This document shows, piece after piece, positions 1-48,410 of a stretch of DNA of 48,410 nt. The notes beneath the pieces are model-generated. The model did no database searches and was not told the DNA's origin. It saw only the letters and a program-made list of their open reading frames with translations. The number at the start of each line of letters is the position of its first letter. Within the stretch, counting starts at the first letter, position 1. Source of the DNA: Aureococcus anophagefferens (taxonomy: Eukaryota; Sar; Pelagophyceae; Pelagomonadales; Pelagomonadaceae); assembly GCF_000186865.1 (NCBI RefSeq), contig NW_008705593.1:168263-216672 (forward strand), in the 5' to 3' direction. The translations under genes and the position numbers were made by a program.

Positions 1-3000
1 CGACGTCGACCTCGTCGCGACGTCGGCGAGCGACCGGTCCGTCGCCGTCTACAACAACGACGGGTCCCAGGGCTTCACCGAGAACGTCATCTCGGACAAC
101 CCCGCGGGCGCCTACGGCCTCGACGTCGGCGACGTGGACGGCGACGGCGACGCCGACGCCTTCGTCGCGTTCCCGACGGCGGACGCCGTCGTCTGGTACG
201 AGCAGGATTCCAACCTGACGGACTGGGAGCACGTCGCGACCACCGCGCCCGACAGCCCGCGCGACGTCTTCGCGGCCGACGTCGACGGCGACGCGGACCT
301 GGACGTCGTCGTCGCGTCGGCGCTCGACGACACCGTCGCCTGGTTCGAGAACGACGGGTCCCAGAGTTTCTCGCAGCGCGTCGTCGCCGCGGACGCCGTC
401 GGCGCCTGCGCGGTCGGCGTCGTCGACGTCGACGGCGACGGCGACCTGGACCTCGTCGCCGCGAGCCGCAACGACGACGCCGTCCGCGTCTACAGCAACG
501 ACGGCGCCCAGAGCTTCCTCGCCATCGTCGTCTCGACCCACTCGATGAAGGCGCGCGACGTCTTCGCGGCCGACGTCGACGGCGACGGCGACGCCGACCT
601 GCTCGTGTCGTCGTCCGAGGACCGCAAGCTCGAGTGGTTCGAGAACCTGAGCCCCGGCGTCGCGAACCACACGCTGAGCAGGGACGTCTCCGGCGCGTCG
701 GGCGTCTACGCGGCCGACGTCGACGGCGACGGCGCCGTCGACCTGCTCGTGGCCGCGGAGAAGGGCGACGTCGCCTACGCGTTTTTGAACAACGGCACGA
801 ACTTCCCCATGTACGAGGCCGGCGGCTGCGAAGGCACGCGGTCCATCCACGCCGCTGACATCGACGGCGACGGCGACGTCGACGGGACGACGTCCTGCCA
901 GGAAGGGGACGGCGTGCTGTGGTTCGAGACGGCGTGCAACGCCTCCTTTTCCGGCGGCGGCGACTACTTCTACAGTCCCTTCGACGACGACGGCGCCGAC
1001 GTCTCCGCTGGCGGCGGCGGCGGCGGCAACTACTTCTACAGCCCCTTCGACGACGTCCCCTTCGACGGCCCCACGCCGTGCCCGGCCTGCGACTCGGACG
1101 ACGCGGACGGCACGTGCGAGACCGCGCTCGCCGACAGCTCGTGCACCGAGTTCTGCAGCTACGGTTCCATGAGCTATTCCAGCTCCAACGGCGCGGAATC
1201 GTGCACGTGCGGCTCGGGCAAGTGCTGCTCCGACGCGAACCCGGAAGAGTGCGCCACGCCCGACGACGCCTACGGCTACGGCTACAGCAGCCGCCAGGAT
1301 TATGGCTACGGCGCTTACTACAGCAATCGCCAAGACGACGGCGCCTACGGCTACGACACGCCATATATTTACGGCAACAGCAATCGCCAAGACGACGGCA
1401 CCTACGGCTACGACACGCCATACATTTACGATGACTACGACGGCGCATACGGCTACGGCTACAGCAATCCTACAATTCCTCCTACAGCCGAGTCCTACAG
1501 CTACTCCTACAGCTACTCCTACAGTGCCTCGTCCTACTCGTACTATTCCTACGACGACGCGGCGTCGCCTTCTTTGTCGCCTTCTTTGTCGCCTTCTTTG
1601 TCGCCGAGCGCGCCCCCGACGAGCGTCGCGCCGAGCCCCTATCCGACCTACCTCTCGCAAGCCCTCGTCGCCCACTACTCCTTCGACGACGGCACGGCCG
1701 CGGACGACGCCAACAAGGTCCCGCTCGACGGGACGATCGTCGGAGCGACGGCGACGACGGGCCGCGACGGGAGCGGCGCGCTCTCCTTCGACGGCGTCGA
1801 CGACTACGTCGTGTTCCCGGCCGCGGTGACGGCGAACCTCCTCGGGAACGCGTCGCGGACCGTGTGCCTCTGGGCGCTGATCGACGAGTTCGACGAAGGC
1901 ACGCTCTTCTCGTACGATTCGAACGTAGTCGGGCAAAGATTCGGCTTCATGACGGAGAGCGCTCCCGGCGAGTTCCGGCTGCTCGGGTACGGGTCGAGCT
2001 ACGACTTCCCCGACCTCGCGCTGTCCGGATCCGACGACGGCGACTGGCATCACATTTGCAACACGTACAACGGAACGCGATGGGTCCTGTACTTCGACGG
2101 GGACGAAAAGCACAGCGTCAAGGTGGACTTGGAGACCGGCGACGACAACCCGCTGACGATCGGCGTGCGCTACTCGAGCGGGTACACGGGGTATTTCTCC
2201 GGCTCCATCGACGAGGTCTCCGTCTACTCGAGGGCGCTCGACGAGGGCGGGATTCGAACGCTGTACAGCGCCTTCACGATCGCCCCCACGGCCGCGCCGA
2301 CGCCGAGCGCGCTCATCGTGCATTACTCCTTCGACGACGGGACCGCGAACGGCCACCACGACGGGAGCCTCGACGGCACGATCGTCGGCGCGAGCGCGAC
2401 GACCGGCCCCGACGGGAGCGGCGCGCTGTCCTTCGACGGCGTCGACGACTACGTCGAGTTTCCCTCGGCCGTGACGGCGGACATCCTCGGCGGCAGCGCG
2501 CGGACCATCTGCCTCTGGGCGGTGATCGATTCCTTCAGCAGCGACGGGGGGCTCTTCGACTACGGGACCTCCTCCGACCTGCAGAACTTCGCGCTTCGAG
2601 TGGCCGGCACGGACGGCACCCTCAAAGTCCAGCTCTGGGGCGCCGACACGGACGTCGCGCTGTCGGGGTCCGACGACGGCGGCTGGCATCACTACTGCCT
2701 GACCTACGACGGGTCGGCGTGGTACCTGTACTTCGACGGGAACGAGGCAGGGTCTGGCACGAGCGCGGTCAACACGGGCTCGGACCGCGCGCTCCGCCTC
2801 GGGCAGTGGAACCTCGGAGACGACAATGACGGCTACCTCGACGGCTCCATCGACGAGGTCTACGTCTACTCGACCGCGCTCGACGCGGACGACGTCGAGG
2901 CCCTCTACGCCGCCGCGGCGGCCCCGCCGACGGGCGCGCCCACGGTCGAGCCGACGGCGGTGCTCACGGCCGAGCCGAGCCTCGCGCCGAGCCCGGAACC

Positions 3001-6000
3001 CTCGACCGCGCCCACGGTCGAGCCGACGGCCGCGCTCACGGCCGAGCCGAGCCTCGCGCCGAGCCCGGAACCCTCGACCGCGGCGCCCTCGACCGCGGCG
3101 CCCTCGACCGCGGCGCCCTCGGCCGAGCCGACGATGCTGCCGAGTCCGGAACCGAGCCTGCTGCCCACGAACTCCCCGACGGTCACGCCGACGACGTCCG
3201 CGCCGACGGCCGTCCCGTACCCGAGGCCGACGCGGCGGCCGACGCCGTCGCCGAGCCCCCGGCCGACGCGCGCGCCGACGTCGTCGTTCGCGCCGACGAA
3301 GGCGCTGAATCCGTCGGGCGCGCCGTCGCTGCCGCCGACCCTGAACCCGTCGTCCGCGCCGCCGTCGAGCGCCCCGACGGTCTTCGACTGCGACCGCTTC
3401 GTCGTCCCCGCCGCGCCGGTCCTCGCGGACGCGGCGTTCACGTCCACGGGCGCCAAGATGCTCGTGAACCTCGACTCGGCGTCGGACCTCGGCGGCTTCG
3501 ACGCCGGCGAGGAGTTCGCCTGCGACGAGGTGCTCGCGTTCGACGACGCGGCGCTCGCGACGTGCTTCTGGGTCAACGGCACGCAGATCGACGCCGTCGT
3601 GTCGTCGAGCGTCGGCTTCGAGCCCGGCGACGCCGTCGGGCTCCTCGCGGACACGGTCGAGGCCGCGTGCGCGACGACGAAGGACCGGTCCTGCGAGTGC
3701 TACGAGCCCAACGCGGCGTCGTCCGTCGCCGTGGACCCGCCGGACGAGATCCCGAAGCCGACCGTCGTCTTCCAGTCGAGCGACGTCGTCGGCATGTGCG
3801 AGGGCGCGACCGTCGGCGCGTCGCAGTCGTCCGGCGGCGCCGGGCGGCCCATGGCCTTCGCCTGGACGACGTACCTGCTCCTCGCCGACAAGGTCTCCTA
3901 CGTCGACCTCGACGACGCCGGGGCCGCGGGCACGAACGCGTCCGTGGGCCTCGCGGCGCTGACGAACGGCGCCAACGCGGGCAGCGGGCTCCCGTCGCTC
4001 TACGTCCCCTCGACGGAGCTCGAATACATCAACTACGACGGCTTCGCGGGCTTCGTCGCCGAGCTCGTCGTCGCGAATTTCCTGGGGGGCACCGCGAACA
4101 AGACGACGCGCGTCGAGGTCACGAACAAGGCGATCCCGTCCCTGGAGATCATCGGCGGCAGCGAGCGGACGACGCTGCGGTCCCAGTCGCTGAGCGTCGA
4201 GGCCTCGGGCCTCGCCGCGAGCTGCGACCCGGACACGCCCGTGTCCAAACGGGGCCTCACGTACGCGTGGACCCTCTACGCCCTGTCCGGCGGCGTCGCG
4301 ACGCCGCAGACCGGCGCGCAGTACGCGTCGACGGCCGTCAACGAACGCTTCTACACGCTCGGCGGCTACACGCTCGACGCGAATCGCGACTACGCGCTCG
4401 TCGCGAACGCGTCGGACAGCAGCGGCAACTACAACGTCGCCGGGACCCGCGTCTCCGTCGGCGTCGGGGCCGTCGTCGCGGTCATCGACGGCGGCGACCG
4501 CGTCGTGAGCACGTCGTCCGCGGCGACCGTCGACGCGTCGAGCAGCTACGACGAGGACGGCCAGGCCGCGCTGACCTACGCCTGGTCCTGCGCGGACGCC
4601 AACGGGTCGAGCTGCGACGCGTTCCTCGCGGGGACGCTGGGCATCGACCTCACGGCGTCGACCCTCGTCTTCGACGACCCCGACGTCGCGGCCTCGCTCA
4701 CCGAGGCCGCGAGCTTTTTGTTCACGGTCGCGGTGTCGGCCGTCGACGCGACGGGCCGCAGCGACGCCGCGTCCGTGACGCTCACCTTCGTCCCGGAGAC
4801 GCCGCCGACCGTGACCATCGACGCGCCCGCGACGGTCGTCAACCCGCAGCAAAAATTGACCCTCTCGAGCGCGATCACCGCGCCGGCGACCGACGACGTC
4901 GGCGCGCCCATCGCCGACGGCGCGGCCCTCGTATCGAGGTGGACGCTCGTCGCCGGCGCCCTCCAGGGCGCGCGGTCGCTCGCCAACGTCACGCGGACGG
5001 CGCTCGACGCGTCCGTGCTGACGACGGCGAGCGGCGCGACGACCCACGACCTCGTCTTCGCCGCGTACTCGCTCGTCGACGGCGCGACGTACACGCTGAG
5101 CCTGTCCGCGACCGTCGACGGCGTCGCGACGCGGGGCGCGGCGTCGGTCACCATCGTCGCCGCGACGCCGCCGACGTCCGGCGTCTGCCGCGTCGCCAAC
5201 CCGGAGACGGGCGACGCGACGGGCGAGGCGCTCGTGACCAAGTTCTCCATCGAGACGTCGCTCTGGGCGTCGGAGAACCTGCCGCTCAACTACAAGTTCG
5301 AGTACGCGTCGAGCGGCGGCGACGCGATCCTGCGGGGCGCGTCGCTGCTGCCGACGATCGCGTCCTACCTGCCCCAGGGCACCATCACGGTCTCCGCGAT
5401 CGCCGTCGACGCCGTCGGCGCGACGGGCTCCGCGAGCGAGACCGCGACGGTGACCGAGTTCGTCGCGGCGTCGACGGAGGCGCTGCTCGACGCGTCGTCC
5501 GTGGCGCTCGACGAGGCCTTCGCCGAGGCGTCGCTGAGCGCCGTGCTCCAGGCCGTCGTCTCGTCGTCCGGCGCGACGTCGACGTCGGACTCCGCGCTCG
5601 ACGCGTCGCTCATCGGCTACCTCGCCAACGCGACGGCGACGCTCGCCAACGTCGACTCCGGCGACGTCGAGGCGACCCTGGCGACCCTCGTCTACCCGCT
5701 GGCCAACGCCGGCGCCCTCGACGACAAGGCCTCCGCGACCGCGCTCGCGACCGTGGGCGCGCTCGTCGCGTCCATGGTGTCGGCGACCCTCGGCGGCGAG
5801 TCGACGGCGCCGGCGTCGACGGCGACCGTGCTCAGCTCCCTCATCGACTCGCCCCTCTTCAGCGACGCGGCGACGCGGCGCCGGCGCCTCGACGAGGGCG
5901 AGGCGGACGACGACGCGTCGTTCCTGTCGTCCGTCGACGGCCTCGGGACCGCGCAGCTCGCCGAGCTCATCGCCGGCGAGGACGCCGCGGGCGTCGCGTC

Positions 6001-9000
6001 GAGCAACTTCAACTCCGCGCTCCAGAAGCTCGCGTCGAGCTCGCAGGAGGCGTCCACGACGACGGTCGCGGCGCCCGGCGTCAACGCGACGGCGACGCTG
6101 ACGCTCAACGAGGGCGACGCCTTCTCCGTGGCCCTCAACGAGTTCCCCCGGGCCGCGGACCTGTCCACCCTCGCCGCGACGTCCGACACGCTGCGCGTCA
6201 CCGTCGACGACGACGCGGCGACGCGGCGGCGGCTCCTCGCCGCGAGCCCCGCGCGGCGCCGGCGGCGCCTCGACGACCTCGCGAGCGCGGCCGCGGACCT
6301 CGCGCCGTCGGCGACGGCCGCGCCGAGCGCGACGGCCGCGCCGACGGCCGCGACGGTCAACGTGTCCCTGGCCCTCGCCGCGGACCAGCCGAACGCGACG
6401 CGCGAGACGACGCTCCTCGAGTGCTTCTGCGACGAACCGGGCGACTTCAACTACACCTGCGCGAACAACTTCACGGTGGCCTACGCCTGCGACGGGACGC
6501 CCGCGTCGCAGAACTTCACGTGCCCGGGCCCGGGCACGGGGTGCGCGGCCGTCGCCGACGACGGGTCCGAGCCGCCCTGCGAGACGGCGACGGACGGCGC
6601 GGGCAACGTCGTCTGCACCTGCGCCGTGACTGTCAGCGAGCCCGCGGAGGTGGCGACCGTCGACGCGGACGTCGGCGAGTCCATCGGCGCCTACACGGAG
6701 TCGTTCGTGCCCGCGATCAACCTCGCCAAGGCCCGCACGATGATCATCATCCTCGCGGTCCTCTTCGCCATCTTCGCGGTCCTCGAGGTCTGCTGCACCT
6801 ACCTCGACGCCATCAAGTTCCCGCGGCCGCGCGACGCCGGCGCGCCGGCCGCGCCCGACGGCGCCGCGGCGCCGCCGCCCGGCGCCGACGCCGAGCCCGG
6901 GTCGCCCAACGCGGCCGCGTTCGTCGACACGGTGCTCTCGGTCCACGCGGCGGCGTCGGACTACGCGGGCCGCGCGACGACCTACGCGCAGTCCGTCTTC
7001 TACGTCGCGCTCGCGGCGGCGCGCGGCGGCGGCGGCGCCGACGCGTTCGACGAGACCGGCGACGATCATCCTCGTCGTCATCCTCATCATCATCGCCACC
7101 ACTCGGAGACCGACTCCTTCTACTACGGCGGCGCCGCCGAGGAGAACGAGGCGTCGGCGCCGCTGTCGCCGCCGCCCAAGTCCGTCGAGCACGCGCAACG
7201 AGCGCTCGACGCCGCGCTCGCGCGAGCGTCGCCCCACCGCCACCACCACCACCACCACAAGGACTCGCCCAAGGCCATCGACTTCGACGGGTCGCCGAAG
7301 TCGCTCGCGATCCACTTCGACGGCGTCCTGGAGCTGCCCAACGCCCTCGTCGGCGAGGAGGCGGCGGGCGCCGACGCGCAGGCCTGGCCGGACCTGCCGA
7401 ACATCCTGGACATCCCCCACGAGCTCGCGGAGGCCTTCGACTTCATCGACAAGGACCACAACGGCGCGCTGACGCGCGCCGAGGTCATCCGCGCGTGCCG
7501 GCGGAGCGCCAAGGTCCGGGACCTGCTGGGCCTGCCCGAGCACATCCGGCAGGAGGACGGCACGCGGGACCGCTTCGAGGAGGTCTTCCAGGCCCTCGAC
7601 GTCGACGACAGCAAGACGATCAACCTGCTCGAGTTCTGCGCGCTCAGCGGCGTTTTAGCGGAGGCGCACGGCGGCACGCCGCGGCGCCACGACCCCCAGA
7701 ACACGGTCGCCCTCATCCGCGCGGAGCAGCGGCGCACGCGGCCCGTGCTCTGCTGCCAGAGCTCCCTCGACGACGTCGAGTCGCCGAAGCACCTCGAGCC
7801 GCCGTCGCCCGCGCTATCGGCCTACGCGACGCCGCGCGGCGTCCCGGACGCGCCCGGCGCGGAGCCGAGGCCGGCGGCCATGAGCGTCAAGAGCTTGAGC
7901 GCCTCGAAGATCGTCGAGGAAGACGATCCCCCGCCGCCGCGGCGGGGCTCGCCGAGCTCGCCGAGCTCGCCGAACTCGCCGTCGGGCATGTTCGACCAGT
8001 TCGCGGAGTTGGTCGCGTCCGACGAGTTCCACGACCGCGCGCGGGACCGGTCCACGGAGCAGGCGTCGACGTTCGAGCGGCCGAGCCTGCTGCGGGCGTG
8101 GACGGCCATCAAGTACAACCACCAGGTCTTCGCCGTGTTCTGCATCTACAGCGAGGCCGTGCCGCGCCTCTACCGCGGCCTCAACCTCTGCCTCGAGATC
8201 TTCCTCTGCGCGTTCGCGTTCCAGCTCGAGAACGCGCTCGAGTACCCGGACCCGGGCTGCGACAAGGAGACGACGCGCGACGACTGCCTCCAGTACGAGA
8301 ACTTCCGCATCGAGGCGCTGAGCGACGGCGCGCGGAAGATGTGCAACTGGGACGGGTGCTCCGCGTCGTGCGACTACAACGAGCCGGGCGAGGGCGACGA
8401 GCTCGACTTCGACCACATGGTGCTCCTCACGATCACCCTCGCCATCCTCCTCCCGGTCTGCAAGCTCATCGGCTGGATCTTCGACAACGTCGTCATCGCG
8501 CCCCTGCCCCTCGACGTCATCCTCGGCGTCAACGCGAGCTGGGCCGCGGCGAGCGCCGGCGCCGCGCGACTCCGGGCCATGGTCGTCGTCGAGGGGCCGC
8601 CGCCCAAGGGCGCGCCGCCGGCGCCGGACGACGACACGCCGGCGCCGGACGACGCGCACACGGCGCCGGACGACGCGCAAACGGCGCCGGACGACGCGCC
8701 CGCCCCCGGGGCGGACCACTGCCTGCCCCGGTTCGACGCGTTCCCCGGGAAGTGCTTCGGCGCGGGCGAGGCGCCGGCGCCGCCCGCGGGTGCGCCCGAG
8801 CCCGCGCTCGAGCACTTCCCGGAGGTCCACGAGGGCGACCCCTTCTTCGAGACCCTCGACGAGGAGGCGCCCGAGGAGGAGCCCTTCGCCGCGGTCGTCG
8901 AGGCTCTCGCCGCCGCCGAGCCGCCCGAGCCGGCGCCCCCCGAGGCCGAGGCGATGGAGCGGGGCACGCGCCGCGGGAGCAAGGCCGAGGCCGACCGGCT

Positions 9001-10710
9001 CGCGGCCGAGGAGCGCGCGCTCGTCGCCGGCGCGACGAAGGACGAGATCGCCGCGGACGCGGCCATCGTCGAGAACGGGGCAGGAAAAGAGAGCGACATT
9101 CCCAACTTCAAAGGCTCATATCTCGGCCATTTTCCACTCGTTTTGGCTGATTTTTGGACGAGCGATCATCTCTCGGAACGATCTCGAAGCGCATATGCTT
9201 TTTATCGAACGCGCGCGCGCGGAAAACTCACGTTGAAGCGACGTTGAATCGCCCTCGTGCTGCCCAGGTCGAGAAGATCACCGAGGAGATCGAGACGTCC
9301 GCGGCGGAGACGCGGACGCGCATCCTGCGCGTCGAGGCGCACATGGCCGCGTCGCGCCTGAAGAAGCGGTCGCGCTTCGCGGCGGCGGTCGGCCTCGGCG
9401 AGCTGCCGCCGTGGCTCAAGGCGTGGAAGCTCCGCTACAAGATCTGGGCGCACCGCGCGCGGCGCGGGTTCATCAGGCCCTTCCTCCGGCCGGACCCGAC
9501 GCGCGAGCGGCGGAAGCTCGTCGCAAAGGCGCTGGCGCCCCACGTCATGGAGGCCGTGCTCCTGCGCCACGAGGAGCTGGTGGCGAGAGTCAAGGACCTG
9601 CACAAGATCCACGCGCACGACCCCGCGGAGCGGGACCGCGCGGAGGCCATGATCGAGCGCCTCGACGCGTCCATGCTGTCCCAGTGGGGCTTCGAGGCCC
9701 ACGAGGAGCGGTTCCGGCAGAACGTCGAGGCCGCGATCCGCAAGCAGATGCGGCTCGCGCTGCTCTGGAACGAGGAGCTCGAGGACCTCGAGACCGACGA
9801 CGCGGAGGAGACGCTGGCTCTGCGGGCGTCGAAGCTCATCGAGTTCGAGCGGCTGCAGAAGCTGCTCCCGGCGGAGCGCGCCGTCTACGAGAAGTGCATG
9901 GAGCGCGCGCCGACGGACGCGTACGACGCGCCCGACGAGGCGCCGTCGCTCCTCGTCTGGGTCCTGTCGTGGGCGTTCCTCTTGGGCCTCGTCGCCTACG
10001 TGATTATTTATCTCCTGACGGCGGCGACGGAGATGGCGTCGACGAAGAAGACGCTCGCGTGGCTCTCGGATCTGTGCTACGAGACGGCGTTCATCTACGG
10101 CGTCGTGCTCCCGATCCAGATTCTAGTGCTCGACACGATGCTCCCGTCGCTCCTCAACGAGCGCTTCGGCCACCTCGAGGATCCGACGCAGATCAAGGTC
10201 ATCCCCTTCCACACGCGGCTCCCGGCGACGGCGACGCAGTTCCTGCTGGAGAAGCGGCCGGAGCTCCGGAACACGAAGATCGGCAAGCACATCCTCGAGA
10301 AGCACCCGGAGCGCCACGCGCTGCTGACGGTCATCGACCCCGCGGCCATCGAGCACATGTACGCGGAGGCGACGTGGAAGCCCCGGCCGTCGACGCACCT
10401 CTTCCTCTTCTTCTGGGCGTTCCTCTACGGGCCCCTGCCCGGCGACATCCAGGACCTCATCTTCGAGTACCTCTTCACGCTGTCCCAGCCCCTCGCGAAC
10501 ATCTGCGGCGCCGTCTTCGGCAAGCAGATGCACGGCACGCTGACCCTCGTCGGCTCGGCCTTCCTCCTCGCGGTCTTCTTCACCGTCTTCCAGGTCGCGG
10601 CGATCACCTGGGACCGCGCCGCGCGCCGCTTCAAGTACCTCGACGTCAGGAACCTCCTCGACGACTTCATCGGCGACACGTTCACGACGTCGACCGCGGA
10701 CAGCGACTAG
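1..10710 (+). CDS. polycystin-1-like giant membrane protein, 5' partial, two exons split by an introner
   Basis: Coding sequence is already open at base 2, so the start lies outside. Exons are 2-9067 and 9268-10710, joined in phase 0, giving at least 3,502 residues. Domains in order: FG-GAP/VCBS repeats with DxDGDGD loops (bases 2-940), a Cys-rich piece (1069-1264), a Tyr/Ser-rich stretch (1265-1560), two LamG-like jellyroll domains (about 1664-2270 and 2314-2905, each with SFDGVDDYV and a SIDEV end), Pro/Thr linkers, a PKD/REJ-like region (about 3385-5460), a Cys-rich juxtamembrane part, a membrane helix (6735-6810), His-rich cytosolic linkers, two EF hands (7430-7470 and 7585-7650), further helices (8129-8240, 8414-8530), then in exon 2 a charged helical region and about four more helices. 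The order REJ, membrane helix, cytosolic part, helix bundle resembles polycystin-1. EF hands replace the PLAT domain, which I do not see. Likely a surface receptor or channel partner; ligand unknown. Confidence 0.8.
1322..1435 (+). repeat. 57-bp tandem repeat, two copies, in the Tyr-rich linker
   Basis: Two nearly identical 57-bp units start at 1322 and 1379 and encode a unit containing SNRQDDG, then YGYDTPYIY. They lie inside a Tyr/Gly/Ser-rich linker of the polycystin-like protein. High identity at the DNA level suggests recent duplication. Confidence 0.85.
1564..1605 (+). repeat. 12-bp tandem repeat encoding SPSL
   Basis: About three exact copies of a 12-bp unit (ccttctttgtcg) encode SPSLSPSL just before the first LamG-like domain. 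It is a short, probably unstable, coding minisatellite. Confidence 0.8.
9068..9267 (+). other. intron of 200 bp created by introner copy 1
   Basis: GT at 9068-9069 lies in the upstream copy of the duplication GTCGAGAA (9068-9075). AG at 9266-9267 is the last two bases of the element. The second copy of the duplication is 9268-9275. Removing 9068-9267 joins GCC ATC to GTC GAG AAG and keeps the frame (phase 0). Without splicing the frame stops at 9247. Confidence 0.9.
9076..9267 (+). mobile_element. introner element copy 1 (192 bp, non-autonomous)
   Basis: 192 bp with short imperfect terminal inverted repeats: it begins CGGGGCAG and ends CTGCCCAG, 7 of 8 matching as inverted repeats. It is flanked by the 8-bp duplication GTCGAGAA. 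It is AT-richer than the surrounding exons and holds no ORF of its own. It is close to the copies at 30927 and 37378, roughly nine in ten bases identical by eye to the second. This matches the published class of introner elements in Aureococcus and Micromonas, thought to be moved by a DNA transposase acting in trans. No transposase gene is visible here. Confidence 0.9.
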
Positions 10711-10805
10711 GTGGGTAAGGGCGCCCTCCGGCGTGCCGTGGGGTGCAAGGTTTAACATCCGGCCATCGGTGAATTCAACGTGAATGAAAAGTTGAGTTTC
10801 GTGGA

Positions 10806-12252
10806 GTGTGGGTGGGGCATCCTGCCCATACGATGCGTGCTCGCAACCGAGTAGAATGCGTCGATAGCAACACGTCGCCGCAGCGCGCAGCCCCACCAAT
10901 CCCGGGGCCGCCGCTGCCGCCGCTGCGCGTCAATATACTCCCCGAGGACATGGCAGAGGAAATGTGTGAATCCGGCGGCGCCATGTCCGATGTTGCGAAA
11001 GACGGTGGTGCCGGCGACGAGGTCCAGGAAGTCGATGCGTCCCCGCCGATGTTCAGCATTCGGCTTCTCGCAGACGTGAGCCCGTGCGGCGGGCAACCGA
11101 AGCTGCTGCTGGGCGGCGTGCGCGTCGCGCCCGGACGCGACCTGCGGCGTCTGCTCGAGGAGCGAGACTCCGCGCTGCAGCAGGTGGAAAAGGAGTGGCT
11201 CGTCGAGTACTTCGACCCAGATTTCCAGGAGTACCTTCCGCTCTCGGAGGATCTCTCGGAGCTCCGGGGCCAGCGCGCCGCCCGGCTGCGGACGTCCTTC
11301 GTCGGCGCGGAGGAACCGGCGTGGAACCGGCCGGCAGCCCCGAAGGCGCTCGGAACGACGCACTCTCGGCGCCTGACGCTGTGGGATCTCGTCGTGTCGC
11401 GGAGCACGTCGGCGTTTCGCAATCCTATCAACTGGCTCATGCCGTTCGACCACCACTTTGCGTTCAAATGCTGCATGTTTCTGCACCGGAGCACGGACGA
11501 GATCAAAGAATTTCTCGTCACGCAGCTCGATCAGTGGATCTTGACGATGTCGTTGCTGCTGACGGTGTTTTACGCGGGGTTTGCGCACGATCGCCGTTGA
11601 CATCAAGCCCTCGGGTTCGCAGCAGTCGTTGTACTTGCAGGTCTTTACCCTGAATTCCGTCCTCGGCGGCTTCTGGAGCGCGCAGGCGACCGTCACCTCG
11701 ATCGTCTGCCGCGTGTGCCTCTCGTCCGTGCACGCAAACAACTTCGACCTCGCCCTGGTGGCGGCGCGGTCGCTCATCACGTTGCGCGAGGTCTCTATAT
11801 GCGCGGTCTGCTACCACTGCGTGCTCGAGACGGTGGGCCTCGCGCTCCTCATGGCCAAGGACCAGCCCGCCGGGGTCGCGTTCCTGGACAGCGCTGTGCA
11901 CGCCAAGGCCTGGGCCTGTTTCATGTTCTTCTGCTCTGCCTACGACATCTTCCTGTTCGTGACGTACGGCGGGCTTTGCCTATACTCCGGCCTCCTGAGC
12001 ATGGAGCGGTGCGTCCCGGGCCTCCCGCTCCTGACGACGGACAAGCACGGGAACTACGAGGAGGTGACCCACATGCTCGTGAAGAAGACGCTCGAGGCGC
12101 TCCACGACAAGGCCGACGCGGGGGTCGTCAAGGAGCGCGCGGCCGCGACGGTGGAGGTCCTGCGGGCCTTCCGCGGCAGCCGGAGAGGCAGCCTCCCCCA
12201 GGGACCCCAGACACACAGACTCACGGCGGAGTTTACACCATGCGTGGGTTAG
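10806..12252 (+). CDS. multipass membrane protein of unknown function, two exons
   Basis: Not recognised. Proposed exons are 10806-11564 and 11641-12252 (456 residues). The 76-bp intron starts GT at 11565 and ends TTGCAG at 11640 after a pyrimidine- and CAG-rich stretch. Splicing replaces a stop at 11598 and keeps phase 0. The N-terminal half is hydrophilic. Hydrophobic helices lie around the splice junction (QWILTMSLLLT then VFTLNSVLGGFW), then near ICAVCYHCVLETVGLALLM and AWACFMFFCSAYDIFLF. The C-terminus is charged. The start could instead be the in-frame ATG at 10951. Base composition is less GC-rich than the flanking genes. A minus-strand frame over 10752-11780 is also open, but it lacks any domain and ignores the intron signals. 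Confidence 0.55.
11565..11640 (+). other. 76-bp GT-AG intron
   Basis: Boundaries are inferred from the frame change between two open segments. The donor side reads GTGTTTTAC and the first exon bases after the acceptor read GTCTTTACC, a near match that may be an eroded target duplication. Confidence 0.6.
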
Positions 12253-12391
12253 CCCAGCGCACCTTTATCATCACCAATTTGCATTGCCTGTTCGCGTGCA
12301 CTGCAAACAGCCCCTGCGTCGAGCGCGTGCTTGTGGCAGCGCATCGCGGACGCCGTCGACGTCGCGAGCTCCCTCCTGAACTACGCGCTGC

Positions 12392-14626
12392 ATGCTTCTG
12401 GGCTTCACACGCGCTGCAGCGGCGATCGCACTCGGCTTGAGCACTCGTAGGACCATGGCGTTGCAGCCGTTGTCCGCGTCGTCGCTCAAGAGCTTGCTGC
12501 CGTCCAAGCCGGAGCCGCCGGCGCCCTGCGGCACGCGCGAGCTCGACGGCCGCGCGCTCATCGGCATGACGCGCGTCGGCGGCGCCGTCGTGTCGCCGGA
12601 CGGCACGCAAGCCGTGCTCCACTCCAAGGTCTACGACTTCGACGCCAAGAAGTTCGACGAGACGCTCTGGCTCGTCGACGTCGCGGAGACGAGCGGCGCG
12701 GCGCTCGCGGCGCACGCGCACCTCACGCCGCTCGTCAAGGGCTCGCAGCATTCCTTCGCGTCGGCCAACAGCCCGCAATGGTCGCCCTGCGGCAAGTTCG
12801 TCGCGTTCCTGAGCAACCGCGGCAAGGAGGGCGAGAAGACGAGCGTCTGGACCGTGCCCGTCGCCGGCCCCGGCGAGGCGACGCTCCTCAAGCGCTTCCC
12901 CGTCTCCGTCGGCGACCTCGCGTGGGAGGCGGACGGTCTCGTCGTCAGCGCGGGCGTCTACCTCGACGAGGACGACGCGCTCAACGGCACGGCGACGCGC
13001 GACGACAAGAAGGCCGAGGGCGGCCTCAACGCCCACGTGTTCAAGCGCCTGCCCGTGCGCGAGTGGGACCGCTGGGTCGACGCCAAGTTCGCGCACCCCT
13101 TCTTCCAGCCCGTGTCGTTCGAGGGCGGCGCCTACGTCGCCAAGGGCGCCGCCGTCGACGGCCTCGCCAAGGTCGCGACGGCCTGCCCCAGCGGCGCCTT
13201 CGGCGGCTCCGAGGACTGGTCCATCGCACCCAACGGCGCCGTCGCGCTATCGTGCCGGCCGCCGCTGGCCGCCGACGAGGCGTGGACGACGAACCGCCAC
13301 GTCTACCTCAAGGACTCGTTCGCCGCCGAGGGCGCCGCGTGCCTCACGGAGGGCAACCCGGGCTACGACTTCAGCCCGGCCTTCTCCAAGGACGGCTCGA
13401 AGCTCGCCTGGCTCACCATGGCGGGCGCGCAGTACGAGGCCGACGCCATCGGCATCAAGCTCTACGACGTCGCGACGAAGGCGACGACGGACCTCGTGGC
13501 CGCCGACGCGGACTTCGCCTACTCGCCCCAGTCGCTCCACTGGTCCGGCGACGGTTCGAAGATCTACTTCACGGCGGACGTCCGCGCGCGGCGCCGCCTC
13601 TGCGTCGTCGACGTCGCGTCGCGCGCCGTCGAGATCCTCGGCAGCGCCGCCGACGGCTCCATCAGCGTGCACGGCGAGATCGCCGGCGGCCTGCTCGTCT
13701 CGCGCGACTCCTTCGGCGCGCCGCCGGAGCTCTACCGCTGCGGCGTCGACGGCGCGGGCCTCGAGCAGCTCACGTTCTTCAACGAGGCCAAGCTCGCCGC
13801 CGTCGACCTCGGCGTCGCGGAGGACGTCAGCTTCTTCAACCCACGCCCGGGCCGCGAGTCGCCCGAGGGCGCGGACATCCAGGCCTACCTCCTCAAGCCC
13901 GCGAACTTCGACGCGAAGAAGAAGTACCCGCTCGCCGTCGTCATCCACGGCGGTCCCCAGGGCTCCATCGGCGACGACTGGCACTACCGCTGGAACCTGC
14001 AGTCCTACGCGTCCGCGGGCTTCGGCGTGCTGGCCGTCAACTTCCGGGGCTCGACGGGCCTGGGCCACGGCTACTGCCGCGACATCTCGGGCGACTGGTC
14101 CATCGGCCCGGACGACACCGTCGCTGGCGTGCGACACGTGCTCGAGACCTACGACTGGATCGATCCGTCGCGCGTCGCGGGGCTCGGCGCGTCGTACGGC
14201 GGCTTCTCCGTCAACTACTTGAACGGCCACGCGCCCGAGGGCATGTTCAGGTGCCTCGTGAACCACGACGGCGTCTTCGACCTGCGGTCCGCGTACTGGT
14301 CCACGGAGGAGCTCTTCTTCATGGAGAAGGAGTTCGGCGGGACGCCCTACGCGCCCGAGAGCCAGCTGCCGGAGTCGCCGTACCAGAAGGTCTCGCCCGC
14401 GGCCGCGGTCACGAACTGGAAGACGCCGACGCTCGTCATCCAGGGCGACAAGGACTTCCGCCTCGTCACGGCCGAGGCGCTCGCGACGTTCACGGCCCTC
14501 CAGCGCCAGGGCGTCGAGAGCGAGCTGCTCTTCCTCCCGGACGAGAACCACCACTGCCTCAACCCGCAGAACAGCCTCGTCTGGCACCACGCGGTCCTCT
14601 CCTGGATCAAGAAGCACACGGCGTGA
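12392..14626 (+). CDS. S9 family serine peptidase, dipeptidyl-peptidase 5 / acylaminoacyl-peptidase type
   Basis: A 744-residue enzyme of the prolyl oligopeptidase clan that trims short peptides from the N-terminus. Residues 1-30 look like a targeting or signal segment; a second Met at residue 22 (12455) could be the start of a cytosolic form. The middle (about 50-480) has the degenerate WD-like strands of the beta-propeller, for example SPQWSPCGKFVAFLSNR. The C-terminal hydrolase carries HGGPQ for the oxyanion site, then GASYGG with Ser601 as nucleophile, GDKDFR with Asp688, and DENHH with His720, in the spacing usual for S9C enzymes. It is a single exon. Its TGA is 3 bp from the stop of the convergent minus-strand gene. 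Confidence 0.88.
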   Translation: MLLGFTRAAAAIALGLSTRRTMALQPLSASSLKSLLPSKPEPPAPCGTRELDGRALIGMTRVGGAVVSPDGTQAVLHSKVYDFDAKKFDETLWLVDVAETSGAALAAHAHLTPLVKGSQHSFASANSPQWSPCGKFVAFLSNRGKEGEKTSVWTVPVAGPGEATLLKRFPVSVGDLAWEADGLVVSAGVYLDEDDALNGTATRDDKKAEGGLNAHVFKRLPVREWDRWVDAKFAHPFFQPVSFEGGAYVAKGAAVDGLAKVATACPSGAFGGSEDWSIAPNGAVALSCRPPLAADEAWTTNRHVYLKDSFAAEGAACLTEGNPGYDFSPAFSKDGSKLAWLTMAGAQYEADAIGIKLYDVATKATTDLVAADADFAYSPQSLHWSGDGSKIYFTADVRARRRLCVVDVASRAVEILGSAADGSISVHGEIAGGLLVSRDSFGAPPELYRCGVDGAGLEQLTFFNEAKLAAVDLGVAEDVSFFNPRPGRESPEGADIQAYLLKPANFDAKKKYPLAVVIHGGPQGSIGDDWHYRWNLQSYASAGFGVLAVNFRGSTGLGHGYCRDISGDWSIGPDDTVAGVRHVLETYDWIDPSRVAGLGASYGGFSVNYLNGHAPEGMFRCLVNHDGVFDLRSAYWSTEELFFMEKEFGGTPYAPESQLPESPYQKVSPAAAVTNWKTPTLVIQGDKDFRLVTAEALATFTALQRQGVESELLFLPDENHHCLNPQNSLVWHHAVLSWIKKHTA

Positions 14627-14629
14627 ACG

Positions 14630-16060
14630 CTAGCCGTCCTTAACCTCGTCGACGTAGACGCGCGCGGGGCCGCGGATCTCCTCGACGGGCGTCAGCGTCG
14701 GCGCCTTGGCCGAGATGACGACGTGCTCCCGGATGACCCAGCCCGCGCCCGAGGCCTTCGCGATGCGCACGGGCCCCGACGCGCGGTTCGCCGCGGGCTC
14801 GACGACCGCGTCGCCGTGCGTGTAGTTCGCGCAGGGGAACAGGGCGAGGCCGAGGCCGAGGCACAGCACCGCCGCGGCCGCGAGGAAGACGAACGCCGCG
14901 AGGCCGTCGAGCAGGTCGCCGCACGCCGCGTCGTACACGAAGCCCGCGTACGCCGGGTGCAGCGCCGCGCAGCCGACGCGGCCGTCGACGTCCCGCAGGC
15001 TCGCGCGCGTCACCCTGATCTCGTCGCGCAGCACGTCGACGCCCTCGCCGCCGCAGCCGTCCGCGAGGTCCAGCGCGCCCTCGAGCGCCGCGAGGCCGCG
15101 CCAGACGGACGCCGTGGCGTTGCGCACGGGGTTCGCGCCGCGACACGTCCCGTAGAACTCCGCGAAGCGCGCCGGCTCCGCGCCGAGCCGCTCGGCGACG
15201 ACGGCGACGGCGGCCGTGTCGCCCGCGCAAAAGTCCGCGACGGCCGTCGCTCCACCGAGCGCGAGCGCAGTAGTCGCGGCGCCGGCGACGAAGAGCAGCG
15301 CCGCGAACGCGTGGCCGCCGCCGTCCAGCCGCCGTCGATCCGCGTAGAGCGCGGCGACGCAGAGCGCCGCGGCGACCCAGTAGGCCGCCGTCGCGGCGCC
15401 GAAGCCCAGGGTCACGTACGATTTCGCGTCGTCCGCGACGCGGGCCGCGTCGGCGAGCGCGTTCGCGAGGCCGTCGACGTAGGCTTGCGCGTCGGCGACG
15501 GCGCGTTCTGCGCTGACCACAAACGCCGCGACGCCCGCGGCCAGCGTCGCGTCGGCGGACGCCGTCGCGCAGCCCAAGTCGCCGCCGGCGACGTCGTAGA
15601 CGGGGAGCTGCGCTCCCCTGACGTCCGCGAGCTCGCCGTCGACGGCGTCGACCGTCGCCGCGAGGTCGTCCGCGAGGCGCGAAAAGTCGCGCGCGGCGCG
15701 CCGCAGCGACGCCCGCGGGCCGGCGCAGGCCGCGGCGCACGCCGCGCCCAACGCGAAGACGAGCGCGACGCGCGTCCGCCGCTCGCTGCAAACGCGCTTC
15801 TTCACCTCGGGCCGGCGGAAGCAGGACGCGTGGCGCCTCCGGCAGCGGGCGAAGCGCGCGAGGCCGAGGAAGCAGCTCACGGCTAGGAAGAGCGCGCCGC
15901 CCAGGGCGCCGACGGCCAACACGATGGAGGCGATGCTGCCCCAGTAGTTGCCCTCCGTGGAGAAGCGTTGCGCGTTATGGTGGTACACGCGCCCGAAGAG
16001 CGTCGCGTAGCGCGACGGACGGTAGGACGACGCCTCGTAGGCGTCGTCGTCGTAGTCCAT
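14630..16060 (-). CDS. five-helix membrane protein, tweety/prominin-like topology
   Basis: 476 residues with five predicted membrane helices at roughly 42-67, 98-115, 214-240, 250-278 and 390-415. Between helices 1 and 2 is a short basic, Cys-rich cytosolic loop. Between 2 and 3, and between 4 and 5, are two large outer loops of about 100 residues, the second with paired cysteines (YGTCRG, DGCGG, RVGCAA, DAACGD). This is the layout of tweety and prominin proteins, which shape membranes or act in anion transport. I rely on topology, not on a clear sequence signature, so the family call is tentative. The start ATG at 16060 faces clpP across 188 bp. Confidence 0.55.
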   Translation of the reverse strand: MDYDDDAYEASSYRPSRYATLFGRVYHHNAQRFSTEGNYWGSIASIVLAVGALGGALFLAVSCFLGLARFARCRRRHASCFRRPEVKKRVCSERRTRVALVFALGAACAAACAGPRASLRRAARDFSRLADDLAATVDAVDGELADVRGAQLPVYDVAGGDLGCATASADATLAAGVAAFVVSAERAVADAQAYVDGLANALADAARVADDAKSYVTLGFGAATAAYWVAAALCVAALYADRRRLDGGGHAFAALLFVAGAATTALALGGATAVADFCAGDTAAVAVVAERLGAEPARFAEFYGTCRGANPVRNATASVWRGLAALEGALDLADGCGGEGVDVLRDEIRVTRASLRDVDGRVGCAALHPAYAGFVYDAACGDLLDGLAAFVFLAAAAVLCLGLGLALFPCANYTHGDAVVEPAANRASGPVRIAKASGAGWVIREHVVISAKAPTLTPVEEIRGPARVYVDEVKDG

Positions 16061-16248
16061 CTTCGAACGTAGACGGCCTACCTACGCAGAGCGTCCATGC
16101 TGCATGAAACGCCAAAGCAACTTCGGCCTCGAGGACGGCAACGTGCAGACGCGCTCGCGAGATTGCAGTAGCCATCGCGGGCTGAGCGTCGAGCTGGTGT
16201 GCAAGCGAGTCGCTGTAACTCGTCCCGCGCCAAGCCCCCGCCGACACA
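16061..16248. promoter_or_regulatory. shared upstream region of the tweety-like gene and clpP
   Basis: 188 bp separate two divergent start codons, so both promoters must lie here or overlap the 5' leaders. I see no certain TATA box or named motif. Confidence 0.4.
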
Positions 16249-16965
16249 ATGGTTCGCGCTCTCGTCGCCGCGGCCCTGTGCGCCGTCGCCGGCGCCCTCG
16301 TCGCGCCGAAGACGCTCGCGCCGATGAAGATCCCCGGCCGCGCCGGCGTGCCGCGGAGCAGCGTCGTCATGATGCCCATCGGCGTGCCCAAGGTCGCGTA
16401 CCGCGTGCCCGGCGCGCCGTCGGCGGACTGGATCGACATCTACAACCGGCTCTACCGCGAGCGCATCATCTTCCTCGGCCAGGAGATCGACGACGAGCTC
16501 GCGAACCAGATCATCGGCGTCATGCTCTACCTCGACAGCGAGGACTCGACGAAGCCCATCTACCTCTACATCAACTGCCCCGGCGGCTCCGTCATCGCGG
16601 GTTTGGCCATCTTCGACACCATGAACCACATCAAGTCCAAGGTCGTCACGATCAACATCGGCCTCTCGGCGTCGATGGCGTCGTTCCTCCTCTGCGGCGG
16701 CACCAAGGGCTCGCGCCTCGCGCTCCCGAACTCGCGCGTCATGATCCACCAGCCCATGGGCGGCGCCCAGGGCCAGGCCGAGGACATCAAGGTCGAGGCC
16801 GCGCAGATCATCCGCATCAAGGAGAACCTCGTGAAGCTCTACGCGATGATGACGGGCCAGACGCAGGACCAGATCATCCTCGACCTCGACCGCGACAACT
16901 TCATGTCCGCGCAGGAGGCCTGCGACTACGGCATCATCGACAAGGTCATCCCCGTCAGCGACTGA
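16249..16965 (+). CDS. clpP: ATP-dependent Clp protease proteolytic subunit, plastid-targeted
   Basis: 238 residues. The mature part from about residue 50 is a full ClpP: the catalytic triad is Ser142 (in SASMASFLL), His167 (in MIHQPMGG) and Asp216 (in LDRDNF). The Ser-His and His-Asp distances of 25 and 49 match the E. coli enzyme exactly. NCPGGS forms the handle and oxyanion region. The first 20 residues form a hydrophobic signal peptide, followed by GALVAPK and an Arg/Lys/Pro-rich stretch. That looks like the two-part presequence used to enter a complex plastid, though the usual Phe after cleavage is a Leu. It would form the tetradecameric chamber that degrades unfolded stromal proteins with a Clp ATPase. 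Confidence 0.93.
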
Positions 16966-17047
16966 GCCGGCGCGGCGCGGACGACTAACGACCGTTACGA
17001 TCGAGCCAGGGCTCATGTGCGGGTGGCGCAGACCGCGTCTAGAGGCC

Positions 17048-18046
17048 CTACCCGGAGGTCCAGTCGTAGAAATCGATTTCGGCGTCAGAATTCATCCCAT
17101 CTTCCGAATTGTAGAAATCGGATTCGTCGTCGGAATTCATCTCTTCTTCCAGCTCCATCTGGGCTTCATGCTCCATTTGAGCTTCATGCTCCATCTGCGC
17201 TTCATGCTCCCTCAGGGCAAGAAGAGCTCGGCCAAGGCCCGGACCGCGAACCGGGGTCCGCACGTTCGTCGACAGCGGCAGCCAAAAAGAAAGCACATGC
17301 AGGAAGATATACGGGTCAGACAAGACAGATCGCAGACGGCGCCCCTTCTGAGGTCGGGGCACTGGGTGACAGACGAGGTTGTCAGGAAAAATGCGACTCA
17401 AAATGGGATCGTAGCACCACGCGCGACCTTGTGAGCAGAGAGCGCGGAGCGCGAACAGGCGGTGGAGTCCGTTAAGCTCGTACTTTCGCCATCCTCCCGC
17501 GGCGCGTACCTCCGTGAGGAGGGCGAACGCGTCGCGCGCCGTGGCCCCAAACTTGGAGCTGGCTATTTCGATGGCATCCTGACCGTAGTAGTACTGGCCA
17601 CCGTACATGTTTCGCTTGTTGTAGCAGGCGCCGCGCCGAAGGAGCATGCGGATAATGTCGACGTCCACTCGATCCGCGGCGCGCATCAGCGCCGTCCAAC
17701 CTCGCCATGCGTCCCCATTTTCATCAACATCCGTCCCAGCGTCCAGGATCAGCTCGACGACGTCGGCGTGACGTTGGAACACGGCGGTCGCTAAACAGTC
17801 AGTCGGATACCGCACGTCGACTCCGCGCGCGATGAGAAGGCGGAGAACGTCAACGCGGCCATTCACTACGGCCAAGTCACGCAGTTGTTCTCCCGTAGAG
17901 TCTGTGCCGACGACGCTGCTTCGCTCGTAGACTTCGAGGGCGACTGGCTCGGCCGCGCCCCCGAAGACAAGCCTTTCGCGCTGCAAGATCCACGACGGGG
18001 AACCATGCGGGAAATCGCCCTCCAGAGGACCGTACGGTATGATCAT
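17048..18046 (-). CDS. ankyrin-repeat protein with acidic tail
   Basis: 332 residues. Ankyrin-type helices are visible from about residue 50 to 160: LRDLAVVNGRVDVLRLLIARGVD, then HADVVELILDAGTDVD, then GWTALMRAADRVDVDIIRMLLRRGA. Later comes a conserved-looking block (FLHVLSFWLPLSTN, then RTPVRGPG). Near the C-terminus three copies of EHEAQM are followed by an acidic tail with two SD(D/A)E.DFY units. GC content and third-position GC are visibly lower than in neighbours, as if the gene belongs to a younger or expanding family. A short piece resembling its RTPVRGP block lies at 40593-40680. Function is probably protein binding; the partner is unknown. Confidence 0.7.
   Translation of the reverse strand: MIIPYGPLEGDFPHGSPSWILQRERLVFGGAAEPVALEVYERSSVVGTDSTGEQLRDLAVVNGRVDVLRLLIARGVDVRYPTDCLATAVFQRHADVVELILDAGTDVDENGDAWRGWTALMRAADRVDVDIIRMLLRRGACYNKRNMYGGQYYYGQDAIEIASSKFGATARDAFALLTEVRAAGGWRKYELNGLHRLFALRALCSQGRAWCYDPILSRIFPDNLVCHPVPRPQKGRRLRSVLSDPYIFLHVLSFWLPLSTNVRTPVRGPGLGRALLALREHEAQMEHEAQMEHEAQMELEEEMNSDDESDFYNSEDGMNSDAEIDFYDWTSG
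17155..17213 (-). repeat. 18-bp tandem repeat encoding EHEAQM
   Basis: Three copies of an 18-bp unit (plus strand gcttcatgctccat plus four bases) encode EHEAQM repeats before the acidic tail of the ankyrin protein. Confidence 0.8.
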
Positions 18047-18245
18047 CGCCGGGTCTTCCCTAGAGAACCGAATCGAGACCCCCCATCAGGCTGCGACCCA
18101 GCTTCAACGAATGCTGCATCGACAAGATTGAATGGTTTATTGAAGCGTTTACAGTTTTATGTGCGCAAAGACATGGAGCCCTCCCGTGGAAACTTAGGCA
18201 GCACACCTGCAATCATCGCATCGCCGTAGACGTCGACAATTAACG

Positions 18246-21200
18246 ATGCGGCGCCAGGCGCGCGTGCAGCCCGGCTCCTACGACGAGCCGGACGCGGCGT
18301 CGCTGCTCCGGGCCGCGCCGCCGGCCTACGGCGCCCCGCCGGCCTACACGCCGGCCTGCGCGGCCGTGCGGCCGCCGGCGAAGCTCGCGCCGCTGCCGGC
18401 GAAGCTCGCGCCGCTGCCGCCGCTGCCGGCGCGCGCGCCCATCGCGACGCCCGCGCCGCCCGCGCCCGCGCCCGCGGCGGAGGCGCCCGCCGCGGCGCCG
18501 CGCGCGCCCGACTCGGTGCGGCGCCACGCGGGCCACCGCCTCGCGCTCGAGCGCCGGGCCGCGCGGAAGCGCGCCCTCTTCGTCGCCGCCCAGGGCGAGC
18601 GCGAGGACCGGCGGCGCGCGCGCGCGGCGGGCCTCCCGGCCGCGGACGCGGACCTGCTCGCGGCCGCGGACCGCGACCGGTCGGAGCTCGCGGCCTTCGA
18701 CGCCGCGGCCGCGCGCGAGTTCCGGGCCCAGGCCGCCCAGGCCCAGGCGACGCTCCTCGCGGCCCTCGAGGCGGAGCAGGCCGCCGCGGACGACGCGTCG
18801 GACTACGACCGGCACGTCGGCGACGCGCGCGCGCGACTGGACGCGATGCTCGACGAGGCGCGCGCGACGCGCGCGGCGGCGGAGGAGCGCGTCGTCGCGT
18901 CCAGCCCGCGGCTGCCGCCGCCGCGGCCCGAGCTCGACGCCCACGACCGCCGCGGGCCCGCGCTGCCGCCGCTGCGGCTGCCCGAGGAGAGCAAGGAGCC
19001 GCCGCCGGCGGGCGACACGGGCCGGTCGCCCGCGGCGTCCCCGGAGGCCGTCGCCGTCGAGGCGCCGGCGACGCCCAAGGCCACGCCCAAGGCCGCGGCG
19101 ACGCCGACGACGCCCAAGGCCGCGCCGCCGGCGTGGGAGCCGCACCGCGAGCGCCTCGACGGCGAGAAGACGCCCGAGGAGTACGTCGCCGAGCGCGAGC
19201 CCTTCATCCGCGCGGCGCTGCTGCTCTGCGTCGTCGTCCTCGTCGTCGCCGCCTACGTGGCCTATGCGGCGTTCGCCCTCTGGCTCGACTGCCGCTTCCG
19301 CGCGGTCGCCGCGGCGTGGGTGCTCGGCGTCGCGCTCTGCGCCGTCGCGCTGCTGGGCATCTGGGGCTGCCGGCGCGTGCGGGGCGACCTGCTGCGCTAC
19401 TTCGAGACGGACGCGGACGCGGTCTCCGCCGACGGCCTCGTCGTCGAGCGGCCCGCGGACACGTGGGGCCAGGGCCTGCTCGAGGTCGTCTTCTTCTGCT
19501 TCCTCTTCCTGGCGATCCTGTGCGCGATCTTCGGCGCCTGCCTCCTCGCCAACGGGAAACTGGGCGCGACCTTCGCCAAGTCGCTCAAGGAGACGAGGCC
19601 GGGCGCCTTCGAGCGGACCTTCGGCGACGTGTCGTCCGCGCGCGGCGGCCGGCTGCTCAAGGCCGCCATGGTCGAGTTCGGCGTGGAGTTGCTGGCCTGC
19701 GGGCTGCTCGCGCTCCTGCCGCTGCGGCCCATCGAGCGCGTCGTCACGTTCTTCGAGGTCGTGCAGAGCGGCCTGCAGTGGGGCAACGCGTTCCTGGCCG
19801 TCGTCGGCGTCTTCTTCGCGGTCATGGCCGCGCTCTCGCTGGCGCTCAACGACGCCCTGCACGGCTCGGAGTTCGACAGCCCGAGCGACGGCTACTTCTG
19901 GCTCGGCTTCGCGAGCGGGCTCGTCGCGGTCTTGTTCGGCGCGTTCGGCTTCGCGGCGGCGCTCAACGAGGACGTCGCCGCGCTGCGCGTCTACGAGCGG
20001 CTCGGCGCGCTCTGCGCCGCGCTGTGGGCGGCCATGTTCGTCGTGATCACGTCGCGCATCGGCTCCATCCCGCGCATCGTCGACGGCCACTGCGACGTCA
20101 TCGCGCGTCCCCCGCGTCCGTTTTTTTTTCTCGGTCGCCCCCTTTTTGAAGCTTTTTTTCCCGCGAAGCGTACTCGCGACGCTTAACCCTCCGTAGGTGC
20201 GGCTCATGTCCAAGAGCTGGTGGAAGCGGTTCCTGGGCTGCCGCAAGTACGCCAACGACGCGCTGCGCCACGGCGACGGCTTCGAGGACGTCTACGTGCG
20301 CGGCGCGGGCGAGATCTACTCCGTCTACTGCGACGACGCGGCGAGGGTCGTCTACGCGTGGGAGTACAACCGCGACGGCGAGGTGCAGCGCGGCGCGTGC
20401 GGCTGCCGCGTCGACTACTACGGCTGCCTCAACAACGACTGCTGCCAGCTGCTCAAGGAGGCCGCGCGCACGAACGCGTTCCTCGTCGTCGTCTTCGGCG
20501 CGCTCGTGCTGCTGCTCCTCGTCGCGATGGTGCTCGGCGCGCGCTACATGCGCGACCGCGTCCGATCGCGCCGGAAGGGCCGGCGGGAGCGCGTCCACCG
20601 CACCACGGGCGGCGTCGTCTTCGTGGTCTTCGCGATCTGCGCGGCGCTGGGGCTCTTCGCCGCGGGCACGCTCGCGCGGCGCGGCGGCGCGCGGTCGTCG
20701 TACTACTTCGGCCGCGGCCGGCTCTACAACAACTTCTCGCCCCTGCGCGGCGACCTCAAGAGCCGCCTCGACGACACGGACCTGCTCGGGGCCGGCGCCG
20801 ACGTGTGCCGGCGGAGGCTGCCGGAGGGGGACATCCCCGTGCCGACGTTCGCGCCGACCGCGACGCCGCTCCCGACCGCGGCGCCGATCGCGGCGCCGAC
20901 GACGGGCCTGCCGTCCATCGCGCCGTCGACTGGAGTTCCGTCGGCGTGTCCGACGACCGGCGCGCCGTCGGCGAGACCGTCTCTGGTACCGACGCCGAAG
21001 CCGTCGACGGCGGCCCCCACGATGTCGCTGCGGCCGTCCGCGGCGCCGACGAGCGCGCCGACTTCCGCACCGTCGGGAGTGCCTACGAGCGTGCCGACGT
21101 CATTTACCTGGGCGCCGACGAGGCGACCTACGAGCGCACCGACGGGGGTGCCGTCCTGGCCTCCTTCTTCTCAACCCTCGCGGACGCCTTCGGGGGCTCC

Positions 21201-24200
21201 GTCGTCCGCGCCGTCCGCGCCGCCGACGGTGGGGCCGTCGCTGCTGCCCTCGAACGTTCCGACATCGGTTCCTTCGTCACTACCGACTCTGGGACCGTCT
21301 AGCATTCCGACGTTCGCGCCGACGTCCGTGCCGACGTCGACGCCGTCATCGACGCCTTCAAAGATGCCCACGGCACTCCCTACGTCGGTTCCGTCGTCAT
21401 CGCCCTCATCGGCACCGTCGATGACTCCTACGCGGTCGCCGACGTCGTCGCCGAGCTACCCGCCCAGTCCATGTCCTAGCGCGGTTCCGTCGACTGCGCC
21501 GTCATCAGTGCCGACGTCCAGCCCGACGCCCCAACCATCGGTGCCTCCGACGTCCGCGCCGACGTCGCTTCCTTCGACGCCGCCGTCATCAGCGCCCTCG
21601 GCGACGCCCTCGAGCTCTCCCAGCGGAGCTCCGAGTAGCGCGCCGAGCACGGCACCCAGCAGCTTGCCGTCCTCAGCTCCGACGCCTTCTCCGAGCTCTA
21701 CTCCCAGTGCCTCGCCGTCCGCGACACCCTCGAGCGCGCCTACGCCTTCGCCAAGTGCGACACCGTCGGCCGCGCCGAGCGCTCTGCCATCGACGGCGCC
21801 GAGCGCAACTCCTACGACGAGCCCTAGCGCGTCTCCGAGCGTGCTGCCGTCGACGGCGCCGACGCCTTTGCCTAGCTCAACGCCTACGGCCGCGCCGTCG
21901 ACCGCGCCGTCAGCATCGCCGACTTCGACGCCGACCGCTGCTCCGACGGCCGCGCCGACCTCCGCGCCATCGTCCGCGCCGTCTGCATCACCTAGCGCCG
22001 CGCCGTCGTCGTCGCCCTCGACCGCGCCCACAACGGCTCCGACGAACACGCCGTCCGCGATTCCCACGAACGTTCCGTTCCCCGGGCCGACTTTTGCTCC
22101 CACGGGGGCATCGACGCCGGTTCCCACGCCTTCGCCCTCGGCGTCTCCCAGCGCGTCGCCAACGGCGTCACCAACGGCATCGCCTACGGCCGCGCCGTCG
22201 ACGCTACCCTCCGCGGCGCCGAGCGCGAATCCATCCTCTGCTCCCTCCGCGGCGCCCTCGGCGTCGCCGACAGCTGCGCCGACCGCCTCGCCGACGGCAT
22301 CACCTACGGCCGCGCCTTCGACGCCTCCGACAGCCGCGCCGACGCCTTCTCCGAGCGCTTCTCCGACGGCCGCGCCGAGCGCTTCTCCGACGGCCGCGCC
22401 ATCCGCGTCTCCGAGCAGCAATCCTTCAGCCGCTCCGAGCTCAATTCCGTCGCCGCTCCCATCGCCCGCACCTTCTTCGTTGCCCAGCGCGCTTCCGACG
22501 CCCGCTCCGACCGCGTTGCCCTCAAGCGCGCCGTCCCCGGCTCCCACGGCCTCTCCTAGCGCGTCACCGTCGGCCGCGCCCTCATCGATGCCCTCCGCGG
22601 CACCCTCAGCGCTTCCATCCAGCGCACCGACGCCAAGCCCCTCGTCGCGTCCCAGTCCAACGCCGACGACCCCGCCGTCGCCGTCGCCGTCGCCCTCGCC
22701 GACGACCCCGCCGTCGCCCGCGCCCAGCGGAACGCCGTCAGCGACGCCGACGTCGACGCCCAGCTCACCGTTTCCATCACTGGCGCCGTCACCGATTCCA
22801 AGCGCGACACCGAGCGCGTTTCCCACGCCGGCGCCAACGAGCGGCCCGAGCTACGCTCCGTCGAGTCTCCCGTCGCTGGCTCCTACCGCGATCCCCACGC
22901 TCCCTCCGACGTCCGCGCCGTCGCTCGTCCCGTCCCCAAAGCCGACGCTCTACCCGACGGACCGCTGCGTCGTCGAGCTCACCCAGTTCATGATGAAGTA
23001 CCCCTGCAGCGTCTGCGAGCGGCGCCTCGGCGCCTACGAGAGCGGCGAGACGACGTGCGTGTCCTTCTCCTACAGCCTCCCGACGTGCGCGTCCGCGGCG
23101 ACGCTCGGGTCGACGGACGGCATCTGCCCGAGCTTCGCCGGCTGGAGCGAGTGCAGCGAGCAGGACGTGAGCGACGTCGCGGTGACGAGCGGCGAGTGCA
23201 AGAGCTACTGGTACGCGTTCGCGATCCTCACGGATGGGTCGCCGCGCGCGGCCGCGTGCGAGATCGCCGTGTCCGTGGCCGTCGACGCCCGCGGGTCCCT
23301 GAGCTTCCCCCAGGCGACGGCGGCCGTCGCCATCGACGTCGCCGTGGACGGCGAGACGACGACCTACGTCGTCGGCGGCGCGTCGGGCGACGTCGACGCC
23401 GCGCTCGCGGAGGTGTCGTTCTGCCCGCGGTGCGTCGACGAGACCTACAGCCTCGCGTTCGAGCTGACGTCCCCCTGCGCGGCGTGCGACACGAACGCCG
23501 GCGACGGCAAGGTCATGACCGTCTACGCGGCGACGGCCCTGAGCCGCACGTTCGCGGGGCGCGTCGTCGCGTCCGGATGCGGCGCGGACTGCTGGGACGC
23601 GGGCCTCGGCAACGTGTCCGTCGTCGTCGACGCGCCCGGCGACTGCGACGACCGGCGGCGGCGCCGGCGCCTCGACGAGACCGGCGCCTACGTCGGCTGG
23701 GACGACACGGCGGCGCTGACGGCGCCCGACGGCACCTACGCCGTCGTCGTGCCCTACCAGGCGTCGTCGCACGGCGCGAACGCGACGGTGCGCTACGACG
23801 CGCCGGGCTACCGGCCCGAGGCCACGCGCGTCGTCCTCGGCGCCGTCGCCGTCGCGCCCGAGGCCGGCCGCTACTACTGGCAGAGCGACGCGGCCGGCGA
23901 CTCCTGCGTCGACGGGTCCACGCTCGACGACGTGCCCGCGGCGCGCTGCGCGGCCGCGGGCGTCGACATGTGCGCCGTCTTCGCCGACAAGTTCCGGCCC
24001 TACGCGGGCTCCTTCTGCCAGTGCTGGCTCGCCGCGCGCTTCGACGCGCGGAGCGCGGACCTCGGCACCTGCGCCGGGTCGCCGCGGTTCATGAACGCGT
24101 CCGCGTGCGCGGAGCTCGGCGTCGCCGGCGCCAACTGCACGGGCTACCCCTGCGCCTGCGCGACGGCGAGCGTCGTCGGCGCGGGCGCGCACGTCGTCGA

Positions 24201-26467
24201 CGCCGTCTACCTCACGTCGACGTCGACGCCGCCGTCCGCCGTGCCGCTCTCCGCGCCGACGACGGCGCGGCCCAGCTATTTTCCCACGGCGGTGCCGACG
24301 TCGAGGCCCACGTCCGCGCCCACGTCGAGCCCCTCGTCGCTCCCGACGACGCCGCCCGCGCCGTCGCCGTCGCTTCAACCGTCGCCGCTGCCGACGACGG
24401 CGGTCCCGACGTCCGTGCCCACGGCCTGCCCCTCGCCGGAGCCGTCCCAGCCCGTGCCGACGCAGGACTTCCCGACGTACCAGCCGTCGATGAACCCGAC
24501 CTACGCGCCGACTTCGACGCCGATGCCTACGGCTACACCGTCGTCGCCCGCGCCGACGACGTCGGGACCGACGCTCGCGCCCGTGAAGACGCCGCCGCCG
24601 ACGGACGTCCCGACGTCGTCGACGCCCACGCTGGCGCCGAGCGTCCTCCCGACGACCGCGCACTCCAGCGTCTGACGGCGGGCGTTCGCGTTTTCTTGAC
24701 GCTCATTTCTTCGTAGGTGCCTTCCGCTTCTCCGTCGAACGCCCCAACCACACCCCCGTCATCGCAGCCGTCGGATCCGCCGACGCGATCGCCGACGTCC
24801 TCGAGACCGTCGCCGCGACCGTCGCGCGCCCCCACGACGCCGCGGCCGTCGTCGCCGCCGACCTACGCGCCCACGCGCGCGCCGGCGTCCCGTGACGACC
24901 TTCAAGTTATTTCGACCGGGAAACCAATGAAAGATCGTCACGTGGTAGGCATATCCCGACGAACCCGCCGCCGCCGACGTACAAACCGACGACCCCGCCG
25001 ACGACGGAGAGCTGCGCCGTCGACGCCGGGATCGACGCCGCGACGGTCGCGGACTGCTCCCTCGCCGGCGGCGTCGCCGTCCGCGGCTCCCGGGCCTGCA
25101 AGCGCTTCTACGGCACGTCCTACGCGCCCTTCGACGGCGCGGCGACGACGTGCGGGTGCTGCGTCGTCGACGAGCCGGTGACGCTGCAGGCGGAGGCGGC
25201 CGTCGTTTGCTTGGACGCGGGCGCCGCGGGCGCCGGCGGCGGGACCTGCGACCTCGACCTCGTGGAGGGCCCCGGGTCGCCCTTCGTCGGCGACCCGGCC
25301 GTGCTCGCCGAGGCGTCCGTCGTCGCGCCGCTCCTCGGCGGCGCCGTCGACGCGTCCTTCGCCGCGGACCCGCCGGAGGGCGCGTCCGCCGCGGGGTCCT
25401 GCGGCGGCGCCTGCGGCGGCGGCGGCGCGAGCTACGGCGCGTTCCGCTACGCGTCGGACGACGCCGTCGCGACGGCGCTCGTGCCCCTCGTCGGCGCGGT
25501 GGGCGCGGACGACGCGGTCTTCGTGCTCGTCTGGGGCCCGCTGCGGTCCGCGGCCGACGCGGCCGACAAGCGCGGCACGCCGCCGGACCTCGACCTGCGC
25601 GTGACCTTCCTCGCGGACGAGGCCACGGGCGAGCGGTGCCTCGTGAGCGCGGGCCAGCCGGCCTGCGGCGACGCGTCGCTCGACGCGACGTACGGCTCCG
25701 TCGACGTCGCCGCCGCGCGCGCGGACGGGTCGCCGGTCGTCGAGCGCTACGGCGTCGAGCACGTCGTCGTGTCGCCCCTGCGGGACACGGCCTACACGCT
25801 CTGGGTCCACAACCCGCCGCGCGACGACGACCTTTCGGAGCAGCCCGTGCAGCTCGCGGACGCGGCGGTCTACGTCTTCGGCGCGGCCGGCCTCGTCGGG
25901 GGCGAGGCCCTCGCCGCGGCGCCGCCGGCCTGCGGCGCGACGAACGCGTCGGCGGGGCTCAAGTGCGACGCCTACGACTACCCCGTCTTCGCGGACCCGG
26001 AGCCTCTGCTCTTCGCGACGGGCGCGGCGAGGACCGTCTGGTCCGCGCCGGCGGAGAACCGGCGGCGCGCCGAGTACACGGCCGCGGTCTGCGTCGACGC
26101 CGCCTTCGACGGCGACCACTTCGACCCCATCGCCTACGAGGTCCAGCGCCACTACACGGCCCAGGGTTGGGCCCACGCGCAGCGCGTCGCCGCGTGCGAC
26201 GCGCCGCGCGAGTGCGACGGCGCGGACGCGGCCGTCTGGCACTGCTCGTCGCTCCTCGAGAACGGACTGTTTCGGTGCCCCGGGGCCATGCACGGCATGC
26301 TCTACTGCGACGCGGGGACGCGCTGCGACGCCGACGCCGCGGCGGACGCGGCCGTCGACGACCCGCGGGCGACCATGTGCGTCGCCGACGGCGCCGAGGC
26401 GCCGTCCGCGGCGCCGACCTACGGGCCGACGCTCAACCTGTTCTCCATCGTCATCCCCCTCGACTAA
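18246..26467 (+). CDS. giant multipass protein with a Ser/Thr/Pro repeat ectodomain, four exons
   Basis: Proposed exons: 18246-20096, 20197-24669, 24717 to about 24886, and 24949-26467, giving about 2,670 residues. Exon 1 encodes a Pro/Ala-rich N-terminus, an Arg/Ala-rich coiled-coil-like part (about 90-220), then about seven hydrophobic helices. Exon 2 adds a Cys-containing loop, two more helices (20480-20560, 20610-20680), and from 20845 to 22960 about 700 residues of xPSxxP/xPTxxP repeats resembling mucin-like, O-glycosylated stalks of algal surface proteins. A Cys-rich globular domain follows (22970-24220), with a beta-sandwich-like DGTYAVVVPY segment, then more Pro/Thr repeat. Exon 4 ends with a second Cys-rich domain and a hydrophobic tail (LFSIVIPLD). 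Not recognised as a named family. Joining exons 1 and 2 rests on an intron with a strong pyrimidine tract; they could be separate genes. Confidence 0.62.
20097..20196 (+). other. 100-bp GT-AG intron
   Basis: The donor is GTCATC after GGCCACTGCGAC. The intron contains a run of nine T, further T-rich tracts and an in-frame TAA, and ends TCCGTAG. Removal joins DGHCD to VRLMSK in phase 0. Confidence 0.7.
20845..22960 (+). repeat. Ser/Thr/Pro short-period coding repeat
   Basis: A long array of six-residue units of the form (S/T)xxP(S/T)xxP, period about 18 bp, with third codon positions varying widely (ccg, ccc, cct, cca). Varied synonymous codons suggest the pattern is old and kept at the protein level rather than a fresh DNA expansion. 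The opposite strand is open as Gly/Asp/Ala repeats only as a by-product. Confidence 0.85.
24670..24716 (+). other. 47-bp GT-AG intron
   Basis: Starts GTCTGACGG, has a TTGACGCTCA branch-like stretch and a T-rich tract, and ends TTCGTAG. It removes the TGA at 24673 and joins HSS to VPSASPS, continuing the Pro/Ser repeat. Confidence 0.75.
24875..24948 (+). mobile_element. short introner-like element, copy A, with its intron
   Basis: The core 24891-24942 has an exact 8-bp inverted repeat (CGTGACGA ... TCGTCACG) and contains GACCGGGAAA, as in the copy at 36358. It ends TGGTAG, the acceptor (AG at 24947-24948). Three donors keep the frame: GC at 24875, GC at 24881 or GT at 24887. All join the Pro/Thr repeat to HIPTNPP. 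No clear target duplication remains, so it may be older than copy B. Confidence 0.6.
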
Positions 26468-26479
26468 GACCCGCCTGTG

Positions 26480-27049
26480 TTAGTCCCACTTGGACCCGTC
26501 GAAGGCCTTCGTGACCTCGTCCATGAGCTCCTTCTTCTCCCGCAGCTTGTCCATGTCCTCGGGCCGCAGCGCGAGCACGGAGACGCGCCGCGGCGGCGTC
26601 GACGGCGGCTCCGGCGGCGGCGGCGGCGGGCAGAGGCCCTCGCGGAGGAGCCGGATCTCGCGCTTCGTCGGCTTCTTGCCGTAGACCGTGTCCTCGGTGT
26701 CGTCCTCGCGCGGCAGCCAGCGCGTGACGAACTTGTTCACGCGCTCGCTCTCGCGCGGCGGCTTCCACTGGATGGACCCGATGAGCTCGACGTCCTTCGC
26801 GTTCGGCAACTTCGCGTCCTTGGGCGCTTTCATCGCCTGGACCTTGCGCCGCAGCTTCGCCTTCTCCGCGTTGTGCCGCTTCTTCTGCGCGTCCGTGCCG
26901 CCCTTGAGGGCGCGCTTCGTCACGAGCTCCGCCTCGATCTCCGCGCGGAACTCCTCGCTGAGCTCGTTGCGGCTGTAGGCGCTCCATTTGACCACCTGGC
27001 TCTCGCCCGTGTCGTACTCCGCGAGGATGTCCTGCTTCTTGTCGCCCAT
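26480..27049 (-). CDS. conserved-looking basic protein of unknown function
   Basis: 189 residues starting MGDKKQDILAEYDTGES. It is rich in Lys, Arg and Glu and looks helical for much of its length (NELSEEFRAEIEAELVTKRAL, KKRHNAEKAKLRRKVQAMKAP), with a run of Pro before RRVSVLALRPEDMDKLREKK. No signal peptide or membrane helix. I do not recognise the family. Its stop lies 12 bp from that of the giant plus-strand gene, so the two transcripts almost certainly overlap. Intron-free. Confidence 0.7.
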   Translation of the reverse strand: MGDKKQDILAEYDTGESQVVKWSAYSRNELSEEFRAEIEAELVTKRALKGGTDAQKKRHNAEKAKLRRKVQAMKAPKDAKLPNAKDVELIGSIQWKPPRESERVNKFVTRWLPREDDTEDTVYGKKPTKREIRLLREGLCPPPPPPEPPSTPPRRVSVLALRPEDMDKLREKKELMDEVTKAFDGSKWD

Positions 27050-27172
27050 GGTGCTGTCGCGTGCGCGCGTCTAAGGCCCGTCGGCCGCGCGCGCGCGCAC
27101 CGCGGGCAGCCCCAGCGTTTGCCGCCCAAAATTGAGGCTGGAAGTACGGTGTTATTGCAGTGTCCGCATATC

Positions 27173-27683
27173 ACTGGTTGCGAGTTGCAGTCGATACTCT
27201 GCCATGTTGACGCTCGGCGTGACATCACTTGGTTGACTCCGAGCTGCCNNNNNNNNNNNNNNNNNNNNNNNNNNNNNNNNNNNNNNNNNNNNNNNNNNCG
27301 AGGGCATCTGGGTCGCTCCCATGACGAACGATTCCCGACGCTCTGTGACTCGAAGGGGACCGAAAATCGGGTCGGGGGAAGCTGCCGCGCCTCATTCCAC
27401 CCCCTGAGGCTGCCCGTTTGCGTCGCCTCGCAATCGTCCGGATGTCGCGTCTTTTCATGTGCCTCACCCACATGTTTGCGGACCTCAAAGCCACTGGGAT
27501 CGTTGCACGTCGCTGCATATTCGAGGAGCGCGGGCCCCTCTAAGGTGGAGATTCCATCATCGGCCGCTGAATACTCCAGCGGAGACACCGTCTCTAGCCC
27601 TCTAGAAGCTAGGATTTCTTCAAAGTTTGTCTTGGCTTGCAATAGTTCAAGCGACGGGGTATCCACTGCAACTCGCAACCAGT
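27173..27683. repeat. 19-bp perfect inverted repeat flanking about 510 bp
   Basis: ACTGGTTGCGAGTTGCAGT at 27173-27191 recurs exactly as its reverse complement at 27665-27683. The enclosed segment is AT-richer and includes the gap. It could be the ends of a small transposon; I cannot find a matching target duplication. Confidence 0.55.
27249..27298. other. assembly gap (50 N)
   Basis: Run of 50 undetermined bases; true length unknown. Confidence 1.
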
Positions 27684-27697
27684 GTATTTTTTGTGCG

Positions 27698-28684
27698 ATG
27701 ATGGGGCTGCTCGTAAGAAGGCCACAGATTGCCGCGCGCCTCCTCGCGGTCCTCCTGCTGGCCGCGGCGGCCGAGACGAACGAAGAGATCGCCGCGGCGC
27801 GGCACCAGCCGCGCGCGCTCTTCATCGTGGTCACGACGCAGCGCACGGGGTCGACGTGGCTCTCCGAGGAGCTCGACACGCACCCCTGCCTCGAGGTGGG
27901 CAAGGAGCTCTTCCTCGACGTCAAGTTCTTCAAGCACCAGCCCGAGTTCCACTGGCACGAGCCCAGCGTCCGCTACGCGCTCGACGCGTACGCGCGGCCC
28001 ACGGGGTCGAACGCGCCCGAGCCGAAGAACCTCACGAAGGCCTTCGACCTCTTCTACCGGCGCTGCGTGCGGCCGGCCTACCTGAAGGGCCCCAAGGGCC
28101 GGCGGGACCGCATGCCCGAGGGCTGCGGCTTCAAGTGGATGCTGAGCCAGTACTTTGACGAGTACTGGGGCCGGTGGCTCGCGGATTTCGTGAAAACCCG
28201 CGGCGCGCGCCTCGTCTTCCTCACGCGGACGAACGTGCTGCGCAAGTACGTGAGCCAGGCCGCCAAGGCCGTCTCCGAGAAGACGCGCGTCGACGCCTAC
28301 TACGCGAACGAGACCTGGTACGGCGGCTTCAACGCGACGACGGCGGCGAAAGACCGCCTCGAGCTCAAGACGGGCGCCGCGCTCCTCCGGGACCTCGCGA
28401 AGATCGACCGCGACTACGAGATCATCGCGCGGCTCCAGGCGGACGCCGAAACCCGGGGCGTGCCCTGGTTCCACGCGACCTACGAGGAGCTCCAGGCCAA
28501 CAAGTCGAAGGCGCTCGGCGACATCGTCGACTTCGTCGTGCCCGACTCGGCCTGCCCCCACGCCTTCGCCGAGGCCAAGGTCGAGAAGATGCACCCGGAG
28601 CCCATGTCCACCTACGTCAAGAACTGGGACGCCGTCGCCGCCACGCTCCGCGAGTCCAAGTACGCGCGCTTCATGGACGGGTAA
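27698..28684 (+). CDS. sulfotransferase family protein, signal-anchored
   Basis: 328 residues from the ATG at 27698. A frame open further upstream runs through the N gap and is not part of the gene. Residues 8-26 form a hydrophobic signal anchor, as in Golgi type II enzymes. TTQRTGSTWLS (46-56) is the 5'-phosphosulfate-binding loop of PAPS-dependent sulfotransferases. RLVFLTRTNVLRKYVSQ (about 170-187) fits the 3'-phosphate-binding segment. It probably moves sulfate from PAPS to a glycan or other secreted substrate; the acceptor cannot be told. Single exon. Confidence 0.82.
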   Translation: MMGLLVRRPQIAARLLAVLLLAAAAETNEEIAAARHQPRALFIVVTTQRTGSTWLSEELDTHPCLEVGKELFLDVKFFKHQPEFHWHEPSVRYALDAYARPTGSNAPEPKNLTKAFDLFYRRCVRPAYLKGPKGRRDRMPEGCGFKWMLSQYFDEYWGRWLADFVKTRGARLVFLTRTNVLRKYVSQAAKAVSEKTRVDAYYANETWYGGFNATTAAKDRLELKTGAALLRDLAKIDRDYEIIARLQADAETRGVPWFHATYEELQANKSKALGDIVDFVVPDSACPHAFAEAKVEKMHPEPMSTYVKNWDAVAATLRESKYARFMDG

Positions 28685-28809
28685 AAGGAGTAGCCCATGT
28701 CGCGCGATGTTCAGGTTGACCTTCAACTTTTAGAAGGAGCCGTTCTCGAGGGGCGAAGCTATGAACTCGTAATTACCCGCGATTTGAGACGCTTACAACA
28801 CCGCCCACG

Positions 28810-29307
28810 ATGTCGGCGCTCGCGTCGAGCGCGTCGTCCACCCAGCTCGTCGAGACGGACGCGCCGCCCGCGGCCGCGGACGCCGACGCGCCGGCCGCGA
28901 CCGCGCCCGCCGCGCCCGCCGCGGGCGACGCCGCCGCGGCGCCCGCCGCCGCCCCGCGGCTCGTGCTCCGGCTGAACCCTCGGCCGCACATCACGTTCAC
29001 CGAGGACACGGTGGACAACGAGCACCTCGGCCGGAAGAAGAGCAAGCGGTGCTGCATCTACACCAAAAAAAGGCCGTTCGGCGAGTCGTCGACGGAGTCT
29101 TCCGGGAGCGACTGCGACGACGAGGACTGCGTCAAGAAGCCGCCGCCCATCGCGCGGAAGAAGGGGAGCGGCGACGCGGCGGACGGCGGCCAGGAGGAGA
29201 CCAAGGAGCCGCCGCCGCCGCCGGCGCCCGCGGGCCCGCCCGGCGCGGGCTGGGCGCGGCCGCGGCGGAAGGACAAGGTCCCGGACTACCAGCGGTTCCA
29301 CGCCTAG
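28810..29307 (+). CDS. PPP1R11: protein phosphatase 1 inhibitor-3 homologue
   Basis: 165 residues. After an Ala/Pro-rich leader (1-50) comes the family core: [19 protein letters not shown], then [11 protein letters not shown] and [12 protein letters not shown] (60-63) is the RVxF-type PP1 docking motif. TVDNEHLG and the Cys pair at 81-82 with IY are hallmarks of PPP1R11/Ypi1. The tail is Pro-rich and basic. It binds and restrains the PP1 catalytic subunit, mainly in the nucleus; the animal protein is also reported to act as a ubiquitin ligase through its cysteines. Its stop is 40 bp from the stop of the convergent gene. Confidence 0.9.
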
Positions 29308-29347
29308 CTAAAAAGGGGCGGCGCCTCGCTTAGGCCACCGCGCGCGC

Positions 29348-30325
29348 TCACCACAGCTTGGGCTGGCCGCGCTTCGCCTGCGCGTCCATGAACTCCTGGA
29401 ACGTCTGCGTGTTCTTGAAGCCGGGCCGGGCCTTGCAGACGGCCGCGGACGTCCAGCCCTTGACGGGGTCGATGATGCGGTACCGCTCCTTGCCCTCCTT
29501 CGTCTGGCCCGCGCCGTCGACGAGGATCTCGGCCTGGTGGTCGAGGTTCGTCACGTGGTCCGTGTCGAGCTCGACGCCGGCCCGGACGATGCAGCCCTTC
29601 TTGCTCTTGATGAGGTACCACTTGCGCTCGACGTCCTTGACCGTCGGGTTCGAATTCACCGTGACGTCGTCGATGGCCGCGCCGAGGCGGCTCCCGAAGT
29701 CCAGAGGCGCGGGCGCCGCCGCGGGCGCGGGGTTCAGGCGCTCGTCGCCGGGGCCGAAGAGGCCGTCGTTGGGCTCCTGGGGCAGGTTGTCGAGGTCGAG
29801 GGGCGCGCGCGACGGCTTCGCGCGGCCGTTGACGACGTCGTCGAAGTTCAGGGCCTCGCCGCCGCCGCCCATGATCTGCGGGCCCCGCGGCGTCATGCCC
29901 GCCGCCTTCATGCGCGCGGCCATCTCCTCCGTCTCCTTGCGCGCGAGCGCCTCGATCTCGTCCATGGTCATGGCCCCCTTGGGCGCGCTCGGCGCGGCGG
30001 GCGCCGCGAACTTGCCCACGGCGAAGTTCGCGGCCGGCTCGGCCTTGGCCGGCGGCGGCGCCATCTTCGCGTGCGTCGTCGGCTGCTGCACCTTGGGCTT
30101 CCGCGGCTTGTCGTCGTCGTCGGACGAGCTGTCGTCGCGGAACCGCCGCTGCTGCGCCGCCGTGTTCGTCGGCGCGCCCGTCTGGTTCGACTTCCACCAG
30201 GCGGCGAGGTCGGCGTCGGCGTCGGCGGCGCTCACGGGCGTCGCCGCGGGCGCCGCCGACCGCTCGACGACGGCGCCGGGGTTCACGGGCGCGCCCTGCT
30301 TCTTCTGGAAGTCCTTGAACGACAT
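29348..30325 (-). CDS. SH3-like domain protein of unknown role
   Basis: 325 residues from MSFKDFQKKQG; an in-frame ATG at 30391 would add 22 residues but has poorer context. The N-terminal two thirds is low-complexity, Ala/Pro-rich and charged with a poly-Ser/Asp run (DDSSSDDDD) and a short helix (MTMDEIEALARKETEEMAARMKAAG). The C-terminal 110 residues look folded: VERKWYLIKSKKGCIVRAGVELDTDHV ... RYRIIDPVKGWTS resembles bacterial-type SH3 (SH3b) modules found repeated in many protist proteins. A binding or scaffold role is plausible, no more. Confidence 0.72.
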   Translation of the reverse strand: MSFKDFQKKQGAPVNPGAVVERSAAPAATPVSAADADADLAAWWKSNQTGAPTNTAAQQRRFRDDSSSDDDDKPRKPKVQQPTTHAKMAPPPAKAEPAANFAVGKFAAPAAPSAPKGAMTMDEIEALARKETEEMAARMKAAGMTPRGPQIMGGGGEALNFDDVVNGRAKPSRAPLDLDNLPQEPNDGLFGPGDERLNPAPAAAPAPLDFGSRLGAAIDDVTVNSNPTVKDVERKWYLIKSKKGCIVRAGVELDTDHVTNLDHQAEILVDGAGQTKEGKERYRIIDPVKGWTSAAVCKARPGFKNTQTFQEFMDAQAKRGQPKLW

Positions 30326-30468
30326 GTCTCCGCGCGGCGAGGCAGCCCGAGTGGACCAGCGCGTCGTAGAAGAGGGGAAACTGGGCTGCAAGAGGGCTGC
30401 GAGGTGTCATCAATTCCAGCCCAATCGCTCACCGGGCAGCGTATGATGAGAAGAAGCTAGCCGAAACA
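30326..30468. promoter_or_regulatory. shared upstream region, 143 bp
   Basis: Lies between the divergent starts of the SH3-like and RING-MYND genes. No defined motif recognised. Confidence 0.35.
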
Positions 30469-33425
30469 ATGGTCGACTACAGTAAATTCAACAACATCGA
30501 CGACAGCGACGAGTCGGAGCCTGAGTGCGACCCGCGCGCCAACGACGCGCAGCGGTGGATGCACAAGCACTTGCCGAACGACGAGGACGCGGCGGGCGGC
30601 GACGGCGAGGACTGGGCCGACGAGGTCGGCGACGACGGCGACGTCGTCCAGGACGTCGCGGGCAAATTCACGGCGGACATGGCCGCGGCCGACGCGGCCC
30701 TCGGCGAGATCGCCGCCGACGCGTCCGTCCTCGCGGCCGAGGAGCGGAGCCGCTACCTCCTCGCGCACTACGGCGGCGGCCCGAACGGCTTCATCCTGAG
30801 CATGGCCCGCGTGCGCCGCGAGCTGCCGCACCTCGGGCGCGACGCCGACGCCATCGTCGCCGCGCTGCGCGGCGGGCCCGAGAGCCCCTGGCCGTCCGTG
30901 CCCGCGGTGTGCACGTACGTCTACGCCGGGGCAGCAAAAGAGAGCGAAATTCCAAACTTCAAAGGCTCATATCTCGGCCGTTTTCCACTCGTTTCGGCTG
31001 ATTTTTGGACGAGCGATCATCTCTCGCAACGGTCTCGAAGCGTGGATGCTTTTTCCGGAACGCGCGCGCGCGGAACACTCATGTTGAAGCGATGCTGAAT
31101 CACTCTTTTGCTGCCCAGGTCTACGCGGAGATCGCGCGGCGGACGACGGAGGCCGAGGCCGCGCGGCTTCGCGAGTCGTCGGAAGCCGGCGCGGCCCTGG
31201 GCTGGATGGCGTCCCAGTACCTCGTCGACCACGTCGACCCGGCGGTGTGGCCGCCGCCGCCGGACGGGCCGCGCGGGACGTGCGACCGCAAGGAGGCGCG
31301 GCGCCGCTGCGAGGCCATCGTCGCCGGGCTCTACCCCTCCCTGGACCGCAAGGTCTTCCAGCGCGTCCTCGCCGGGCGGCCCGTGGACCCGAGCGCCCAC
31401 TGCCCGCTCCGCGACGACCGCGACCTTTTTGGACAACCGGTTTTGTCCGCGTCGCTTTTAGTGGCGGCGCCGGCGCTCGCGCCCTTCGTCGCCGTCGACG
31501 CCGTCGTCGACGTGGGCCGGCGGACCATCGTCGAGCTCTACGCCTGCGACGCGCTCGACGCGGCGGCGCTGCGGACCGCGGCCTGGCGCGCCAAATTGCT
31601 CGCGCGCTGCGGCGACGACGCGCCCGTGCCCCGGGGCAACATCCTCGCGGCCTTCCGCCTGCCCGGCGCGGCCCCGGCGGCGCTCCGGGAGGTTTACGCG
31701 CCGCTCTTCGACGCCGCGGTCGACGTCGCGGCCTACGACCGCACGATCTGCCGCGGGAAACGCGACGGCTGGGCCGCGGTGTCGCGCGCGGGCCACGCGG
31801 CGCACTGCGGCCTCGCCTCGAACCCGGCGCCGGCCCGGGCGGCGGCCCAGATCCTGCGCGACGCGCTCCGGGCGGGCGGCGAGGCGCGGCGGCTGAGCTT
31901 CTTCATGGCCACGGTGCAGTACTGCAACCACAACCTCGAGAAGCTCGAGTCGGAGAGCGGCATCCCGGAGGGCGCGACGGGCGAGTTCGGCGGCTGGGCC
32001 TACAACCTGGACCGGGTCCTCGGCGGCTTCAAGCTCGGCCTCGAGCAGGTCGGCGTCGCGGCCGCGCTCCTCCGGACCGGCGCGTTGCGCCACGACACGC
32101 ACGACTTCTCGGTATCCGAGCTGGCGAAGCTCCTGACGGACGGCGAGCGCAAAGCCTGCGGCCTGGAGCAGCTCGTCGACCCGATCTTCGGCCACGGCGT
32201 CGACGCCTGGCTCGGCGCCGCGGACGCGCCGCGCGTGCCCGAGCGCGACTCGATCCTGGCGGCGCGCGGCGCGAACCACGGCAAGGCGCTCATGAACTGG
32301 GCCTGCGGCCTGCGGGGCCTCGTGTCCGCCGCCGTCGGCGTCGTCGCCGCCGAGGAGATGCACCGCGTCGAGTCGACCTACGCCTTTGTACAGAGCGGCG
32401 GCGCGGTCGCGGACGACGCGACGGTCGCGGCGCTGGGCTGGGCGGAGGCCGAGGTCTTCCTCGCCTTCAACGTCGTCGGCAAGGGCTGGACCTACGCCGG
32501 GAGCGCCATGGACGTCGACGAGCGGTCGGGCCTGCCGCGCTTCGTCTGCGACTTCGAGGCGCACGCGGCGCCGTACGCCAAATATCGCGGCGAGCAGACG
32601 GAGACGCGGGTCTCGCGCGAGGGCGGCCGCTGCGCCATCTGCCTCCAGGACGACCTGGACCGGGGCGACGACGCGACGCCCTTCAAGGAGCTGCGGCCCT
32701 GCCTCCACGCCTTCTGCGCGGGCTGCGTGAAAAAAATCGGCCCGTCGTGCCCGCTCTGCCGCCGCGCGGTGGAATCCGTCGGCGACCGCTGGGGCCGCCT
32801 CGCGACCTTCGAGCGCGCCTGCCGGCTCGCGGGCGCGGACCCGAAGTTGCTATTATGCGCCGGCGAGGGCCAGATCCAGGCCATGAAGCTCCTGAAATGC
32901 GCGCGCGGCGGCGCGCCGCCGCCGGACTGGCCCCCGGGCCTCGCGGGCGCGAAGCTCGTCGCCATGCGCTTCCGCCGGTCGGCGAGCCGCGTCGTCACCG
33001 TCGCCACGGACGTGGACCACCGCCTCGCCGGCGCGCGCGCGCCGGGCCTCGAGGCGACGTACGTCGTCGACGACGTCGTCGACGACGGCAAGGTCGCGCG
33101 CCGCAAGTGCAGCAACGGCGCCTGCGCGGCCAAGCACGAGGCCCAGCCCGGCGCCTTCCGGAACTGCGCGCGCTGCCGCCGCGTCCAGTACTGCTCCCGC
33201 GCCTGCCAGGCCGCCGCGTGGAAGGCCGGCCACCGGCTCCTCTGCCCGCGCGTCGCCGCGCTCGCGCCGCCGCCGCCCAAGCCGGCGCCGCCGCCCAAGC
33301 CGCCGGCGCCGCCGGGCAGCTTCGAGCTCGCGGCGCAGCGCGGCTACGTCGAGCCGCCCAAGGAGACGGACGCGAACTGCGTCTTCCACGCGGACCGCGC
33401 GCCGCCGCCCCCGGCGGCGCCGTAA
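30469..33425 (+). CDS. RING-MYND zinc-finger protein with an introner
   Basis: Exons 30469-30918 and 31119-33425 give 918 residues. The acidic N-terminus is followed by a long region of unknown fold. The RING finger lies at about 655-700 (CAICLQ ... CLHAFCAGC ... CPLCRR, C3HC4 type). The MYND finger lies at about 814-860 (CSNGAC ... CARCRRVQYCSRACQ ... HRLLC). The tail is Pro-rich. RING suggests E3 ubiquitin ligase activity; MYND suggests binding of Pro-rich partners. No SET domain is seen. The intron is exactly the 200 bp made by introner copy 2; splicing joins CTY to VYAEIARR. Confidence 0.8.
30919..31118 (+). other. intron of 200 bp created by introner copy 2
   Basis: The donor GT is the first two bases of the upstream duplication GTCTACGC (30919-30926). 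The acceptor AG is the last two bases of the element, and the second duplication is 31119-31126. Phase 0. Confidence 0.92.
30927..31118 (+). mobile_element. introner element copy 2 (192 bp)
   Basis: Same length, orientation and ends (CGGGGCAG ... CTGCCCAG) as copy 1, with roughly twenty substitutions spread along it and no indels. Flanked by an exact 8-bp duplication. Confidence 0.92.
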
Positions 33426-33533
33426 GGCAATCTGCGAAGGCAACCCAAACGGAAACATCCACAAAGGCTGCCCGCTTTGCGGAGCTCGATGATCCCTCTC
33501 CGAAACTCGGCCTAGAAAGCGGGACGGGGCCGC

Positions 33534-36500
33534 ATGGGTCGCCGGGCCGCGGCCCTGGCGCTCCTGGTCCCGGGCGCGGTCGCCGCGGGCAACTCCTACC
33601 GGGAGTACGAGGAGCGGCTGCGCTGGACCGTGAACACGCTCCTGGCCGTGACGCAGCAGCCCTGGACCATGGTCAAGAACATGGCCGGCTGGTACGACAG
33701 CGGCGTGCTGAGGGACATCTACGACGAGCGCAATTGGAGCACGGCGCGGACGAACACCTTCGTCAACGTGCGCATACTCCAGCCCGGGTCCACGACGGCG
33801 ATGCTCTACGCGGGCTTCGAGGACGGCTCGTTCCAGGGCTACTACACCTGGGGCGCGAGCCCGCTGAGCGTCAACGACAGCGCCGTCTACACGGAGACGC
33901 GGGGCTGCGCGTGGAACTACACGGCGGCCTGCGGCGGCGACGGCTACTGCGCCGCGGGCTACCCGCGGTACCAGCCGGCGTGCCGCGGCTACCACGACTG
34001 CGACGACCAGACGGGCGTGCCGACCCTCGCCGTGGACCTCGCGGACGACGCCGTCTACGACCCGCGGGCGCGGCCCTGGTACCAGGGCGCCGTCGCGGCC
34101 TACGCGGACCGCGGGCCGGAGACGTGGAGCGACCTCTACTACTTCTTCACGGACCGCGTGCCGGGCCTCACGGCGATGCGGGTCTTCACGCACGGGCCCG
34201 GCGGCGCCGTCTACGGCGTCGCGGCGCTCGACCTCAAGCTGTCGTCCTTCATCGAGCTCGTCCAGAACTACTACCCCGCGGACGGCTCCGACGGCGTCGC
34301 CTACCTGACGGAGCGGGGGAGCGGCGAGCTCGTCTTCTCGAGCCTGGGCGACGTCGGCTTCGAGCTCGACGCCGCGGGCGAGGTCCTGGGGCGCTCCTTC
34401 CCGACGACGACCAACTCGAGCCTCGCGGCGATCGCGGCGGTCGCCGCGACGCTCGGCGGCGAGGACGGCGTCGTCGTCGTCGACGGCCTCGAGCACTGGG
34501 TGCTCCACGACGACGTCGTGGACGCGTACGGCATCGCGTGGAACATCACGGTCGTCCACGCCTGCGCCTGCGCGGAGGGCTACGGCCTCTACGACGGCCA
34601 GATCGACTGCGAGCTCTGCCCGGCCGAGTTCGGGCTCACGAGCGCGGAGGGCTCGAACCGCTGCGACAGCTGCGCCGAGGGGTCCTACGTGAACGGCCTG
34701 GGCCGCTGCAGCGCCTGCCCGGAGGGCGCGTCCTGCGACGACCTCGGGCTCGACGACGAGTTCGGCGACGGCGACGCGGTATTGCGCGTCGGCGTCTTCG
34801 CGCCCCTGGCGGTCCGGGGCGCCAACGGGTCCGAGCCCTTCCTCGACGGCGACGTCGCGCGGACCCTGAGCGCCGCGGGCGCCCTGGCCGCGGCGCTCTT
34901 CAACGGCCGCGACGCGTCCGTGCTCGACGCCTTCTCCGCCGACGCGCTCGACGGCTGCGACGTCCGGGTGCAGGTCACGCACCACAACACCTACGACGAG
35001 GTCATGGACGCGATCGGCCGCTACCGCGAGGCCTACGACTACCTCCACGCCATCGTCGGGCCGGCGGCGTCCGCGCGCGCGGAGCCCATCTCCGCGAACG
35101 CGGCCGTCGACGAGATCCCCGTCGTGTCCTACCTGGCGACGTCGACGGACCTCGACGACCGCGCGACGCACCCCTACTTCTTCCGCGTCATCGCGTCGGA
35201 CCGCGTCCTCGCGGAGCACATGTGCGACATCGTCGCCCACTACGGCTGGAGCTACGTCGGCCTGCTCTACGTCGACGACGCCTACGGGAGCTCCTTCGTC
35301 GAGGTGCTCGGCGAGAAGCTCACGGGCGGCGGCGTCTCCATGCGGGCCTCGTCCTTCGCGTCGGGCGACGCGGCGTCGGCCCTCGCCGGCGTCGCGCGCC
35401 TCCGGGACGCGGACGCGCGCGTCGTCGTCGTCGTCGCCGTCGACGACGACCTCGCCAACATCCTCGACGCGGCGCTGGCCTGCAACATGACGGGCGACGA
35501 CCACGCCTGGATCTACGCCGACGGCATCGCCCTCGCGACCATGGCGGCCGCGCGCGGGGAGCGGTACGCGGACGCGCTCGCCGGCGCGGCGCACGTCGGC
35601 ATGGTCGTGCCGGCGACGGACGAGGCGGCCGGCTTCGCCCGGACCTACGCCGCGCAGAACGAGAGCGACTACAGCCCGCGCCTGGCCATGGCGGACCCCT
35701 ACGCGCGGCTCGAGGCCGGCTTCTTCGCCAAAGGCGTCGCCACGGACTACCCGCTCCTCGTCTTCGACGCGATGGCCGCCGTCGCGCTGGCCGCGTGCGC
35801 GGTGCGCGCGGGCGGCGGCGACCCCGCGGACGGGTCGGCGCTCGCCGCCGCGCTCTACGCCGTCGACTTCAACGGCACGCAGGGGCGCGTGGCCCTCGAC
35901 GGCTACGGCAGCCGCCTCGGGTCCACGGTGGCCTACGACCTCTACAACGTCCGCCGCGATCCGGCGGACGCGGCCGCGGTGCTGCCCGTGCGGCTCGGCA
36001 CCTACGCCGACGGCGCCTGGCCCTTGGAGCACTTCCGCTTCCACGACAACACGACGACGCCCCCGAGCGCGACGGACGTCGTCTCGTGCGGCCCCGGGAC
36101 GATCCAGAGCGCCGACGGCGCGCGGTGCGAGGCCTGCGCGGCGGGCACGTTCTCCGAAAGCTGGAACGCGGCCTACTGCGAGCCCTGCTCCGTCGGCACG
36201 ATCTCGGGCGCCGGCGCGACGGCCTGCGCCACCTGCGCGGCCGGCAAATTCGCGTCCGCGACCGCGCGCAACGCGAACAACTCGGGCGTCGTCTCCGAGG
36301 CGCGGTACTGCGCGTCCTGCGGCGCCAATTATTATAGTGACGCCAACGGGTCCGTGCCAGCGTCCTGCATCCGTGACGATTGTGACCGGGAAAACGATGA
36401 AACATCGTTACCGACGCATGTGGTAGGTCCGTGCTCTGCAAGCCCTGCCCCGAGGGCGTCACGTCCCTGGCCGGGTCGTCGGCCTGCGACCTCTGCGTCG

Positions 36501-38674
36501 CCGGGGCCTTCGACGACCGACCGCTCGCGGACGTCGCCGGCGGCGGCGAGGCCGCGTGCCGGTCCTGCCCGAAGCACTTCGACTGCGGGAAAGACGGCTA
36601 CACGCTGGAGACGCTGCGCATCGACGGGGGCTACATGCGCACGACGACGCTCAGCGACGCGGCCATCCCGTGCGTCGGCGGCGACGGCGGCGCGAACTGC
36701 CCCGACGACGACGAAGCGCGCGTGGGCTGCGCGGCGGACTCGAGGACGGCGGGCCCGAGCTGCCGCACCTGCGACGACGGCTACTACCTCTCGGAGGCCG
36801 CGGGCCGCTGCCACCCCTGCGGCGACATGGGCGACGGCGACGACCCCGTCATGCTCCTCAGAATAGGGCTCGTCGTTTTGCAGTGCGGCGTCGTCGGCGT
36901 CATCATCTACCGGACCATCGGCGGCGCCGCCGACGAGCGCCACGCCAAGACGTCGAACAAGGCGACGCGGCTCCAGCAGAAGCTCCGGTCCAAGTGGAAG
37001 ATCTGCTACGTCGCGTTTTCCATCATCTACTCCATGCCCGCGCTCCTGCCGTCGATCAGGTACCCCACGGCCGTCGCGAACCTCATGTCCCTCTTCGCCA
37101 TGATCAACTTCGATCTCGTCACGCCGCTGCCCGCGTCCTGCTTCCTGCGGACGTCGCACCACGGCTTCTACCGGACGCTCGTCTTCTCGACGGTCGGCCC
37201 GCTCGCGGTCGTCGCGGCCTGCGTGGTCGGGTCCGAGGCCCGGCGCCGCGCGGGTGAGCTCTGGTCCTCGGCGCGCCAGACGCGCGAGGCCGTCGAGGTC
37301 GAGGACGACACGGTGGAGGTGCCGCGGGAGCCGCGCGCGCCGCGCGCGTGGCGCACGTTCGTGTCCGTCGCGCTGCTCAGGGCAGGACAAGGGTGATTCA
37401 ACGTCGCTTCAACGTGAGTGTTCCGCGCGCGCGCGTTTCAAAAACAGCACCCACGCTTCGAGAGCGCTCCGAGAGATGATCGCTCGTCCAAAAATCAGCC
37501 GAAACGAGCGGAAAACGACCGAGATAGGAGCCTTTGAAGTTGGGAATTTCGCTCTCTTGTCCTGCCCAGGCGCTGCTCGTGACCTACCTCGTCGTGCCCA
37601 CGGTGACGACGGTCGTCTTCCGCACCTTCGTCTGCGCGCCCTTCGACGCCGAGGTCGGCGGCGAGCTGCGGACGGACCGGTTGCTCGTCGCGGACGTGAC
37701 GGTCGACTGCGGGTCCGCGTCGTACGCGGCCCATCGCATCTTCGCGCTGCTCATGGTCGCGGTCTGGCCCGTGGGCGTGCCCCTCTGGTACTTCGTGCTC
37801 CTGCGGGACGCGCGGGCCCGCATCGACCCGGAGGTCGACGGCGAAAAGGCGCGGATGAAGGCCGACGGCGGCGAGGCGCGCGTCGGGCTCGCGCTCGAGA
37901 TCCGCGACGGCGACGCGTCGATCCAGCACCTGAGCCTGCTCTACGGCCCCTACGAGGGCGAGTTCTGGTACTGGGAGATCGTGGAGCTCCTGCGGCGCGT
38001 CGCGGCGACGTCCGTCGTCATGGTCGTGTCCGACGGCGACGTGAGCCGCCTATTCTACTGCATCATCCTGTCGATCCTGAGCCTGAACCTCTACGACCTC
38101 TTCGAGCCCTTTATTTCCGCGTCGGACGATTTGCTGGCGGAGGCGCTCCAGCTCATCACGCTGCTCAACTTCATCGCGACGCTCGGCTTCGCCGTCGGCG
38201 CGGGCAGCTTCCTCGGCGCGCTCATGCTCGCGCTCCAGCTCGTGGCCGTCGTCGCCTCCGCGGCGCTCATCTGGACGGACGTCCGCGCCCGGCGCCCCCG
38301 CCCGCCGCGACCCGACCCGCCCCGTCTCATAGGTGCACCGCGAGCGCGCGGCGCTCGAGTTCCTCGCGGAGGAGGCGAAGCAGCAGATGAAGGAGTACGG
38401 CGTCGACCTCACGGGCCGCGCGGACGCGCCCCGGAAAAAACAGGCGACGAAGCGCGAGTCCGTGAGCGAGGTCGCCGAGGCCGTCGGCGCGGCCTTCGCC
38501 GCGCTCTTCGGCGACGCGCCCGACGAGCACTCGGCGGCCGACGACGACGACAACCGGAGCTGGGACTCCGCGGAGGACCGCGACGACTTCAGCGAGGGCT
38601 CCGCGGGCGACATCGACGCGCTCTGCACGCCCATGCCCCTCTCCGTGCGCATCTCCGATAACGAAGAGCTGTAG
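33534..38674 (+). CDS. Cache and ANF-receptor-domain multipass surface protein, four exons
   Basis: Exons 33534-36349, 36427-37369, 37570-38280 and 38333-38674 give 1,603 residues. A signal peptide (1-19) precedes a double-Cache sensor (about 30-250) with the signature YDPRARPWYQGA. A Cys-rich linker follows, then a periplasmic-binding/ANF-receptor ligand domain (about 416-836: VLRVGVFAPLAV, HAIVGPAASARAEPISAN, YGWSYVGLLYVDDAYGSSF), as in class C GPCRs and bacterial amino-acid-binding proteins. A second Cys-rich region of the GCC2/GCC3 type spans about 845-1070. From about 1078 come nine or ten helices with FWYWEIVELLRR between two of them, then a charged cytosolic tail. The helix count and motif do not fit a seven-helix GPCR; it is probably a ligand-gated receptor or channel of protist type. 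Introner copy 3 interrupts a membrane helix. Confidence 0.75.
36350..36426 (+). other. 77-bp intron created by short introner-like copy B
   Basis: The donor GT opens the upstream duplication GTCCGTGC (36350-36357). The acceptor is TGGTAG (AG at 36425-36426) and the second duplication is 36427-36434. Splicing gives NGSVLCKPCPEG in the Cys-rich region, phase 2. Confidence 0.85.
36358..36426 (+). mobile_element. short introner-like element, copy B (69 bp)
   Basis: 69 bp between perfect 8-bp duplications. It shares CGTGACGA, GACCGGGAAA, ATGAAA-ATCGT and a TGGTAG end with copy A near 24875-24948, and has a near-inverted repeat GTGACGAT/ATCGTTAC. It is unrelated in sequence to the 192-bp family. 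Confidence 0.75.
37370..37569 (+). other. 200-bp GC-AG intron created by introner copy 3
   Basis: The donor is GC, the first two bases of the duplication GCGCTGCT (37370-37377). The acceptor AG is 37568-37569 and the second duplication is 37570-37577. Splicing gives FVSVALLVTYLVV, phase 0. Confidence 0.88.
37378..37569 (-). mobile_element. introner element copy 3, reversed (192 bp)
   Basis: Reverse complement of the family seen at 9076 and 30927, again 192 bp. In this orientation the gene-sense ends read CAGGGCAG at the left and CTGCCCAG at the right, so the acceptor AG comes from the opposite terminus of the element. Confidence 0.9.
38281..38332 (+). other. 52-bp GT-AG intron
   Basis: Starts GTCCGCGCC after ATCTGGACGGAC and ends CTCATAG. 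It joins the last membrane helix (ALIWTD) to the tail VHRERAALEFLAEEAK in phase 0. C-rich throughout, no sign of a duplication. Confidence 0.75.
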
Positions 38675-38682
38675 GTTTTAGT

Positions 38683-39903
38683 TCACTTCGCCGGCGGCGG
38701 GCTGCTCGACGACGAGCCGAAGAGGCCCGTCCGCGCCGCGGGCGCGGGCGCCGCGGGCGGCGGGCTGCTGCTCGACGACGAGCCGAAGAGGCCCGTTCGC
38801 GCCGCGGGCGCGGGCGCCGCGGGCGGCGGGCTGCTCGAAGACGACGAGCCGAAGAGGCCCGTCCGCGCCGGCGCGGGCGCCGCGGGCGGCGGGCTGCTCG
38901 ACGACGACCCGAAGAGGCCCGTCCGCGCCGCGGGCGCGGGCGCGGCCGCGGGCGGCGGCGCGCCCTCGAAGAGCGCCTGGATCTGGCGGACCGCGTGGTC
39001 GTGGAGCTCCTGGGACATGCGCTGCGCGTCCCAGCGCGGCGAGTACTTGTAGGCCTCCCGCGGCAGCTGGCGGGGCCCCTTGCCGTCGTCGAGGAACTCG
39101 CGGAGCGACAGCTGCGGCGGCTTCGAGGGAAACGACGCGTCGAAGTGGACGCTCAGCACGCAGAGGAAGAGGCGCTTGTCGACCTTGAGGTTGAGCAGGA
39201 GATGGCAGCTCCCGTAGTCGAGGCAGTCCACGTCGACGACGACGTAGCGCTTGAGGAAGGACCGGCACAAATTCCGCCGCCGCCGCCACGAGCCGACGAG
39301 CGCGTCGCGCGCGGCGTCGGCCGGCGCGTCCCCGAGGTCCGCGGGCAGCGGCGCGAGGGCCTCGCAGGTGAGGGGCATGGCCGCGCGCGGCAGCGCGAGG
39401 AAGCGGCCCTCGCGGCCGTCCGCGGCGAGGTCGTAGGTCAGCGCGAGCGTCGGCGCGTCCGCCAAGGCGCGCGCGGCGTCCGAGAACGCGTCGCCGGCGT
39501 CCGCCGGCCGGCAGAGGCTCGCGACGAGCTCGGCGCGCCGCCGGCCGACGTCGACGACGACGCCGAGGAGCGCGCCGGCGGACCAGAGCGCCGCGACGTC
39601 CGCGGCGAGCCGGCCGCCGGCCTCCGCCGCCTTCGCGGTCTGCCGGCCGTGGAACGCCTCGGACGCCTCGCCGGCGACGGTGGCCGCCGTCGCGCCGCCG
39701 CCGCCGCAGAGGCTCGGGAAGCAGGCCGCGAGCTCGTAGCTCGCGTAGGGCGACTCGTCGCCGTCCGGCAGGCCGCCGGGCCGCGGGATGAGGTCGACGA
39801 TGCGGTCGTCCTCCAGCACGACGCTCCACTCGATGGACCACTTGGCGTAGGGAACTTTCAAGGTGGTCTGGCCGTTGGCGTGGACGAGCTCGGCAGCGGC
39901 CAT
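38683..39903 (-). CDS. BABAM2: BRISC/BRCA1-A complex subunit BRE with GLFG-rich tail
   Basis: 406 residues from MAAAELVHANGQ; an ATG at 40017 would add 38. The C-terminal core has the family's UEV-like signature: SVHFDASFPSKPPQLSLREF followed by YKYSPRWDAQRMSQELHDHA, close to the YPYSPRWD block of animal BRE. The N-terminal half fits the first UEV-like domain (KWSIEWSVVLEDDRIVDLIPRP). BRE is a scaffold of K63-specific deubiquitinase complexes containing BRCC36. The last 90 residues are an unusual addition: four repeats of PAPAARTGLFGSSSSSPPP. The stop is 8 bp from that of the convergent receptor gene. Confidence 0.85.
   Translation of the reverse strand: MAAAELVHANGQTTLKVPYAKWSIEWSVVLEDDRIVDLIPRPGGLPDGDESPYASYELAACFPSLCGGGGATAATVAGEASEAFHGRQTAKAAEAGGRLAADVAALWSAGALLGVVVDVGRRRAELVASLCRPADAGDAFSDAARALADAPTLALTYDLAADGREGRFLALPRAAMPLTCEALAPLPADLGDAPADAARDALVGSWRRRRNLCRSFLKRYVVVDVDCLDYGSCHLLLNLKVDKRLFLCVLSVHFDASFPSKPPQLSLREFLDDGKGPRQLPREAYKYSPRWDAQRMSQELHDHAVRQIQALFEGAPPPAAAPAPAARTGLFGSSSSSPPPAAPAPARTGLFGSSSSSSPPPAAPAPAARTGLFGSSSSSSPPPAAPAPAARTGLFGSSSSSPPPAK
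38698..38952 (-). repeat. 63-66 bp tandem repeat, four copies, encoding GLFG units
   Basis: Units begin at 38698, 38761, 38827 and 38890 (63, 66 and 63 bp apart) and are nearly identical, varying by one Ser codon and a few bases. They encode RTGLFGSSSSSPPPAAPAP-type repeats at the BRE C-terminus. Confidence 0.9.
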
Positions 39904-40109
39904 GCTGCGCTCAACAGGCGCCGAATGCGCCTCCCATGCCTTTGCGGCAAAAAAGCTGATCTTGGCGAAGCATCTTCGACCGACGCGTGCTGCGCTGGTG
40001 GCCGGGTCGTACACCACCGCTGCTGCCCGGGACCGGCGCTCGGCGAGGGCCTCTCGACGTCCCGCGCGTCGCGTCGCGCGCCATCGCCTGCGCGCATCGA
40101 CGCAGCGCG
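39904..40109. promoter_or_regulatory. shared upstream region of BABAM2 and the HIG1 gene
   Basis: 206 bp between divergent start codons. No certain motif. Confidence 0.35.
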
Positions 40110-40523
40110 ATGGATTTCTTGGCGAAGTTTAAGAGCAAAGCAGGCGCGGCTCCCAGCGTCCTCGCCCGCCCCCCGCATCCGCTCACCTCGCGTCGCGCCG
40201 CGCAGAGAAGGACCCGCTGGTGCCCATCGGCTGCATGGCGACGCTCTCCTGCCTGCTCGCGGGGCTCTACACCTTCCAGCAGGGCCAGGCGCGCGCGCCG
40301 CGTCCGAGCGGATTCGCCCGGGGCCGCGCCGTCACGCTCTCCTCCGCAGGCGGCGCTGTCGCAGAAGATGATGCGGGCGCGCGTCGTCGCGCAGGGCGCC
40401 ACGGTCGTCGTCCTCGCCGTCGGGACGCTCGCGGCGTCCAAGGTGAAAAACCCGGAGGACGAGCGGCCAAAGGGCATGCATCCCATCGAGTACGAGGCGA
40501 TGAAGGCCGAGCAGGGGAAGTAG
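40110..40523 (+). CDS. HIG1-domain mitochondrial protein, three exons
   Basis: Exons 40110-40143, 40206-40288 and 40350-40523 give 96 residues: MDFLAKFKSKAEKDPLVPIG, then CMATLSCLLAGLYTFQQGQ, then AALSQKMMRARVVAQGATVVVLAVGTLA and a charged tail. DPLVPIG before the first helix and the QxMMRxRVxxQG link to the second helix are the HIG1 hallmark. These proteins stabilise respiratory supercomplexes in the inner mitochondrial membrane (Rcf1 type). Both introns would use GC donors (40144-40205 and 40289-40349). For the first, GT at 40158 with acceptor ending 40207 also keeps the frame but gives a poorer match to the family. Confidence 0.8.
   Translation: MDFLAKFKSKAGAAPSVLARPPHPLTSRRAAQRRTRWCPSAAWRRSPACSRGSTPSSRARRARRVRADSPGAAPSRSPPQAALSQKMMRARVVAQGATVVVLAVGTLAASKVKNPEDERPKGMHPIEYEAMKAEQGK
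40144..40205 (+). other. 62-bp GC-AG intron (alternative 40158-40207, GT-AG)
   Basis: Chosen because it gives KAEKDPLVPIG. Ends CGCGCAG. The alternative gives GAAPSKDPLVPIG. Confidence 0.55.
40289..40349 (+). other. 61-bp GC-AG intron
   Basis: CAG then GCGCGCGCC as donor, CTCTCCTCCGCAG as acceptor with a clear pyrimidine tract. I find no GT donor in phase in the interval. Confidence 0.7.
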
Positions 40524-40904
40524 GGGGTGCTTTTAAGGTCTCGTTCTTAGTCGTCAAACTGCGGGTTGGTGGGTGCCTTACGTTCTTGGTGCTCACGATA
40601 GAGGTCGAGGCCCCGCCGGCGGCCCGCGAACCGGGGTCCGAGTCCTCTCGTTCGTCCATAACGGCAGCCGAGGAGCATATCTTAAGGAGACGATTGCTGG
40701 ACGCGCCAGAGAAGCGCGCAGTGACATCGCGAAGGGCACGAACGCTGCCCCAGGGTTTGCCCACTTCGGCTGGGTGGCGGCTGCTCCCGATTGGCAGCCC
40801 ATGGTCATAATCACAATGATGAAGTTTTCGATGCATATAGCGCCGGGGTCATCGTCGGCTCTCAGCGCGCGCGCAGCCTCTTCCGTCGTCGGGTCGTCCC
40901 AGTC
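40524..40904. other. 381-bp spacer with a possible ankyrin-gene relic
   Basis: On the minus strand 40593-40680 reads LPLWTNERTRTPVRGP, resembling LPLSTNVRTPVRGP of the ankyrin gene at 17048. The DNA also matches (CGCGAACCGGGGTCCG). No intact gene is supported. Composition is AT-richer than neighbours. The 3' part also serves as leader of the next gene. Confidence 0.45.
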
Positions 40905-42140
40905 ATGTCGCTCAAGCAGCCGCTCGTGCCGCAGATCCCGCGCGGGAAGCAGCCGCGGCGCCTGACCATCGACAGCGGCAAGGGCCAGCAGGTCAAGAAG
41001 AGCAAGGCCGCGCTGCACCGCGTCATGGTCGAGATCCGCACCCTGCGCCAGCGCAAGCAGCCGGCGAACGGCACGCCGGCCGCGCAGCTGGACGCGTTGA
41101 TGCAGTCCTACTACGCGAAGGCGCGCATCCTGATCTCGCTCATCGCGCCGGACCTGTTCAAGTCCGACGACGACCTCTTCAAGGAGTTCAACAACATGGA
41201 CGCGATCGAGCTGGCCGTCCTCGAGGTCCAGGAAGAGAGCGTCAAGGTCCTCCGCGGCGAGGTGTCGTTCGGCGAGGCCGCGCAGTTGACGGCGCTCGCG
41301 TCCCTGGCGTCGAGCCGCGGCGCGTCGCTGCCCGAGTTGGTGAAGGAGTTCGAACACCACCTCTCCATCGTCATCGAGGACCGGCGCGAGCGCGCGCGCT
41401 ACTACGAGCAGACGCGGGCGAAGGGCCGCACGGGCGTCGACCGCACGGGCAAGCGCAAGCACTTCTCCGGCGACGAGGTCGTCGAGCAGCGCGAGCGCGA
41501 CAACAAGTACTACCGCGACGTCGCGTCCGGGGAGCGCGTCCCGCTCAAGTACGACGAGGAGGAGAACGTCGAGTCGATGATCAAGAAGCAGGAATCGAAG
41601 CGAGCCCGGAGCGACGCGACGCGCGGCCTCCTGGCGAAGCGCATCGAGGACTCGCACGACCTGACGATCGAGCTGCCGGCGGGGATCCGGCGGACGACGG
41701 AGGGCCGCTACGTCGTCGACGGACACATCACCGTGGCGGCCGGCGCGGACTTCGACAACACCCCCTCCTCCGACCTCGCCGCCGTCGTCGAGCGCCTGGA
41801 GCAGGCGCGCGCGCTCGCCGGCGTGAAGGAGCGCGCGCCGCGGACGCTGCCCGCGGGCGTCGCGTGCGAGGACGGCAAGTTCTGGACGTGCTTCCAACAC
41901 GCGAAGGGCCGGGTCTCCCTGCGCGCCTTCGGCAGCATCATCTACTTCGAGACCGCCGAGGAGGCCGCCGCGGCCATCGCGCGGTTCCGCGCGGCGTCCG
42001 CGGACGCGCAGAAGGCGATGATCAGCAACCAGCTCAGGTGCTGCAAGTGCGGGCGGCCGTTTCGGGGCCGCTCGCGCAACGCGGTCAAGGAGCGCCTCAA
42101 GGCCCACGAGAAGACGTGCACGCCCGCGTCGACCCTGTAA
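40905..42140 (+). CDS. nuclear-type protein with C-terminal CxxC...HxxxxC finger, function unknown
   Basis: 411 residues from MSLKQPLVPQIPRGKQPRR; an in-frame ATG at 40791 would add 38 less plausible residues. Basic N-terminus, a long helical middle (DALMQSYYAKARILISLIAPDLF, LAVLEVQEESVKVLRGEVSF), a Lys/Arg-rich stretch (GKRKHFSGDEVVEQRERDNKYY) and a C-terminal zinc-binding-like motif CCKCGRPF ... LKAHEKTC. No membrane segment. I do not recognise the family. Single exon. Confidence 0.7.
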   Translation: MSLKQPLVPQIPRGKQPRRLTIDSGKGQQVKKSKAALHRVMVEIRTLRQRKQPANGTPAAQLDALMQSYYAKARILISLIAPDLFKSDDDLFKEFNNMDAIELAVLEVQEESVKVLRGEVSFGEAAQLTALASLASSRGASLPELVKEFEHHLSIVIEDRRERARYYEQTRAKGRTGVDRTGKRKHFSGDEVVEQRERDNKYYRDVASGERVPLKYDEEENVESMIKKQESKRARSDATRGLLAKRIEDSHDLTIELPAGIRRTTEGRYVVDGHITVAAGADFDNTPSSDLAAVVERLEQARALAGVKERAPRTLPAGVACEDGKFWTCFQHAKGRVSLRAFGSIIYFETAEEAAAAIARFRAASADAQKAMISNQLRCCKCGRPFRGRSRNAVKERLKAHEKTCTPASTL

Positions 42141-42363
42141 GTAGCACGCTCCTTAGCAGACCGACACGGAGAGCTCGCGCGCGAGGAGGGGGATGCGCCG
42201 TGACGCGGGCGGAAAAAGACGCCTCCGTTCCTCTCGCCCCCGTACTCACCTCAGAGCCCACAAACTCAAAGCACCCCAGCAAGGCTCCAGCAACCCCCCC
42301 CCCTTTGGGATCGCTAGGCGCATCGCACTGTGGCAAAAATTTTCGCGTCTCGACGCGCGGGCC

Positions 42364-43329
42364 ATGCGCGCTCTTTGGTGGCTCCTCGGGACGGTCGCCG
42401 CCGCGATCCCGAAGATCCCGAAGCAGGTCGTGCAGTACGGCCGTTTCCGGACGGCGAGCACGCTCCAGTACCAGTCCCTCTGCGCCATCATGCACCTCGT
42501 CCACGGCGCCGACGGCGCCGTCGCGTGCCACCACCTCGCGCGCGTCGACGCCCGGGGCGTGCCCCTGACGGCGCCCGGCGCGGCCCGCGGCGATCGTCAC
42601 ACCTACCGCCCGCAGCCCCTGCCGCGGCTCGCGGCCGGCGAAGTCGCGGCGGCCTACAAGACGCACTTCCGCTTCGACGAGCGGAACGACCGCGACGTCT
42701 GGGTCTTCGCGACGACCAACGGCACGGACGACACGGGCCCGCTGGCGGCCCTGGGCTACGACGTCAAGCTGGTGCAGTCGACGGCGGAGCTCTTCGACCG
42801 CGGCGCGGCCGAATTCGCGGCGCGCCTCGCGGCGCTCTTCGGCCTCGGCGACGGCGCGCTGCGCCAGCTCCACGACTACGCGCGCTACTGGGATATTCTG
42901 CGCCAGTGCTGCGGCGCCCAGATGTCCGAGGACGCGTACCGGCGGCTCGCGCGCGACGCGTCCCGGCCGCCGACGCGCGCGGCGGACGCGCCCGCGTACG
43001 CGGCCTGCGAGACCTACGACCTCGGCGCCGTCGAGGCGGCCCTGTTGAACACGCACATCTTCCGGACCTACGGCCGCCGGTCGCGGGTCCTGCGGTCGCT
43101 GTCCGTCGCGGACGGGGACCTCAACGGCACGTACTGCGCGGCGTCCGCGGCCCACATGGCGGCGCGCGGCTACCTCCCGAGCCGCAAGCGCCTCGTCGGC
43201 TTCCTCACGGACGCCCAGGCGCCGGAGGCGGGCCTCTACCGGCCGCGGCGCGGCGACGGCGCGCGCGCGCCGCGCGGCAGGCGAGACCGGCCGCCGGCGA
43301 AGCGCGCGAGGGCGCGCGCGGGGGCGTAG
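42364..43329 (+). CDS. P-loop sulfotransferase-like protein
   Basis: 321 residues from the ATG at 42364, just after a short AT-richer leader. Signal-like hydrophobic start (MRALWWLLGTVAAAIP). QVVQYGRFRTASTLQYQ (21-37) resembles the nucleotide-binding loop of sulfotransferases (xxRTGSTxxx), with Ala in place of the loop Gly. The rest (VWVFATTNGTDDTGPLAALGYDVKLVQST; LHDYARYWDILRQCCGAQMSEDAYRRL) is consistent with this fold but not diagnostic. The C-terminus is highly basic. The acceptor substrate is unknown. Activity is uncertain because the loop differs. Confidence 0.6.
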   Translation: MRALWWLLGTVAAAIPKIPKQVVQYGRFRTASTLQYQSLCAIMHLVHGADGAVACHHLARVDARGVPLTAPGAARGDRHTYRPQPLPRLAAGEVAAAYKTHFRFDERNDRDVWVFATTNGTDDTGPLAALGYDVKLVQSTAELFDRGAAEFAARLAALFGLGDGALRQLHDYARYWDILRQCCGAQMSEDAYRRLARDASRPPTRAADAPAYAACETYDLGAVEAALLNTHIFRTYGRRSRVLRSLSVADGDLNGTYCAASAAHMAARGYLPSRKRLVGFLTDAQAPEAGLYRPRRGDGARAPRGRRDRPPAKRARARAGA

Positions 43330-43520
43330 GGGTCTTCCTTTCGCGTGCGCCTCTTGCACCTCCGAGTGTGCGTGGCCAGCGCATCCGACGGACGACCAGA
43401 CGCGTCGGCGTTAACGTCGGCGGCGGCGCGGGCGGTGTTGCGGTCGAGATTGACGCTGTTGCAGCTGCGCCGAGCTCCGACCTGCTCCTGCCCTGCGTCG
43501 CACGCAGCCAGAGCTCGTTC

Positions 43521-43643
43521 ATGGGCCTCGGCGACCTGGTGGCGTACACGTTCGTCGGCCTCATCGTCGCGGTCTTCATCTTCCAGCTCGTCGACACGGC
43601 GCAGACCGCGAAGCGGAAGCTCGTCGCCAAGAAGAACGATTGA
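43521..43643 (+). CDS. 40-residue single-pass membrane peptide
   Basis: MGLGDLVAYTFVGLIVAVFIF begins a small protein with one membrane helix (about 6-24) followed by a polar, basic tail (QTAKRKLVAKKND). Codon use matches its neighbours. The next gene's ATG starts one base after its stop, which is unusual for a eukaryote: either a short transcript with its own end, a dicistronic message, or an upstream ORF of the acetyltransferase gene. It resembles small subunits of organelle complexes in size only. Confidence 0.45.
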   Translation: MGLGDLVAYTFVGLIVAVFIFQLVDTAQTAKRKLVAKKND

Positions 43644-43644
43644 G

Positions 43645-44202
43645 ATGTTGCGGCTGCTCGTCGTCGCCGCCGCGGCGACCGTCGGCGCGCTCAAGCCGCC
43701 GAACGCGCGCATGACGCGGGGCGTGCCCAACGCGAAGTGGCACTTCGACGTCCTCGCGCGCGAGCCCGCGGCGCCCGCGGTCAACGGCGACCCCGTCGCG
43801 GACGTGGAGCTCGTCGCGCGCGACGGCAAGGGGGAGATCGGCTGGTTCGAGCTCTTCTTTGCCCGCGCGAGCGACGACGCCGGCGCCGTGCGGAGCCACG
43901 GCGGGCGCCACTACGCGCGGCTCATCGGCGAGGACGACAGGGACCGCGCGTTCGGCAAAAACATGATGGTCGACACGTCGGCCCGCCGCCGGGGCGTCGC
44001 GAGCCGCCTGCTGTTGGCCGCCGAGGACGTCGCGCGGGGCTGCAACCTCTCGGAGTTCGTCATCACGGCGGTCAAGAGCCACGAGCCGAGCCGCCGGCTC
44101 TACGAGAAGCTCGGCTTCTCCGAGGTGCCCGCGGAGCTCGCGACGGACAGCGAGTCCGTCGTCCTGCGCAAGTTCGTCCCGACGGCGACGCCGACGGAGT
44201 AA
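43645..44202 (+). CDS. GNAT-family N-acetyltransferase with targeting presequence
   Basis: 185 residues. MLRLLVVAAAATVGALKPP is a signal-type leader, possibly the first half of a plastid presequence. The acetyl-CoA loop is MMVDTSARRRGVASRLLLAAED (about 108-129), fitting RxxGxA of motif A. Motif B is ITAVKSHEPSRRLYEKLGFSE, the usual N/H-xx-A/S-xx-L-Y-x-K-x-G-F pattern. It would transfer an acetyl group from acetyl-CoA to an amine; substrate unknown. Confidence 0.82.
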   Translation: MLRLLVVAAAATVGALKPPNARMTRGVPNAKWHFDVLAREPAAPAVNGDPVADVELVARDGKGEIGWFELFFARASDDAGAVRSHGGRHYARLIGEDDRDRAFGKNMMVDTSARRRGVASRLLLAAEDVARGCNLSEFVITAVKSHEPSRRLYEKLGFSEVPAELATDSESVVLRKFVPTATPTE

Positions 44203-44248
44203 GGGACCCGGGCGGAGTCGATCGTGTTTACCATTCACAGTGTGCTTG

Positions 44249-44263
44249 TTTTTTTTTTTTTTT
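44249..44263. repeat. T15 homopolymer between convergent genes
   Basis: Fifteen T in a row 47 bp after the acetyltransferase stop and about 100 bp beyond the stop of the minus-strand aureochrome. It may serve 3'-end formation or be simple slippage. Confidence 0.8.
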
Positions 44264-44362
44264 GTCGGTCGCGGTCGCGGGCGCGCGCGGGGGGGGGCCG
44301 GCTCGCGGCTCGAGCGCTGCGGCTCGCCGTGGTGTCCGGGCAGCCCCCCGGCCGGGCGGCGC

Positions 44363-45553
44363 TCATGGGCCGTCGTCGTCGCGCGCGCGCTTGGCGCCGA
44401 CGGCCGCGTCGGCGCCCTTGGCGGCGCCGTCGGCCGGGGCCGCGGCGGGCGCGGCCTTGCCGTCCGCGGCCTTGCCGTCCATGTTCTGGAGGATGCCCAT
44501 GGCGACGCGCTCGCTGACCTCGATCTGGACGCCGAGGAAGTTGACGACGTCGCCCGCGTCGTCGCGGAGCGCGGCGATGAAGAAGTGGTTCCAGAACGTC
44601 GTCGAGTCGATCTTGTAGTTGAGGAGGCAGATCTGGACGTCCGTGCCGTGTTTGATGGCCTCGCGGATCTTGCCCACGGCGCGCGCGTCGGTCCGCGGGC
44701 CCTGGAGGAAGCGGCAGTTGCGGCCGAGGACCTGCTCGAGCTTGTAGCCCGTGAGCGAGAGGAAGCCGCCGCTCGCGAAGACGATGGGGTTGTCGGGCAG
44801 CGTCGGGTCCGTGATGACGAAGGACCGCCGCGCGTGCTTGAGGGCCTCGAGGAGGCCGTAGTCGTACTTGTTGATCGCGCGCGTCCGCTCGCCGCCCTCG
44901 CTCAGCGACGCCTCGCCCTCGGCGTCGCCGTCGCCCTTGGACTGCGCCGCGCAGTACTCGAGGCTCGGCGCCGCCGCCTCGGCGCCGAGCTTCTCGCGCA
45001 CGAACTCGCGGAGCCGCTCGTTCTCGCCCTGGTACGCGACGAGCGACTGCTGCAGCGATTCGATGATGAGCTTCTTCCGACACCTCGACCGCCGCGCGTG
45101 CTCCCGGTTCCGCGCGCGCCGCGTCTCCGACAGGTCCGCCGCGTCCTTCGGCTTCGAGCCCGCGGCCGCCTTGGCCTTGGGCTTCGACTCCTTCTCGCTG
45201 GGCAGCGGCAGCGACGCTGCGGGGCGCGCAAGCTCGGTCGGAATCGCGGCGGGGGACATCGCGCGCGCGCGGCCCGAGTTTCGTGCGCGCGCGCGCTCGT
45301 GCGACGCGCGGCGCGCGGATGCGCCCCGGGGGCGCGGCAGGAAACCCCCCGTTCCGGACGCCGCGCGCGCGCCGATGAGCTCCTCGTCGGTGATCGGCGT
45401 GTCGACGACCGGCTGGGGCCCGGACGAGCCGTACATCTTCGCCGAGCCCGGCTCGACCGGCAGGTCCGAGAGCTCGTTGAAAAATAGGCCGTCCATGACG
45501 TCGAGCTCCTCGCTCGCGTCCAACCCGAACGTCGGACCGGAGAGGGCGGTCAT
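44363..45553 (-). CDS. aureochrome-type bZIP-LOV blue-light transcription factor, divergent LOV
   Basis: 396 residues. bZIP at about 140-185: the basic region has RRARNREHARRSRCRKK, followed by a leucine/hydrophobic heptad zipper (LIIESLQQSLVAYQGENERLREF). The LOV domain spans about 240-345: FVITDPTLPDNPIVFAS, GRNCRFLQG with photoactive Cys280, FWNHFFIAALRD, and FLGVQ with the flavin-contact Gln. The order bZIP then LOV is diagnostic of aureochromes. The segment normally NYRKDGTPFWNQ is NYKIDSTTFWNH here, so flavin binding or signal output may differ. A GC-repeat stretch at 45262-45310 lies within the N-terminal part and could hide a small intron. Acts in the nucleus as a light-controlled DNA-binding dimer. 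Confidence 0.9.
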   Translation of the reverse strand: MTALSGPTFGLDASEELDVMDGLFFNELSDLPVEPGSAKMYGSSGPQPVVDTPITDEELIGARAASGTGGFLPRPRGASARRASHERARARNSGRARAMSPAAIPTELARPAASLPLPSEKESKPKAKAAAGSKPKDAADLSETRRARNREHARRSRCRKKLIIESLQQSLVAYQGENERLREFVREKLGAEAAAPSLEYCAAQSKGDGDAEGEASLSEGGERTRAINKYDYGLLEALKHARRSFVITDPTLPDNPIVFASGGFLSLTGYKLEQVLGRNCRFLQGPRTDARAVGKIREAIKHGTDVQICLLNYKIDSTTFWNHFFIAALRDDAGDVVNFLGVQIEVSERVAMGILQNMDGKAADGKAAPAAAPADGAAKGADAAVGAKRARDDDGP

Positions 45554-46275
45554 CGCTTCGCGGTCGCGCGAGTCGCCGGCGCGCGGGCGCGCGGGCGCTT
45601 ACAAGCCGGAACGCTCCGGCGCGGTCGACGAGCAAGTCGACGGCGGCGGTGGCGAGGTCGGGGTCGCGCCGCGGCGCAAGTTGCGCTCGGAGCTCCGCCG
45701 GCCGAGGGCTTGGCCAAAGCTCAACAAGCCAAAAGCTCAAGCTCTTCAACAAGGCCGGCCTTGCCTCGGGCGCCTCGCAGCCTCACAGCCGATCATGCCC
45801 CTATAAGCCTTAGTTGAAACATTCTGAGAGGCAGTTTTGGCTTCCAAGAAACACGTACTAAGATTTATTGCACCATCGCTCACATTTTCTGAGGGCGCCG
45901 CGAGCCGCGCCGCGCGGACGGCGCCGCGCGCGGGGCCCAGGCTCCGACGAAGTCGATGGTCGGATGTCGCGGTATCGGCGGGGCGCGGCCCCGCCGCAGA
46001 CGACCGGCTCGGCCCCGAAGGACGCGATCGTCCGGCGTCGCCCCGCGGGCCCCGCGAGCGCATCGCAGCCCCGGCTGGCCCCATATTGCACTTGACGAGC
46101 GGCCGAGCCGCGGGCTGGACGCCTCATAATCGCAGTTCCGAAGCCCGGAGGCGCGACCCGAACCGACTCGGGGAGGCATCAAACGCCCGTCCGAGCACCG
46201 CCCGGGACCGCGTCGACGCGCGGCGAAAAAAACGCCCCCCGGAACGCCCCCCGGACGCGCACCGACGCGTCGAAC
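45554..46275. promoter_or_regulatory. 722-bp intergenic region between divergent aureochrome genes
   Basis: No supported gene inside. Contains an AT-richer core at 45780-45900 (CTATAAG near 45801, TTTATTGCACC near 45860) flanked by very GC-rich DNA. One TGACG core near 46094. It must carry promoters and leaders for both genes. Confidence 0.5.
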
Positions 46276-47286
46276 ATGGCGCTCGCGGATCAGATGTCGT
46301 TCTCGGCGAACGGCGACTTCGGCATCTCCGACGCGGGGCTCTGCGACTATCTCTTGAACGACCTCGACGACGACCCCGCGTCGACGGACGCGATCTACGC
46401 GGCCGTGTCGGCGACGACGAGCGAGCACAGCGGCGAGGGCGGCTCGAGCGGCGGCGGCGGCCTGGGCCTCGGCGGCGGCCTGGGCCTGGGCCTCGGCGGC
46501 GCCAAGCCCGACAAGGAGGACTCCGAGGACGGGTCGTCGACGGAGCCCGCGGGCAAGCGGCGCAAGGGCGAGGGCGGCGCGCGCGCGAAGACGCAGGCGC
46601 AGATCGACCGGCGGCGCGACCGGAACCGGATCCTCGCGCGGCGCACGCGGCTCCGCAAGAAGTTCTTCTTCGAGAGCCTGCAGCAGCAGGTCAACGAGGT
46701 CGAGCGCGAGAACGCGCTGCTCAAGGAGCTCGTCCGCACGAACCCGCTCCTCGCCGGCGACAGCGCGTCGGTGCTGTCGACGTGCACGACGGCGCTGCCC
46801 GCGGTCGTCACGGAAAACCGGAGCCGCGCCACGGACCTGCTCAACGCGTCGGACTTCACGCTCATGCAGACGCTCCAGAGCGCGCAGCGGTCCTTCTGCA
46901 TCACGGACCCGAGCCTCAAGGACAACCCCATCGTCTACGCGTCCGCGTCGTTCCTCTCCACGACGGGCTACCCCCTCGACGAGGTCATCGGCAAGAACTG
47001 CCGCTTCCTCCAGGGCCCGGGCACCTTCCCGGGCACCGTCGCGGAGCTCGCCAAGGGCATCGCCGAGGGCACGGACACGACGGTGACGATCCTCAACTAC
47101 AAGAAGGACGGCACGCCCTTCTGGAACCAGCTCTTCGTCGCGTCGCTCCGCGACATCAACAAGCGCGTCGTCAACTACGTCGGGGTCCAGATCCCCGTCG
47201 CCGGGCCCCTGCCCAAGCCCGGCGACGAGCCGGTGCCCTTCCCGGCCAAGGAGGCCAAGGACGCGCCCAAGGCCGACGGCTCGTGA
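46276..47286 (+). CDS. aureochrome (bZIP-LOV blue-light transcription factor)
   Basis: 336 residues. Acidic N-terminus, Gly/Leu-rich spacer (about 56-76), nuclear-type basic stretch (AGKRRKGE), bZIP at about 110-160 (RRRDRNRILARRTRLRKKFFFESLQQQ), LOV at about 205-305 with FCITDPSLKDNPIVYAS, GKNCRFLQGP (Cys242), NYKKDGTPFWNQLF and YVGVQ. All key flavin-binding residues are present, so it should form the blue-light cysteinyl adduct. Known aureochromes bind TGACG-type sites and control light-dependent growth or development in stramenopiles. Single exon. Confidence 0.95.
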   Translation: MALADQMSFSANGDFGISDAGLCDYLLNDLDDDPASTDAIYAAVSATTSEHSGEGGSSGGGGLGLGGGLGLGLGGAKPDKEDSEDGSSTEPAGKRRKGEGGARAKTQAQIDRRRDRNRILARRTRLRKKFFFESLQQQVNEVERENALLKELVRTNPLLAGDSASVLSTCTTALPAVVTENRSRATDLLNASDFTLMQTLQSAQRSFCITDPSLKDNPIVYASASFLSTTGYPLDEVIGKNCRFLQGPGTFPGTVAELAKGIAEGTDTTVTILNYKKDGTPFWNQLFVASLRDINKRVVNYVGVQIPVAGPLPKPGDEPVPFPAKEAKDAPKADGS

Positions 47287-48410
47287 CCGCGCGGCCGACC
47301 GCGCGCGCGCGCGCCGCGGGCGCGCCGGCCGCGACCGCCGCCGCGCCGCGGCCCGCCGCGGCGCGCGGGCCTCCGCTTCGCCGCTCTCTCCGATCGCGAT
47401 CGTCGCACGCCTCGCCGGTAACGGTGCCCCAAGCTAGCTGCCGGTCTCCGACGGGCGTCGGCGACGGCGTGCTTCGCCGACGACGGCGCCGCGGACGACG
47501 GCGTCGCATGTGGCGTCGCGAGCCTGTCGCGGACGACGCGCGCAGGCGACGAGGCCGCGAGGCGACCCCGGCGGCGAGCAACGTTTGCCCTCGGCTCAGG
47601 CAAAAAACTGCGATTCTTGATGTTTTGGCGCTTCGCGGCGCGAAGCACCGGCGCCTCGGCGGCCCGCGCCCGCCCCGGGGCTCCCTCGAGGCCTTCTCCG
47701 AGGGCGCCGGCGCACCTTCGTTTGCGCGAAACGGCGCCGGGGGCGCCGCGCAGCACCCGATTAACGAAATCCGGCCCCGCGGCCTCGCCGCGCGACGCGC
47801 TGCCGCGATCGGCGATCGGGGCCTCCAGCTTCGCTGATTTACTACCGAGTGCATCGCGCCGGTTTCCGGAGATGAGCCGAGTTACAGCGAAATCGCCTCG
47901 TCAGTCGGAGCAGGAGAAAATGCACCGCGCGGACGCCGCTGCGCGACTTTCCCGAGAACGCGGGCGCCGAGCTGGTTCCAGCTCCAGACCTCGGGCACGC
48001 TGGTTACGAAGTCGTCGCACATGTGTTGGGAGTCGCTCGAGGCCTCGGTGCCCCGCGACGGGGCTCCGACGATGATCTGGAGATGCTTTCTGCGCGAGAC
48101 AGCCCGAAACTGGGCCCGAAGCAGCTTGTTCGCGGATGTGCGGTCGCTTCGCGTCGACCGATCACTGCTGGTGCGCTTGGTAGGGGTGACCGAGGACACG
48201 GAGCACTTGCGCGGCCACTGGCGGCTGCGTGGGCGACCGCGAGGCGCCGAACGGGGTTTCCCCACTGCAAACAGCGCGAACCACCGCGGGTCCACCGCGG
48301 TCCGGTGCGCCGCCCTCCGGGTCTCGCTGGCGGCTCGCGGGCCCACGGGACTCACGGGGAAGCCCCGCCGCGGCCCTGCGACGCCCGGGCGCCCGAGAGA
48401 GCGATGCTTC
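47287..48410. other. terminal segment without a supported gene
   Basis: 1,124 bp. 47290-47560 is extremely GC-rich and low in complexity. A minus-strand frame (47882 to about 48355, continuing toward the edge) is open for at least 157 residues, starting from GTG only, with no domain I recognise. It may be the 3' exon of a gene outside the window, but this is not supported enough to call. Confidence 0.5.

What the first reader, a model, noticed from the sequence alone, without database searches (positions are those of the whole stretch)
37370..37577. Introner copy 3 is inverted and uses a GC donor
The element lies in the opposite orientation yet still makes a precise 200-bp intron, starting GC (duplication GCGCTGCT) and ending AG. 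So the family can form introns in both directions, and the only donor need is a target beginning GT or GC.
Basis: seen in the sequence. Interest (0 to 1): 0.88.

Follow-up and report, generated by a model that had tools for sequence, protein, structure and literature searches.

The report
Introners with one swappable splice acceptor
A short, likely jumping, piece of DNA sits in an algal gene with its middle reversed and is predicted to be cut out of the RNA as an exact intron starting with the rarer letters GC; reversed middles and GC starts are both common in this genome, and in this family nearly every copy counted carries the splice-acceptor letters on only one of its two ends.

Summary
Copy 3 is a 192-bp element (37378-37569) between two GCGCTGCT duplications; removing the first duplication plus the element (200 nt, GC...AG) restores the frame exactly. 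An environmental protein (P0001) matches the spliced gene at 361 of 369 residues without gaps, across this intron and a second, ordinary one; no RNA was seen as such.

Neither half of the headline is rare or new. In the window's own 49-Mb genome (probably Aureococcus anophagefferens), exact patterns find 720 forward and 270 reverse copies. Target duplications start GC in 400 and GT in 318 forward copies, GC in 136 and GT in 133 reverse copies. Abundant GC-AG introns in this alga and introners in both orientations are in print.

It has two mirror-image end types: forward copies carry the acceptor AG on one end, reverse copies on the other. Only 5 of 996 counted copies carry it on both (about 200 expected if independent). 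Polarity appears to have switched more than once, perhaps by inversion between the end repeats (untested). A second, related family does carry AG at both ends, which weakens my RNA-accessibility idea for why family 1 avoids it.

The parts
37370..37377 (+). first copy of the 8-bp target duplication GCGCTGCT; predicted to supply the donor GC
   Evidence: GC or GT at this position in 100 of 100 fetched copies with a readable duplication
37378..37569 (-). introner family 1, copy 3 (192 bp), interior reversed relative to copies 1 and 2; reverse (R) end type
37378..37391 (+). terminal repeat without acceptor, CAGGGCAGGACAAG (base 2 is A, not T)
37556..37569 (+). terminal repeat with the acceptor, CTTGTCCTGCCCAG; AG at 37568-37569
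37570..37577 (+). second copy of the duplication, first bases of the next exon
36401..37369 (+). open reading frame upstream, in frame with the exon after copy 3 (host gene of unknown function; no Pfam match at E 0.001)
37570..38280 (+). exon downstream of copy 3
   Evidence: ungapped match to P0001
38281..38332 (+). second predicted intron of the same gene, 52 nt, GT-AG, not an introner; also absent from P0001
9076..9267 (+). introner copy 1 (forward type CGGGG...CCCAG), duplication GTCGAGAA at 9068-9075 and 9268-9275
30927..31118 (+). introner copy 2 (forward type CGGGG...CCCAG), duplication GTCTACGC at 30919-30926 and 31119-31126

Best explanation
Copy 3 is a 192-bp element with inverted end repeats between two copies of an 8-bp sequence inside a coding frame, and it is predicted to be removed as an exact 200-nt GC-AG intron, because one of its ends carries the acceptor AG and the likely target duplication would supply the donor GC. 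It is one of a large family of what are probably non-autonomous DNA transposons (introners) in the genome of a pelagophyte alga, probably Aureococcus anophagefferens. SHOWN by sequence: the element, the duplication, the restored frame, the two mirror-image end types (acceptor on one end or on the other), and GC or GT at the start of the duplication on the side that faces the acceptor. INFERRED: that the spliceosome uses this junction; that insertions without G[C/T], or facing the wrong way, are lost by selection; that the two end types are interconverted lineages, most simply by inversion of the interior between the inverted end repeats; that a transposase acting in trans moves them.
For: Anatomy. 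Family size: 1642 core matches. End types by exact genome-wide patterns: forward 720, reverse 270, acceptor on both ends 8 hits of which 5 at 192 bp, on neither 16 hits of which 1 at 192 bp; about 200 double-acceptor copies expected if the ends were independent. In 104 of 106 core hits in fetched loci with readable ends: 58 forward, 46 reverse, 0 with both. G[C/T] at the donor in 100 of 100 with a duplication matching at 6 or more of 8 (62 GC, 38 GT), against 20% of dinucleotides in flanking exons; the other side of the duplication is not constrained like this. After removal the best coding frame is sense in 93 of 100 and the same sense frame on both sides in 83 of 100. P0001 equals the gene with both introns removed at 361 of 369 residues, no gaps; a GT donor at 37367 would drop the V that P0001 has. 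A reverse-type, GC-donor copy in an IFT121/WDR35-like gene (L083) aligns without a gap across the junction, as does a forward, GC-donor copy in a DDX46-like helicase (L060). At L028 (reverse, GC) three environmental proteins and proteins of two other pelagophytes keep the residues before the junction. Polarity switching: interior tree needs 10 changes, shuffles 32; pairs with identical printed letters 3-80 but opposite base 2 (C2:123319 against C2:1961303; C2:2364078 against C4:2673051, compared).
Against: No RNA read was seen; P0001 could in principle come from an allele without both introns, and P0006 seems to retain another, upstream intron, so some 'joined' proteins may be empty-site alleles. 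No transposase was found (hAT dimerisation domain PF05699: 0 matches, but no control rang). The interior tree has no starred branch, and its own test says that one origin of each end type is not ruled out. 7 of 100 copies do not fit a sense frame best, and 2 of the first 100 listed copies in each class lack G[C/T]. That so few copies seem to lie outside genes is not explained.
Confidence: 0.85

Rival explanations
1. Copy 3 is spliced from an ordinary GT donor 3 or 9 nt upstream (37367 or 37361), not from GC.
For: In-frame GTs lie at -3 and -9. Annotation pipelines seem to choose upstream GTs: P0007 (A. anophagefferens JL721_6866) lacks 12 residues before the introner site of L028, as expected from a GT-AG junction forced there.
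Against: P0001 keeps the residues that these donors would delete. 50 of 62 GC-donor copies have no GT at -3, -6 or -9. In 100 copies the first base of the duplication is G in all and the second is C or T in all.
Confidence: 0.07
2. The element is simply bidirectional: identical ends, each with an acceptor, so orientation at insertion does not matter.
For: It fits the related family 2: 6 of 11 copies examined have CT...AG ends, two with perfect 14-bp repeats (L032, L081), and their G[C/T] targets imply use in both directions.
Against: In family 1 only 5 of 996 counted copies carry both acceptors and 0 of 104 in fetched loci.
Confidence: 0.04
3. One acceptor per copy is kept because a perfect repeat would pair with the acceptor AG in the pre-mRNA; the mismatched base (A, G or C, never T) leaves it free.
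For: Base 2 of the acceptor-less end is A in 87, G in 12, C in 1 and T in 0 of 100. Folding predicts the acceptor A unpaired with mean probability 0.87 natively and 0.045 if that base were T.
Against: Family 2 copies with perfect repeats seem to sit in coding sequence as introns although the acceptor is predicted paired (0.001 unpaired in L032). Whole-intron folding is not stronger than shuffles (z about -0.6 for copies 3 and 2).
Confidence: 0.3
4. One acceptor per copy reflects the transposase: one end must keep a canonical CAGGG terminus, so only one end could mutate to the acceptor, and this happened at either end.
For: A perfect CAGGG...CCCTG repeat with an 8-bp duplication resembles hAT elements (recalled); the common form of each class differs from it by one base at one end (sequence).
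Against: Base 2 of that end also reads G in 12 of 100 and C in 1 of 100 copies, which a strict terminus would not allow; no hAT domain found (uncontrolled); at 192 bp a neither-acceptor form is represented by 1 match.
Confidence: 0.35
5. The G[C/T] start is a target preference of the transposase, not a filter by splicing.
For: Exceptions are very few, also among the 7 of 100 copies that do not fit a sense frame best.
Against: The constraint is one-sided and follows the acceptor in both mirror classes; a target preference alone would not put 93 of 100 copies in the sense direction of a coding frame.
Confidence: 0.15

Closest known systems
Introner elements of Aureococcus anophagefferens (Huff, Zilberman and Roy 2016, Nature; not held here, known through citing papers and recall)
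   Same: short non-autonomous elements that make introns on a genomic scale; characteristic length about 210 bp (PMC9481584, passages); direct repeats and terminal inverted repeats (PMC7789003, passages); insertion in both orientations (PMC10228655, passages)
   Different: the mirror-image end types and the near-absence of double-acceptor copies are in none of the passages that I saw; the primary paper may contain them
Abundant GC-AG introns of A. anophagefferens (PMC3033335, passages)
   Same: 39.6% of introns GC-AG in that alga, called an enigma, with a consensus U1 5' end
   Different: here the GC donors of one family trace to the duplicated target: GC is 77% of G[C/T] in flanking exons and 54% of target starts (536 of 987), so GT is favoured about 2.8-fold per available site
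Aureococcus sp. introner family 4 of PMC9860276 (passages; section 7)
   Same: 8-bp duplication, same genus
   Different: that family carries both splice sites and adds four codons; this one is predicted to remove itself exactly

Membership tests
Introner (intron-generating transposable element) | many near-identical copies as introns at unrelated coding sites | tested here: met
   1642 core matches; after removal, sense frame in 93 of 100 fetched copies
Introner (intron-generating transposable element) | transposon hallmarks: inverted ends and target duplication | tested here: met
   8-bp duplication matching at 6 or more of 8 in 100 of 104; bases 3-14 of the two end repeats match at 9 to 12 of 12 in the 100 of 105 copies of 191-193 bp
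Introner (intron-generating transposable element) | exact removal in RNA | tested here: inconclusive
   P0001 contiguous over two introns, but its source molecule is not known to be RNA
A. anophagefferens introner elements | found in that species | tested here: inconclusive
   genome unnamed; the best hit with a named organism for L028 is A. anophagefferens JL721_6866 (92% in the search listing; 96% in the alignment, with 12 residues missing)
A. anophagefferens introner elements | sequence identity to the published element | not testable with these tools
   Huff et al. not held
hAT superfamily | mobilised by a hAT transposase | tested here: inconclusive
   PF05699 0 matches, no control rang
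hAT superfamily | 8-bp duplication | tested here: met
   shared by other superfamilies too (recalled)

The most novel reading that the evidence does not exclude
Family 1 introners are polar splicing cassettes: each keeps exactly one acceptor end and reverses its direction of use by flipping its interior between its own inverted ends, while the acceptor-less end is held at any base but T so that the repeat cannot bury the acceptor; a transposon has thus tuned its own spliceability, displacing an older symmetric design (family 2).
Probability: 0.2. Interest if true: 0.75.

Novelty: new variant of a known kind. Interest (0 to 1): 0.5.

Why it matters
Introners are a leading explanation of mass intron gain. 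The orientation and GC-donor claims confirm what is in print. The new part, if it stands, is a concrete rule: one acceptor per copy in one family and often two in its relative, in the same genome. That makes it possible to test what a transposon must do to become an intron. The donor table also offers a simple origin for the noted GC-AG excess in Aureococcus: donors are taken from GC-rich exons. There is a practical cost as well: one public gene model lacks 12 conserved residues, as if GT had been forced at one such intron.

Tried and rejected
Rejected: copy 3 as a rare failed inversion (270 reverse copies). Rejected: a GT donor nearby. Weakened by my own later result: the acceptor-accessibility idea, which looked strong on family 1 and then met perfect-repeat copies of family 2.

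Led nowhere: hAT domain search; PDB match for the CLC-like stretch of L061 (0 hits); L028 against the PDB gave only one weak match, QmcA; the copy 3 host protein has no Pfam family at E 0.001. The search with the L083 protein found 8 relatives at 47-60% identity, none near-identical, so no cDNA-like check there. Huff et al. is not held. The seven paper searches that ran asked for introners with Aureococcus, pelagophytes, transposase, GC-AG, both orientations and splice sites; none asked for end polarity as such, I saw passages or a section of five papers, and most subscription papers are not held, so absence from print is not shown.

Rows dropped or unresolved: of 106 core hits in fetched loci, 2 had no readable ends and 4 (L008, L038, L064, L066) had duplications matching at fewer than 6 of 8; L038 may be a shifted reading. 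L001-L030 were picked for likeness to copy 3 and L031-L060 for likeness to copy 1, so only L061-L090 is unselected for class (20 forward, 10 reverse; donors in 28 of 30: forward 14 GC and 4 GT, reverse 5 GC and 5 GT). Of the 3 double-acceptor hits of other length, 1 is a reverse copy and 2 are unresolved; of the 15 no-acceptor hits of other length (one copy is hit twice), 2 are forward copies and the rest were not checked. The forward pattern admits A or G at base 2 and the reverse pattern only CCCTG, so copies with other bases there are not counted. The donor patterns use an 18-letter core and the totals a 21-letter core, so the sums (718, 269) and totals (720, 270) are not strictly the same set; they read the exon-side copy of the duplication. 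In family 2 one of 12 hits, a 72-base piece in L068, was left out.

Full report
WHAT IS THERE. The finding's coordinates are exact. A 192-bp element (37378-37569) lies between two copies of GCGCTGCT (37370-37377 and 37570-37577), and the 200 nt from 37370 to 37569 begin GC and end AG. Its interior matches copies 1 and 2 as the reverse complement. The gene reads on the + strand; without removal the frame meets stops within a few codons, and with removal it continues.

SIZE OF THE FAMILY. The window lies in a 49,050,692-base assembly of 86 contigs. A 29-letter core is found 817 + 825 times at up to one mismatch; the reversed control pattern is found 0 + 0 times. With 63-76% GC per 2 kb and, for one fetched gene, a best hit with a named organism in Aureococcus anophagefferens, I take the organism to be that alga or a close relative; this is an inference.

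TWO MIRROR END TYPES. I aligned ends in 90 fetched loci holding 106 core hits; 104 had readable ends. Read in the element's own direction, 58 end C[A/G/C]GGG...CCCAG (forward) and 46 end CTGGG...CCC[T/G]G (reverse); 0 have the acceptor at both ends. Exact genome-wide patterns agree: forward 720, reverse 270, both ends 8 hits with 5 at 192 bp, neither end 16 hits with 1 at 192 bp. I counted only the 192-bp hits of the last two, judging the others to be end motifs met by chance in the flank: one of the three double-acceptor hits of other length is a reverse copy, and two of the no-acceptor hits are forward copies; the others were not resolved. Even with all of them the classes stay far from the roughly 200 double-acceptor copies that independence would give. 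Read in the direction of the gene, both types look alike at the ends (5' CRGGG, 3' CCCAG), and only the interior is reversed. So 'inverted' describes the interior of copy 3, not its splicing ends.

DONORS. In 100 copies whose duplication matches at 6 or more of 8, the first base is G in 100 and the second is C in 62 and T in 38; no other position, including the mirrored last two, is constrained like this. Flanking exons have 20% G[C/T] dinucleotides (GC 15.4%, GT 4.6%). Genome-wide on the exon-side copy: forward GC 400 and GT 318, reverse GC 136 and GT 133; forward and reverse do not differ (P = 0.15). GC makes up 536 of 987 (54%) against 77% among G[C/T] in exons, so GT is preferred about 2.8-fold per available site. 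Of the first 100 listed forward places 63 are GC, 35 GT and 2 neither; of the first 100 listed reverse places 46 are GC, 52 GT and 2 neither.

IS IT SPLICED THERE? Removal along the acceptor gives a best sense frame in 93 of 100 (50 of 55 forward, 43 of 45 reverse) and the same sense frame on both sides in 83 of 100. For copy 3, P0001 (environmental, source listed as jgi, 1921-base contig) reads FVSV-ALLV straight across and also lacks the predicted 52-nt GT-AG intron at 38281-38332; it matches the doubly spliced gene at 361 of 369 residues without gaps. GT donors at 37367 or 37361 would delete residues that P0001 has. P0002 begins with what reads as the 3' end of an introner joined to ALLV and reads through the second intron, so it looks like an unspliced relative with an introner at the same site, but with a different arm (HPFP where the window would read LSCP). 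Conserved proteins give independent checks at GC-donor copies: L060 (forward, DDX46-like) and L083 (reverse, IFT121/WDR35-like) align across the junction without a gap; they show what exact removal restores, not that it happens. At L028 (reverse, GC), P0005, P0006, P0095 and proteins of two other pelagophytes (P0013, P0069) keep VTDMTPDARVRN or its equivalent before the junction, while the A. anophagefferens gene model P0007 lacks exactly those 12 residues, as expected if the annotation forced an upstream GT. Caution: P0005 differs from the L028 gene in its first part, and P0006 carries residues that look like a retained upstream intron, so it may be an empty-site allele rather than cDNA.

POLARITY SWITCHING. 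On a tree of the interiors of 105 copies (20 bases trimmed at each end) the end type needs 10 changes against 32 in shuffles; no branch is starred, and the built-in check does not exclude one origin. Directly visible: forward C2:123319 and reverse C2:1961303 print the same letters 3-80, as do forward C2:2364078 and reverse C4:2673051. The arms are mosaic: bases 15-18 of the left arm are AGAG in 49 of 55 forward and GGTG in 35 of 45 reverse copies of 191-193 bp. Since both ends change together and intermediates are rare, inversion of the interior between the inverted ends is the simplest single event; it is inferred, not shown.

WHY ONLY ONE ACCEPTOR? In 100 copies the acceptor-less end has A 87, G 12, C 1, T 0 at base 2. 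T is the base that would complete the repeat and pair with the acceptor A. Mean predicted probability that the acceptor A is unpaired: 0.87 natively, 0.045 with T. Against this stands family 2: 11 of 12 hits examined in the fetched loci, most about 203 bp, 8-bp duplication, ends CTGTG...CACAG or decayed forms of it. Six have acceptors on both ends and five at one end only; G[C/T] lies opposite an acceptor in 11 of 11, which implies six forward and five reverse (L032 has it on both sides and was assigned by coding frame; copies with two acceptors have two chances). L032, with a perfect 14-bp repeat, has a predicted unpaired probability of 0.001 and still sits in coding sequence. So a paired acceptor is probably not fatal everywhere, and a transposase requirement or plain lineage history is as likely for family 1.

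KNOWN BEFORE. Passages seen: 39.6% of introns GC-AG in A. anophagefferens, called an enigma (PMC3033335); introners inserting in both orientations, attributed to Huff et al. 2016 (PMC10228655); characteristic length about 210 bp (PMC9481584); direct repeats and terminal inverted repeats of constant length in that alga's introners (PMC7789003); variety of splice-site recruitment and 0 to 50% GC donors across introner families (PMC9860276, passages, section 7). Huff et al. itself was not held. The finding's two headline points are therefore known; the mirror end types and the contrast with family 2 I found in none of these passages.

Noticed in passing
L022, L032, L039, L043, L050, L053, L065, L071, L081: A second, related introner family (about 203 bp, CTGTG...CACAG ends, 8-bp duplication): 11 copies examined in the fetched loci, apparently used in both directions; no hit in the window at E 1e-6 with one query.
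   Followed up: partly
L028:1493-1692; protein P0007: Public A. anophagefferens gene model JL721_6866 lacks 12 conserved residues just before a GC-donor introner site, as if an upstream GT had been forced; other models may share the fault.
   Followed up: partly
window 37570-37577; protein P0002: An unnamed relative seems to have an introner at the same site as copy 3 but with a different acceptor arm, a cluster of changes while the exons are nearly identical; may reflect arm conversion after insertion.
   Followed up: partly
G000 C8:1609598, C13:238338, C13:1294372, C17:421276, C19:572253; C32:684: Five double-acceptor and one no-acceptor family 1 copies at 192 bp, the rare intermediates; flanks could not be read.
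   Followed up: no
L005, L020, L032, L069: The two copies of the duplication differ at base 2: donor GC with exon GT in three, donor GT with exon GC in one.
   Followed up: no
window 44561-44874 and 46841-47154: Inverted pairs of similar stretches (72% and 82% complementary) about 2 kb apart, perhaps paralogous genes facing each other.
   Followed up: no
window 38689-38955: Four copies of a repeat spaced 63-66 bases apart, the other three 76-92% alike to the reference copy.
   Followed up: no
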